64,000 nt of DNA from Craspedostauros australis (lineage: Eukaryota > Bacillariophyta > Bacillariophyceae > Mastogloiales > Achnanthaceae). The stretch covers positions 248,001 through 312,000 of the forward strand of contig JAMXDE010000012.1 in NCBI GenBank assembly GCA_026770025.1, read 5' to 3'. Positions within the stretch are counted from its first letter, which is position 1; the number at the start of each line of letters is the position of its first letter. Below the pieces are notes generated by a model that was not told the origin of the DNA, made no database searches, and was given only the letters and a program-made list of their open reading frames with translations. Positions 1 to 64,000 of the stretch are shown here, one piece after another. The position numbers and the translations under genes are program-made.

Positions 1-181
1 GCAGCCGCTTGTAGGTTGGCTCCAACGGTTCTCTGCGATTGATGGATTGCAAGGCTGCGCGCAGCTGCTTGCGCAACTCGTCGGCCTCGTCGGTCGTCCA
101 TGTGGTTTGGGCGGAGGCAGATAGGTCCGCGGATGCTGCGGCGGTGGCAGACACGTCGCGCGACGTTGCAGACTGACTCAT
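1..181 (-). CDS. N-terminal part of an unknown protein, cut by window edge
   Basis: An open frame on the minus strand starts at the ATG at 181 and runs off the left edge. It begins MSQSATSRDVSATAAASADL and continues through an Ala/Ser/Thr-rich stretch into a charged segment (TTDEADELRKQLRAALQSIN) that looks like the start of a helix. I recognise no domain. The start is the first ATG in frame. The plus-strand oxidase gene at 1105 lies about 0.9 kb away and is divergent, so the two may share a promoter region. Only about 60 residues are visible, so the frame could still be a chance reading. Confidence 0.45.
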   Translation of the reverse strand, partial: MSQSATSRDVSATAAASADLSASAQTTWTTDEADELRKQLRAALQSINRREPLEPTYKRL

Positions 182-1104
182 GATGACGCAGTCTGATGGT
201 TCTCGTCGCGTTGACTCTTTCCAGAGAGCGACGCAGAGGGATCTCTTTTGTTGTTCTCTCTGGTTGATGTTCAATGTTGTCGAATAGAATAGAATATAAT
301 GGATGGATGGATGGATGGATGGATGGATGGATGAGTACCTTCAGCTGCGTCCATGATCAGCAGGATGGCGCGCAATGCTTGCGAACGTCTGGGATCTCTT
401 CTCGCGGACATGAACGCTCTCCCGCTTTCAGCATGGTCTTTCCCTGTGTGTGTCCGAAAAGAACAGACATCGTGTCCGTGAGGCACACAATCAATATGAC
501 CAACGTTACGTACGTACGGCGGCCGTATGGGTTTCTGGAAGAACGTGTCATCTGGATACAGTTTCCGAAATTATGGAACACGATTTCGTGTTGGGTCCGT
601 TCGTCAGCTCTTGGACTTGTTTCCAATCCCGTGCTGTTGATTGGACCAAGATTGATAACTTCTGTCGCGATTGGTTCGTCGATGTGACATCCTGGGTATG
701 CGTTGGACCAATCAGGTTGATTGGAGCAGATTGTCGCCCGATACCCGGTTCGTTGTTGAACAGAACGTGTGCACAACCGATCTGCTCTCGCTGCGTGAGT
801 CAGACATCTCCTCAACTTGCTGGGTCTTGGAACAAAGTCGTCACACAAAAGCCAATCACCCCGCACCACCATCCAACACACACCAAACCACCGAACCGTC
901 ATTGCTCACCACGAATTCCCTTTTCGCCCCGAGATTCATCACTCTTGATCCACAGAAGGGCCACAACCAAGTGCACAGCACCATCACCCAGTCTCGTACC
1001 ACCTTCCGGACGCGCCGTCGCTGCGTCACATTCGATTTGCGAAGTGCCGACAAATCCATTTTTTGGAATTCCGTCAACAACGGAAGGAGAAAGAGAGAGA
1101 AAGT
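182..1104. other. Intergenic region, divergent promoter space
   Basis: No convincing coding sequence. It holds a GGAT tandem repeat (301-332). Just before the oxidase start at 1105 there is a purine-rich stretch (about 1080-1103) that may be its 5' leader. Long frames here on both strands have no family resemblance and no supporting second copy. Confidence 0.5.
301..332. repeat. (GGAT)n microsatellite
   Basis: Eight uninterrupted tetranucleotide units, directly readable in the sequence. Confidence 0.9.
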
Positions 1105-2692
1105 ATGCTGTTCGATCCACACAGGTTCGGGCTGCACAAGGTGCTGAAGCACATCCCGCTGGGGGCTATCCTCGATGCCCCGCACAAGAGAGCGGTGAAG
1201 AAGGCCGTCAACATTGCCGACCTCCGACTGCTTGCGAAGGCCAGAGCGCACAAGGTCAGTCATACTCGTACTCAGATCACACCATCAGAAGTCGCTGTGC
1301 TGGTGCTGGTGCGCAACGTTATTGACGACATACGTACATCAATCACGATGTTTGTCGTGTCATTGCGTTCCTTCAGGGAGCATGGCACTCACCCAATGTC
1401 GTTGACGCACTCGTGCTGCAACGCGTCATTTGCGGCTGTGATGCATCCGTCCCTCACACTTTTGTTCTGCAACCCGCCACCGACTGCGAAGTCGAACTCG
1501 TCATGAACGAACGAACGAATGAATGAATGAATGAATACCTTGCCAGATTATGTTCGACTACATTGATGCGGGGGCTGATGATGAGATCACCCTGCGGAGA
1601 AACAAGGATGCCTACTCCGAGCATGAGATGCACTACAAGGTCCTCTCCGGCATCAAGCCCCCGCTCGACTTGAGCACCAAGATCTTCGGCATGGATATTG
1701 ATATGCCATTCTTCGGTTGCCCAACAGCCGGTAACCGCGTCTTCCACTACGAGGGCGAGGCCGCCGTTGCCAAAGCGGCGCAGGAATTTGGGACGTTGTA
1801 CGGACTGTCAACGCACTCAACGACGAGTTTTGAAGATATTACGAAAGTGAACACAGGACCAAAGCTCTTTCAGATGTACATCTGGAAGGACAGGGAACTG
1901 GTCAAGGAGGTCCTCGACCGAGCCAAAGAGAATGGATTCAACGCATTGGCACTCACAGTCGACTTCAGTTGGCATGGAAATCGTGAACGCGAGATCCGGA
2001 ATGACTACATGATCCCGCTCCCGTACACTCTGAAGCAAACCATTCAGGCGCTGGCGAGACCTGCATGGACCTACGATTTCCTTGCGAATGACCCGTGCGT
2101 CTACGCCTGCATCGACGCCGACGTGCCCGCGGAAAAGCTGTCCCAACACATAGACGATCAGGTCACCCCAGAGTACACCTGGTCGGATGCAGAGTGGTTG
2201 CTTGGCGAGTGGAATGGTCCGATCGCGATGAAGGGCGTAATCCGACCCGAGGATGCCAAAAAGGCCATCGAGGCTGGATTTTCCGCCGTCTGGGTTTCCA
2301 ACCACGGCGGCCGCCAGATGGAGACCGCGCCTGCCACAATCGACGTGCTCCCATCCATCCGCGAAGCCGTTGGACCGGACGCAGAAGTGATACTGGATGG
2401 AGGGATACAACGCGGAACAGACATCGCCAAAGCACTCGCGCTTGGAGCCGACGCGGTCGGTGTCGGAAAGCCGTACCTGTATGGACTTTCCGCCGGCGGA
2501 GCGGAAGGCGTTTGCAAGGCGTTCGACATCCTGAAGGTGGAGCTTGACAGAGCCATGGGTCTGCTTGGAACGCCGACGGTCGAGGCGCTGAAGCGAGAGG
2601 GCCCAAACCTCATCAAGAGGCGGCACGGTAGTGCACGAGATTACCCAGACCGCTATGCGTTCGAACGTGGCTACGGCGGCGGCGTCATCTAA
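1105..2692 (+). CDS. FMN-dependent 2-hydroxy-acid oxidase/dehydrogenase, copy 1
   Basis: Member of the glycolate oxidase / lactate dehydrogenase (cytochrome b2-type) TIM-barrel family, which oxidises L-2-hydroxy acids such as glycolate or lactate with FMN. Exon 1 is 1105-1254 (50 codons), then a GTCAGT...AG intron 1255-1546, then exon 2 1547-2692, giving 431 residues. Family landmarks are present: FDYID (Tyr55), FQMY (Tyr161), Lys279 in MKGV, and the signature SNHGGRQ with His303 and Arg306. The Lys-to-His spacing of 24 equals that of spinach glycolate oxidase. DGGIQRGTD supplies the FMN phosphate loop. There is no cytochrome b5 domain. Loop 4, between the Tyr and the Lys, is longer than in plant glycolate oxidase. 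No presequence or PTS1 is seen; the protein ends GYGGGVI. Exact substrate and compartment cannot be read. A near-identical tandem copy follows. Confidence 0.92.
1505..1538 (+). repeat. GAAC/GAAT tandem repeat at the 3' end of the copy-1 intron
   Basis: Three GAAC units followed by GAAT units lie just upstream of the intron acceptor at 1545-1546. The matching intron of copy 2 lacks the repeat, so it arose after the duplication or was lost from copy 2. Confidence 0.8.
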
Positions 2693-3545
2693 CCGCAAGA
2701 TCGTCGGAAATCACAAGCGGTCGAGAAAAGGACTGCGATTGTGTCATCATGGCTCGAGTAGATCGGTCAACTGAGGAACCGATCGTAAATTAGGCAGCCA
2801 TCTTTGACCGAAGAATGTGGATGTCATGTATCACTTCTTCACCCCGAGAGTACTCCACCACGGGCACGATCTCGCGTAGAACTCTCATGTGCGGTAGCAC
2901 TCATTGTGGATGGTTCGTATCTGGTGCGCGGTAATATGTAGAATAGCTCACTTCATGTGGCGAGCTGCACAGCTCGATGTCGGTTCTTCACGACGACAGA
3001 CGATGGTTGTCCGGGCACCATTACACCGAGAAGTGGGATACTCTAGACTATGACACATGTTGCATTTCGAAACACTCTGATTGAATCCCCAAAAAGAGGG
3101 TTCGACCTGACCCAACTCCTGATTTTGGGAACATTTGTGGGGGCAGAATCTTGTGTGTGGTCACTGCGACACGAAATATGTCTTCCGCGAATCAGATGTG
3201 ATCAAAGGTGTCGAATTGTCTCTTTGGTTTGTCTTCTTGGAATAATTCTTCCTTCACTCTTTGTTCTGGATGACCCATCACTCTTTCCACCCAACCACAA
3301 AAGGCCACCTCTGCGCCACACAACATTGTGAAAAAGCAGGGAAACACACGTGCAACTTGATCGGTTCCGTCACGCTGCGACAAGAAATGGCCAACGAGAA
3401 GATCCCACCCCTCACCCTCGCACACATACGAGGAAGACTCCGACTCCGACTCATACTCAGACTCAGACGAAAAACAGTTCATACTGCTGCTGTGCAGACA
3501 ACGATACGCTCTCCTTTTGGAGTCTCATCCGCAAACGGAGACTTG
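2693..3545. other. Spacer between the tandem oxidase genes
   Basis: No coding sequence supported. It should hold the 3' end of copy 1 and the promoter and leader of copy 2. A short run of direct repeats (CTCCGACTC-like, about 3436-3470) lies about 80 bp upstream of the copy-2 start. Confidence 0.5.
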
Positions 3546-5117
3546 ATGATCGATCCACACAAGTTCGGAGTGCACAAGGTGCTGAAGCACATCCCGCTGG
3601 GGGCCGTCTTCGATGCCCCATACAAGAGGGCTGTGAGGAAAGCCGTCAACATTGCCGACCTTCGATCGATCGCGAAGTCCAGGACGCACAAGGTCAGTCA
3701 TATTCTTACTCAGACCACCACAGTGAATGCTGTCGTAGTTCGGAGTGGTGCGAATCATGGTGGTGCTTTTTCAACAGGATTGTATTAGTTTCCCTCTCTC
3801 TGCTCTCTCTCTCTCGAACCAGGTCTTTAGGAAGAGAGTTCTACATCACATCCAACAACAATGCTCTCACCGTTGTGCCACAACCATCTACCGTTTGCGA
3901 AAATACTATGCTCTTCGGCAATCTGCCTCCGACTTTGAATCCGAACTCATCATGAACGAACACCAAAACAGATTATTTTTGACTACATTGATTCTGGCGC
4001 TGACGATGAGATCACCCTGCGGAGAAACAAGGATGCCTACTCCGAGCATGAGATGCACTACAAGGTCCTCTCCGGCATCAAGCCCCCGCTCGACTTGAGC
4101 ACCAAGATCTTCGGCATGGATATCGATATGCCATTCTTCGGTTGCCCAACAGCCGCCAACCGCATCTTTCATCACGAGGGCGAAGTTGGTGTTGCCAAAG
4201 CGGCAGCGAAATTTGGGACGCTGTATGGACTGTCGACGCACGCGACGTCAGGATTTGAAGATGTTTCGAAGGTCCACACAGGACCGAAGATCTTCCAGAT
4301 GTACCTGTGGAACGACAAAGAACTAGTCAGAGATCTCATCGCCAAAGCCCGAGAGAATGGATTCAGCGCATTGGCGCTCACCGTCGACTTCAGCTGGTAT
4401 GGAAACCGCGAACGTGACCTCCGGAATGAGTTTACCATCCCTCTGCAGCACACTCCGGCGCACGTCATGCAGGCGCTGGCGAGACCTGCATGGACCTACG
4501 ATTTCCTTGCGAATGACCCGTGCGTCTACGCCTGCATCAACGCCGACGTGCCCGCGCAAGATCTGTACGAATTCGTGGACAACAAAATCGCTCCAGATTT
4601 CACGTGGGCCGATGCGGAGTGGTTGCTTGGCGAGTGGAATGGTCCGGCAGCGACGAAAGGCGTGGTGCGACCCGAGGATGCCAAAAAGGCCATCGACACT
4701 GGATTTTCCACTGTCTGGGTTTCCAACCACGGCGGCCGCCAGATGGAGACCGCGCCTGCCACAATCGACGTACTTCCGTCCATCCGCGAAGCCGTTGGCC
4801 CGGACGCAGAAGTGATACTGGATGGAGGGATACAACGCGGAACAGACATCGCAAAAGCACTCGCGCTTGGAGCCGACGCGGTCGGTGTCGGAAAGCCGTA
4901 CCTGTATGGACTTGCCGCAGGTGGAGAGGAGGGCGTTTGCAAGGCGTTCGACATCCTGAAGGTGGAGCTTGACAGAGCCATGGGTCTGCTTGGAACGCCG
5001 ACGGTCGAGGCGCTGAAGCGAGAGGGCCCAAACCTCATCAAGAGACGGCACGGTAGTGCACGAGATTACCCAGACCGCTATGCGTTCGAACGTGGCTACG
5101 GCGGCGGCGTCATCTGA
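3546..5117 (+). CDS. FMN-dependent 2-hydroxy-acid oxidase/dehydrogenase, copy 2
   Basis: Tandem paralogue of the gene at 1105 with the same structure. Exon 1 is 3546-3692 (49 codons), the GTCAGT...AG intron is 3693-3971, and exon 2 is 3972-5117, giving 430 residues. It keeps all the catalytic positions: Tyr54 in FDYID, FQMY Tyr160, Lys278 in TKGV, SNHGGRQ His302/Arg305, and DGGIQRGTD. The first part of exon 2 and the last ~440 bp are nearly identical to copy 1. The middle (about 4160-4460 and 4555-4670) carries many replacements, for example HSTTSFEDI against HATSGFEDV. The introns keep only their first ~30 bases alike. Both copies look functional; a difference in substrate preference is possible but not shown. 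Confidence 0.92.
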
Positions 5118-5373
5118 ACATAGAAAAAGGCTACTTTTGTCTCCTGTGTACGCTCATGAACGAACGATGTACGGGCCGGTAGCTTCTCTTGCATAGGCGT
5201 AAAGAGTGTGTCTGTCACCTGAACAAGTGTACAGTGGAGTAGATCGGACAAGGTAGGCGCTGCAATGATTGAATTAGCGCGGTTGGTCATTCAATCGATG
5301 CACTTCGGTCAGTTGACTATGCCTCTGCCCGCCAAGTGTGACAAGGACGCATCTAGCCACTGTTCAAGCAATG

Positions 5374-5405
5374 AATCCGTCAATCCGTCAATCCGTCAAT
5401 CCATC
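5374..5405. repeat. AATCCGTC x4 tandem repeat
   Basis: Three perfect 8-bp units and one with a single change. They lie in the short (323 bp) convergent spacer between oxidase copy 2 and the ARMT1-like gene; nothing else is recognisable in that spacer. Confidence 0.8.
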
Positions 5406-5440
5406 AATCGCGGTACCATACGTGCGACCTATTCGACGAA

Positions 5441-6886
5441 TTAGTTGGATGATCCCTTCCCGAAATGAACCACGCCGAATCTGCCGTTCACCATCCAGCT
5501 GTCGTCCAGATCCTTGGCGCGTTGCACCTGGGCGACGTCCATGCCGCAGCCGATCTCTGCCTTCAGCGTCCGCAGCGCGCAGACGGGGCATGGAAAGTAC
5601 GCACCGACGACGTCTTCGAACGGCGCTGTGTAATCCCACATGCAATCTCCCAGCAGACGACGGTAGTTGGCGTCGCCCTTCACGAAGGCCAGATCGCACC
5701 GGTCTTTCATGTCCTGATGCAGGGGTTCCATCATGTCCCACATCGCCAATGGCTGCACCCAGAAGTCGTCTTCGTTGCATTTCCATTTGCCTTCGGCGAG
5801 GTACGCTTTCCACTTCATGCCGGCGTTCTGGCAACTGGGGTATTCCTTGGCATTCAAGCCGGCGTAGTACTCCACGTGCGCAAGCAGGTCCTTCTCCAAC
5901 GCGTCGGAGACGAAGGTTGGGTGGGACTTGAGCTGGAATGTGACGCACGATGCAATGCCGCTGTCGATCAGGTGCTGGGCAAGCGCCAGGTCCGTGATGA
6001 GCTCGAAGCCCGCATTGTCGACGATGATGTCGACGTTGCCGCCGCCGTTGGCCTTGAGCTTGTCGCAGTGGTCCGCCAGCACATCAGAGTCGTCGTGCAG
6101 CAGGTTCTCCGCAGCATTTGCGAGGATGCTGGAGAAGATGTCCACGTTGGCGCTGGAGGCATCGGCGGGCCATAGCGAGAGATCCATCTTGTTGCCCCAC
6201 AGCGCAACGCTGGCCGCGAGGTTGATGCCTTCGCGGGTTTTGGGGATGGCCTCGATCTTCGCCAGCATGGATTCGGCCGAGCCGACGGAGGTCTCCAGGC
6301 CCGCGGTCTTCTGCTTGGCGAATGGATCGTACTTGTACCCAGCAGTTCCCTCCGACCAGTATCCGATGGCCTGCATCAGGCAGCGGTAGACGTAAAATTC
6401 AGTGACCAGCCACGGGGCGGACAGCCACGTGTCGTCGTTGTCCAGGAAGGATTGCAGGATCAGCTGCCACGTCTTCCATTCCCGGACGCGGTCCTCGTCG
6501 GCGCCGTCGGGCAGATCCTCTAGCATGGTGAGACGGCTGCTCTGCTTCAAGTCCTCGCGCAGCTCGTTGAAACGCCGCAGGACGTCCGCGAACTCTTCGG
6601 ATTCGAACTCCTCCTGGTTCTCCTCGTAGGTGCGTTGCAGGATCTCCTCATTGACGCGGCGCGACATCGTGTCGTACGCCCAGGTGCCCTGCGTCAGCGA
6701 CAGGATTGGCTCCGGGATCGGCAGCCTGGGCTTGGGATTGTCGGTGAGCTGCAGTGCCGAACTCATCTGCAACGACCGAACGAGGCTGCCTTGCGACGCG
6801 AGGATCAGCAGGCACAGCAAGGATCCGAAGATGTTGACGTGATGGACTGAAGCGCGATTGATGGATGCAGAAGATGGTGCTGACAT
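5441..6886 (-). CDS. ARMT1: ARMT1/DUF89 damage-control phosphatase-like protein with N-terminal hydrophobic segment
   Basis: Single-exon gene of 481 residues. It matches the DUF89 family subgroup of human ARMT1 (C6orf211) and yeast YMR027W, metal-dependent phosphatases acting on damaged or excess sugar phosphates; ARMT1 was also reported as a carboxyl methyltransferase. Visible motifs are LWGNKMDLSLW near residues 230-240, the metal-site block IIVDNAGFELITDL near 286-300, and FVKGDANYRRLLGD near 398-412. The start chosen is the ATG at 6886; the frame is open further upstream but without family sequence. Odd point: residues 16-35 (VNIFGSLLCLLILASQG) form a hydrophobic stretch after a short polar N-terminus, like a signal peptide or anchor, whereas known relatives are cytosolic. 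It converges with oxidase copy 2. Confidence 0.85.
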   Translation of the reverse strand: MSAPSSASINRASVHHVNIFGSLLCLLILASQGSLVRSLQMSSALQLTDNPKPRLPIPEPILSLTQGTWAYDTMSRRVNEEILQRTYEENQEEFESEEFADVLRRFNELREDLKQSSRLTMLEDLPDGADEDRVREWKTWQLILQSFLDNDDTWLSAPWLVTEFYVYRCLMQAIGYWSEGTAGYKYDPFAKQKTAGLETSVGSAESMLAKIEAIPKTREGINLAASVALWGNKMDLSLWPADASSANVDIFSSILANAAENLLHDDSDVLADHCDKLKANGGGNVDIIVDNAGFELITDLALAQHLIDSGIASCVTFQLKSHPTFVSDALEKDLLAHVEYYAGLNAKEYPSCQNAGMKWKAYLAEGKWKCNEDDFWVQPLAMWDMMEPLHQDMKDRCDLAFVKGDANYRRLLGDCMWDYTAPFEDVVGAYFPCPVCALRTLKAEIGCGMDVAQVQRAKDLDDSWMVNGRFGVVHFGKGSSN

Positions 6887-7550
6887 GATGTTCAGCACAG
6901 CGATGCACTTGTATTCAGAGTATAGAGTGGAGTAGAGCAGAGAAGACCACGAGTAAGAGTGCGTATGGATGGATGGAAGAGCACCACTCGACTGGACCAA
7001 TCTGCTTTTTCTGATGCACAAGAAAGAAGCGATCGGTTGTTTGTGTGTTGTTCCTGTTGATGTTGATGGAGATGTGGATGGAGATGGTCGTGGGTGGTTT
7101 CGGATTCGGATCCTGTCAACACCCATCCACACACGCAAACGAAAGATCCAAGAAACATCGGAAGTGCGTTGGTCCGATGAGTCGGCTTCCCTCTCTAGCT
7201 CGTCCTCGTAGCTCACGAATACCTCCAACTCTTCATCAAAACCTTTGGTATTTGGAAAGTATTGTATCATTATGTATAATAATAGATTGAGAGGCCATAG
7301 ATGTTCTAAAGTTCATCCGAGGCGCATGTACGAGTACATGCAACCATACCTTGAGTATAACTGAAGTGCCTCCGTCCACTGTGCCAATATCCACAGTAGG
7401 CACAAAGCCGCGCCCACATCCATATCCACGCCTACATGCATCCACGCCTATGCATATTCATATTCACACGTATTCACATTCACATCGATAGACACGGTAC
7501 GGCATGACACGACACGCATCGGAGCCATTCGTTCAGCGGGAAAGACCAGC
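6887..7550. other. Intergenic region upstream of the ARMT1-like gene
   Basis: No supported gene. It contains imperfect GTTGATG/GGAGATG repeats near 7055-7090 and a CATATTCATATTCACACGTATTCACATTCAC-type repeat near 7450-7485 (described, not exact). It probably holds the ARMT1-like promoter and the 3' end of the next minus-strand gene. Confidence 0.4.
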
Positions 7551-10229
7551 CTATGTGTTGTAGGCGGGGACTTTGATTTCGGATCTGCCATCTCCATTCG
7601 CAAACGTGCTGCTCTTCAGGATCCCTGCAGCTTCGTTGGGCTGGATGGCGTCGTCGCGGAAGAGCTGGAGAACCTGCTTGCCAATGGTCGAATCATTCAT
7701 GTCGTTCACATCAGCGGAGATGTCATCGCAGTCATAGTGCTCTTCGGCTGCGTCGTCCTCATTCTCGTTCTCATTGCTGGCGCCATCCGTGTCTTCCCCG
7801 CTGCTGCCCTTCTGGCTCTTGACTCTTCCGTAGTTGCCAGCATCACGGGCCTTGTCCTTGCCAATGTTCTCTGCAGACATTGGAGATGCAGATGCACTCA
7901 CGTTGCCTTTGCTCTCGTTGCTTGGTGATTCTGGCTGAACCGTTGGTGTTGAGAAGAAGAAGGAGAGTAAATCCTGCCGCAGCGGCGACGACGACGATGA
8001 TGATGATGATGACAATTCTGGAGGGTAGAATATGCTGTCAGCTTGAAGCAGAGCGAAGACAAGGCACGCCGCAATGGCAACATACACGAACCCTCCAACG
8101 ATAAGGAACACAGGTGCGATCACCACAAAGGCGCGGCCCAGCCGCTTCCGTTCGTTTCTTGCCGCCCTGGTGTCCGCGCTGCGTGTTTGGAGCTTCGATT
8201 TTTGAAGCGACTGCAGTGATCGTTTCCACCTCTTGTGCAGGCTCTTGTTGCGGCGGGCGATGTGGTGGATGCTCTTCCGGGCGAGTTGCATGTCCTTGTT
8301 CAGAGAGCCGACAGCGTTCTCCGACTGCTCCAGCTTCTCGCGGTAGGCCTGAATGAGCATGTCAGCGTGGTGAAGACGCTTTTGGAGCTCTTCTGCGAGA
8401 TTGTCTTGTGTAGAGTTGTTGCTGCTGCCCCTGGAATGCTGGCTGGGGAATGCCTTGAGATCGGCATTCCTCGTGCTTTTGGCAACTTCCTTTGCTTTGT
8501 CTGATGCACCCTTCGATTTTGGAGTCTTTTGCTTGTCTTCTCCGTCAGGATGGTCGATGATGGTAATGATCTCCGTTGGGATTTTGTACAGTCTTGCATC
8601 GCGAATGTTCCCGGCTGTTTGCGACAAGGGATCAAGCGAATACTGTTGCCGTTCGCTGCTTGTCTCATTTTGGTGGTTGTTTGATGCCCGTCTTTCGGTC
8701 GTCGTTGTCGTCTTCAGCAGGGTTGGTCGATCAGCGGTTGCCCCGTTCTCGCCACTAGGATGAGCATCGCCGTCATTGTTGCCATTTGAGGTGCCTTCGG
8801 GAGCTCTGTTCCTGCTTTGATCGATTGCGCGAGGAACTGCGGGTCTGGGATGTAACGGTTGTGGGTCTGTGCCCGTGTCCTTGGAGGCGTCGGCGAAGGA
8901 GTTCTCGTGAGTTCTGTCGCTCCCGAGCACGGGACTGCCAAGGGCAGCCTTGTGCGGAAGGGCAAGGAAGTTTCCTTTCGGATTGCTTCTTGCATTGTAC
9001 TCTGCTCCATCAGTGCTGACGTTGACCGTGCGTATGTTACTGTTGTCTTCCGGCAATACAACCCCATCATCAGTGACCACCGATACTCCCCCAAAGCCAT
9101 CGTCGTCGCTCGTGTTGTCATCGGTGCGGCATTCTCTGCTGTTGCCTTGCACGTCTTCCTGCTCATCTTTTGCCACAAGGTCCACATGAATTGTGTGATT
9201 CTCGTTGAGCAGCAACTTCTTTCCAACGTCTCCTGCTGCGTAGCTGTTGCTGTTGTTGTTCTTGCTATCTCCAGTCGCCTTTGTAGGTGATGGCTCAATC
9301 AACAAGATTTCACCATCGGCCAGTTCGACGGTCGATGTGTCTGCCGTCATGGTTGTGCTGGTGGCCATGCGAATGGTGGGCGATGTTTGTGCCGCAGTTC
9401 GGTCCTGTGGCTTGGATGGAGATGGAGATATATGCAGGAATGAAGCGAATCCGGCTCCAATATTGCCGTGAACACAAGTATCTCGTTCTTCGGTGGCCAC
9501 CTCTTGAACTGTGGTTCGATCTCTGTCTTGACTCTGAAAATCTGGCAGATTTAGATCTTGCTGTTGCTGCTGTTGCTGCCGGTGTTGCAAATCGCCGAAC
9601 TTATCACGGTTGGGACTGTCATCAGAATCGCTGATATGATTCGTGAAACGGCGAGAAGAACGACTCAGACTCTCGTCCGTCCTATCTTCAAATACGATTC
9701 CATCGCAGGTACTCGGGCTGTTTGGCAGACAGTGCATGGTTTGAGCTGCTGCCGTCCAATGGGGGCCTTCATCGTTGCTGCTGTATTCGAAGGGAGTGAG
9801 GTTGATGACATTGACGGGTGCGATGGGTGACGAATCCTGAGAAGTTGGCGTGTGTGTGCCGTCCAACTTGCTGTTTCCAGATTCCGCACATCGTTCACCT
9901 GCGCGTGGCTCTCCATCCTGCTTCGACGCAGAAGCCACGGCAACGACAGCATCCGGTCCATGCGGGTTCTGCTCTGCCTGGTTCTGTGGATCCTTGGCGT
10001 CTTTGCGTTCAGCAATGTCATTGTCTGATGGCTTTTGCTGCCGTCGTTTGCTCGGCGATAGGCCCGACAGCCACTTGGATGTCTTTCGCTTGGTCAGTTT
10101 GGCATCGCTGGTGTTGCTGTTGTCAACGTCAACGTCAACGTCAACAGTACCGACATCGCCGCCACCACCATCCGTGGCGGTGATGTGTCCGCGAGAAGAC
10201 CTTCTGAAGACCCCGCGTTTGGATGGCAT
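7551..10229 (-). CDS. Large unknown protein: disordered region, coiled coil and one membrane span
   Basis: Single open frame of 892 residues starting MPSKRGVFRRSSRG at the first ATG (10229). Residues 1-600 are low complexity: rich in Ser, Asp, Asn, Thr and Gln, with an HRQQQQQQQ run and many acidic patches. Residues about 610-700 form a heptad-like coiled coil (LAEELQKRLHHADMLIQAY onward), ending in a basic stretch with ARNERKRLGR. A strong transmembrane helix follows at about 701-730 (AFVVIAPVFLIVGGFVYVAI). A ~160-residue acidic, Ser-rich tail ends EIKVPAYNT. The order of coiled coil then basic flank then single span is like golgin or tether proteins, but I see no named domain. The function is unknown. 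Confidence 0.75.
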   Translation of the reverse strand: MPSKRGVFRRSSRGHITATDGGGGDVGTVDVDVDVDNSNTSDAKLTKRKTSKWLSGLSPSKRRQQKPSDNDIAERKDAKDPQNQAEQNPHGPDAVVAVASASKQDGEPRAGERCAESGNSKLDGTHTPTSQDSSPIAPVNVINLTPFEYSSNDEGPHWTAAAQTMHCLPNSPSTCDGIVFEDRTDESLSRSSRRFTNHISDSDDSPNRDKFGDLQHRQQQQQQQDLNLPDFQSQDRDRTTVQEVATEERDTCVHGNIGAGFASFLHISPSPSKPQDRTAAQTSPTIRMATSTTMTADTSTVELADGEILLIEPSPTKATGDSKNNNSNSYAAGDVGKKLLLNENHTIHVDLVAKDEQEDVQGNSRECRTDDNTSDDDGFGGVSVVTDDGVVLPEDNSNIRTVNVSTDGAEYNARSNPKGNFLALPHKAALGSPVLGSDRTHENSFADASKDTGTDPQPLHPRPAVPRAIDQSRNRAPEGTSNGNNDGDAHPSGENGATADRPTLLKTTTTTERRASNNHQNETSSERQQYSLDPLSQTAGNIRDARLYKIPTEIITIIDHPDGEDKQKTPKSKGASDKAKEVAKSTRNADLKAFPSQHSRGSSNNSTQDNLAEELQKRLHHADMLIQAYREKLEQSENAVGSLNKDMQLARKSIHHIARRNKSLHKRWKRSLQSLQKSKLQTRSADTRAARNERKRLGRAFVVIAPVFLIVGGFVYVAIAACLVFALLQADSIFYPPELSSSSSSSSSPLRQDLLSFFFSTPTVQPESPSNESKGNVSASASPMSAENIGKDKARDAGNYGRVKSQKGSSGEDTDGASNENENEDDAAEEHYDCDDISADVNDMNDSTIGKQVLQLFRDDAIQPNEAAGILKSSTFANGDGRSEIKVPAYNT

Positions 10230-11808
10230 CCTGCCGTTGATTCGCTGCCGTTGTTGGGGCTGGTCGATCGATGGCGGCACAACACTAGTCAGAGGACTCG
10301 TTGCGGTGGCAGAGTATCGGTGCGAGTACCAATAAGTCGCAGTGCACTCGTCCGATTATATGTACCGAGCAGAGCAATGCAGTCAATCAACTTGATCAGA
10401 CCGAAACCCCAAATGACGGATGCCTTTGTTTGGTCAACTGCGGAAGATGTTGCTTTCAGAGAGCGGTGGCGATTTGTGATGATTCGTGATGTGTCTGCAC
10501 TCGCCCAGTTCAGCGCCTGCAACTTGATCGATGGAGTGCTGACGCCTTTCTTCTCACGTTTCTCCAAATGTGTCTTGTGGTCTCTTCTCCCGTTTCTCTG
10601 CAATGCGAAACACAACAGAACCAAACCGAACCGGATCCAAGGAAAGAGAGAGAGAAGTTCTGGCGCTTCTTCACCTCCTTGAGATGACCCTTTTGGCGCT
10701 TTCAGCTTCACCGCCATCAACGGTTCCCAAACTCTGCCCCTCTCGGAAAATCGTTGCCTTTTGGATGAAATGCCAAACAGAGCCTGGACACTCCACCATG
10801 CAGATAAGTAAGGGTGCTTGGAGATGTCAATCAATCACTTGATGGACGCGTGGGTCGGCACGACGGAAGATGCCGATGTTGTGTGCAGTAATAGTAGAGT
10901 ATGGTGCAGTAATGCACTCGCTTGGTGGATGGACCCCTCCTCTCTCCTGGCGACTATAGTATGCTCCTTCTGGGTTCTCCGTGCAGCTGCAACTGCATCA
11001 TCGCGTGGTCATCGTCGACAAATTTCAGTTCGAATTTCAAAATGCACCCATCACCATCCAGAGATGCGCCTCCCATTTGTTGGATGGAGCTTGCCCGGCT
11101 GGCGTCGTTGATTCGTGTCCCGCACGAGTCAGACAGTACGCATGAACCAATCACATTCGTCTAAATCAGCACAACGTCAAGCCAGACTCACAAACCACAT
11201 GGCATGCGATGTCACACTGTTGCTGGTGAATTGTCCAGTCCACATACGCCAAATTCACAACGGAAGCGGACACGCTCGTGTTATCTGCGCTGTCCACGTT
11301 ACGGCAGATCACGAGGCAACACCACGAGAACGAAGAGAAGCGCAGTGTTGAACGCGCAGAACTGCGCAGCTGCAGCCCAAGCTGCGAGCGAGGGTCAAGT
11401 ATTCCAGAGGAGAATGTAGTGGAGCAGTTGTACTAATTGGTATTCCATGTATACGTAATGTTAATCGATGTATGAAAGTATGGAACAGAGAATATAGTGA
11501 AGTGGAGTAGAGGAGTGCTGAATACTGAAAGCCGAGTATTCAGCGATCGGTGCATGGCCGCCTGCTACGCAGGCAAATGTTCGTTGTGCGTGGACGACGT
11601 TCGCAACTCCTTGCGTTGCCGACGCTCATGTTCATGTTCATGGTCGTGCTGATGTGTTGGTCGTGTTTCTTTTTGTTTGTTTTTTCTGATGCTACTTGTT
11701 GCTGATGTCGTTGTAGGCTGTTGCTTCTTGACCGCTTGACAAGGTCGTGCGTCTCAATTGGCGCAAGAGGCTCTGGGTGAAACGAATTGAACGATGACAG
11801 CAGGCGCC
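10230..11808. other. Intergenic region between two minus-strand genes
   Basis: No supported gene. A frame at 10289-10834 (minus) lies directly upstream of the coiled-coil gene but resembles no family and is more likely leader or promoter. The stretch 11600-11750 is T/G-rich and may include the 3' untranslated end of the Myb gene. Confidence 0.45.
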
Positions 11809-14077
11809 CTATTCGAGGCCTGGCAGAGTGGAGGTGCTTTCGTTCGTGTCCAGGAGAGTTGACACGAAGTCCTGCTCCTCCATTGGGCTGTCGAAGACGC
11901 GCAGGTGTTCATCGATGGAAGTGGCGCTGGCAGACGTGGGGAGGCCAAGCTTCGCTGCATCTGCGAATTCCGAAACGCCATCATCTTCAAAGAGGGATGG
12001 CAGTGGGGGCACCACAACGTCGCCACCAGGCGCGGCTGCTTCCAACGTGCCCAGTTGCAGGTTGTTTGTGGACGTCGATGGTTCGAGGTTGGTGTGCGAG
12101 GCGCTGCTGACCACTGCTGGCTGGATTCGCGACTCGACGCCATCGAGTGGTGCGCCGGCTGAGAACGAACTTTGGGTTTGGATCGGCGACGGGGCAGGAG
12201 CATGGGTCGGTGCCGCATGGCCCGCAATGTGCATATGCCCAACCGCGGTTGGGGCTGGCGCATGGGAATACTCTGGCTGAACTTGTGGTGGGAGTGGCGT
12301 TGGGACAGAAGGCGGTGCTGACACTGCCGGGGTTGGGAGCTGATGATGCTGGTGCCGAGCTGGTGACGGCGGGACGGGCACGGGCGCAGGGACCGGTGCG
12401 GGCTGGTAGGTCTCGTGGATGTCGCCTGTGTCAGTCAACCAATCCAGTGATCCGGCAACGTCGAGAAGATCATCTACATCGGAACCCTTCGCGTACCAAG
12501 ATGGTGTGTCCTTGGCATCCGTCCAGGATGTGTACATCGCAAGCTCGGTGACACCGGTTGGGGACACTTCGCCTCCCATGGTGGATGGGGATGGCGTTGG
12601 ATGGTCCGATGGCAACGTGATGGGGTTAGCACCAGCCTGTCTCGCAACATCGCTGACCTGTGGCTCCATGGGAACTGGTGGCATTGGAGTCAAGAAACGG
12701 AAACTGCGAAGAGTGGACCAAGCATGAGTTTGAATGCCAGTTCGATGCCAGCATCCGTGAGGTGTTGTGTTCGGATGCGATCATCAAATCAACGATGGTC
12801 AAGAAGACAAGGAGCAAGCGAAGAATGTCCGGTAGAGTTCGCCCGACGTGATGACAAGATGGAGTGAATGCGTCATTGCGTTAGTGAGGATGTGATTGCA
12901 GATGTGTGTAGGTGTCCATGCATGAATGCGTGCATGCTTGTTAACTTGAACGAGCCTCACACACGATGATGCAAGGAACGATGGCTGGAGACCCCACAAG
13001 AGAAAGAATGTATGTGACGCATCGTGGATTGTGCAGGAACCCCACCACAGGAAAGAACAAAAAAGAACAAAGCAGCAGAACAAGAAACAAGAAGTATGGT
13101 ACGTACAGGGAATCCTCCAAGGCAGGTCCGGAGATCGTGCCTTGAGCGGTCGTGATGGACGGGACGCACGGCGCGCTGATGGTGGCGGCGTGCGCGGGAT
13201 GGGCCCCGGATGGTGAGAGCACGAATGGTGACAGCGCTGGAGCAACAGCTGGGAGTGGTGCGGTGGGATTCTGGATGCCGCGTGATGACTGCTCCGCCAT
13301 GGCCCGCTTTCCTTGACGGTGGGCGGACGAGACGACCGACTGGATCGCCTTGCGCTTCGTTCCAGATGTTTGGCGGCGTCTCTTCGTGGTTTGGGCGGTT
13401 GATGCGTTGACGATGGGAACCGCTGCGCCTCCTCGCGCGTCCATGGCGACGTCTCCCTCCTCCCCGTTCTGCCGTGCCTTGGCGAGCTTCTGGAAGTACT
13501 TCTGGGCGTGCGTGCGGATTTGCACGACGGTCCTGGACTTGATGAGGCAGGCAATCTTCTTCCAACCCTTGCCGTACTTGTCCAGACCCTGCAAGAAGAG
13601 GCGGTGCTCGTCAGCGGTCCACCTTCCGGTGTTTTCTCCTTGAGAACCCTGACCAGAGTTCTGCGCGGAGGCGGCGGTGGCCATGGTGACCGTTGGTGAA
13701 GACTTCTTTTTCTTGCTCTTGGATTTGGTGGTCGTGGTTTTGGTATTGGTGGGCGTGGGTGGTTGCATCGCGGCTGGGACGACAGCCACGGCTTGGGCAG
13801 CTTGGAGTTGCGGGGTCCTCAGCATGGCGGTCTGCGGGTGAGCTGCTGAGGCTGCTGCTGGCGCCAAATGAGTTGGCATTCCCATCGCGGTCGTCTTGTG
13901 AACGATGGCTTTGGGAGATGCGGGCGGCACAGCAGCAGCGGGTGCGGCGAGAGTGACATTGGCCACAGGGTTGGGAACGGAAGAGCTGATGGTGGTGATG
14001 GGGACAGAGACAGCGGAGGCGGCTGCGGTGGTGGCGAGGTTGGGCTCCAGTGCGGTTGGGTGGTTGGCGGTTGACAT
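11809..14077 (-). CDS. SHAQKYF-class (THAQKYF) single-Myb transcription factor
   Basis: Two exons: 14077-13107 and 12703-11809, with a 403-nt intron (donor GTACGT, acceptor GCAG after a T-rich tract), giving 621 residues. Exon 1 ends with two bases of a codon and exon 2 supplies one, so the frame is kept; the exon 2 frame has no ATG of its own near its start. The Myb repeat at about residues 150-197 reads [19 protein letters not shown]...[12 protein letters not shown]...THAQKYF, with its three spaced aromatic residues. This class of plants, slime moulds and stramenopiles binds DNA through one repeat. Before it lies a Lys-rich NLS-like run ([10 protein letters not shown]); after it is a second basic block ([12 protein letters not shown]). 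The rest is Ala/Pro/Thr-rich, and the C-terminus is acidic with [15 protein letters not shown], which may be an activation region. Confidence 0.85.
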
Positions 14078-16883
14078 GTTGGAATGGATGGGGATTGAAT
14101 GAACTCGCGATTGGTCAGTTGCTTGATTGTTTGTTGATTGGTTTGGATGGCGCAAGAAGTTGGTAGTGATGGGGTTCTTGTTGTGTGGTTTGTTCTTGCG
14201 ATCGCTGTTGTGTTCGTTGGTTGGCTGGTTGCGTTGTGTTGGTTGCGTTGGTTGGTGGGTCTCTGTCCGTCAAATTGTGTGCTTCTCGTTCGTCTGTGTG
14301 GATGTGTAACTCTGTTTGCCGTTGTTGTGGTGGAAGGTTTCGGTTTGTCGAGGAGCGATGGATGGAGCGTCCCAGGATGGTATGATGCACGGTGCATGAG
14401 TGAGCCAGAGGCATTTGTATGTGTTAGTTGATGCGCTCTGTTGCTATGGAGTAGCGGGGTTCGAGAGCAGAATGGAACGAGCACCAAGACAGAGCAAGAC
14501 AACACGCAAACGCGTGATGGAGGCGTCCGCCGTTGCATTTGGCGCTTTTCTTGGTCTCTGTGTTGCCATTCGTAGTGTCAGAGCAAGCACCCCCTCCACA
14601 GGACGAGACGTCACGAAAGGAACGGGGGACATCATCTTGATCGTTGCGAGTCGGTATACTCTGCGTATCGCTGTCATGGAGACGATGCGTACAGCGCAGC
14701 GACGGCGAAACCGACGTTCGCAAACGGCCTCTTGGCCATGGTCATCCTTACCTTGCAAAACAACTGAGCACATCAACAAGGAAGGCGCAAAAAGAGGAGC
14801 AAAGCAGCAGAAGAGAGACGCTCCAACAAGGAACACCACACAACAACCGACACCGCGCAACGCAAACGCAAACGCCGCACCACACACCACACACAACAAA
14901 AAGAAGGCAAAGCCAAAAGAGAGCAGATGCTGAAACCAGCGTGCAAACCGTTCACACACGCAAGAGACACGCGGAGCTCGTGCCTGTCGCTCCTCGGGCA
15001 CAGACACGCAAGGGAGGCACACAGACAGACAGCGATGCTGGTGGTGTCTTGGCAGTAGTCGGCAGGTACACAAGCCTGCGCGCAGGACGCGGAGTCACTG
15101 TCTTCTGTTGGTCAGCGCGAGGTTCGTATTTTCTCCCCAGCGTTAGACAGCAATGCTCGCATTGTCAGCAACGAAGAATGGCTTTTTCAGGTCCACCAAT
15201 GGGATAGGAGGAACACCGCGAAGTCCCAGATGACACGCAGCTGTCTTGGGGCGATTCAATCGAACAGTTATCTTACTTAACGACTTCAACACCGTGTTTC
15301 ATCATTCATAAGCAAAATAAGGGTTCCGAATACAGCCGTTCGCATCCCATCGACACCTTCGCTTCTTTTTCTGGGTTGACAAAAGTTGAGACTCATTCTT
15401 TCCCACGAACCGGCGAGTCGTGTAACGGGTCAACAGGCGACGTTTGCGGAGTTGCCCAAAGCGCTGCTGCAGCGCGCGGGAGGCAACGGTCGTCTCTCCT
15501 CACTTCGCTTGTTTGTGTTCCTTGTTTCGCTTGATTCCAAGAACAAACAAGAGAGGACGAACAATCGAACACTCGCGAATCTGACGTCCCCTCACATTTG
15601 GAGGTGTTCTGGATGACGTGCGGCAAGTTGCGGAGGCATTGGGGAGAGCTGTGCTGTCCCATCCTCTCTTTGCGTGTGTCTCTGTGCAAGCTTGTCGGCA
15701 ATGGCAATGGCAATCCTCTTTCGCTGTCCGTTTCTCTGCAAGAGCAAGAAAGCATCAGAGGATGCCATCGTTGTTCATGGTGGGTCCACATGATTCACAG
15801 TTCGCGACCTCCACACGCAAAACGGCAGCACAAAGGAAAGTGGAGGTGATGCCGACCGCGATGATGGCCACAACGACGACGATGGCGATGACGATGACGA
15901 CAGCAACAGCGGTCATCGCCATGTGACGATGACAAAAGGGGTTTGGCCATTGATACAAGCCAAAGTTCTTGACGCTGTTCTGGAAGCACGCCACTGCCTT
16001 GACACATGCCATCTGCCAATGATGGTTTCCCTGTAGTTTTCGGTGTCGTCGGAGGCAGTTCGATGTCGGATTGATGTTTGCCTCCATGTCTCAAACAAAC
16101 CGAGAAAGGACACAAGAAAGGAAGAGTGAAGAAAGGAGGAGAGATGGCGAATTTCCAATTCATCCTCTTTTTTGGTGGAGGAGAAATGTGAACCAGATTT
16201 TGTGCACCAAGACGCTGATGAGACACGGATGCGTTATGTGTGGCTGTCTGCCAACGGCACACTGCGTGTTGTTGTTGTTGTTGTTTTTGTTGTTGTTCGC
16301 TCACCACCGTGTCTCCGGGTCCAGCGACACGGGTGTTATCTCTGTTGAAGCTCAAATCCAACGGCCCTCTTCTCCCGTGCCCACAGAACCAATCCTCATT
16401 TGACGAAGGCCACATCAGCCATGGCTGTTGATGTACAAAGAGTGACGCTTGGATCCTTACTCATAGTAGTACGACCGACGATCTATCGCACCTCGCAACA
16501 AGTACCTATTCCTCTGTCTTCATTGCGCCATCCGCTATCCAACCAACAATACAAGAGCACCACACACAGCACGTCACATCACGTCACACTCACGTCCCCA
16601 CACATCAAGAGGCGGGTGGAGAGCTCCTGTGGTGTCTTGGCACTCGTGTGTGGCGGTGTAGTCGTATCTGTGTATCTGTGTGTGTCTGTGTGTATCTGTG
16701 TGTGTCCTCGTGCTTGTGTTGACCCGGAAGCCTCATCTTGGGCAGTTGCAACAACGACTTGGCGCTCCTGGTGGTTCTCATAAATACGCAGAGGAGCGCA
16801 TTGGTCGCACATCCATCAATCAGTCAATCAGCCAACTTGCCAAACAGTCAACCAACCAATCGACCAAGCAAGAAGGCACAACC
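14078..16883. other. Divergent intergenic region between the Myb and OB-fold genes
   Basis: About 2.8 kb with no supported gene. It holds T/G-rich GTTGGTTGG-like repeats next to the Myb start (14100-14260, likely its leader), a GACGATG repeat (15860-15930), a GTT repeat (16268-16297) and a GTGTATCTGTGT repeat (16655-16715). The frames found here come from these repeats. Confidence 0.5.
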
Positions 16884-18894
16884 ATGGCAATGGCAATGGC
16901 CGCAAGCTCCGTCTCGTCGGGATCCCGCGGCACCGGTGGCAGCGACTCGCCGGTGCCGATCGAAAGCGTCAACATCAGCGTCAACGTCGATCACGAATCA
17001 CAGGGCACCCTCCTGCGCAGAGCGACCTACGTGCGCATTGCTGATCTCGTGGCGGTCTACAACATCGACAATGCCAGGTTGGACAAGGAATGGAAGAGGG
17101 TCAAAGCCATTCAGGATGCCGCGGATGGAAACGCCAGCGTCGGCAGTGCTGGTGAGCAGATCAAGAACTCCCCTGCGGTGGGATCGGCGGAGGCCGAACT
17201 GGACGGTCCTGGCAACACCAATGACAGCAACAATGACACTGGCAATGACAATGACAATAACAACACCAACCGTGATCACAACAACGAGCATGGCAACGAG
17301 CGTGATCACGACAAAGCCCATGCGCCGCGGATAAAACGACTGCGACCGCCATCACAAGGTTTCAATCTCTGCGTGTAAGTGCCACCCTTGTGCGTCTCCT
17401 TTGCAGGCGGCTCTCATAATGTCGCTTGCTTCTCGTTTTTCGCCCCGTCTTTGCTGCATTTCATCTTCGTGCATCATCCAGAGGTCTCATCTCAGTGCCC
17501 GTGTCAGTGCCACCCTCACACTTGGCTCTCCTCTGCTCCATCACAAACGATTGCACCATGCTTTACATTACCCCATACAACAACCATCTGGGTTCCTCTT
17601 CTTCCTAATCATCTATCCTTTTTCGGACTGGTCGTGTGGTTCATTCTGTCCGGGCAAACAACCATACCTACTCTGCTCCATTACAACATTGCGTAACAGC
17701 AAGGTGGGAAGCATGAACATTGTGGCGGACAAAGCACGCGTCGATGGCACGCGCATCAAACTCGCCGAAGTGCAGATTGGTGACGAAACCGGAATCGCGT
17801 CGCTGCGAGCGCGAGACGGACAGATTGAGCTATTGGAGGAGGTCGCGTCCAGATCGGGCGCCGTTGTCATTCGCAACTGCACCATCGAGCTATTCAGAGG
17901 CAAATTCATTCGGCTGGCTGTCACCAAATGGGGCAAGATGAGGGCGTTCCCCGACGGCATAACCAGCACCCCCATCCCACCCTCGACCATGAACTTCGAT
18001 CGTGATTACTCGAAGCTCAATCTCGTCGCTGTCGTGCGCAAGCAACCTCCCAATCAGCAGCTGCTGCCTGATGCGAATGATCCATACCACATGACCGCGG
18101 ATGGCCAGGGTCAGCAGTCATCCGCCTTGCGACTCGCCGTGCCAGGGCCTGGTGGCAGGGGCGGCAGAAGAGGCGGTAGACGGGAGGAGGACAGATTCCA
18201 AGGGCGTATCAAGCCCGCGGGAGGTGGCGGCGGTCGCGGTGGCCATGGTCTGAAGCATGGCGGTGGGCGCAAACACAAATCCGGTCGTGGCCACGGACAC
18301 GGACACGGCCATGGTCAGATGCATCAGATGCGGCACGGCCATATGGGTGACAGAGATGGTGGCAGTATCGTGGGTGGAGGAGGCGGAGACGAGGCGAGCA
18401 CCTCCAACTCGTCGCAACGAACAAACGCGACTGCCAACAACGTCGTGCTGCCGTATTCGGTCGGCGTCATCGGCGGTCCCCCCATCCCACAACCGTCAGC
18501 GTTCCATCAGATGATGCACGGTTTCGGCTCCCCCAACATCCTCGGTGGCATGGATTCAGCGGCGCCAGCGCCCTTCATGTTTGCATTCAACCCGCTCCAA
18601 TCCGCCGTCCACGCGCATGCTCAAGCTCAGGCACAAGCCCGCGCCCATGCGCAAGCGGTCAACCCCAACGGCCCCGGCGGGCAGCATCCGCAGCATGCTC
18701 AGATGGGTGGACAACAGCAGGCACACCAGGGAATGTACGTGCCAACGCCCACGCAGCAGCATCAACAACATCAACACCAGCTTGCCATGCGCCAGCAATT
18801 CGAAATGCAATTGGGATTCCAACATCAAATGTACCAGGAGCAGCAACAGCAACAACAACAGCAACAACAGCACCACCATCATGAACAGCATTGA
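16884..18894 (+). CDS. OB-fold single-strand nucleic-acid-binding protein with RGG/GH-rich and Gln-rich tail
   Basis: Two exons: 16884-17374 and 17700-18894, with an intron of 325 nt (donor GTAAGT, acceptor AACAG), giving 561 residues. The start has a strong context (ACCATGG). The junction codon GT|C restores the core FNLCVKVGSMNIVADKARVDG (residue about 160 on). It is followed by KLAEVQIGDETGIASLRARD, VVIRNCTIELFRGKFIRLAV and TKWGKM. This is the OB fold of the SOSS-B/hSSB and plant At4g28440-like family, which binds single-stranded DNA or RNA. Before it lies an Asn/Asp-rich linker with a basic PRIKRLRPPSQG. After it come Gly-Arg repeats (GGRGGRRGGRREE), a Gly-His repeat (GHGHGHGHG), Gln/Ala-rich sequence and a final Gln-His tract. 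The tail suggests RNA binding or condensate formation; the exact role is unknown. Confidence 0.82.
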
Positions 18895-20170
18895 TCCAAG
18901 AAACAGATGGATCGTGTTTGATTGGATGCAGCGATAACAGCAACAATCAACCGCCCGCTGAGCATGCCGCTGCGCCTGTAGACGTCCGACGTGGGAAGAA
19001 CCTGACGACCATTACGAGAGTATGCACTACCAGTACTCCATCATGATGATCGTGTTATGGAGAAGGAGGAGAGAGAGGGTGTCGATGGGCATGCGTGTGT
19101 TTGCCCGGACGCACAACGACCCCTTCGCAACACTCACTCGTCAGCCGTCAGCTGTCTTCCTTCAGCCGTCAGCAATAGAAGGTATAACATGCTCTGCAAC
19201 GCGAAATGCAATGCCACCACAGGGTCCGAAAACTACAGACGTGTGCGTAACAACGAACGTAAGAAGTGATAGAGTAGATCAAGTTTAACGTTCTCAAACT
19301 GCATCGGCTGATAGCAGGGACGCGTCCCATGCCCTCTCGTGCTTGTTGTTGTCATTCCAAGACGACTTGGTTCACTCCCATCACGCGTCATGAATGTGTC
19401 TGTCTTTGCATCGCATTGCAATGATCGCTGCACAACATGAGAGCGCACAACACATGTTCGATTCGGTTTATTCGGGTGTGACTAATGTTTGTGACTAATG
19501 CTACAATGTATCTTTTCTCTTTGGAGCGTATTCATCATCGTTGTGGATGATGTACACCGAACGTTCAAATTGTGTGTTGTGCGTGTGTGTGAGAGAGAGA
19601 GAGAGAAGATAGTCGTCGGTACGCAGCGCTGCCTGGTAGGTTCGCGCGCGTTCATGAGGATTATTGCATCAAATGCATGATGTGAAGGTGTACGAGGAGA
19701 GTGGTCTTCCTGCTCGCGCATTGATGCATTGATTGGATTTGGTATTTGGATGTTGGGTCGCGACATGATGTGCATTGTGCCATCGGCATGGTATCAACAA
19801 ATGCACACCATGCACATTGCGACCTATGCACACACCCGGATGGTGTATTCGTATGGCCATACACGATTATGGCCAGCGCAGTTGATATGCTGCTGCTTCC
19901 TAATGTCGTCATCGAATTCATTCAAGAGGAGAGAGAGTTGAGAGCTGACAGCTGAAAGAAGGACGAAGTGTGATCATCGACATGTGCCGACGCCATCTTT
20001 GGTTTGTGTGGTGTTGTGATGGATGCGCTGCGCTGCGTCGCGTTGTTGGGTTAAGAGGAAAGAAGAGGCTTGATGAATTGGATTTGCCTTCGTGCACACG
20101 TGCGTGCATGCATGCATGTATGCATGGTATGATTGATCCATTCGCGTGATAGCCTTCCACGTCTCTTACT
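18895..20170. other. Convergent intergenic region
   Basis: No gene supported between the 3' ends of the OB-fold gene (plus) and the next minus-strand gene. It contains a GA run at 19590-19606 and a GCATGCATGCATG repeat at about 20102-20125. Confidence 0.5.
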
Positions 20171-21679
20171 CTAGGCCGTCGCCTCAGTGTCATGGCGTTC
20201 ATCCTCGCTGGTGTTTCCTGCGTTGGTGGAAGCAGCGGCCTTCTTGCAGACGGAGACGTCGTTGCCATTCTTCTGGCTTCTCTTCACCAGCAGCTCACGT
20301 GCCGCCCTGAAGTCGACGGACGACTTGTCCTCATCGACGACGTAGTCCTTGCGGAATGGCGCTGCTGGCTGCGCGGAGGAGGACGATGGTGGCCCAGTGC
20401 GCGTCTCCGCCTCGTGATGGCGTGGACGAGATCTTCTCGGCATGCCACTGACATGCTCAGTATGAGCATGCGGGGAGGAGGCACCAGCGAGGCTGGCGGG
20501 CATCGCACGTGGGCTTGGTGCGTATCTGCGACCCGACGGTGGAGGGAGGAGACCTCGCTTGACCGGGGTAGTCACCGTCGAGGCTGCAGCGTCGGCGGCA
20601 TGGCGCTCCCTCTTCTGCGCGGCCAGCATGAGGTTGCGGGCGGATCGCTCGCGGAAGCGGCTCTTCGCGCGCATCTTGGCATCCTCGCGGTTTGCACCGC
20701 GCAGATCGAGCACGTCGCTGTGGGCCTTCATGGGAGCGGGGATGACGGCAGATGCCGCGGACGCCTTCTTCGCGAAGGCATTCTTGAGCCAATCCTTCTT
20801 GTCCGAAACGGAGAGGGTGGAGGAGGTATCATCGAGGACGATCTCGCTGCGCGCTTCGTCGTCATCACGGCCGCTTGCTCTGGCGGAGAACGTCGGGACG
20901 CCGATCTCGCTCTGGGCGTATCGCTTGGCGCCCGGCACAGATCGCAGGCCGAATGGATTGGCGTCGGCATCTCCGTCCTTGAAGGCGTTCTTGAGCCAGT
21001 CCTTTCTGCCCGTGACGGCGCCCTTCGAGATGTTGGCCTCTTCGATGACGACTCCCTCGAGGTCCTTCTCGAACTGACGGGACTTGGCGATCACGTTGCG
21101 TCCTCTGCGGACGTGACGCAGCTTCTTCGTGGAGGTTGGGTCGTCGGCGAGCCACTGGGAGAGCTTCTTGACGGAGGCGTAGCCGCTGTCCGTCGCCTCC
21201 ACGTCTTCCTTCTTGATCTTGGGCTTGACGCGGAGGGGGGTGAAGTACTTCTTGGCTCCTGATTCAGTGGCCCCGCTGCGGTCGACCATGCGTTGGAGGA
21301 GTTTGCTTGCGGATGAAGACATGATGTCCTTGCGCTGTTGTGAACGTGCCGATTGCGGTGTGCGCAATGTCTGCTTCTCTTTGCTCTCAATGTCGCCGCT
21401 GCCGCCGCCGCTGCTGGTTCGAGATGGTGAAGATGCCGTGAACTGCGATTGTTGGTATCGCGAGAATGATGTTCTTGCGTTCTTCGGCTTCTTGCTCATT
21501 GGTCCCTGCTTCTCGGGCATGCCATTCTCGGCATTCTCGTTGTTCTCGAATGAGACCTCATCGTCACGTGGGTGGAAGCGACCTGATTCCCTCTTGGAAA
21601 CGAGAGGGGATCCCATGCCGTGCGGGTGGTCGTTGTCCATCGCATCATGGAGTACGCGGTGCAGAGTGTCAGCGACCAT
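20171..21679 (-). CDS. Unknown protein with two KKDWLKNAF-type repeats
   Basis: Single-exon frame of 502 residues starting MVADTLHRVLHDAMDNDHP. The N-terminal third is Ser/Lys-rich. The middle has the ordered-looking block VKKLSQWLADDPTSTKK...RRGRNVIAKSRQFEKDL (about 170-215). Two copies of a short motif follow, GRKDWLKNAFKD and DKKDWLKNAFAKK, about 70 residues apart, and then SRFRERSARNLMLAAQKRE. Near the C-terminus VDFRAARELLVKRSQKN resembles a further degenerate copy. The rest is Pro/Ser/Arg-rich and probably disordered. I recall similar QWLADDP..TKK and VIAKSR.FEKDL blocks in uncharacterised diatom proteins, but cannot verify this. Basic composition allows nucleic-acid binding. No function is assigned. 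Confidence 0.75.
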   Translation of the reverse strand: MVADTLHRVLHDAMDNDHPHGMGSPLVSKRESGRFHPRDDEVSFENNENAENGMPEKQGPMSKKPKNARTSFSRYQQSQFTASSPSRTSSGGGSGDIESKEKQTLRTPQSARSQQRKDIMSSSASKLLQRMVDRSGATESGAKKYFTPLRVKPKIKKEDVEATDSGYASVKKLSQWLADDPTSTKKLRHVRRGRNVIAKSRQFEKDLEGVVIEEANISKGAVTGRKDWLKNAFKDGDADANPFGLRSVPGAKRYAQSEIGVPTFSARASGRDDDEARSEIVLDDTSSTLSVSDKKDWLKNAFAKKASAASAVIPAPMKAHSDVLDLRGANREDAKMRAKSRFRERSARNLMLAAQKRERHAADAAASTVTTPVKRGLLPPPSGRRYAPSPRAMPASLAGASSPHAHTEHVSGMPRRSRPRHHEAETRTGPPSSSSAQPAAPFRKDYVVDEDKSSVDFRAARELLVKRSQKNGNDVSVCKKAAASTNAGNTSEDERHDTEATA

Positions 21680-21730
21680 TGTGTATGTGTCTGTCTGTGT
21701 TTGCGAGTATGCGTTGCAGTATTGTTCAGT

Positions 21731-21766
21731 GTGATGTCAGGCGTGATGTCAGGCGTGATGTCAGCT
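21731..21766. repeat. 12-bp x3 tandem repeat (GTGATGTCAGGC)
   Basis: Two perfect units and a third with its last two bases changed. They end about 50-90 bp upstream of the ATG at 21679, within the likely promoter or leader of that gene. Confidence 0.85.
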
Positions 21767-23246
21767 TTGGTGTGGTGTGGTTTGGTGTAGTGCAGTGCAG
21801 TGCAGTGTAAGGTGCGGAGGATGTCGCGGCGTCGGCTTGTGTTGTCGGAGACGAGTGGCTATCTGCGCTGCTTAAAATGCTGAATGGTGGACTTGATTGT
21901 CTATCGTTGATGTGGGGTGCTCAAGAAAAGTTGGGTTTGAAGGAGTTGCTGTTTTGAAAGTTTGAATAGAATCGGGTAGTTGCGGAGTTTCCAACTTGTG
22001 GCACCTTGAGGTTGCTTTGCAGGTGCTTGCATCGGAGATGAATCGTCTGGTGGTGTTGAGGTGTCGTTGTTTGTTCGATTGCTTGTGTTTCTGCGTGGAG
22101 ATGTGGCGAAAGGGAGGTTTTTCGCAGGTTGGATTCTGGCGATGATGCCCAATCTTGCGTAGTTCCACGCCCCTCGTCGATGTCAACTGCCAAAGAAAGA
22201 AGAAACAATTGTGGGAGTTGTCATCGCCAATTTACCGAAATGAAGTAACCGTCACAAGTCGTTAAGTACATTTGACACACATGTATGATGCGACAGTGAT
22301 TGGCCAATGATTTGATTCCATTTCACGTCTCGAGACACAAGCGTGCCGGCCACACACATCGAAGCACACGAAAGGGTACGCCCACAGCAAACCTCGCGCT
22401 TGTGCGCGCGCCACGAAGCACAAAAAAAGATACTCTTGTGTCGCACTGTACTGTGCTGTGCTGCGCTTGGCCCATCAGTTTCGTTGTTGTTCGCGGCGGC
22501 TCCGTATCTGTACTCTTGCCATGCCATGCCACACGACAAATACGCGAACGAACAGTATCTGCTTTGTCAACCATGCATTGAATTGAATGATGCATTCAAT
22601 CGGTGCCTGCGTTGCCTCCATCCCCATCCTACGCATCAGGAGCATTTTGCATGTTTCCAGCAAAACAAAGAGGTGAGAGCAAGGAGAATGGAATTGTGGA
22701 ATAAAGTCCAAATGTGCGCGAAGAGTTCCTGTGCGCCTTGTCGCTGTGCACGAGTGCGCGCGTGGCGGGGGCACCATGGCTGTATTTGCAATTTTGATCA
22801 CGTGGAGGATGATCGAAAACCTCTGAGTATGTGCGGTGAGTACGACCGAGAGTACGCATTGTGTCACACGTACGGACGATGAGCTCAATGAATCTTCCTT
22901 TGTTGCGCAGTATTGTCCGTGGACATTGAATCAGATTGCTGATGTACATGTTACCATTGTACAGTGCACGGGCACGAAGCCATCCATGGTTCACATGCAG
23001 ATCACAAGCGCACAGAATCCGATCTATTATAGCACTATGCTTCACTGTGATCCACCTCCGCAAGCTCATCCAAGTGTCACGTACGAGTACGAGCGCGAGG
23101 ACGTATTGCGACAATGATGATCGACTGGCAGAGCTCCGTTCTGTGCATGGTCTGATGATTCCGAACACGCGCACGCATCAACCATGAAACAAACGAAAAA
23201 CATGGGTGAGCACCACGGACATGGTCTTCCGTGCTGTCCTCTCCAC

Positions 23247-23247
<1 letters not shown>

Positions 23248-23286
<39 letters not shown>
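23248..23286. repeat. (CGTCAT)n microsatellite
   Basis: About six uninterrupted hexanucleotide units in non-coding sequence. Confidence 0.9.
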
Positions 23287-24069
23287 GTTCTTGGTCGTGC
23301 TGGGACTCGCATGTGCGTTTGCGTTTTCATCGACACCACCACGCATGATGTTCGCAATCATATCTCCTTCTGATGTTGTAAAGTAATACAATTGTACGAT
23401 CTCTACGAGCTATCGTAGATGGCACAAAGGTTGTGAGTGGCGCAGGGATCAAACTGCCCGTGTGTGTGTGGACGACAAGAGTGGATGGGAGAAGGAGAGG
23501 GGAAGATGCACTCGCATGACATCTGAGGAAAGTGAAGGCACTGGAACGAGTCCTCTCTCTGTCTTTCTGCTCCTATTGCCACAAAACTTGAGTCAACCCA
23601 ACCTAACCCAATCCAACCCGGAACAACCAGCACTTCAACAACGATCACGATGATACTCACCCAATCACACCAACACCTGCGTGCACACGAACACACAAGG
23701 GCGCAAACAGGAAAGGTGAAGGCAAATGGCGAAAAAGCAAGGAGGAAACGTCATCCCAATCAAATCAAATCCGAGCAGCTGCTCCTCTCCCCCACATCGA
23801 CCGACGCACCGCCTCATCGCTCCAAACGAAGGCGATCACAGGGACAAAACGCGGAACGTAGCCAACTGAAGTGCTACACATCACCTCATGAGAGCTTTCC
23901 CATTGGACGATGGAGCCTCGCAAAGACGGCGCCGTTTGGCAACCATTCGTTTCCTCCACATCACCCAACCAAAAGCTTCCAGTCCACCGAAGATGCAGAT
24001 GGCCGCCCCCTTGATGTAAGCGACGGGGATCCAATTAGAATGCTTTCCTTGTGGACACCAAATGCAGGC

Positions 24070-24098
24070 CACTTAACATTTTTTCGTGATGTTAAGTG
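24070..24098. other. Perfect inverted repeat / hairpin
   Basis: CACTTAACAT at 24070-24079 is exactly complementary to ATGTTAAGTG at 24089-24098, with a 9-nt loop TTTTTCGTG. Outer bases GGC/GCC can pair further past a one-base bulge. It lies far from any recognised gene end. Confidence 0.7.
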
Positions 24099-25279
24099 CC
24101 ATTCAACCATTGGGTCCCGTTGCGTGGAGATGGGGTGCATTTGTGGTGCGGAGGAACATCTTTGGTTGTTGAAAAGTCGGTGACGTTGTTGTTCTTGGAT
24201 ACGGCTATGTTTTTCGAGTTGACGTGGCCACAGTGTGGCCAATCACATCACTCAAATACGCCACAACTGCGTGCAGTTCTCGCGGACCTTCCGTGAGTAC
24301 TGGAATGTACGAAAGCTCCAAAGGGTTCGTGTTGCGTTTGATTCCATCGCTGCACATCGTCGCCGTTCGCTACCTGCATGCGTTGGTGTTCCCACGAACA
24401 ACAGCGGCAAAGTGGGTGGGTGTCGACAAGGATACTCGCCAGCGTGCGCGATTTTATTGGTACAGCTGCTGCGGCTCGTAGTCTACGGTACTGCGCTTTG
24501 TTGTTGTGGATTCAGAACAGGTACGCACGCACGTACGAGGGCAAGAAGATCGCATCGACAAACAAACCATCTGCTGCGGTGTATCGTGCGATACGAGAAA
24601 GTACGTGATAGACACAACGGGAGCCGGTTGGGCACAACCAGACCGGAGATGACTATCGCGAAGTAGCACGGGAGGAACCTCAGCGACGATTTTCGCGCAA
24701 AACCAACCAGCAACGTTGCGAGCCAAGTGCGCCTTTCCTCCACTATCGGAAGACGCGTCACAGACACTCACAAGCAAAGCAAAGCAGCTGCATCACCACA
24801 GCAAGGATACGCAAGAGACCAACTGCCCACCATCCTCAGCAGATCCATCGATCCATTCCTCTCTCGTTGCCACAATCCACATCGTCACCAACCGCATCAT
24901 CACCATCGAGAGCGCTTTGCTTGTCTTGCTTGTCCTGTTCGTAACAATCCAACCAACCAACCAACCAACCCAACATCAAACCGACCGCACTTTACGAACA
25001 CCTCCAACTCGTGGTCGTAAACAACACATCTCAACCCATCTCGGCCCAACAGCAGAGCCAAGCACCCCAGCCAGTTCCGCAGCCTTTCCGCCACGCAAGC
25101 ACAAAAAGCAACCGAGAGAAAAAGTGTGTCAACTGCCACTGCCCGAAGCTCCGCACCCTCTTCATAAATCGCTACAACTGCATACAACACAGCTACATAC
25201 AACAGTTACATAACAACAGTTACATACAACGTCAACAACCACAACCACAACAACAACAACAACGTCAACAACAAACACA

Positions 25280-26440
25280 ATGAAGATGTACATGAACAGC
25301 ACCGACAACAGCGCCAACCACGAACCGGCGCATGGATCCTCGTCCTCGTCACCACGCACAAGCCACCTCTCGCACTCGGCAGCACCACGCTTCTCGCTGC
25401 GCAAGAGATCCTTCCGCGATGATGCCAGCAACGGCAGCAACAACGGCATGAACCTGGCGTCGTACAACTCAGACTTCCTGTCAGGGCTGTTCGCCGATGT
25501 GGCCAAGGCCAACGTGCTGTCGGAGCTGCGCATCTCCACCCACCCCGGCGACGCCTCCCCCACGCACACCCACAAGAGATCCTGCGATCTCATCTCGCCC
25601 TCCACGGCCTCCTCCCTGGACGCAGCTGGATCGCCAGCAGCAACGACTGCTGCTGGCACAGTCGAGGTGGGCACCGTCACGCCAACCGCCGACACCTCCA
25701 AGAGACGGAAGCGCTGCCTCGGCCTCCACATGCGATCCTCCATCAACGCCAGACAGTCCACCAGGAATCTCCAGATGCTGTGCGAGCAGCCACTGCCACA
25801 GCTGCAGTCGGCCTCCTCCGTGGCGCCAGCACCTGGCATCGCCAGCGACAGCAGCGGCAAAGCGCAGGGCACCCTCCAGCGACAGAGCTCCTTGGCCTAC
25901 CAGCTACAGTGCGTCTCCAGCGCCTCCTCCGACTCCGCCGAGACCGCCATGCAAGATCAGGCCGCACAGTCCTCATCTTCCTCCTCCGATGCCTTCACCA
26001 AGCCCAAGACATCCATCGACATCGTGGAGATCGCCTTCCCCAACCTCCCGGCCACGGTCAGCGAGTCATCCTACTCCCAAACCCGTCTGGCCACCGGGTC
26101 CCTCCGCGCACGATCTTCCATCACCAGCGTGGCCGCTGCCGTTGCCAACGCAACAAGCGCTGCCGCTGAGGAACCCAAGGACTCCTTCGGATGGTTCGTG
26201 GATCTCGACGAGCCATTCGAGGAGCCACGCCTCCCCTCCAACGACACCAACAACAACCTCCATCACCACAGCTCCCTTCACCGAGCCACCCGGCCGCTCC
26301 TCGGACAGAACGCTCTGATACCGACGGACGACCTGGCCTTCCAGGCCCCAACTGCACCCAAACGAGTCAACGACGAAGCCGAGATCGAATGGGCACAAGC
26401 AGCTGACACCGTGGACGACGTCCTCGGCGATTTCTTCTAA
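25280..26440 (+). CDS. Unknown regulatory-looking protein ending in a conserved acidic/aromatic block
   Basis: Single exon of 386 residues, MKMYMNSTDNS..., preceded by a CAA-rich leader. Most of it is Ser/Ala/Thr-rich. Recognisably ordered parts are FSLRKRSFRDDASNG, FLSGLFADVAKA (about 65-78), a short basic KRRKRCLGLHMRSS (about 140), DSFGWFVDLDEPFEE (about 297-311) and the C-terminus DDLAFQAPTAPKR...EWAQAADTVDDVLGDFF. The last two blocks look like short linear motifs under constraint, and I associate a similar ending with diatom orphan proteins (memory only). Internal ATGs at codons 3 and 5 mean the start could be slightly later. Function unknown. Confidence 0.75.
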   Translation: MKMYMNSTDNSANHEPAHGSSSSSPRTSHLSHSAAPRFSLRKRSFRDDASNGSNNGMNLASYNSDFLSGLFADVAKANVLSELRISTHPGDASPTHTHKRSCDLISPSTASSLDAAGSPAATTAAGTVEVGTVTPTADTSKRRKRCLGLHMRSSINARQSTRNLQMLCEQPLPQLQSASSVAPAPGIASDSSGKAQGTLQRQSSLAYQLQCVSSASSDSAETAMQDQAAQSSSSSSDAFTKPKTSIDIVEIAFPNLPATVSESSYSQTRLATGSLRARSSITSVAAAVANATSAAAEEPKDSFGWFVDLDEPFEEPRLPSNDTNNNLHHHSSLHRATRPLLGQNALIPTDDLAFQAPTAPKRVNDEAEIEWAQAADTVDDVLGDFF

Positions 26441-28894
26441 ACGCTACAGAATGAACCTAGCTTACACAACATTCCCAGCACCACCATCACCCCCAAACAA
26501 CAAACACCAGCGCCCGCCCTTGTCAGTGCGACAACGGCGACGGCAACACCATCCCCCACATGCGCAAACTCCAACAATCCAACAAACACAACAACCATGT
26601 GCCACCACCACGGTTGCACACGAACACACACACAAACATATACACAAGCCAGTGGCTGAACCAGCTGCTGTCCTTGGTATCACCCAGAACTGAATCAAGG
26701 AGGCACTCCCTTCCTTCCTTCCTCATCCATCAACACGTGCACGTCAAGCCTGCGTCTCCCCAACATGTGGACACGCACGCTTCCCTGCACAACAACTCCC
26801 GCCGACTTAAGGCTCTAAGACAGGATCGATCACTCCCCCCGTGATTGCAATCCACACAATGTCAACCCCCAGGATGGATGAAAGAGAAGGACGTGTTGCC
26901 ATGTGCTGCACCGCGCAGTACAGCGTGGTGCAATGCACAACCGACGGCACGCCTTCACGAACATCAAACAATTCTTTGTACATACTCGTACCACACGAAT
27001 CCAAAGCAATGAAACAGTAAGGTACTTTCCTGCTAGTGCTATCACAACCATTAGGCTATCTTCTATTTCAAAACCAACACTCTTTCTGTAGCGACGGCAT
27101 CCACTCTCATCTTTTCAGATGCTCTGCTGTACGCGTACGTCGCTGATGAGCAAATCCTCCGTCGGGACCTTGTTCTTCCCTTGCGCAAATCCAACAAGCC
27201 CGGCACACATCGCCACATCAATCTGCCATCAGAGACAGCATCATGGTAGTTCGTATAGTATGCGAAGAAATGGAGAGACAAGAGACGAAGAAGCTTGCCC
27301 TTGCTGTTTGCCATAAGTACGATCATGGCGCGATAGTTGATGACAACATTCCGATCAATCCGCAGAGTTAGCCTTGTGTTGAATCCGTGTGGTTTCGGAA
27401 GGATGGTAGATTCGGAGACCATTGTTCGTTGCGCCTAGTCGTACGTGTTCCTCTTGTTCTCTCTGTTCACCTCACGTGCTCTTCCATCACTCTTGGCGGC
27501 GATGTCGGCATTGTTGCAGGCAACTTTTGTGGCTGTGCATCATCACCAAGCGGAGTCGACTCGCGCCATGGCACGTCACCTCACATCATGATCTCATCAA
27601 CTCTACACGCATGATGCTTGTACGAGCTGTGGTGCGAGCACGTAGGTATGCACCCCATGTTGGTTGAATGAGGACATGCGAGTACCAGTCGAGAGTACTG
27701 CGCGCTTCAAGCAATCATGCTCGTGCTCATACGAGCCATCGGACACAAACGGCGACACTTGACATTCACATCAAATCGTCTTCGTCTATGGTACGAGAGT
27801 ATGATACGAGCACAGTTGTAACACAGTTGTAGCACAGTTGTCGCACACTTTCCTCACAGTTCGCGGCGGTGGACTGAACATCAGCGCACGGCGATGTCCG
27901 AATCCATGAAGATAGATCGTACATGAAGGAAGAAAGCAAAAGGCAAGCAAACAAGGGAGGCGGCTTGATCGAACCGGACGGCACTGTGCTCCCCTCCTAC
28001 CACACATCGCACTCCTGCTCGTGCGCAACACACATCTACATATAATAAAATACTATTGAACACGACAATCTAATAGAATATAATATATGTGTCCTATACA
28101 TTCACATACCTAAAGCACCCCCATCGCGGACTCTTTGCCTCTCACGTTATCGGCACAACCACTTGGCATCCATCTTCATTAGTTTCGATTCTCCGTTTAT
28201 GAGCCCCTCAAGGTGACGGCGGAGCATACACCATTCCTCGATGCTCCTACCCACCTTCGAGGATTTAAATACATTTATCAGCATTACCGTACCATACAGT
28301 ACACGCACGGCGAGACTCCTCCTCGAGTTGCATTCCCCTCACGCTGCATGAGTATGGCACGTCAAGTCAACCATTGAGAGAGATGCTGGCGGGTCTCATG
28401 TTTAATCTCCTCGTGCGGCCACGAGCTGTTTGCCTGATTGACTGGTTATTCTTCTCTTCGCGCGAGGGGGCAACCGCATCCATTTTCTCCCATTTGTGAT
28501 CGTGAAGAAGAGGAATCGAGGAGTCGGAAACGCGAGTCCCGAACTCAATCAGGTCTTGTGGCGCGACGAAACATGTGATCGATTCGTGACTAACCTGCGT
28601 TTTGCGGAACAAGACCAAACGCACACAACAGGCCCTTTTCAACGACAACACACAAGGCCTTTTCATGATAGCCTTGAAAGTGGCCTCTCAGAGAAATGTG
28701 TGACCACCTCGATCGTCAATTGATCGACTAGGTCGATTGCATCGTCTCTTTTCGCGCCAAAACGTAACATCACAGAAACTTGCTCAACAACAACGGTAAC
28801 CAATGGGAACACCTCTCAAGCACATCGGGAGTTGTGAGGTGTTGGAAGGACAACGCAATGGTGAAGTATGTACGTGTATTCATACGTACGCGTA
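26441..28894. other. Intergenic region left of the ABCG duplication
   Basis: About 2.45 kb. No supported gene. AT-rich patches at 28040-28110 and several GTACGAG/ATACGAGC motifs (27619, 27725, 27790-27810) are present, and CACAGTTGT is repeated three times at 27814-27846. Confidence 0.5.
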
Positions 28895-31800
28895 CATACT
28901 CGTACGGAACTCCTCCTCGATATGGACTACCATCGTATGAGCTGTTATATTATACTATGGGTGTTGTATCACATTTTGTTTTAATACATAGAATAATATG
29001 TGTAGTATTGAGGGGGATTGTTGGGTTGGCTTGGGTCTGCTCAATGATCTGCCATCACACGAGTAGCCGATTGCCTCACCAAACCCTCACTGGGTCTGTC
29101 ATCGTCAACGGAACATGCAAGATGAAGGCGACAGTCGTCGCGCTTCGGTTGGAAAGGGGCCGTGTGAATTGCGATTGCGATTGGCCTCTCCGCTTGGGCG
29201 TACTCGTACGCATACCTACGAGCGCGAGTACGGTGACAAGCTTGGAGGTGCGAGAGAACCGCACCGTTCCCGCGCTTACTTCTCGATCTTGGAAACGCTG
29301 CGGGTTCTGATGACAACCAACCCGACGTACATGAGCTTATAGATCATGCCGATGCCGATGAGGGTGCCAACATGCTCCCAGACACGGTCAGAGTTCTTGA
29401 CCACGGGGAAGGCGCCGTGCAGGACGGCAAGAGCCTCAGATGCTGTGGTATCCTCCCAGTCGGTGTCCTGGAATGTAACGTACACGGTGCTTGGCTGGAA
29501 GTAGGTGAATGGGAAGATGTAGTAGAACAGCTTCAATGGCCAGTACAGATCCTCCTCGCCGATCAGGAAGCCTCCGAACAGGAAGGAATCGAACCAAAAG
29601 CAGATGAAGGCCAGCATGCCGACGATGACGTTGCTGAAGGCGACAGACAGAACTTCGGCGACGGACTCGAAGACGAACATGGTCGCCATGTAGATGGCAA
29701 CGCATTCGCCGAAAGACTCCCACGGGACGTCCTGGATGACGAAGCTCGGAATGAGCAGGGCAATCATGGTGAACATGAAGAGCACCGGGATGACGAGGAC
29801 AAACTTGGCCAGAATGTAGGACCATGGTTGGATCATTCCGTTCTGGACTTCGCGCTGGATTGAGTGGAACTCGTCGAACAACGCGTAGACAGCCACGACA
29901 GCCACTGTTCTCATGCGATGCGATGCGTCGATCCGAAGGTGCCGAATTGGGAACGGAAACGATGATAAAAAACAGAGGAGGACCGGTGAGATTTGATATT
30001 GCAATTCAAGAGAGCACAAGTGCCATGGAGTAGCAAGGCATCGCACGCACGCTCGAATGGCCAGAAGCAGATAGAGCAGGCCGATGGCAAAAAGCTGAAT
30101 ATCCCAGCAACGTGGAATGGCACATCGACTTACTTTGCGCTGGGACACTGAGGATCCACATCTGGATCCAGAACTTGGAGTACGCGTTGTCCAGTGTGTG
30201 GTTTCTGGCCTCCCAGTACACAAACGCGAAGACCAAGGTCGCGACGGCGATGAGAACGGCGCGACCGAGGTACAAGATGGGGTCGCGGATGATCAACGTC
30301 CGATGGCGATGGAACATGATCGACATCTGACTGAGGATGGGCGCGTTGACGTAGCTGCCCTCCATGTCGATGCTGGATTTGTGCTTCATGGTGGCGTTGC
30401 CGTTGATCCCGGCGATAGCTGGCTTCATCCTGTACCAATGCATCAAGATCTCGTTGACCTGTGTTTCGCTGGTGAAGTCGCTGTTCACCAAGTCGAGGTA
30501 ATGCTCTGCCGGGTTGGTGTTGGCCGGCAGCGGATACCCGATCGAGTCGAAGAATGCCAAGGCATCCTCGGTGTTTCCGGAGAAGGCCTCCATGCCGCGG
30601 GTGAGGATCATGACTTGGTCGAAGGAGTTGTACACCTTGGTGGACGGCTGGTGGATGGTGCAAATGATGATCAGATGCTCGTCCTTGGCAACACGGCCGA
30701 TCTCTTCCATCACGCTGGATGCGGATGCTGCGTCAAGGCCGGATGTTGGCTGTCATGGTCACAAGGAAGTCACATAGAGTATGGTAAAAGTACAGAGAGT
30801 AGGCAAGTGTTGGATACAGGCCAGGAACATGCGTGCACATCAAGAAATAGAGAGAGAGAGAGAGAGAGAGGAAGAAAGGGTGAGCAAACCTGCCAGATGG
30901 GTTCGAGTTTGAATTGATTTGATTCGATTGAGGGTGCACATTGGATCGTGCATGCTCTGGGATTCTTCGACAATCCCGGCAGAGCGTTTGTGCGAACATG
31001 TGCGATGTGCATGGTATGTCATGAACCGTGTGCGTGCGGGCGTGTGCGCTGTGCACTATACAAATATGTGCACTTACCTCATCCAAGAACAATACCTTTG
31101 GCTGCTTCAGCAATGCCACGGCGATGCTCAAGCGGCGCTTTTGCCCACCGGAGAGGTTGGAGCATCTGGTATCAGCGCAGATCACCAATCCCATCTTGTT
31201 CAACACCTCATCGACAGCCGTATCGACCCCATGCGACGTGTCTGCCACATGGTACAGACCAGCGGCGTACTTCAAGGTTTCGCGGGTGGTGAGGTACGGC
31301 CAGTGCATGTCCTGCTGCTTGACAACGAAGCAGTGCTTCTTGAAGGCCTTGCCCGTCATGGTCATGCCGTTCAAGCTGATTTCGCCATTTGCTGTGCCAT
31401 GGTGAGCATCCATGGTCAAGACGGAAATGAGGGTGGTCTTGCCCGCACCGGATGGTCCCAAAATGGCCAAGACATGGCCCTCCTTGACCTTACCGGAGAT
31501 GTTGTGGAGGATCTTCTTCTCGTTGTCGCCCGAACCCACGGTGAAGTTGATGTTGTCGAACACGAGGGCTGATCCGGAGCTTTCGTCAGAGTCGATGGTT
31601 CCCACAGAGGAGGCCTTCGCGCTCTTGTTGTTGATGCCTGATTCCATGCCATCCACGATCTCGGCTTCGATGTTGCCGCTGTCGGTGTGGGTGTTGCTGC
31701 GAGACATGGTGATGAAAGTGGTTTTGTTTTTTCGCTTTGACGTTTGTTGTTCGAAATACTTGTGTGTTTGTGGCTGTGCTTTCTGATTGTCAGGAATCTG

Positions 31801-32650
31801 ATTTGTGAGAGCAATAACCAAGCGGGTGCTCAGCGATCCTCTCTTGGCGTCACAGAGCACACATGTGTGCGAGCGCGGATGTGGATGCCATGGATACTCG
31901 TAGAAGATGAGGACGTGGGACGCGAGGCTATCTTCGACAGCGCCTCGTCTTGTGCAGTTGGACATGTGTTCAACACAGCACTCGTTGCACATCGGCGTGG
32001 GCAGCTCGTATCTTGCGGCTCGTCTGTATGTATGGTGGATATCCAGTAGGCAGATGCTGTGTGGAAGCTGCTTCAACCCCTCTCCTGATCATCCTCGCAT
32101 CAAAGGAATGCCTTGGTATTGCCAAGGAGGGCATTCGTGAATGCATGCGAATGCATGTGTGTGTGGGTGTGTTCATGCCGTCTTGGGACGGGCTCTTTCT
32201 TGGCGTTCCTGTCTCCGTTCAGTGAGTAGGTTCATCACCGCGCCAACTCCTATTCAGCCCCCCAAGGAGGTGGATTGTCGGACAAACCGCGCTTACCGCC
32301 CTGATGGGTTTGGGTGTTGCTGCTCTGGGACAGAAACAGTAAAAGTATCCGCGAGCACCTCTTGGTCTCTTCATGCCTGTGTGACTTGGGCGCGAACGGC
32401 GAGAACAGGACTCCCTCACAAGACTGTTCAGGGAGGCTGCTCGTTCATGGAGGAAAGCCTCGATCCGTTCGTATCATACCACTTCCGGAGGTGACGATTT
32501 TGCAAATGTCACCACGGCGAATCAGCCAGAAACAACAGAAACGGGAGGTGGATAAAATTGTGTCCGGTGGAAGCAGCCAAGAACAAGAAACACCAACAAG
32601 TCGCCGCTCTGAGCGAACGACGCTCTGAGACATCGCGATCGCGCCAGCTC
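28895..32650. repeat. Segmental duplication, copy A
   Basis: Direct repeat of 37275-41145, in the same orientation. It includes the whole ABCG gene with introns, about 380 bp of 3' flank and about 940 bp of 5' flank. The left limit is where CATACTCGTACGG begins to match; the right limit is just after GAGCGAACGACGCTCT. Coding parts differ at few positions (14 of 624 residues by eye), while flanks and introns carry small insertions or deletions. Confidence 0.93.
29276..31707 (-). CDS. ABCG-type half-transporter, copy A
   Basis: Three exons: 31707-31078, 30749-30134 and 29904-29276 (introns 328 and 229 nt, donors GTAAGT), giving 624 residues, the usual length for an ABCG/White half-transporter working as a dimer in a membrane. 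The N-terminal nucleotide-binding domain has Walker A GPSGAGKTT (about 85-93), a Q-loop in VVKQQDM, signature LSGGQKRR, Walker B VLFLDE joined across the intron to PTSGLD, and the H-loop CTIHQPS. The membrane domain follows: TM1 near YLGRAVLIAVATLVFAFVYW, TM2 across the exon 2/3 junction, then about four more ending KLMYVGLVVIRT. The start ATG has context ACCATGT; the frame stays open for over 100 codons upstream, but that part changes like non-coding DNA between the copies. The substrate cannot be deduced. Confidence 0.92.
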
Positions 32651-32714
32651 ATACTGCTGCGCTCAGCAATAATTTTCACCGCGATGATGCTGTTTGTTGC
32701 CGAAAGTTGAAGCT
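31708..32714. other. 5' flank of ABCG copy A
   Basis: Promoter and leader space for the minus-strand ABCG gene. Most of it (to about 32650) is duplicated in copy B. The last ~64 bp before the inverted-repeat element at 32715 has no counterpart there. No independent gene. Confidence 0.55.
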
Positions 32715-32791
32715 AGTTGAAGTTCAACTAAGAACAGACTACTTTCCACTTAGTGTGTCCAGTGTCGCACCATGACATTGTTTTTGGCGCG
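32715..32791 (+). repeat. Left terminal inverted repeat
   Basis: Outer 33 bp match the right repeat with a single difference (A/C at position 22). The next ~44 bp match at about 70% with one gap. Confidence 0.85.
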
Positions 32792-33571
32792 TCAACTATG
32801 ACTCAAAACCCTCCGTTTACAAATACAGGGAATTACGTTTCCCACAATATCCCACTCTGACTCATCAACCATTGGGGACTCAAATCTCAATCGATTCACT
32901 GAATTCAATGTACTCTGGGAACAATGACCCGGGTCAGTGAGTCGACCAACCATTGGTAAAGTAGAGTGGCACTTTTTCTCCGATTACAACAGAACTAAGC
33001 TTACCAACCTACGCATTATAGTGTCCATAGCAACAGAAAATTACCTATAATCTCAAGGTCCATATTTTAAGTTTTATGGACAATCCAATATTTGGAGGTC
33101 ATATGGGTCAAACGTAGCGTTCCACGATGTAGTTATGCCGAAAGTTCTTTGGTGTTCCGAGTAAATAACGATAGGTGTCCATTCACGTTGGTGTCTCCAG
33201 CTTTTTCCTTCCTCCTCGATCTTTTCGAACACGTTAAACAACGTTAGCCGCTCCGGAATCGATTGACATTTCCTGCTTGTGGACATCACACACATCATCG
33301 CCACATGCACACGACCACATCGTCGCCACGCAGACACAAAACCCCAGTCACATTTTGGATTCATTCCAAACGTTCCTCCGCCGATGCAATGCTCATTGTA
33401 TCTGTTTTGCTGCGGCTGTAGTGTGTGTAGTGAGAATACTAGTTACATTGGCAGTTGTGGTCGCCGCTGCTGCATCCAACACCTCCTCCACTCACTTTCA
33501 TTCAGCGTTCTCCAGTGCAATTCATCGAACAATCAATCAATCAATCAAGGAACTCTGTTCCCATCAGCACC

Positions 33572-34102
33572 ATGTCCTCCACCGCTGCCAAAGCCTCAAT
33601 CAAGAGTGAAAACCTGTCTCCTTGTAAGAAGCCTCGTTCCTGTGTTGCCCCTCTCGATTCTCCGTTTGATTCGGATGGCAACTTGGCACCTACTCATGAG
33701 CAGCTGTTGCCTGACAAGCTGTCTGCTGAATTGCGGAAGCCCACCAACATCACTCACGCGATCGAGGTGAAGCCAATGCTTCCAGTGGACAGCAACCTTG
33801 TTCCAGCTTTGGCGCATGTCGATGCCGCCAACCTGCGCGTTGACGTGCGCCTGTCCAGTGTGGCGGGTGTCATTTTTGATACACCAACGGTCACACTGCG
33901 TACGGTGGGACAAGGTGTCGGTGCTATCACAGTGGTGGACGTCAGCGTGAACATGCCACCTCCCATTGAGTCTCCTGCCAAACCAACTAACCGTGCAAGC
34001 ACTTCACAACACGCCAATGCTGTAGCTGGAGGCTCTTCCGCTCATGTTGATGTTGACAGCGATGACGACTACGTGGATGGCCGTGATCGCAGGAGGAAGT
34101 GA
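33572..34102 (+). CDS. Unknown element-encoded protein, ORF1 (possibly first exon)
   Basis: A frame of 176 residues opens with MSSTAAKASIKSENLSPCKK and ends DSDDDYVDGRDRRRK. It has a basic Lys/Pro start with CKKPRS, a central part with alternating hydrophobic residues (VDVRLSSVAGVIFDTPTVTL), a Ser/Thr/Pro linker and an acidic-then-basic tail. No known domain is recognised. The next frame (34203-35205) lies close downstream in another frame. A GTGAAC donor at 34099 and an AG at 34201-34202 would join them in phase through a 104-nt intron, giving a 509-residue protein. This is only a possibility; other introns in the window are longer. Confidence 0.45.
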   Translation: MSSTAAKASIKSENLSPCKKPRSCVAPLDSPFDSDGNLAPTHEQLLPDKLSAELRKPTNITHAIEVKPMLPVDSNLVPALAHVDAANLRVDVRLSSVAGVIFDTPTVTLRTVGQGVGAITVVDVSVNMPPPIESPAKPTNRASTSQHANAVAGGSSAHVDVDSDDDYVDGRDRRRK

Positions 34103-34202
34103 ACAGGTCGCAACAGAATCATGAAGAAAATGGTGAGAGGATGGCGTCGCGATGCGTTGGCCGGCGTCGCAGGGTTGGTTAAGTCTGTTCTATCTCCAAA
34201 AG

Positions 34203-35205
34203 TGTTCGACTCTATGCCAAAGACGGGCTTCGTACTCGGTGGAAAACACGAGAGAGCAACACCAAACGGCTGTGGGTACCAATTGCTTCTGCGCTCTGGG
34301 ATGTGTTGCTTCCAACAGAAGCGACACCGACTTGCCAGATGCATGAGGTGGTGCAATTTGTCCGAGCTGGGCAACCACTGCCACCAATGAGGCTTGCACC
34401 TAATCTGTACCGCATATGTGTTGGAGGGAGCAAGCTCATGGACCTCTGCGCGAGAATGGCTCTTGGGCAGTCTGCATCTCCAACAACATGCACAGACATT
34501 CTCACTGGATACACCAATGGATTGCCGGAGGAACAACGCGGGCGTGTACATGGAAATCGATTAACCATCACTAAAAGCCAACATAACACATTGCATCATT
34601 ACCACGACATGTTGAGCGACGGGGAAACCATTCCCCCCAAAGTTCTTCAATACCGTGTGACTGTGTGTGCTTTGTCTGGTGTGGTGTCGTTTCTCTGCAC
34701 TACGACCACGTACAAGGTTGGCTTGTGCCACGAAGTGGAGTGGGAAGGAGTCGTATTCGAGAGCGTTCCAGTCTTCGATCGTGGAGGAAACATTGTCGTG
34801 GCGCTATTCGACATGTACAAGACTACCACTACCAACCCAGTGGGCAAGCCAGCATTTAAGGATATGACTAAGCTACTAACACGACGTGGAAAAGTGAACA
34901 CAGGGCTGTCGTCCTTCGAGAGCCACTTCTTGCTGGCGATGCTAACTCTCAAACGCACGATCTCGCGCCTTGTCACACTTTTGAAGGCTAAGTATCCTGC
35001 AACAAATGGTGTCGAGGACAAGAATGACGTGATTTTCCAGCAACTGCGCACAGCCGAGTCTCTGTTGTACGCATTGGAACTTCTTGTTGTCTTTGTCAAA
35101 TGGGAATTCACTGCCTCTCACATGCAGATGGAGTGTGACGACCCACTGCACTCAGCTCAATTCGCGCTCACGCCCAATGAAGAGAAGAAGACAACAACGA
35201 AATGA
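34203..35205 (+). CDS. Unknown element-encoded protein, ORF2 (possibly second exon)
   Basis: The frame is open from 34183 to the stop at 35205; the first ATG in it is at 34339 (288 residues), which suggests the true start lies upstream by splicing. Visible stretches include KRLWVPIASALWDVLLP, CARMALGQSASPTTCTDIL, a compact hydrophobic part YKVGLCHEVEWEGVVFESVP...GGNIVVALFDMYK, a helical region FLLAMLTLKRTISRLVTLLKA, and TAESLLYALELLVVFVKWEF near the end. It lacks an evident zinc finger, helix-turn-helix or spaced D-D-E triad that I can defend. It could be a divergent transposase, an accessory protein, or a captured host gene. Confidence 0.5.
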
Positions 35206-37178
35206 TCCCAACCAACCCGAACATGTACTTGTTGGAAATCCAGGGTACCCCAGTCTCTAGTAGTAGTATCTGGTTACCTATTCATGTTATTGCATTGTTG
35301 GAACTGTGAGTACAACATCTTCATCACTTTCAATTCCATTTGCCAAAGCATACATATTCCACTGTAGCACACAGTCTTGCCCTTGCTCATGCAGTGCTGT
35401 CCTCCTGCTTCATCATGTCATGCAGCATGTACTCCATGTACATCTCATCTTGCAGTATTGGTGCATCTCATCATACATCTCAGATATTCCATCTCCTGAC
35501 CTCTACCAATAGTTTTGTTAGCATAAACATTGCCAAGTCGTAGGCGTCACACAGCTCGGTCCATTCGATCGGATCAGGGTCTCCCATTCGTCACAGTAGC
35601 ACCCTGGATGGGAGCTCATTCAGCTCCTCATCGTCACACATCTCCGATCATCTCCGATTGTTTCTCCCATTACTTCGCCGATCACTTCACCGGCTTCCTG
35701 GAAGTTCGTCATCACTGGTTCGTTCACAGGCCGTCTCACACTTTGTGACATTGACCTTCCTCCAGTACTCTCTTTTCATTGGTTGCGACATGGGGGCCGT
35801 AGTCAAGTGTATCGTGATGTTGGTCACGATTCCAACATCCCTGCCCCCTGCGACATACACGTGTGCTTGGTATTCCTGCATTGAGGTCACGGACACCATA
35901 GTCCGGTTCGCATTCGGCACGTGGCGTTCTCCACAAGACGCGCGCAGCTCACATTTTCTGTCACAAAGATCCACAGATGTGAGTTGCGGTAATATATAAT
36001 TTTATGACATTCGACTCCTTACTCTTGGGAGGTGCGGCAACTTGGTGTTTCACAACACCCGATTCCGGACAGATGCGATGGACCTCAACATGTCATGAAA
36101 GGGAAGCAGGGACGAACAAAAGAATGCAAACAAGATACCGGAGACCAGCCCTGTGCAGCACTCCGCCACAATGCAACTGCATGCCATATAGAACCACATC
36201 GCTGTCGTCTGATAGCAAGGCAAATACTATTAACAATGAAATCTCCGAAAATACAAACGATCATATCTTGCCTATGGTCCCCCAAAACTTTGGAAACCCC
36301 ACCAACGCGACGGCAACACGGAAACCTCACATTCGGAACCCTCGCAACACTATCCGTCTGTGCGTGCGTACGCCTCTACCCCGCAGATGCCATTCGAGGT
36401 TTAAGTATCCATATCTTTGTAACTACCCCGATCTGGAAGCCCAGAATGACACCATAGTTAGTTTCTCATTTTACTCTATAGGGTTGGATGGTTTATAAGC
36501 TAAAACGTGGTTTATCGTCTATAAGGCCCTCAATGGCCACTTTTGGGTTTAAGTTAGGATTCGTGTACTTTCGTAGACGAACCGGAGTAGACCTTGTGGA
36601 CTGCCGGCTTCAAGTGAGGCCGATTAACGCAGTTCACTGGGCTTGAGTGTTGTATGACTGTCAAGGCTTGTAACGATGAATAGAGTAGTAGTGTTTGTAC
36701 TGATCCGAACTTGTTATTATGAGTTAGTAGCTGTAGGCAGGATGAAGAAACGATAATCATGTATTGGCACGGCTCTGCACTGACCCGCATGGTTCAGTGC
36801 TGAGAAGAGGCTGTACTTTCCTCCGTGTCCTCCTCCCCTGAATCGCTGGCGATGTCATACAGTAGGTCTCGTGGCTTCAGCAGATGTTGAAGGGATGGGA
36901 GCTGCGCAGCCGGAGACGGCAGATTGAACTTGCATCAGGATTCCATTGCTGAGGTTGAAGCAGCTTAGATTGCCCACAATGTAGCTGGAATGAACGGCAA
37001 ACGTCGTGGCAGCAAGAGGGAATCCAGGTGAGGTCCATCTGACAGGATCTGAGGAGCTTATAGTTCCCACATGCATTGGTTGGCTTAGACGGACCGTAGC
37101 ATGGGAATCGGGAATGATTCGTGACTGAAAAGAGGGGAGGGCAAGGAAGGTCTGTCCATTGTCGGGTTTGGACAATTG
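35206..37178. other. Non-coding right part of the TIR element
   Basis: About 2 kb without a supported gene. Short frames such as 36004-36498 (plus) and 36855-37223 (minus, running into the inverted repeat) have no recognisable content. Repeated ATCTCCGATC/CATCTC phrases occur at 35630-35700. Confidence 0.45.
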
Positions 37179-37256
37179 CGCGCCAAAAGCAATTTCAAGC
37201 AACAACACGGGATACCCTAACAAGGAAAGTAGTCGGTTCTTAGTTGAACTTCAACT
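37179..37256 (-). repeat. Right terminal inverted repeat
   Basis: Inverted partner of 32715-32791. Beyond it, about 20 bp separate the element from the start of duplication copy B. Confidence 0.85.
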
Positions 37257-37657
37257 GTTTATCTGCATCGGGGTCATATACTCGTACGGCACTCCTCCTC
37301 GATATGGAATACCATCGTATGAGCTGTTATATTATACTATGGGTGTTGTATCACATTTTGTTTTAATACATAGAATAATATGTGTAGTATTGAGGGGGAT
37401 TGTTGGGTTGGCTTGGGTCTGCTCAATGATCTGCCATCACACGAGTAGCCGATTGCCTCACCAAACCCTCACTGGGTCTGTCATCGTCAACGGAACATGC
37501 AAGATGAAGGCGACAGTCGTCGCGCTTCGGTTGGAAAGGGGCCGTGTGAATTGCGATTGCGATTGGCCTCTCCGCTTGGGCGTACTCGTACGCATACCTA
37601 CGAGCGCGAGTACGGTGACAAGCTTGGAGGTGCGAGAGAACCGCACCGTTCCCGCGC

Positions 37658-40112
37658 TTACTTCTCGATCTTGGAAACGCTGCGGGTTCTGATGACAACC
37701 AACCCGACGTACATGAGCTTATAGATCATGCCGATGCCGATGAGGGTGCCAACATGCTCCCAGACACGGTCAGAGTTCTTGACCACGGGGAAGGCGCCGT
37801 GCAGGACGGCAAGAGCCTCAGATGCTGTGGTATCCTCCCAGTCGGTGTCCTGGAATGTAACGTACACGGTGCTTGGCTGGAAGTAGGTGAATGGGAAGAT
37901 GTAGTAGAACAGCTTCAATGGCCAGTACAGATCCTCCTCGCCGATCAGGAAGCCTCCGAACAGGAAGGAATCGAACCAAAAGCAGATGAAGGCCAGCATG
38001 CCGACGATGACGTTGCTGAAGGCGACAGACAGAACTTCGGCGACAGACTCGAAGACGAACATGCTCGCGATGTAGATGGCAACGCATTCGCCGAAAGACT
38101 CCCACGGGACGTCCTGGATGACGAAGCTTGGAATGAGCAGGGCAATCATGGTGAACGTGAAGAGCACCGGGATGACGAGGACAAACTTGGCCAGAATGTA
38201 GGACCATGGTTGGATCATTCCGTTCTGGACTTCGCGCTGGATTGAGTGGAACTCGTCGAACAACGCGTAGACAGCCACGACAGCCACTGTTCTCATGCGA
38301 TGCGATGCGATGCGTCGATTCGAAGGTGCCGAATTGGGAACGGAAACGATGATCCAAGAAAAAAAAAACAGAGCAAAAATACGGAGGAGGACCGGTGAGA
38401 ATTGATACTACAATTCAAGAGAGCACAAGTGCCATGGAGTAGCAAGGCATCGCACGCACGCTCGAATGGCCAGAAACAGATAGAGCAGGCCGATGGCAAA
38501 AAGCTGAATATCCCAGCAACGTGGAATGGCACATCGACTTACTTTGCGCTGGGACGCAGATGAACCAAATCTGAATCCAGAACTTGGAGTACGCGTTGTC
38601 CAATGTGTGGTTTCTGGCCTCCCAGTACACAAACGCGAAGACCAAGGTCGCGACGGCGATGAGAACGGCGCGACCGAGGTACAAGATGGGGTCGCGGATG
38701 ATCAACGTCCAATGGCGATGGAACATGATCGACATCTGACTGAGGATGGGCGCGTTGACGTAGCTGCCCTCCATGTCGATGCTGGATTCGTGCTTCATGG
38801 TGGCGTTGCCGTTGATCCCGGCGATAGCTGGCTTCATCCTGTACCAATGCATCAAGATCTCGTTGACCTGTGCTTCGCTGGTGAAGTCGCTGTTCACCAA
38901 GTCGAGGTAATGCTCTGCCGGGTTGGTGTTGGCCGGCAGCGGATACCCGATCGAGTCGAAGAATGCCAAGGCATCCTCGGTGTCTCCGGAGAAGGCCTCC
39001 ATGCCGCGGGTGAGGATCATGACTTGATCGAAGGAGTTGTACACCTTGGTGGACGGCTGGTGGATGGTGCAAATGATGATCAGATGCTCGTCCTTGGCAA
39101 CACGGCCGATCTCTTCCATCACGCTGGATGCGGATGCTGCGTCAAGGCCGGATGTTGGCTGTCATGGTCACAAGGAAGCCACATAGAGTATGGTAAAAGT
39201 ACAGAGAGTAGGCAAGTGTTGGATACAGACCAGGAACATGCGTGCACATCAAGAAATAGAGAGAGAGAGAGAGAGGAAGAAAGGGTGAGCAAACCTGCCA
39301 GATGGGTTCGAGTTTGAATTGATTTGATTCGATTGAGGGTGCACATTGGATCGTGCATGCTCTGGGATTCTTCGACAATCCCGACAGAGCGTTTGTGCGA
39401 ACATGTGCGATGTGCATGGTATGTCATGAACCGTGTGCGTGCGGGCGTGTGCGCTGTGCACTATACAAATATGTGCACTTACCTCATCCAAGAACAATAC
39501 CTTTGGCTGCTTCAGCAATGCCACGGCGATGCTCAAGCGGCGCTTTTGCCCACCGGAGAGGCTGGAGCATCTGGTATCAGCGCAGATCACCAATCCCATC
39601 TTGTTCAACACCTCATCGACAGCCGTATCGACCCCATGCGACGTGTCTGCCACATGGTACAGACCAGCGGCGTACTTCAAGGTTTCGCGAGTGGTGAGGT
39701 ACGGCCAGTGCATGTCCTGCTGCTTGACAACGAAGCAGTGCTTCTTGAAGGCCTTGCCCGTCATGGTCATGCCGTTCAAGCTGATTTCGCCATTTGCTGT
39801 GCCATGGTGAGCATCCATGGTCAAGACGGAAATGAGGGTGGTCTTGCCCGCACCGGATGGTCCCAAAATGGCCAAGACATGGCCCTCCTTGACCTTACCG
39901 GAGATGTTGTGGAGGATCTTCTTCTCGTTGTCGCCCGAACCCACGGTGAAGTTGATGTTGTCGAACACGAGGGCTGATCCGGAGCTTTCGTCAGAGTCGA
40001 TTGTTCCCACAGAGGAGGTCTTCGCGCTCTTGTTGTTGATGCCTGATTCCATGCCATCCACGATCTCGGCTTCGATGTTGCCGTTGTCGGTGTGGGTATT
40101 GCTGCGAGACAT
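37658..40112 (-). CDS. ABCG-type half-transporter, copy B
   Basis: Same three-exon structure as copy A: 40112-39483, 39158-38543 and 38286-37658, 624 residues, all splice sites conserved. Walker A GPSGAGKTT, signature LSGGQKRR, Walker B VLFLDE/PTSGLD and the H-loop are intact, so it looks functional. By eye it differs from copy A at 14 residues: three in exon 1 (for example CSSLSGG for CSNLSGG), eight in exon 2 and three in exon 3. Four of the exon 2 changes fall within the last eight or so codons (IWFIC for MWILS), the TM2 region, so variation is not spread evenly. The in-frame open leader upstream is present here too but is not counted as coding. Confidence 0.92.
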
Positions 40113-41428
40113 GGTGATGAAAGTGGTTTTGTTTTTTCGCTTTGACGTTTGTTGTTCGAAACACTTGTGTGTTTGTGGCTGTGCTTTCTGATTGTCAGGA
40201 ATCTGATTTGTGAGAGCAATAACCAAGCGGGTGCTCAGCGATCCTCTCTTGGCGTCACAGAGGACACATGTGTGCGAGTGCGGGTGTGGGTGCCATGGAT
40301 ACTCGTAGAAGATGAGAACGTGGGACGCGAGGCTATCTTCGACAGCGCCCCGTCTTGTGCAGTTGGACATGTGTTCAAAACAGCACTCGTTGTACATCGG
40401 CGTGGGCAGCTCGTATCTCGTGGCTCGTCCGTATGTATGGTGGACATTCAGCAGGCAGATGCTGCGCAGAAGTTGCTTCAACCCCTCTCCTGATCGTCCT
40501 CGCACGCTCAAGTGATCAAAGGAATGTCTTGATATTGCCAAGAGGGCATTCGTGAACGCATGCGAATGCATGTGTGTGTGGGCGTGTTCATGCTGTCTCA
40601 GGACGGGCTCTTTCTCGGCGTTCCTGTCTCCGTTCAGTGAATAGGCTCATCGCCGCGCCAACTCCTATTCAGCCCTTCAGGAGGTGGATTGTCGTACAAA
40701 CCGCGCTTACTGCCCTGATGGGTTTTGGTGTTGCTGCTCTGGGACAGAAACAGGAGAAGTATCCGCGAGCACAAGATACTGCTTCTGCGCGTGTGTGTAT
40801 ACACACACGCTCTTCTCGTGTGGACCTGTTGGCCTCTCCATATATGTGTGACATGGGTGCGAACGGCAAGAACAAGACTCCCTCACAAGACTGTTCAGGG
40901 AGGCTGCTCGTTCATGCAGGAAAGCCTCGATCCGTTCGTATCATAATCACTTCTGAAGGTGACGACTTTGCGAATGCCACCACAGCGAAGCAGCCAGAAA
41001 CAACAGAAACGTGAGGTGGATAAAATCGGGTGCGCGGCCGGATTCTTTCTGGTGACATCTCTGCCGGTGGAAGCAGCCGGGAATACGAACCACCAAGATG
41101 TCACCGTTCTGAGCGAACGACGCTCTCAGACATCGCAATCGCACCGGTTCACACGCAAGGGCCACCACACATACGAGGAGCTCGCCCCGAAGCTCAAAGA
41201 CAGACCAACCCACAGACATCCAGTATCGATGAACGAACAAACAGACAGACAGCCAACTCAGAGTTCCAAATGCCCAGCCCAGTCTCCAGCATTTTGCTGA
41301 AGGGATATTCGTCCCAGAGAGAGAGAGAGAGTACAGCACCCTATGCTTGTTCCTGTTCCTTTTTCTTATGCTTGCAACAGTATACCATCATGGTTGTGCT
41401 TAAGCTTGTGTTGTTCAGGGGTGTCGGC
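40113..41428. other. 5' flank of ABCG copy B and 3' flank of RPN2
   Basis: Duplicated up to about 41145. The remainder (41146-41428) is unique and includes a GA run at 41318-41331. No gene seen. Confidence 0.5.
40789..40810. repeat. 22-bp perfect palindrome
   Basis: GTGTGTGTATACACACAC with GC/GC on either side reads identically on both strands. It lies inside an insertion present only in duplication copy B. Confidence 0.85.
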
Positions 41429-44400
41429 CTACGCTTCTCCCTCCTCGTTCTTCGTTTCTTCTTCACCTGACTCCTTCGCTGCCTTGTCATCGGTTGCGCC
41501 ATCCTTCCCTTCACCATCAGCAGAGGCTGGTACCGCAGCTGGTTCGGCGGCAGGAGGTTCCTCCTCTTCGGCTGGAGGTTCCCACTCGAACGGTTCCGGT
41601 GGTGCTGTCTCCCCCTCCGGTTGCAACGAAGGTGCCTTGATCGTTCCGAGCTCCTCCTTCTCGCCCGGGGTGGTGTCCTTCAAGACCAGGACACCAAGTG
41701 GCGTGGCATCAGGACGGATTGGAACGTACCGCTGCGACAAGTCGTAGGAGCACACGCCCGCTTGCGCCCGTGTGATTCTGGATGGGTTGTGTAATCTGAA
41801 CTCGGTCGGCTCCGGTTCTCTCTTCTTTCGCTTCTTCTTCTCGGTCGTCTCTGTCTTCTCCTCCCCTTCTTTGACGTCGACGTCCATCTTTTCGTCCTTT
41901 GCGGCGCCCTTCTTGTCTTTGCCATCGTCGGCGGCACCTGTTGCGTCCGCAGTCTTGGAATCCTCAGGATCGACATCCATGTCAGCACCAGCGCCGTCAT
42001 CGCCTCCATCCTCCTTCGCCTTCTTCCGTGCGAGCCGCGCCTTCTCCTTTGCGGTCGTGGACAGAGTCACTGTCTCGACGCGTTTCTTGCGTTCCTCCTT
42101 CTTCTCCTCAAGCTTCTTGGGGTACGCAAACACACTCGGCTTGGAGTTGCACTGCACCTCGAATCTCTTGGGGTATTTGAATTCCTGTTGATGATTGGTG
42201 AGCGTAGGTGGAACGAAGCATACGTATTAGTATGATGACGCATCAATTTCACGAAGAAAGCAGACAAGAAAAGGCAACAAGCGAACGCACGAACGCACGG
42301 ATCGATGGATTGGAGCGAAGAAGAGGTGTGGAATGTCAAAATGCATGCACAATGTGAGAAAAAACGAGAGATGCAACGAGAGAACTCAAACGAATGTGCA
42401 GACCGAAGGTGGAACGAACATCTTATGGTCGCTCCCTTTCGGCCGTCGAACGGCAAGACGATCTACTACAGTCACCATTGCACCAACATTGCATCAGTGC
42501 GAGCCGCACTTCCAACGCGAGGACGACGAACAACGGAAGCCTGCGATGATGACGTACCTTGTTGAGTCCGATGGTGTATGTTGGCGTCAGCGCGAGGCTG
42601 AACATGTGCATCATGGGGTACCAGTGCCAGTGCTGCAACCACATCACGAGACCGACGGCCGTGCTGAGCTTGGTGAAGCCTGTTCGGGAACCCAAAATCA
42701 ATGAGCAGTTGCGACCACCCGCATCGATGATGCCGATTCCGAGGATGGCACCCATCTTGGTCAAAGTGCTTTGATGCTTCTCGCTGACGATGCCGGAGAG
42801 CTTCTCGCGGAAGGTCTTGATCTTGCGTCCGTTGCAGGTATCGCTCTGCTGCATGTAGATCATCGCGGTGGCCATGATCGCGCCCTGCCGCACGTAGTCC
42901 GTCATGTCTTCCAGCATCGGTTCGAGCAAGGCGATGCTGCCGGAGTCACCCGTTCCTGCCATGGCAATTCCAACTGCCATGCAACTCGCGTATCTCACGT
43001 GCGGGTTGAAACTTTCGAGCAGCAGCTTGACGAGTTGCGGAACGCGCTCTGGTGTCTTGTACAGGACGAATGCAAGGCCGAGCACGGCTGCCATGCGCAC
43101 GTCGTCGTTGACGTCGCTGACAGCTGTGTGAAGCAAGATCCGGATGGCCTTGTTGGATCCTGTACCGATGTAGGCCAGCGCCAGCGCGTATTGCGCGCCG
43201 TAGCGAAGGATGGGGTCGCGATCGCTGCGCATTTCCTCGATGAAGGCATCTGCATTCTCCTCCTGTCCGTACTGCATGAGGGCAAGTCCCATCGAGATTC
43301 CGCGGATGATCTTTTCGTGATGCGTTTCGCGCGCGTAGTTCTTCAGTTCCGCAATGAGCTCCATGATTTCTTCCTTGTTGCCTGATGGCAGAGAGTTGTT
43401 GGTATTGCCTGCGCCTGTTCCCACGAGCACCATTCCCATCGCCATGCCGGCAGCTTCGCCAGCAACGGCAGAGTCGGTGTCGAGGAGTTCCTTGAGCTCG
43501 AGCACGATCGGCAGTTCGCCGCTGCCCATGGATGTGAGGCCGACACCCAAGGCCGCGCCGTGGCTGATGACTTCGTTGGTATGCGAAGCTCTCAGATGGG
43601 TTCGGAGGAAGTCAGATGTCTCCTTCAGCTTCTCCACGGACGATCCCGAGTGAGAACCATGTATGAGACCGAGCGCATACAACGATCCGCCCTCGGCATA
43701 GCCGCCAGTTGTGGGAACGCCGCCAGCCCCGTCGCCATCTGCCGAAGGATTTGGTGGCAGGTATGGTTGCAGCAAGTGTGTCGCCTCAGAGAGGTGCCCG
43801 GCATGGATCACTCCCAACGACGCTGTCGCAGAGAACTTTGCCCTGCACGGCACAGTCAGGGTAGGGTAGGGTATTGCATTGCATGGCATTGGATTGAAAG
43901 AAATAGTAAATGTATCACATCAATGAGAGCAAGTGAGTGCGTGTGAGAGAGACAGTTCGAAGCGTCAGCGTCAGCCCTCCAGCCAGCAAAAGCCACAAAC
44001 TCAAATGCGCGGATCTTCGTTGGAGCACAACGGGAACAGGAGGAATGGCAAAGCCACTTACCAATTGGACGCCTTCTTCATCCAATCCAAATGATCCCGA
44101 AGGAAGGAATCGTTGGTGGTGCCGGCGTGGAGGTAGGAGTGCGTCATGACTGCCGCGTTGTGCAGAATGGAGAGACGTCCACCGCTGCCACGCTCTTCCA
44201 TGGACTTCTTGAGGTTGTCCATGACGAGGCGATCTGCGTTCGATTGCTTGTGCAGGAAGCTGAGGGCCAGCTCGGACGTGAATCCTCCCGTCATGATCTT
44301 TTCCATTTGGGTCCAGCACCCGGTCGGATCTGCTTCCGGCTTCTTGTCCTGCAGCACGGTCGCGACTGACGTGACGAAGGCTTGGTCACCGCTGTCCGCA

Positions 44401-45245
44401 ACATCAAAACATAACTGCAGCGCGAGCAGACCGTCGTCGGTATTTGCCGATTGCAGCAGATTCGAAAAGACTGTCGCGACCTTCTCTGGCTGTCTGAGGA
44501 GCTGGTAGACCAGGACGAGGTCCACGGCTGCAGAGTTGTCCGCGCTGAGCTTTTCCTGGAGACAGTCGGCGATGATCTGCAGGGACTGCTGTCGGAATGC
44601 CTTGCTGGAGACCAAGTCGACGGAGGACTCCAAAGCGTATCGCAGCATGGCGGGGTCCAGCTTGGACGCAACGAGGACGTCCTTGAGCTTGTCTGGCTCG
44701 TGTGCCTCGAGGGTGATGCCGATGGCATGCTTGAAGTTTCCCTCTTCGATGCACTGCGTCAGAAGACGGTAGACCATGGCCTGCAGCTGTTCCGGCGGAA
44801 TGCCGACCTCATCCTCCTCGTCCGTTGCTCCCGGCTTGGCGTCGTCCCCGTCCATCAGCTTCTGCCGCTCCTGCACGTACGCATCCAAGGCGGCCGTGAT
44901 CAGTCTCTCCACGTACGGCGTCTTGATCTGCGGATTGAAGTGCTCCTCGCCTGCCTCCAGCGCCAAGCGAAGCGCCTGCGTGGGCTCTTCGAGATGGAAG
45001 AAGACCCGGCTGGCCACTGCCGCCGCCGTCTGTCGGACCTCCTTGGTCATGTCGGCGTCCTCCGCGAGCGACTCCAGGTCGGCCAGGCTCTCGGCCACCT
45101 CGTGCCACAGAGTGTCCACGCATGCCAGCAGCTTCCCCAACACCTTGGACTTGACCTGCACGCTTGGTTCCTGCAGCATGGCCACGAGCCCGGTGGCGGT
45201 TGCCACGGCTGGTCTGTGCGACGGTGCGCTCATGGTTGCCAACAT
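41429..45245 (-). CDS. RPN2: 26S proteasome regulatory subunit Rpn2 (PSMD1)
   Basis: Largest scaffold subunit of the 19S regulatory particle base. Three exons: 45245-44062, 43842-42558 and 42184-41429 (introns 219 and 373 nt; donors GTAAGT and GTACGT), 1074 residues, close to the family length. The phase-2 first junction rebuilds NWAKFSATASLGVIHAG and the phase-0 second junction gives LNK|EFKYPKRFEVQCNSKPSVFAYP, both typical of Rpn2. Exon 2 carries the proteasome/cyclosome repeats (GSLYALGLIHG, ISHGAALGVGL, GEAAGMAMGMVLVGTG, IIRGISMGLALMQYG, LRYGAQYALALAYIGTG, VRMAAVLGLAFVL, VRYASCMAVGIAMAG). The C-terminus has the usual Lys/Glu-rich acidic insert. A second ATG at codon 5 (45233) could also be used. 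It is divergent from the PH gene. Confidence 0.95.
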
Positions 45246-46297
45246 GCTTGCTGATTGTCTCTACAGAGTATTATATAATACCTGCTAGCTTATTCAGTTG
45301 CTTGGCAGTGCGAATCTTTTGGTGAACACAATCTGCCTCTGCTGCCTTATTTCCTTCTCTTCTCCTCTGTTCTGCTCTTCTCGGCCCAAGATAATGACCT
45401 GACGGGACGATCTGCGATGATGCGTGATGTGCTTCGTAGATGCTTGTGATCCTCTTGAGTATTCTAGAGAATGGCACGCAACCGATGCCTCTCTTGCAAT
45501 AGACCCTTGGGATCCTTCGTGTGGTCTGCTTGTGTTTGTATTGTGTGTGGTGCTGTGTCTCCTGTCGTTGTTGCTGGCCTTGCTCTTCACGCAGCTGTGG
45601 CTGCGGTTGCCGAAGCTTTCCCTTGTTTGCTGATTCCAACAACAACGACCAGAGATCTGTTGAGATCAGCTCCGAAACAGAAGTATCCTTCGTCCGCACT
45701 CGCCTTGCCATCAAAAAGTTCGTTGACCTTCGGCGGGTCTCGACGCAGACATCGTTTGGTCGATTGGGTCGTACGTGCGGCCGACCTTGTGCAGACATTA
45801 TTCAGACAAACGAACAAGCCAACACAACGCAAACCACGAGGTCCATCTGTGCACTTCGCGAGCTCCATCCACAAGAAACCAAATTTTCGTTTTCGTTCCC
45901 GCCAAAACCCACACCACGAAGCCACTGAAACGAGCGTGGACAGACACGACCGACCAATGCTCCATCGAACAAGAAGGAGAGGTCACGAGAGAGCCGACGC
46001 AACAGGCAGAACGAAACGACAGAAACGGGCTCCGAGCACCAATACTCAAGAGAGTAGTTGTACTATACGGCTACGAGCAGCGACAACACAAACAACATCC
46101 TCTACTCGCATAGAGAGCAACGACGAGGACGAAAGATCATGGGAGAGTTGCAAGGGCTGAATTCTTGGAGTAACACCATCATACTTGCACACGTGCGCGC
46201 TTCGAAGTACTCGTAGGAGCAGTTCGCAGGAGCAGCTCGGAGGGCAGGTGGTCAGCCGGAGCAGCTGCAACAGCCGCGGAGCACCGTCGAATACAAG
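45246..46297. promoter_or_regulatory. Bidirectional promoter space between RPN2 and the PH/PDZ gene
   Basis: A 1.05-kb gap between two divergent starts, with no supported gene inside. Both promoters must lie here. A TATA-like TATTATATAATA is about 20 bp upstream of the RPN2 ATG (45270-45281), which is very close and more likely part of the leader. Confidence 0.4.
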
Positions 46298-49200
46298 ATG
46301 CTTCCGAACGCTTCGGCCTTTTCCACGCCAAGCCACGGCTCCCAGAAGCGCCAGCATCATTCGCAGGATCGTTCGCATCAACAGCAACAGCAAGCACGCC
46401 GCGGCGCGCATGCCGCTCAGCAAAACAGACAGCTCTTCCAATCTCCCCAGAACTCTGCGCATGCCACCGAGAATGATCCCTACCAGACCCCCCAGCCACG
46501 ATATCCAACCCCATCCAGCAACCTGGCGCCCCTGGTGCTTGATCCGAACGCTGGTTCTGCCTCATCGCTGCAGAATGCGATGAACAGCCATCAACGGCAA
46601 CAGGGGAAGCGGCGGCAGCTATTCGACACGCCAAAGTCGGCCACTTCGACGGTCGGCAAGTTCTTGGCAGCTGTGTCCACTCCGCTGTCCTCCAAATCAA
46701 CGTCACGCAGAAAGGTGAGCACCAGCTCTAGCACGGGTACGCCCGGCTTGATGTCGACGCCGTATTCCGTCGCATCCCACGCCAGCAGCGCTTCGGCGGC
46801 ATCAAGTTACCACTTTCACGCTTCAGCGACACCGCATGGTGCGAACCATGGCGTGAACTACGGCGCCAGTGGTGGCAACAGTCTTTTCGATGGCCGTGGC
46901 GGTGGCGGGAGTAACAGCCGCAGCAACAACAGCAGCAGTAACAGCAGTATGAATGGGCATGTGCATGGGCATGGGCATGGCGGCAGTTCCAACGATGATT
47001 CGAATGGAAACGGCACTCTGAACGCTCCACTGCACAGCACGCATCAATCCGCGGCGACGCTGTCGCGTGTTGCATCAAAGGCCGGGTACCTCAACAAGCT
47101 TGGAGCCAACATCCCGGAATTCAAACGCCGATTCTTCGTTCTGCAGCAGACGACGAAGCTCTACTACTACCTGTCCCCCAACGACGTTCTCCCCCGTGGT
47201 GCCTTGGATTTGCAGAACTGTGAGATACAACCGCTCAGCCCGGACGGACAGCCATCGGACGGCAGGTTCCGTTTCATCCTGCAGCTCTCCAACCCCAACC
47301 ACGGCGCCAATTCGCACCAGGCGCTTCCGCGCAACGTCGTCCTGGAGGCTCGATCCAAAGACCAAGCGCAGGAGTGGATGAAGAACCTTCAGGAGGAACA
47401 ACTGGACTACCAGAAGGAGCAGGTGGAAGTCGTATCGCAGCGTTGCCAAAAACGGCAGCTGCAGATAAAGGAACTTCAGGATCAGCTGGCCATGTATGCA
47501 ATGATAGAGCAGGAACGAGATGACGCTATCGAAGATGCGCAAAGTTGGAAGCATCAGTATCAAAGCATCGAGCGACAGCTCGGATCGTTGGCGCAGAAGG
47601 TTTCCATCAAGTTTCAGCTCCAGCTCGATGATTCCATGGTCGAAGACGACGCTCCTCTCGGCGATGAAAGCAAGGAGGATCCTGGCGATGGCGATTATTC
47701 GGAGAACGACAAGGAAGTACCAACGAAGGCGCAGCATCAGGCAGGCACTGTAGACGATGGAGTATGTCGCAACGACGGACACGGTAGAGACGGTGGAGTC
47801 AGTGGAGACGATAGAGGTGAAGGTGAAGGCAAAGAAAACGAAAGCATGGAGCAAACGTCACCCACCAAAGAAATCTCCGAGTCTGCTTTGATGTCTTCCG
47901 AAGATTCCCTCTCGTTACTATCTCGTCTGTGCGATAGAGTGCATCAGTCCTTGAAGGAAGCCAACAATGTGATGGACAGCTTGGACGGTGACCTCAAAGA
48001 ATCGCACAAGCAGCATGCACTGACGGAGAAACGGATGCAAAAGGCAGAAAAGCACATCCTCAAGCTATGGGAGGAAAACTGTGCGCTGAGGAAGGAAAAT
48101 AAGGCCGTGCGCAAAACGTTGAAACAGAAGAAGCGGGACAAGCGCGTTCTCGTGCGCGAACTGAAGGCAATCCACACCATGCAGCTGGAGGAAGAGCAGC
48201 GGCAAAAGCAGCAGCTGCAACAACAACGACAAAGACATCTGGAGGAGAGCCAGCGGAGGCGGGCGAATGTATCGGCATCTCTGCCAGCGACGTTGGGTGG
48301 AAAATCGCAGCTGACGCAGTCTGGGGTTGTGCAGCACCGGCATCAGCCTCAGCAGGACGCCGCCGATGATGGTTTCCTTGCGAGCGACGAGGAACGTTTG
48401 TTCAGCGAGCTGGAGGAGCACGTCAGCACTAGCATTCGGCTGAATGAAAAGTACTTGCGAAAGGGCCCAATCGTCGACGGTACCAACAAGAACAAGAACA
48501 CCAACGACAGCAATGACAACGGCAGGGATGGTAAGACTGCGAAAGACATGACGCAAACGACCACATTGACAGCAGGTCGTACAAACGCTGCAACGCCGCT
48601 GTCTCTGTACGATGACGACCGAGTCGTTGGTCGAGTCGTTGATCGAGTCGAGGAGCACAGGAGCGGCAGCCCAAGTAGGGATATGCTCACGACATCGGCG
48701 GCAAATGGCGGTGCCCCTTCGCAGCAAAGGACTGTCATGTCACCCCTGCGACCAAAGGTACTGTCATTGCTGGATGACCAGAGCTCTGGTAGCAGCGATG
48801 GCGGCGATGACGATAGTACGGAAGAAGATGGTGATGATGTTGATGGTTCGACGAATAAAAATCCTGACGCAACACGATTCAGCAGTGTCGTTAGCAGTGT
48901 CGTTGGTGGCACAGACCGCAACCTCCTCAGCAGCGATAGTGAAGACGACGATGATGAAGACGACCATGATGAATATGATGACAGCACTGGGGAGCAGGTT
49001 GTGAATGGAACCAGCAAGGGAAGAGATGTCAAGGACAGCAGCAATCACGACGACAATCAATGCATCGTTTCGCTGTCTGGTGTTTCATCGTTGATCGCGG
49101 AAAATGGCGATGCGTCATCAGTTGCGCCGTCGATTGGCTCGACCAGTCATTCCCAGCACGTATTTCGAAAGTACAACACCGATGCACCATCCTCTAACAT

Positions 49201-50404
49201 GTCATCAATCCATCAAGATCTGGACCATATCGACATCGATGACAACAGTCACAGCAACAACTACGGCAATGGCAATGGCACGGATTCGGAACGATCAGCT
49301 GGAATGTCGTGCGAAACGCCTGCCATCACGTCCAACGGCCAAGCAACGTCAAGGATATCGTGTCCGTTGGCGGACATCGTCGAAACCTACGACGATAGCA
49401 AAGATTCGTCAACCATGTCGCACGGGGACACGTGGAGAGTGTACCACCTGGAGTTTCATTCACAAAAGATCGGTATTCAATTTTGCAAGGTGCCACCGCC
49501 TCCCAAGGAAGCGCAATCCAGAGGGCTCCTGACGGAAGCCATCAAGGCTGACATGTTCGTGGGCGGTCATGGAGATGCATTGATGGAGCGTGGGGTCAAT
49601 GATTTGTCATCATCTGCCCTGAACACGTGCCAAGTGGCGACGCCGAGCGATTTCGTTCTTGTCTGTGGCTTCGAAGGTTTCAACTTGTCCCTGTCCATGA
49701 ACCGACCGAAGCTGGGAGCCAGATTGGTTGCGTTCGATGGCATATCCGTGGAGAATGGTCCATGGACATTCGATAGCATCCGACGCGCGATCAAATCCCG
49801 ATCCAGGCCGCTCAAGCTGAGCTTCCGAAATGATCCACTAACACCCGATCAACGAAGCATCCTCACCCAGGCGTTGAATGATGTTGACGTCCACCGGGGA
49901 CCACAAGGACGGCCTACATCTCATCAACCGATGCAAGAATCATACCATTCCGGCATCCACCACCAGCCGGCGTCATCGGCAAGTCATCTCCACCATCACG
50001 ACCGCCAACACCAGTACCAGCAGACTCAGCAGTCGCAGCAACAGTTTGGTCCCGCAGACGAGATGGATCTGCACGACGTTCAGTTGGAGCATGATCCAGT
50101 TCTGGACCTCAGTTCTGACACAAGCAACGCGAACTGCGGCAGGTGGAGGAAACGATTGGGATCGGTGTCGTCGCAAAGCAGCAGCAACTCGACGAGCCAC
50201 AACCGCAGACCAACCTTCCAGACATTCAGCGAAGCGGGCTCCAGCGTCATCTCCGCATCGTTGGCGCCTTTGATGGCCAATTTGCTGAAGGGCGTTTCGG
50301 ACCGGTCCCAGCCTAGCGAAAGAACTCCACCAGCGTACCTGGCGCGACGAGAGCTGCCTCACAACGACCCGCAACATCAAAACTTCCAGTCGTCGTTGTT
50401 GTGA
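46298..50404 (+). CDS. PH domain / coiled-coil / PDZ-like protein
   Basis: Single-exon gene of 1368 residues. Residues 1-255 are low complexity (Gln, Ser, Asn, Gly-His repeats). A pleckstrin-homology domain at about 260-365 starts KAGYLNKLGANIPEFKRRFF and continues VLQQTTKLYYYLS...GALDLQNCEI, closing with the expected helix DQAQEWMKNLQEEQ. A coiled coil runs from it to about 430 and a second at about 545-655 (ENKAVRKTLKQKKRDKRV, EEEQRQKQQLQQQRQ). A long acidic Ser/Asp region follows. Residues about 1045-1180 (RVYHLEFHSQKIGIQFCKV, then FEGFNLSLSM, PKLGARLVAFDGISVENG, IRRAIKSRSRPLKLSF) look like a PDZ-type fold with a phosphoinositide/peptide-scaffold flavour. A role at membranes is inferred from the PH domain. 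Confidence 0.82.
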   Translation: MLPNASAFSTPSHGSQKRQHHSQDRSHQQQQQARRGAHAAQQNRQLFQSPQNSAHATENDPYQTPQPRYPTPSSNLAPLVLDPNAGSASSLQNAMNSHQRQQGKRRQLFDTPKSATSTVGKFLAAVSTPLSSKSTSRRKVSTSSSTGTPGLMSTPYSVASHASSASAASSYHFHASATPHGANHGVNYGASGGNSLFDGRGGGGSNSRSNNSSSNSSMNGHVHGHGHGGSSNDDSNGNGTLNAPLHSTHQSAATLSRVASKAGYLNKLGANIPEFKRRFFVLQQTTKLYYYLSPNDVLPRGALDLQNCEIQPLSPDGQPSDGRFRFILQLSNPNHGANSHQALPRNVVLEARSKDQAQEWMKNLQEEQLDYQKEQVEVVSQRCQKRQLQIKELQDQLAMYAMIEQERDDAIEDAQSWKHQYQSIERQLGSLAQKVSIKFQLQLDDSMVEDDAPLGDESKEDPGDGDYSENDKEVPTKAQHQAGTVDDGVCRNDGHGRDGGVSGDDRGEGEGKENESMEQTSPTKEISESALMSSEDSLSLLSRLCDRVHQSLKEANNVMDSLDGDLKESHKQHALTEKRMQKAEKHILKLWEENCALRKENKAVRKTLKQKKRDKRVLVRELKAIHTMQLEEEQRQKQQLQQQRQRHLEESQRRRANVSASLPATLGGKSQLTQSGVVQHRHQPQQDAADDGFLASDEERLFSELEEHVSTSIRLNEKYLRKGPIVDGTNKNKNTNDSNDNGRDGKTAKDMTQTTTLTAGRTNAATPLSLYDDDRVVGRVVDRVEEHRSGSPSRDMLTTSAANGGAPSQQRTVMSPLRPKVLSLLDDQSSGSSDGGDDDSTEEDGDDVDGSTNKNPDATRFSSVVSSVVGGTDRNLLSSDSEDDDDEDDHDEYDDSTGEQVVNGTSKGRDVKDSSNHDDNQCIVSLSGVSSLIAENGDASSVAPSIGSTSHSQHVFRKYNTDAPSSNMSSIHQDLDHIDIDDNSHSNNYGNGNGTDSERSAGMSCETPAITSNGQATSRISCPLADIVETYDDSKDSSTMSHGDTWRVYHLEFHSQKIGIQFCKVPPPPKEAQSRGLLTEAIKADMFVGGHGDALMERGVNDLSSSALNTCQVATPSDFVLVCGFEGFNLSLSMNRPKLGARLVAFDGISVENGPWTFDSIRRAIKSRSRPLKLSFRNDPLTPDQRSILTQALNDVDVHRGPQGRPTSHQPMQESYHSGIHHQPASSASHLHHHDRQHQYQQTQQSQQQFGPADEMDLHDVQLEHDPVLDLSSDTSNANCGRWRKRLGSVSSQSSSNSTSHNRRPTFQTFSEAGSSVISASLAPLMANLLKGVSDRSQPSERTPPAYLARRELPHNDPQHQNFQSSLL

Positions 50405-50703
50405 TGCAAGGCGCATGGCAAATGATGCGCCTGTTCGCAGTCTTGCAGCTACGCAGGTGTGTACAAAATGTGAAAATATGACAATAGCAGAGCAGCGTCA
50501 TCGTACGAGTATGCAATCTTCAGATGCATGCTTGGATGGATGGATGCATGGATAGATGGATGGCAAAGCTGCGAGTAGTGTATTCTACGTACCAATACAT
50601 GTGATGTAATTGTGAAGGTATTCGTAGAGTAACAAGGATAGGAATGTGTTGTGTTTGTATCATACAACTCTCTATACGCGCACAGTACAATACCTCTGCT
50701 CTG

Positions 50704-52371
50704 TTAAGCTTGCTTCTTTTCTTCATTCCCCTCATGGTGTTGTTGCTGCTGCGGCTGCTCCCGTTTTTTCTTGTTGCCGCACTCAAGAAGAAGATTGACC
50801 GTATCCCACGCCATCTCGGCCGATCGGGTTGTCTCGTCGAGCCGTTGCAGTAGGGCGCACATCTTCGCATCGATCTGCGATGAGATCCGCGCTTCGCTAT
50901 CCGGCAACGCGGCCTTTGCCAACGCCAGAAAGATCGGGATGTTGGCAGGGTCGTACCCCCGACCAGTCGCAGCCGCCTCGAGCTTGACCTTGATCAAATC
51001 CTCGTTCGCCTTCCTTGCGACCAGCAGATACCGTGCCTTCGTCCGTGCGGACGTGTACTCGAACTCTCTGCGTTTGACGCGCCGCAGCAGCTCCCTCACC
51101 CGGTAGTGGAAGAGGCCGCGAACGGTCACATTGATGTCGAAGGTCAGCGCGAGGGGGCTGCTGCCAGGAAGGAAGACTTTCATCGCTTTCTCATCCAGAT
51201 CTTCGGGCGGTGGGGCGATGCGCTTCATGATGTACGTCACCACGATGGGCTCCTCCCTCGGCTGTATTCTCGTGGCGAGATTCTTGGACAGGAGGATTTC
51301 CTCAAGCGACGAAAAGTTGAAGGAGACGTGATCCAGCAACTCGGTGAGAACGCGGTCGCAGTTGACCTGGCTGTTATCATTCGGATCGATGAGGTGTTTG
51401 TCAATGACGTACTGATACAGAGCATGGACGACTTCATCCAAGGTGAGAACGGCAGGGACGTAGATGTCATTCTCGAATGCGACAGATTTGGAAGCCGCCA
51501 TCTCGCCCACTCCGCCACCTTCCAATTTGACCCGCTTTCTCTGCGGCTTGTCGTTGAGATGTTTTGGAAAGAATGCGTTGGCCAGTTCGGTGGAGGGCTT
51601 GTAGACCGGTTCTGGGCGAGAGGGGTGCAACGTGATGGTCGATGCCACGAAGTGGAACTTGAACCCTGGCGGAGGAGGGCGCTCGGAGTAGTGGTTGGGA
51701 TAGAACACGACGAACGCGTTTGAATCCTCGGACATGGACTTGCTCCATTTGAGGGTCTGCACGCCCGATGCCTTGCACTGGCTGGGATCGACTTGAAGTG
51801 GCTCCTCCTGCTTGGCAGCGGCGGTGGCAGGAGCCTTGCGCTTTCCAGATCTGGACTTTTTGGGTGGGAGCACGGGTGCGACCGGCGGCGCCTGCTGTAT
51901 TGGCTGGTAGACCGTCTGGAACTCCACCTTCATCTCATCGAAGAGGTGGGTGAATGCGGCCGGCTCCACGGGTTCCTCCTCTGGGTCACCCATCAGCCTG
52001 TACCGCGGCTCGAAGACCGATGGCGCCCCCGTCCCGATGCGCTTGTCAACGTTGGCGGCACCCTCGTGATCCAGATTGTCGATCAGCAACCTCCCCTCCA
52101 CGATCAGCTTGAACGTCGATGGGTTCTGCCTCGAATTGAGGAACTGATGCGACACGAACATCCGCGAGTGCGTCCGTCGATACTCGCTGTTCTCGCACAT
52201 CACGTGCGTGAGACGCCGCCTCGTCCGCTTCGCACGGTCCTCCGTCCTCTTCTCCAGCTCGTCGATCTGCTTCAGCCTCCGTGAGTACGAGCTCCAGATC
52301 TCCTTCAGCCGAGACTTCGGCAGCCCTGCCCGTGCTTCCCCTTCATCCTTCTCTCTTTCCTGATTCTCCAT
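50704..52371 (-). CDS. BAF60: SWI/SNF complex subunit, BAF60/SMARCD family (SWIB domain)
   Basis: Single-exon gene of 555 residues starting MENQEREKDEGEARAG. The frame extends eight codons upstream but without an ATG. Members are core subunits of SWI/SNF chromatin remodellers. The N-terminal helical region is LPKSRLKEIWSSYSRRLKQI; the middle has SRQNPSTFKLIVEGRL and FVVFYPNHYSERPPPPGFKF. The SWIB part at about 285-360 reads YVPAVLTLDEVVHALYQYVI, KHLIDPNDNSQVNCDRVL. The C-terminal segment RELLRRVKRREFEYTSARTK and LALAKAALPDSEARISSQID also fits BAF60. An insert after residue 170 (KKSRSGKRKAPATAAAKQEE) is lineage-specific looking and could be an NLS. It converges with the PH gene across 299 bp that hold nothing recognisable beyond a TGGATGGATGCATGG repeat. 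Confidence 0.92.
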   Translation of the reverse strand: MENQEREKDEGEARAGLPKSRLKEIWSSYSRRLKQIDELEKRTEDRAKRTRRRLTHVMCENSEYRRTHSRMFVSHQFLNSRQNPSTFKLIVEGRLLIDNLDHEGAANVDKRIGTGAPSVFEPRYRLMGDPEEEPVEPAAFTHLFDEMKVEFQTVYQPIQQAPPVAPVLPPKKSRSGKRKAPATAAAKQEEPLQVDPSQCKASGVQTLKWSKSMSEDSNAFVVFYPNHYSERPPPPGFKFHFVASTITLHPSRPEPVYKPSTELANAFFPKHLNDKPQRKRVKLEGGGVGEMAASKSVAFENDIYVPAVLTLDEVVHALYQYVIDKHLIDPNDNSQVNCDRVLTELLDHVSFNFSSLEEILLSKNLATRIQPREEPIVVTYIMKRIAPPPEDLDEKAMKVFLPGSSPLALTFDINVTVRGLFHYRVRELLRRVKRREFEYTSARTKARYLLVARKANEDLIKVKLEAAATGRGYDPANIPIFLALAKAALPDSEARISSQIDAKMCALLQRLDETTRSAEMAWDTVNLLLECGNKKKREQPQQQQHHEGNEEKKQA

Positions 52372-55300
52372 TGTGAAGTGATTTGATCTGAACACTGCGA
52401 CCTCCTATGCTCCTGCTTGGATGTCAGTATGACAAGTAGACTATTGTATTGTTGCAAAGAACCTGGAACGACCTGGTCGGTATCAAGTGCTTGGGTGTGT
52501 TGGCGGCATTGGTTGGGCAGGCAGTGTTGTGGTTTGTCGTGAAGTTGTTGTTGCCACCATGCCGATCTCTGTTTTGGTTGTGTGATAAATGGAATCGTTC
52601 GACTAAGAACAAATTGAAACACGTTAGCACATTCATTGCACGACTGGATGACTACCGTACTGAAGTACAGACCAACATGAACCCAAGTTCTAACAGTTGA
52701 ATTGTCTATGGTCGAAGAGGTCGACATACAATTGGAGGCAGCGGCAGTATTTTAATAATACACCTTCTTCGTCCCATACCGATGTTGACAGACGTAAAAT
52801 ATATCGATTAATTGTCTCCCCAATTGACTCCAGCGACTGAAACACACTTTGAACCGTGATAGTATCACGCTAGAGAGCCGAATGAAGAGACGGAGGCGTC
52901 CAGTTCGGAGTGTCTGCTGCTGTCAAGGACACTGCCGTAAGTGTTGATGATGTCCTCCGGCTTGCTCGGAGTGCAGATACAGGGAGCAGACAGGGCAAGT
53001 CGACGAACACATGCTCATCATTTGCAAGGAGATCGTCAACAGAAGCCCGGAGCACAAGCCTGGCATGGTACTGTATGGCATGGTCGATAGTCGTGCGCCG
53101 TGAGATGAATCGAGGTCACACCATTGTTTGGTTTGGGGAGTACCCGCTTTTGTGGCAGCGATGAAGCACAGAGCACAGAGGGCAGAGCACAGAGGGCAGA
53201 GAAACAGGGTGGAGGTCTACCTCGCGAAGATCGATTGCTACATCCTCGTATCGTATTCTGGCGCCGCACCACACTACCGCGTTGCGAGTATGGGCAAGAT
53301 GCGAGTATAGTACGATGCGAGTACGTTGCTCGCTCTGGCCACATTTGCGCACATGTGGTGGACTTAATCTCACTGAAGGCCCATGTTTGCATGTTTCGAG
53401 GACATTGCCGACCATTCAGAAAGTCCAACTCGTTGGGCTTTGGTTGGATGGAGAAGGGCAGAACAAGCGTTTTTGTGATTGCCCAGGTCATTTGGAGGAC
53501 GAGAGCGCAACATTGCAGTTGATGTCGCGAGCGCTGTGTCAGAAAATGGAATTCTGGCCGAAGCCCACAGGCCGACTGCGTGTATTTGATGTGGAGCGAG
53601 TGCAGAGAAGAATACTCTGCTCTCTATTCCGCGCAATTACTCTGTTCCTGTTTCGCTCGCCACCGCCAACTGAAAGCCTATCGTTTCAAAAGAAAACATG
53701 AACAATTGTACTAGAGCATGCCACGCTCCTTGTGCTACACGCTACCACTAGGAAGTATGGGTGGCCTCTTCGCAGTCTTGCAGGCGCTGATGCGAGTGCA
53801 ATACTCGCACCGTGCTGAGCCGGTTGTGTTGGTCGTTGATCTTGGTGCTGTTCATCGGCCTGCAACGGATACGTCGAGGCGAGGCGAGACGATGCGAGGC
53901 AAGATGTTTGATTTCCATTCGCTGGAACTGTAACCTCCCATCCATTCTGTGGATTGAATGAATCCTCTCGCGCACAAGAAACTCTAACATGGCAGATGGA
54001 CCTTTGCGGTTGTTCCTTCTCTTCTATTCTATAATACTTGCGTTAGGACGTGCCCCCGTGTGTGGCTAATCCTTGCAACGCACGACCAGAGACCCGCACA
54101 AGGATGAATAGCTTGCCCCCAGTCGTCCACCAGCCTGCATTGTTGTTGTTCAAATTCTTGCGAGAAAGTGGCGGCAGCGCATGGGTGAGGCTGGCGACAC
54201 TCCCAACGAAGTCCCGAAAGGGAGAAGCGCCGCGAACTACCACCCTCGTTCCTTCGTCCGCCTCTCGACATCTCGCGAATGAGGCACGTTCTGCTATCAA
54301 TCCGGATCGGGAGGAATTGCGTGCGTAACAGTGAGGGACACGAAGCCAAAGACCAAACCATGGGTGAGCAAGGAGCGCATGCGCAGCCGGCAAACATGAC
54401 CGCCTCCCATAGATGATGCCGCTTTGTCCCTTGCGTGCATGACCCTGTTCACTGGGCTATGTGGCAGAATGTACCGGCTCGTACTCTACCATGCTATACT
54501 CTGGTGCTCCGTGCTCGGCTTCGAACGAGGATGGTACACGTACCAGGAATGAAATTCCGTCATGCTCTCTACTACCAACAGAGGGCGCAATCGCGGCACA
54601 TGCTGAGAGAGAGAGAGAGAAGCACGTTCGGGGCAAGCGTAGCATGGGACCTGACATGACACACGCAGAATCTGCCTATCTCACAGGCTCTTGGAAGAAA
54701 ATGGCGCCTGCTTTTTGGGTGGAGCACAGCAACGCCTAATTTGTATCTCAATATCTGTCAATTGAAACCTATTTCCTCTCATGTGTCATTTGCTGCCTTT
54801 TGTCAAAGCATGAAACGCACTGCCATCGATAGAAAGCGCCGGTTTGGGTCTGGACCACAGAGGCACAGTGAGATGTCTTGGCATCGCTGTTGTGATCGTC
54901 ATCGTCGTTGTCGTCGTTGTTGGTGTTGTGCAGATCGTACGAGCAACGCACACGAGGACGGAGCTGCAACAGCGGTTCAGTTTTGGCACGACTCGGGGAT
55001 GATGCCATCCAACGTCGATGTGTCGAATGTCACCATCCTCGTACAATTCTAGTACAGGTAATACGTAGCAACTATTATTGTTCACCTCTTTCAGAGTGTC
55101 ATTTGTTGCCAAAGTGGAGATTCCTTGATACCGATACGACAAAAAGGAGTTCACAACCAAGACACACAAGATGTCCGCCAAAGCAATTAATCACCAAGGG
55201 TGGCTGTTCGGCAAGATCGAAACTACGACTAAGACTTAGCCGCACAAAGATGAGGCGGTCGCCAACCAAGAACGATTGTAACACGGACGGCACAATCCAG

Positions 55301-56351
55301 ATTCGGTTGGTCACAACCATGGCGTTCAAGGTTAATCCATTTCGTTCACAACTTGTCCCCCTGGTCATCCAAGCCAAGAACATCGATTAAATCCAATGTA
55401 ACAAATACCAATGCAGAAAGGCCCGACACGATGTCCAAGGCACGTCTCCGGAACCCCACACGCCAACCAAGATTCCAGCAACCAGGTGTCATGGTTCGCG
55501 CCCATGTAGCGCTCTCTCGCATGGCGACTCCGTCCCGCGAAAGTTGCCCCAGACCCAAAGGAACGCTCATCAAAGTTGCGAGAGCGCCAGGAACCAAGAC
55601 ATGGAGCAAAACACCGAAAGATCATCACACAAGCGATCTCATCCCGGATTGACATCAACTCAAGCGAAAGACAAGGGATAAAGAAGCGGAGAGATTGGCA
55701 AGAGGAGCTGAAGTCCGGGGCAAGACTAAAACAGAAGTTGCGGCGCTCACAACATCGAACGGAACAGTACCCCTCGTTTCGTCGCTTCTTTCGTGTCCGT
55801 TGGCCTCGCACCCGTCCTCAGACCCATACATCACATAATCGATCAATCAGTCCACCAAACAAGCAACTTCCTCCAGCCAGTCAACCACCCACCCTCACGG
55901 CCAACACTACACCTATAGTACACACCATACATCCTCGAAACTGATCTTGTGACCACCAAGATCAACGACACCACAGACCGCGACAGCAACAACGCAGAAC
56001 AGACGACACCAACAGAGGTCAAGTACCTTTCCTCATCGTCACCACCGTCACCACCGTCACTAACGTTACTCCCGTTACTGCCACTGTTCTGGAACGAATT
56101 CCGCCCACCCTGCACATCCACAGAACGAGTGCTCATCCGTTTTACGACGAGTACCAGTTCCTTCTCTGCACACCGCAGCAGCAGCCCTTGTGAGCTTTTC
56201 GAATCAGCAACTCTCCACCACGAGCATCAGCCTCAGCCTCAGCGTCGCCACCCCACAGTGCAGTTCAGCTCTCCTCCTCCCACTCCACAGCCACACGGTG
56301 TGAGCGAAAGCGAAAGCGAAAGCCTAAACAGAACAACCACAATACGTGCAA
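52372..56351. other. Large divergent intergenic region
   Basis: About 4 kb with no supported gene on either strand. It contains AGAGGGCAGAGCAC-type repeats (53165-53202), clustered GCGAGTA/GTACG motifs (53282-53330), a GA run (54607-54621), a repeated GTTACT/CACCGTCA phrase near 56040-56070, and CAGCCTCAGC repeats in the likely leader of the next gene (56225-56250). Confidence 0.5.
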
Positions 56352-58070
56352 ATGCAGACGCAGACGCTTGCACCTGCCCTTCACCCTTGTGCGATCTTCA
56401 AGAAACACAAGACGCTTGGTATGGACAGGATCAACCACGGCAAAGGGACCACTACTACTCGTACGCACCCACAACGGTCCGCCAAAGCAAGCAGAGATGG
56501 AGGATCCGTTGACGATGATGCTCGGGGCGAGTGCGCTTCATCAACCGGCCGCACGGCTGCCAGGACCGACAGCGACACGCACCGCAACGAGGACCGCGCA
56601 GGCGCCGGACCAGGCCGTCGCGCAGCCGCTGCTGGTGACGATGCTTTCATGGCCTTGCTCGCGTCGCAGCAGCAGTTCCTGAATCGTCTCAGCGTGGATT
56701 CCGCGAGGAGGCAACAGAGCAACGCCCCACATTATTCCGCATTATGTGGAGGTGTCAACCTCGCAGGATCAGAACTGAATCCAGCACCTAGATCCACCCC
56801 AACGATCGCAACAATGACCTTGCCAACAGCGTCAGTTGCCAGACGAGGCTCGATGAGCAGCCACGTCGATCAGTTTGCACTGATGGACAGGTCCACTATT
56901 GAACGGCGACCGAGTTTGGATCAGCTGCTCTCCCAACAGCTCGAGATGGAAATTCAGAGCACGTTCGACATGAATATGGGATCAATGCCGCCCATCCCTA
57001 TGTTGCAACCGCACCACCCGCAACTGCAACCACAGCAGCAGCCGCAATCGCAACAGCAACAGCAATGGCACCACCCGAACGGGAATGACACTCTGGGCAA
57101 CCTCTTTGGCAATCTGCAACATCTCTCTTCACATTTTAGTGAGAACCAAGAGCAGACCGGCACACAGCAAACCCCGTCGGCTTTCCAGACATCACAGGCA
57201 CAGCAGGGGCAAACGGGCCACGATGCGTTCCGCCAGCACTATCAGCAAGACCAGCAAACACTGCCGCCACGGCAAAGCCCGCAGCAGGAGATGCTCCAGG
57301 ACGAAGACTTTGAATCCTTCTTCCGTTCCGCGACATCGAAAGGCGGGGCCTGGCCACACAAGCCACAATACCGTCGAGCGAGCATGAACCTGTTCGCAAG
57401 CATACCTCCGGAACCTCTCCAAGCGTGGCCCTCGAAAGACAGCAACCCGGGCCAGAATCAAGGCGCCAGCGATTGCCACGATCGTCGAATCCAGAACCAG
57501 CTCAACTCAGAAATGTATCTCACCGAATCCAAGCAGCACGTAGCAGAGTCAATTGCACAGCCAATTATGCTCGCCAACGAATGGACGAGGATGCCCCACT
57601 CAAGAATGAACAAGCCGACCTTCCGACAGTGGAGGCGACCAAACCAAGCGTCGATGTCCAGCAGCGGCGTCGTCACCACCAGCGTTGACCTCAGGAGACG
57701 GAAGATAGAGAAGCTCAGGAGCACTCTGCTCACCTTCTCCGATGCGATGCGCAAAACCGCCGACAGCCAACAAGAGATTCACGATTGGGATCGCAAGATG
57801 GGCCTGAAGCGGTCTCATAGCAAAACGATGCGGCAATCATCAAGGTCACGCAAGAAGCTGCGATCCATGGCCAGGGCCGAGCTCGCGATGATTTCCCACC
57901 GCACCTCCGCGAGGATCAGCAGTGGCCAGCCATCAGCATCATCGGTTTTGGCAACAGCCATGCCTCCGGGTGTTACCGCCAGAAACGCTGCTTCTGCTTC
58001 GCCGGATCTTCCATCCACGACGGATCAAACCAACTTGGATCGCCCGTCTCATCAGAAGCACGATAGATGA
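56352..58070 (+). CDS. Unknown Gln-rich protein with conserved C-terminal basic block
   Basis: Open frame of 572 residues from the ATG at 56352 (a second at 56421). Residues 1-110 are basic and Asp/Thr-rich. Next come FMALLASQQQFLNRLSVDSA (about 100-120), RRGSMSSHVDQFALMDRST and RRPSLDQLLSQQLEMEIQST (about 165-205), then a long Gln/Pro/His-rich region. The C-terminal block is the most ordered: RRRKIEKLRSTLLTFSDAMR, QEIHDWDRKMGLKRSHSKTM and RQSSRSRKKLR (about 455-515). I recall the WD.KMGLKRSHSKTMR phrase from diatom orphan proteins; this is unverified. RR.S sites look like kinase targets. Composition and basic tail suggest a nuclear regulator, but no domain is named. The N-terminal part could be partly leader. 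Confidence 0.68.
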   Translation: MQTQTLAPALHPCAIFKKHKTLGMDRINHGKGTTTTRTHPQRSAKASRDGGSVDDDARGECASSTGRTAARTDSDTHRNEDRAGAGPGRRAAAAGDDAFMALLASQQQFLNRLSVDSARRQQSNAPHYSALCGGVNLAGSELNPAPRSTPTIATMTLPTASVARRGSMSSHVDQFALMDRSTIERRPSLDQLLSQQLEMEIQSTFDMNMGSMPPIPMLQPHHPQLQPQQQPQSQQQQQWHHPNGNDTLGNLFGNLQHLSSHFSENQEQTGTQQTPSAFQTSQAQQGQTGHDAFRQHYQQDQQTLPPRQSPQQEMLQDEDFESFFRSATSKGGAWPHKPQYRRASMNLFASIPPEPLQAWPSKDSNPGQNQGASDCHDRRIQNQLNSEMYLTESKQHVAESIAQPIMLANEWTRMPHSRMNKPTFRQWRRPNQASMSSSGVVTTSVDLRRRKIEKLRSTLLTFSDAMRKTADSQQEIHDWDRKMGLKRSHSKTMRQSSRSRKKLRSMARAELAMISHRTSARISSGQPSASSVLATAMPPGVTARNAASASPDLPSTTDQTNLDRPSHQKHDR

Positions 58071-58651
58071 ATCGCAAGGCAGGTGCACGGTAGATGCTCT
58101 CGAACGACAAACGTCAACAGAGTGGATGCCAACGCAACAGACAAGGGTTTGGGGACACCACCGGTCGGGGGACCAGCAGGAGCCAACCAACGCTGAAGAC
58201 CGTTGAAGACTGCTGAAGAACCATACGTCTTCAATAATACAGGTGGGCGCATACTCGCACTGGAGGTCTCGTACTTGCAAGTCGAACACGGAATACAGCA
58301 TAGAACAGTAGCGGGAATCGCAATAATAGAGACACAAGGGAAACACCAATGCGGCTCAAGTACACTCGAGTTGCACTTTGAGGTATGCATCATACCATGC
58401 TTACTGCCATGTGATATGTACTCGTGGTAGCTTAGATATAGGTGCACAGGGTTGTGGGGCTGCACTTGGGGGCGATAGCAGGGTCGTTCACACGTAGCAC
58501 ACTTCTATACTCGACCACTTCGCTACTGTACACTACATAGATTTTCAAGGCTAGACTACGTCCGTACTTCGTACGCCAGTAGCCAACGGCTGTTTTCCCA
58601 CGAGCTTTTCCAAAAGACGGTCTGAGAGGTCTGCCACGGAAGAGAACTTTG
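58071..58651. other. Intergenic region
   Basis: No gene seen. GTACTCG/TACTCGC motif copies occur at about 58250, 58270, 58360 and 58418. Confidence 0.45.
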
Positions 58652-59146
58652 TCAGCGCATTGGTTTCGGCGACACAACCCCAGCATGAAACCACATCTGA
58701 TTAAGATTTGTGCCAGATGCATTAGCGAACGGACGCTGGGGATGAGTCGAAGCATTTCTCACGATTGTGGTGCAAAGACCGTCGTCATCGCCTTCCCACA
58801 CGTCTTCGTTTTCATTCGGATTTGCAGTCACAAAAACTTCGGTGGTGCGTTTCGCATTGCGGATCGAATGAAATGAGTGGTCGGTCTTGCGACGATGGCG
58901 ATTGTTCGCGGTTCGGTTGGGCATGTGGATCCGCCCAGCCGAATCTTCTGCCGTTGCCTTTTGCTGAGGTTTGTTGCGGTTGCTGTTCCTGTTGCTGCCG
59001 TTGCTGCCGTTCTTGTTGCGCCTCTCTTCTTCATCGTCACCACTCGCGCTCTCACCGACCTGCCCTCTCATCGCGCCCCCTCTCCCCACAACCACAATCG
59101 CAAACGCAACCGCAATCGCAAACAACAGAAGCAGATACATCAGCAT
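58652..59146 (-). CDS. Possible small single-span membrane protein
   Basis: A frame of about 164 residues starting at the ATG at 59146 has an N-terminal hydrophobic helix (MLMYLLLLFAIAVAFAIVVV). An Asn/Arg/Lys-rich polar region and an acidic stretch ENEDVWEGDDDG follow. Its start is only 43 bp from the divergent start of the phosphate carrier at 59190, so it may simply be the reverse side of that gene's leader, whose repeated CAATCGCAAAC units would create the hydrophobic run. No family is recognised. Confidence 0.28.
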   Translation of the reverse strand: MLMYLLLLFAIAVAFAIVVVGRGGAMRGQVGESASGDDEEERRNKNGSNGSNRNSNRNKPQQKATAEDSAGRIHMPNRTANNRHRRKTDHSFHSIRNAKRTTEVFVTANPNENEDVWEGDDDGLCTTIVRNASTHPQRPFANASGTNLNQMWFHAGVVSPKPMR

Positions 59147-59189
59147 CCTTGAACAGTTCCGGTCCGACCAACCACCAACATCAGCCAAA

Positions 59190-61132
59190 ATGAACACTCC
59201 AGGTGCCGTCCTCCTCGCCCCATCCCCAGCGGGAACCAAGTATGACTCCATGTACTACCTCAAGGGTGCCGCCGCCGGTGGTATCTGCTGCTCCGTCACC
59301 CACGGAGCCCTCACACCAGTCGATGTCGTCAAGACCCGCGTCCAGCTTGACCCAGTCAAGGTGAGTCATGAGCGATGCTCGATCTATTGCTGCTGCCGCT
59401 GACGCTGATTCATGTGGACGCGCACATGTGAGGCGTAAGACCCCAAAGGCCAAGCGCATGAATTGCATGAGGAGATTGGCATTGCTGCGGTAAAACAGTT
59501 TGCGCATGGCTTTGTTGTGACGGTCACGTGATGGTCATCATTGCTGTCGTCATCCGCCGTCATTTGGCATTGGCTGTTCCGAAAATGCGGATGATGACGT
59601 CAAATGTGATGGGCACGACGACTATGACCGCGGCCCAACATGCCGAACAGATTCCAATGACAAGTCCATCTCATACTCTCGAGATGGAGAGAGAGGGTAC
59701 GCAGGCTTGGGCTTGCCAACGTGCGGATGACCAAAGCAACAACAGCACGCCATATTTCAGCAACAAATCAGACCACTCTTGCGTCGTCATATAAGCTGAA
59801 GCGGCTGGAAGCGTCGGCGACCTGTTTGTTTCTTCACCGCTGCGTGCTGTGCCGCATTTCCCAATCTACTCTACATGAATTGATCTTCCTGATCGAATGC
59901 CCCACATCAGGTTCGTCACAAGGAGAATGACACGGATTAAATGACACCACGAGCTCACACATTCCATCAACTCCAATCATCCTCATTCTCATGCTCGCAA
60001 ATCATCGATCGGTGCACAATCCAATAACGGGCCAAATTCCAACAACTTGAACGACTGGCATGCCGACCATTCATTGTTCTGCATTTCGTGGTCTGCACAA
60101 ACGCGAAAACGCAAACTCCATGTTGGTCCAAATGCTCGTATTGCACCGTGTATTCGATACACCGCAATCCGCACTACCAATACTTGCGGCGATTCAATGG
60201 GCTTCTTTCATCTGCACCACACAAATCTGGCGCACACGCAACCATTGACAATCGATGCTCATCTGGGACGTCTTGGGGGTATTGATCGAAAATGGAAATC
60301 ACACCAAACATGCTGTCCATGCCTTGTTCTGTCGATGTAGTACAACTCCGGTCTGATCGGTGGATTCCGTCAAATCATCGCCGAGGAGGGAGCCATGGCT
60401 CTCACCACAGGTCTCGGAGCCACCGCCGCTGGATACTTCGTCCAGGGATGGTTCAAGTTCGGTGGAGTCGAATACTTCAAGATCACCGCCGCCACTTCCA
60501 TGGGTGAGGAGAAGGCCTGGGAGAACAAGACCTCCATCTACCTCGTCGCTGCCGCCTGCGCCGAATTCATCGCCGATCTCTTCCTCTGCCCACTCGAGGC
60601 TGTCCGTATCCGTTCCGTCTCCGACCCAGAGTTCTGCGACGGTCTTTTGGATGGATTCCAGAAGATGGCCGCCGCCGAAGGTATTGGAGGATTCTACGCC
60701 GGACTCGTCCCAATCCTTGCCAAGCAGATCCCGTACACTTGCGCCAAGTTCGTCGTGCAGGGAAATGCCGCTGACTCCCTCTACGCCTCCATGGGCAAGA
60801 CCCCGTCGGAGGTCTCTGGATCCACCGCCGTCGGTGTCTCCCTCCTCTCCGGTGTGATTGCCGGAGTTGCCTCTGCCATCATCTCCCACCCAGCCGACAC
60901 CCTCCTCTCCAAGGTCAACAAGGCCGGTGCCGGAGGAGATGGACCAATGATGACCCGTCTCGCCAACATCGCCAAGGAGATTGGATTCGTCAAGCTCTGC
61001 ACAGTCGGTCTCGTCCCACGTTGCGTCATGATCGGAACCCTCACCGCCGGACAGTTCGGTATCTTCGACACTGTCATGGGAGCCCTCGGAGCATCCAAGT
61101 TCCACTTCCACAACCCAAATGCCGGCAAATAA
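59190..61132 (+). CDS. Mitochondrial phosphate carrier (SLC25A3/PiC)
   Basis: Carrier of the inner mitochondrial membrane that imports phosphate with protons for ATP synthesis. Exon 1 is 59190-59360 (57 codons), then a 980-nt intron (GTGAGT...TGTAG), then exon 2 60341-61132; total 320 residues. The three repeats each show the carrier signature: TPVDVVKTRVQ, CPLEAVRIRS and HPADTLLSKVNK. KGAAAGGICCSVTHGALTP and GLVPRCVMIGTLTAGQFGIFD are typical of phosphate carriers rather than ADP/ATP carriers. The start ATG follows AGCCAAA. There is no long presequence. Codon use is strongly biased to C-ending and GGA/CCA codons, unlike neighbours, which fits a highly expressed gene. It converges with RPL9. 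Confidence 0.95.
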
Positions 61133-61793
61133 GCAACAAACAACCCGAGGCCCAACGTACCCGACTGCAGTAGCAGGGAGATGCGCCAACGACAGCGACC
61201 TACATTTTCTTGACGTGATACCAATATTACTGGGACATCAGCAGCAACCTGCAACCTAACAGTAATCAAACAGTAACCAATCAAAACAATCAAACAGCAG
61301 CGCACCACACTCAGCAATGATCTGAGATGCTGTGCGAAGCACGAACTACTTGGTGGCATTTCCGATGGCGCATGATTCACGCAGCGTATCAAAATCATGA
61401 GGCCAATGCATGTTGTAATACATGCTAGAGTAGCCTCGCCTGCGATCTAGATGGGACGATAACAGAGGTTCTGTGCAGAGTGCTCTGTCTCTCTTTGTGG
61501 AGAGATAGATAGATGGTACTACTGGAACAGTGCCCATCAGAGTATGTCTCGTCACGCATCGTATGGTACTAATTCCACACAATCATGCTATACGAGAACG
61601 CTTTGCAAGTTTCGTGTCAGATCTGATGCCCATTTGAACTTGTGTAGCAGCGTTTGGGTGGAAACAAGTTACTTGGCGCTTTCGACCTAATCTCATGCAA
61701 CTGCCCGCCGTCAACCAAACACACTCTTCTCAGACAGAGAACCCCACTTGGATAAGATGATGATTGGAGACCATATGACTTTTTGTCTTAGGT
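61133..61793. other. Convergent intergenic region
   Basis: Between the 3' ends of the phosphate carrier and RPL9. It contains runs of AATCAAACAGTAACC-like sequence just after the carrier stop (61258-61300). No gene seen. Confidence 0.5.
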
Positions 61794-62695
61794 TTACTCG
61801 TCTGGGATTGGTGTCGGTCCCTTCTCAGAAACGTAGATACCGTCGAGGAACTTACGCAAATCCTTGTGACGGATGTTGGTGGCCTGCTGGATCTGGGCGG
61901 CAGTCAGCGAGACCATGGCGATGTCAATTCCGGAAAGCTCGATCTGGTCCTTGACATCAGCGCTGCGGACGTAGTTGACGCCTGGCAGCAGCTTCACCTT
62001 GCGCACGCGGCGCTCTCCCAAAAAGTTTCTGATCTCAACATTTCCGGCCGTCAAAGTAACATTGATGGGGAAATGGCTGTACACAAAGCGCATCTTGTAG
62101 AGGAATCCGCGGGTGACACCGACGAAGAGATTCTCGATGTGAGAGCAGATGGTACGCACGCAGGCGAGCTGCTTTCGCGTGGCGAACCAGATGTCGACCT
62201 TGACGAGCTTCTTCTCGGTATCGGCCGCCTCATCCTTCTCGGTATCGGCCGCCTCATCCTTCTCGGTGATGATCTGCAGCTCCATGGAGACGTGCTTGAA
62301 GTCACGCTCGAGGGTTCCCAGAGGTCCGGTGACCTTCATCTGGCGGGAGCCGAGCTCCACCTCGACTGCGCAAGGTCAAGAACAAGCCAAGTTGTGTTGG
62401 TTTTGGATACAGCGTTAGAACGAGGCCAACAGAAAGTGAGTGTCTTGTTGGTTGCTGCGAGCATACAGATTCTCGGTTGATGCATTGCTTGTCGTGATGG
62501 ACCATGAGTACGTGGCTTCCCCATCGCAGCGCACAGCCAAGCATCCACGTTCACCGTTGCCTCGATACAAACGGGGTGTCGTCCCCACGATGATCACAAC
62601 AACAACAATCACAATCACGACATCAGATGCATACGATGTGGCTGCGTACCTCCTTCCGGGATCTCGACGGTTCTTGATGCGAGGACAGTCTTCAT
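61794..62695 (-). CDS. RPL9: Cytosolic 60S ribosomal protein L9 (uL6)
   Basis: Two coding exons: a 46-nt exon 62695-62650 encoding MKTVLASRTVEIPEG plus one base, then an intron of 284 nt (donor GTACGC, acceptor GCAG), then exon 62365-61794; total 205 residues. The junction codon G|TC gives VEIPEGVEVELGSRQMKV, as in other L9 proteins (MKTI...V.IP). Hallmarks are KVTGPLGTLERDF, RTICSHIENLFVGVTRGF, PINV, EIRNFLGERRVRKV, IQQATNIRHKDLRKFLDGIY and VSEKG. Odd: the loop before KLVKVDIWF holds two perfect tandem copies of an 8-residue unit (DTEKDEAA-type, 24 bp each at about 62216-62265), an expansion not usual in this conserved protein. Without the short first exon the start is easily missed. Confidence 0.95.
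62216..62265. repeat. 24-bp x2 in-frame tandem repeat within RPL9
   Basis: CTCGGTATCGGCCGCCTCAT plus CCTT occurs twice in direct succession, followed by a partial third start, adding an acidic/lysine octapeptide twice to the protein. Confidence 0.9.
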
Positions 62696-63908
62696 GGTTG
62701 CTGTTGTTTAATCTATCGTTACTGCTGTTAGCACGATGCGTGTGGCGGACCTGTTCGCGGGGGTTAGTTTTGTTGGAGCGTTGTCGGATGGTGCTCTTGT
62801 TGGGTTTCTTGCGGGTGGTCGTTGGCACCAACAAGAGTTCCAGCACCAATCTGTCGCGGTTGGTTTTCATTCGCTGACTCTCCGTCACTGCTGATTGTTT
62901 CGTTTTGTGTTGTCGCAGTTTTACCGCTCTACTATTCTCAAACGGTCGATTGAATCGACTGTGGGCAATGAAACGTGAATGACTGTTCCAAGACTGAAGT
63001 TGAAAACTGATTTTTCGGAAATGCGAAAGCTAAGGTCAGGTTCCCGCCAGTGCGCCCCAATCTCTCTCTCTCTATGCCTACCCAGCTTCCCAACTTCCCC
63101 GATCACCAAGGTATGATCCATCTCTCTAATAACACACAAATGGATTCTCTTCGGAGGACTTGTCGGGTAGTTGACCTCACATTCTTCACACCGTCCCATG
63201 ATCTGACCGGAGGATGGAAAGAAGGGCAATCTTGGGGTCAGCGCAATCATTCATTCTTCGTGAAGATGTGTAGAGTCGAGAACGGATTTCTCTGCTATGT
63301 AAATGGCATACTCGCACTCAGTGAATTGGGTTGCAGGAAAAAGTTGGGAACTAATAGAGAAGAGTGCACATGTTATGGTACGCTCGTTTCCATTGCATTT
63401 TGCTGCAGTCCCCCCTGCGTTGGTTTGGTATGTGGTATAATAGTTTGGTAGTCGTAGCTCCTGCTGATGGTGTTGCGTTTCGCGTTGCAGGAGGTCTTGC
63501 TTTTTACAGTCTCCTCATTTGTGGTTCGTTCACCCGTTAGTTGTCGAGTGGGTTTGGTTTGGTTGTGCATCGGAGAGTGCGCCGAGCGATGCATGTGAAG
63601 GCGAATCGTCGCCTTCGCACACGTGATGGCCCATGATTCTCTCTGATGCTTCGTTGGTGTTGTTTGCATTGAGGCGCTTGTGTCGCTCTGCTTGCGCTTC
63701 AACTTAATATGCTTGTTTGTTTTTGGCTCGGCCTGTTCGAGCTGAAAGTGGAACGGGCGTCGATATTTGCGTTTGCGTTTGATGCTCCTGCTGTCGTCGC
63801 CATCCTCACATGTATGGTACACGTGCATGCGCACGGTACACGCTTTCCACCTCAATATGGCATGGGTACAAGTCCTCCCATTGGGTGGGTGTACTCGTGG
63901 CACTCCGC
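62696..63908. other. Upstream region of RPL9
   Basis: No convincing gene. A plus frame at 63050-63451 has no recognisable content. The segment next to 62695 should contain the RPL9 promoter. Near the right end are TATGGTACACGTGCATGCGC-like and TGTACTCGTGG sequences. Confidence 0.45.
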
Positions 63909-64000
63909 TTAGACATGATCCTTCCAGCTAAATCTTGGGACAGTTCTGTTCGCAGAATCCTGTCCGTTCACAGCGACGTCAATGAGGCGCTGCTTGACGC
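63909..64000. other. Possible exon at the right window edge, strand unresolved
   Basis: Two readings are open. On the minus strand a frame enters from the edge and ends at a TAA (63909-63911), giving VKQRLIDVAVNGQD...FSWKDHV with well-biased codons, as for the C-terminus of a gene upstream of RPL9. On the plus strand an ATG at 63915 opens MILPAKSWDSSVRRILSVH to the edge. Only about 30 codons are visible, so neither can be preferred firmly; the minus reading has codons more like the other genes. Confidence 0.3.

Follow-up and report, generated by a model that had tools for sequence, protein, structure and literature searches.

The question raised by this locus is whether the 4.5 kb between positions 32715 and 37256 represent one DNA transposon, as their matching inverted ends suggest. 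The stretch lies in a window of 64 kb, which here means the whole stretch of DNA that was analysed; positions 32655-37277 of the window correspond to C10:280655-285277. From the evidence below we conclude that the apparent transposon is very probably an accumulation of fragments from different mobile elements, with ends that face each other by chance, an assessment that includes the full nested history of the locus and the identification of one of the pieces, termed F, as a DDE-type transposon inserting at TA.

Origin of the outer inverted match

The ends at 32715 and 37256 do match in inverted orientation, but they do not bound an element. Of the outer 33 bp (32715-32747 against 37224-37256), 32 are the same (97%), and a fainter similarity continues to about 78 bp, with 82% overall. 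In a scan of the full window for inverted 33-mers, this was the only pair with at least 32 matches, which is beyond chance. The initial annotation was correct in reporting the match, as it was in describing two plus-strand frames inside (which lie at 33443-34102 and 34183-35205) and an AT-richer interior (GC content of 48.9% for 32655-37277 compared to 53.8% for the window). However, AGTTGAAGTT, which it had taken for the TIR of a transposon, is the start of Copia-type LTRs. Further copies of the termini, for which a search had been suggested, do exist, yet they show the termini to be LTR ends. The source of the match is homology between the LTRs of two related families and not the TIRs of one element, because a truncated LTR forms the left end, and it belongs to a family related to that of the right-end LTR and lies in the opposite orientation.

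A single transposon with AGTTGAAGTT TIRs would account for the 32/33 inverted match and its uniqueness in the window, but no second copy spanning 32715-37256 was present among the 65 matches listed (best 40 of 965 candidates scored), and the pieces occur separately, the right one with its own GTTTA duplication and with empty sites in all three related copies of repeat J that were read. Moreover, the outer ends of the stretch, AGTTGAAG and CTTCAACT, are flanked by AAGCT on the left and GTTTA on the right, i.e. the stretch as a whole is not flanked by a duplication, and the GTTTA to the right of 37256 duplicates the left flank of LTR-A instead. We therefore give the single-element reading practically no credence; that the two ends have separate histories refutes it already.

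Table 1 Features of the mobile-element cluster and its flanks, with positions in the window.
Feature	Positions	Strand	Evidence
Tandem unit 1 with ABC-transporter gene, left flank	28896-32654	-	93.9% identical to 37278-41154; ABC_tran 5.1e-31 in 30733-32085 (minus)
LTR-B, first part of a ~762-bp LTR that is cut off by F; gives the left 'TIR'	32715-32924	+	Copies elsewhere
Truncated transposon F with its 5' TIR and the gene's first half	32925-35229	+	Matches to >20 places, 86-91%
Disrupted coding frames for the F protein	33572-35205	+	In-frame stop at 34100-34102, frame change near 34255, stop at 35203-35205
Solo LTR-C (TGTTGG...GGACA); flanks GTACT on the left and GATGC on the right, not a target duplication	35230-36071		Copies elsewhere
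Repeat J, first piece, lacking its left part	36072-36551		Five other full-length matches, 88-89%
LTR-A as a solo LTR, from a ~9.1-kb Ty1/Copia-type element, GTTTA/GTTTA flanks; gives the right 'TIR'	36552-37256	-	Empty sites in 3/3 J copies
Repeat J, second piece, whose right end ...GGGTCA is followed by TA	37257-37276		Continues in C1 and C17 copies of J
Tandem unit 2 with ABC-transporter gene, right flank	37278-41154	-	ABC2_membrane_3 1.9e-10 and ABC2_membrane 3.1e-09 in 37661-38407 (minus)

Pieces of the cluster and their proposed history

Five or more pieces, derived from different repeats, make up the stretch, each with separate copies and boundaries of its own elsewhere, and the cluster sits between two tandem ABC-transporter genes, whose units were compared over 3883 aligned bases (Table 1). 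The window contained no Rfam matches at gathering scores, and ARAGORN predicted no tRNAs. Neither of the two frames had a Pfam match at E up to 1, and the search with the window's own frames and other ORFs of the stretch returned only COX15-CtaA (0.14) and RepSA (0.34).

Three full copies of the LTR-A element were found, with LTR pairs that are 99.2-100% identical and 5-bp duplications in all three. A domain scan covering 2380 of the 2424 codons of one of them (C30) identified a reverse transcriptase at 1890-2128 (RVT_2, 3e-38, 132.2 bits with a cut-off of 31.6) and gag_pre-integrs at 919-988 (4.6e-10), whereas SH3_retrovirus (0.057) remained under its cut-off and no integrase core was detected in this polyprotein at E up to 0.1. 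The ends of LTR-A are AGTT...AACT and not the TG...CA that is common, though not universal, in Ty1/Copia elements. Long direct repeats also occur in KolobokP-like DNA transposons (PMC9587614), but since the element encodes RVT_2, we rejected this reading of LTR-A. LTR-B has the structure of an LTR, is collinear with reversed LTR-A and occurs in at least 39 other places (best 40 of 86 candidates scored); it is full-length (1-762) in 17 of 30 loci, only four of which have a perfect 5-bp duplication. LTR-C has copies on C4, C41 and C36 (89-91%), and a related 834-bp direct pair on C51 is 99.8% identical to each other. Repeat J was also considered as an element with long TIRs, a reading that we rejected; a 30-base pattern of its end gave five matches (up to three mismatches), all of which fit its one end. 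J ends in GGGTCA followed by TA, as F does.

The arrangement of the pieces would be explained by an insertion of LTR-B, followed by insertion of F into LTR-B at a TA and of an LTR-C element into F. Subsequently, recombination between the LTR-C in the window and a second LTR-C beside J may have deleted F's right half together with what remained of LTR-B and the left part of J. Lastly, LTR-A would have inserted into J and lost its interior through LTR-LTR recombination. F is nested in LTR-B at the site where intact LTR-B copies read GGGAACTATATG; the base pair to the left of the window copy is AA and not TA, and a substitution must therefore be assumed. The order at LTR-C might instead have arisen by simple deletion or from a join made in the assembly, which would look alike, since recombination is deduced here from the missing duplications alone. 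However, the LTR-C is complete and the join falls precisely at its two ends (35230 and 36071), as is predicted by LTR recombination, and we thus consider a join or deletion rather improbable.

These results illustrate that two related families, when their LTRs lie in opposite orientation, can mimic DNA-transposon TIRs, which is a trap when a single locus is read. The cluster at the junction of the tandem ABC-transporter genes is in addition a modest example of the mobile-element load between duplicated genes.

Transposon F and its protein

The proposal of an unclassified DNA transposon does not hold for the unit 32715-37256, but it applies to the two frames, which represent the disrupted first half of the gene carried by DNA transposon F; the match to more than 20 places covers positions 201-2514 of the presumed 4.5-kb element. 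A full copy of F comprises 4637 bp with TIRs of ~160 bp that match at 150 of 161 positions, and its termini read TA-NGA(C/G)CC...GG(G/C)TCN-TA. TA was found on each side in all seven copies read at both ends, and the related sites, three of three, are empty with a single TA. A copy of F occupies C5:2491370-2496006, and one copy lies inside an LTR-A on C48 at TTCTTA-GGACCC, as in the near-identical copy at C5:4964. Many intact-looking copies exist elsewhere in the genome, as does a sister subfamily that is ~60% identical.

The F protein has 1230 aa and is encoded by one long conserved ORF, of which the window copy retains residues 1-228 (33572-34255) and 232-556 (34255-35229). With a dN/dS ratio of about 0.1 in its C-terminal block (0.07-0.13 in ten pairs), it is under selection. 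A candidate catalytic triad, D-83-D-36-E (D702, D786, E823), is invariant in seven of seven sequences; it was chosen by eye, and Pfam, PHROGs, NCBIfam and PDB yielded no supporting profile or fold match. The protein as a whole had no convincing match in Pfam, PHROGs or NCBIfam, and the weak scores in Pfam (CD99L2 1.3 and 0.1, Tox-MPTase4 0.066) and in the other two libraries (phrog_8508 of unknown function 0.024, PRK14052 of the VopS family 0.069, PRK15174 0.17) were taken as chance. One search against PDB returned nothing, another a single coat-protein chain at E 0.59. Pattern scans for relatives gave 0, 1 and 146 matches in viral contigs and 91 in prokaryote genomes, none of them confirmed, and tblastn retrieved none from phages. 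Among the titles and abstract openings listed from the literature, nothing was recognised as F.

Judging by these sequence features, F behaves as a cut-and-paste transposon of the DDE type that targets TA, and its putative DDE-type transposase (candidate residues D702, D786 and E823) would bind the TIRs, excise F and insert it at TA. F is a multi-copy, TA-targeting transposon with a large protein under selection and no convincing match in the libraries searched. If its superfamily is new, the known range of DDE transposases widens; if it is not, F is a well-delimited added member with empty sites.

Comparison with known systems

A size of 1230 aa is very large for IS630-Tc1-mariner, which counts against membership of F in this group, as does the absence of a corresponding Pfam match at E up to 10 and of any DDE_3 match in the whole genome (the control of this search was positive in 3 of 14 genomes). 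F also differs from the group in its ~160-bp TIRs and the variable base between TA and GA(C/G)CC. F resembles the group in its TIRs, its single ORF, the TA duplication documented by copies and empty sites, and a candidate D-D-36-E pattern, with a spacing of 36 picked by eye where the group has about 34-41; DD36E and TA are named as features of IS630-Tc1-mariner in PMC8533490. Taken together, a strongly diverged member of this group appears doubtful. We see the chances as evenly balanced for another catalogued superfamily or clade outside Pfam coverage, a reading for which motifs comparable to those of F in uncharacterised proteins of other eukaryotes speak as well. According to PMC12730594, TA-duplicating lineages beyond IS630-Tc1-mariner exist, e.g. 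PHISTA and ESTA, which share with F the TA duplication, TIRs and, going by its candidate triad, a DDE-type protein. By the same description, the CMCT clade including ESTA has C(2)C and H(3-4)H between the second D and E, whereas the alignment of F between D786 and E823 lacks C(2)C, and Pfam reported no similarity of F to PHIS transposases. That F and its ~60%-identical sister constitute an undescribed superfamily, defined by ~160-bp TIRs, GA(C/G)CC one variable base from TA, a 1230-aa DDE-type protein and many intact-looking copies, is a tentative and rather unlikely proposition.

The LTR-A element resembles Ty1/Copia in its direct LTRs, 5-bp duplications, single long polyprotein frame, gag_pre-integrs ahead of RVT_2, and, next to the LTRs, a run of purines and a candidate primer site; it differs in its AGTT...AACT ends and in the integrase core, which was not detected at E 0.1. 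The likeness of LTR-B to Ty1/Copia is based on LTR homology. For LTR-C, the closest parallel comes from another diatom, Phaeodactylum tricornutum, in which, according to PMC2806351, LTR recombinants also lack a target duplication, are ascribed to recombination between family members and are accompanied by truncated elements at joins; these are intact elements with paired LTRs, whereas the window contains a solo LTR-C.

The inverted ends and the unit they enclose

The initial annotation had described the stretch 32715-37256 as one element with terminal inverted repeats (TIRs), perhaps an unclassified DNA transposon, and the underlying observations could be validated: the outer 33 bp are identical at 32 positions (32715-32747 vs 37224-37256), the similarity of the ends amounts to 82% over 78 bp, both described frames are present and the region is more AT-rich than the window (GC content of 48.9% in 32655-37277 vs 53.8%). 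A scan of the 64-kb window for inverted 33-mers agreeing at 32 or more positions yielded the stretch ends alone. The window corresponds to C10:248001-312000. Searching the genome (74.8 Mb, 90 contigs) with the 4542-bp stretch, with 40 of 965 candidates scored, resulted in 65 matches, none of which spans the whole stretch except for the window itself. They form blocks at 201-2514, 2513-3361 and 3835-4542 of the stretch, in addition to a match of 1-81 to the reversed right end. Separate searches revealed stretch positions 1-211 (40 of 86 candidates scored) and the segment 36072-36551 as independent repeats. Since the pieces occur separately and none of the matches scored outside the window spans them, the single transposon is a false unit; the element behind the frames (F), by contrast, is a real multi-copy DNA transposon, albeit one without a convincing profile match.

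The cluster is located exactly at the junction of two tandem units, both of which carry ABC-transporter domains. A second tandem duplication lies elsewhere in the window.

Coordinates of repeats in and around the cluster and of full copies elsewhere in the genome (C, contig)
Feature	Location	Length (bp)	Identity	Ends or duplication
Tandem units at the cluster	28896-32654 and 37278-41154		93.9%	
Second tandem duplication	1527-2690 and 3952-5115		88.6%	
Second tandem duplication	1106-1280 and 3544-3718		85.7%	
F, truncated copy	32925-35229			
LTR-C	35230-36071			TGTTGG...GGACA
Repeat J	36072-36551 and 37257-37276			
F, full copy	C5:2491370-2496006	4637		
LTR-A full element	C6		99.9% (LTR pair)	TGCTA
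LTR-A full element	C17		99.2% (LTR pair)	CGTTC
LTR-A full element	C30		100% (LTR pair)	CACAG

LTRs of three families

The final 705 bp of the stretch are an LTR (LTR-A) with GTTTA on either side (36547-36551 and 37257-37261). It is hosted by repeat J, and because three of three other J copies read GGGTTTATCTGC without the LTR, these represent empty sites in related copies. Only one end of J was located by pattern search; J ends with GGGTCA/TA, an end type as in F, and its remaining sequence differs. Full LTR-A elements measure 9143-9146 bp, and a solo LTR-A on C51 shows the duplication CGCGC. Every full copy is open over 2424 codons, in antisense direction relative to the LTR as read in the window. 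A domain scan covering 2380 of the 2424 codons in the C30 copy placed RVT_2 (3e-38) and gag_pre-integrs (4.6e-10) above their cut-offs, and Pol_BBD (0.0019) and SH3_retrovirus (0.057) below theirs. In coding sense, the 5' LTR ends with CCTAACT, followed by GGTAGCTGCGAGTGG, and GAGAGGGAG precedes the 3' LTR; read by eye, these are a candidate primer site and a candidate polypurine tract, respectively.

At the left end, the stretch opens with ~210 bp from the beginning of a repeat of ~762 bp (AGTTGAAG...CCAACT; LTR-B), which is full length at 17 of 30 loci, including two pairs with common flanks that may be duplicates. A perfect 5-bp duplication surrounds four of the 17 (CACGC, GCATA, GACTT, AAGTT), the flanks of one match at four of five bases, two continue with GGTAGCTGC as in the LTR-A element interior, and ten show neither duplication nor GGTAGCTGC. 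LTR-B is collinear with reversed LTR-A at 1-83 or 1-54 and at 478-547 (76-85% identity); its remainder has no match elsewhere in the window at E 1e-6. We conclude that this repeat represents an LTR from a family related to LTR-A, and that the apparent TIRs are LTR-B facing LTR-A. Immediately left of LTR-B lies a dispersed repeat of ~53 bp (32650-32704), also found at five places on C22, C5, C3 and C30 (83-85%).

The window LTR-B breaks at GGGAAC/AA/TGACCC, a position at which most other copies continue with GGAACTATATG; F is located here, and its TA would now read AA. Another LTR-B copy (locus L033, ~1717) is interrupted after ~217 bp by TGTTGGAAATCCAGGG, the start of LTR-C, near the point where F breaks the window copy. 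F ends at 35229, abutting LTR-C, to the right of which follows J with LTR-A. Copies of LTR-C are present on C4, C41 and C36; on C51, two related direct repeats of 834 bp are 99.8% identical to each other. The window LTR-C has no target duplication, its flanks being GTACT and GATGC, and recombination between two LTR-C copies probably produced the junction F/LTR-C/J. For Phaeodactylum, one study attributes LTR elements without target duplication to recombination (PMC2806351).

Transposon F and its protein

The TIRs of the C5 copy of F are identical at 150 of 161 positions, TA included. In all seven copies for which both termini were read (C17, C12, C37, C7, C34, C5, C31), TA is present on either side, and it also follows five of five further 3' ends; the termini consist of a variable base adjoining TA, then GA(C/G)CC. 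The C37 copy must be interrupted, because its ends are 12 kb apart. The repeat hosting the C5 copy (C5:2496006-2498100; L057 907-3001), perhaps a recently active element, is listed at no fewer than 21 other places (94-98% identity), and three of three F-free copies read GCACTGAAGTATGGCATC with a single TA, vs a TA on each side with F. F also lies within LTR-A at TTCTTA/GGACCC on C48 and at C5:4964, in two near-identical regions. The end of C48 (440000-449595, L015) and the start of C5 (1-9900, L021) are 99.97% identical over 9.6 kb. This may reflect contig overlap or haplotype contigs, in which case some copies would be counted twice.

The F gene is a single frame that is open over 1281 codons; starting at the first Met, it has 1230. 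A protein-level search of the genome took 1106 of its codons as query and, scoring 42 of 534 candidates, listed 43 matches, of which 19 were 91-100% identical to F, 15 of them near full length and 11 of these 15 stop-free over the matched stretch. Another 22 of the listed matches (59-61%) form a sister subfamily, eight without a stop, twelve with one TAG and two with two stops; two further matches (53-67%) belong to one copy. L020, the one sister copy examined with its start, has a TAG upstream of the ATG and a TGA within the gene, and begins with TGAGCCTGATCAGTGAGTCGACCAA after TA, like F; our guess is that in the twelve copies with one TAG this stop is likewise upstream.

The dN/dS was 0.07-0.13 over 379 C-terminal codons (ten pairs, five copies); N-terminally, it was 0.28-0.32 for the broken window copy vs 0.16-0.30 for other copies, so that the window copy is hardly distinct. 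Within a 198-codon block, in which synonymous sites are saturated, 155 residues of F recur in the sister subfamily and 130 in a third lineage. D702, D786 and E823 (spacings 83 and 36) are invariant in all seven sequences, in a context that looks to us like a putative RNase H fold, and CNRC upstream of them is common to the three lineages. A 20-residue stretch at 52581-52640 (minus strand) resembles the F protein around CNRC (55% identity, E 0.006, filter off), by chance or as a remnant.

Affinity of F

F behaves like a TA-targeting cut-and-paste transposon. We consider it unlikely that F belongs to IS630-Tc1-mariner, since F gave no match to profiles of this group at E up to 10 and the genome gave none to DDE_3, which a control search found in three of 14 genomes. 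Membership in the ESTA clade is argued against by the stretch between the second D and E, where F lacks the C(2)C described for that clade. The chances are about even that F has a catalogued relative outside the profile libraries searched. Some uncharacterised proteins from other eukaryotes contain motifs comparable to those of F.
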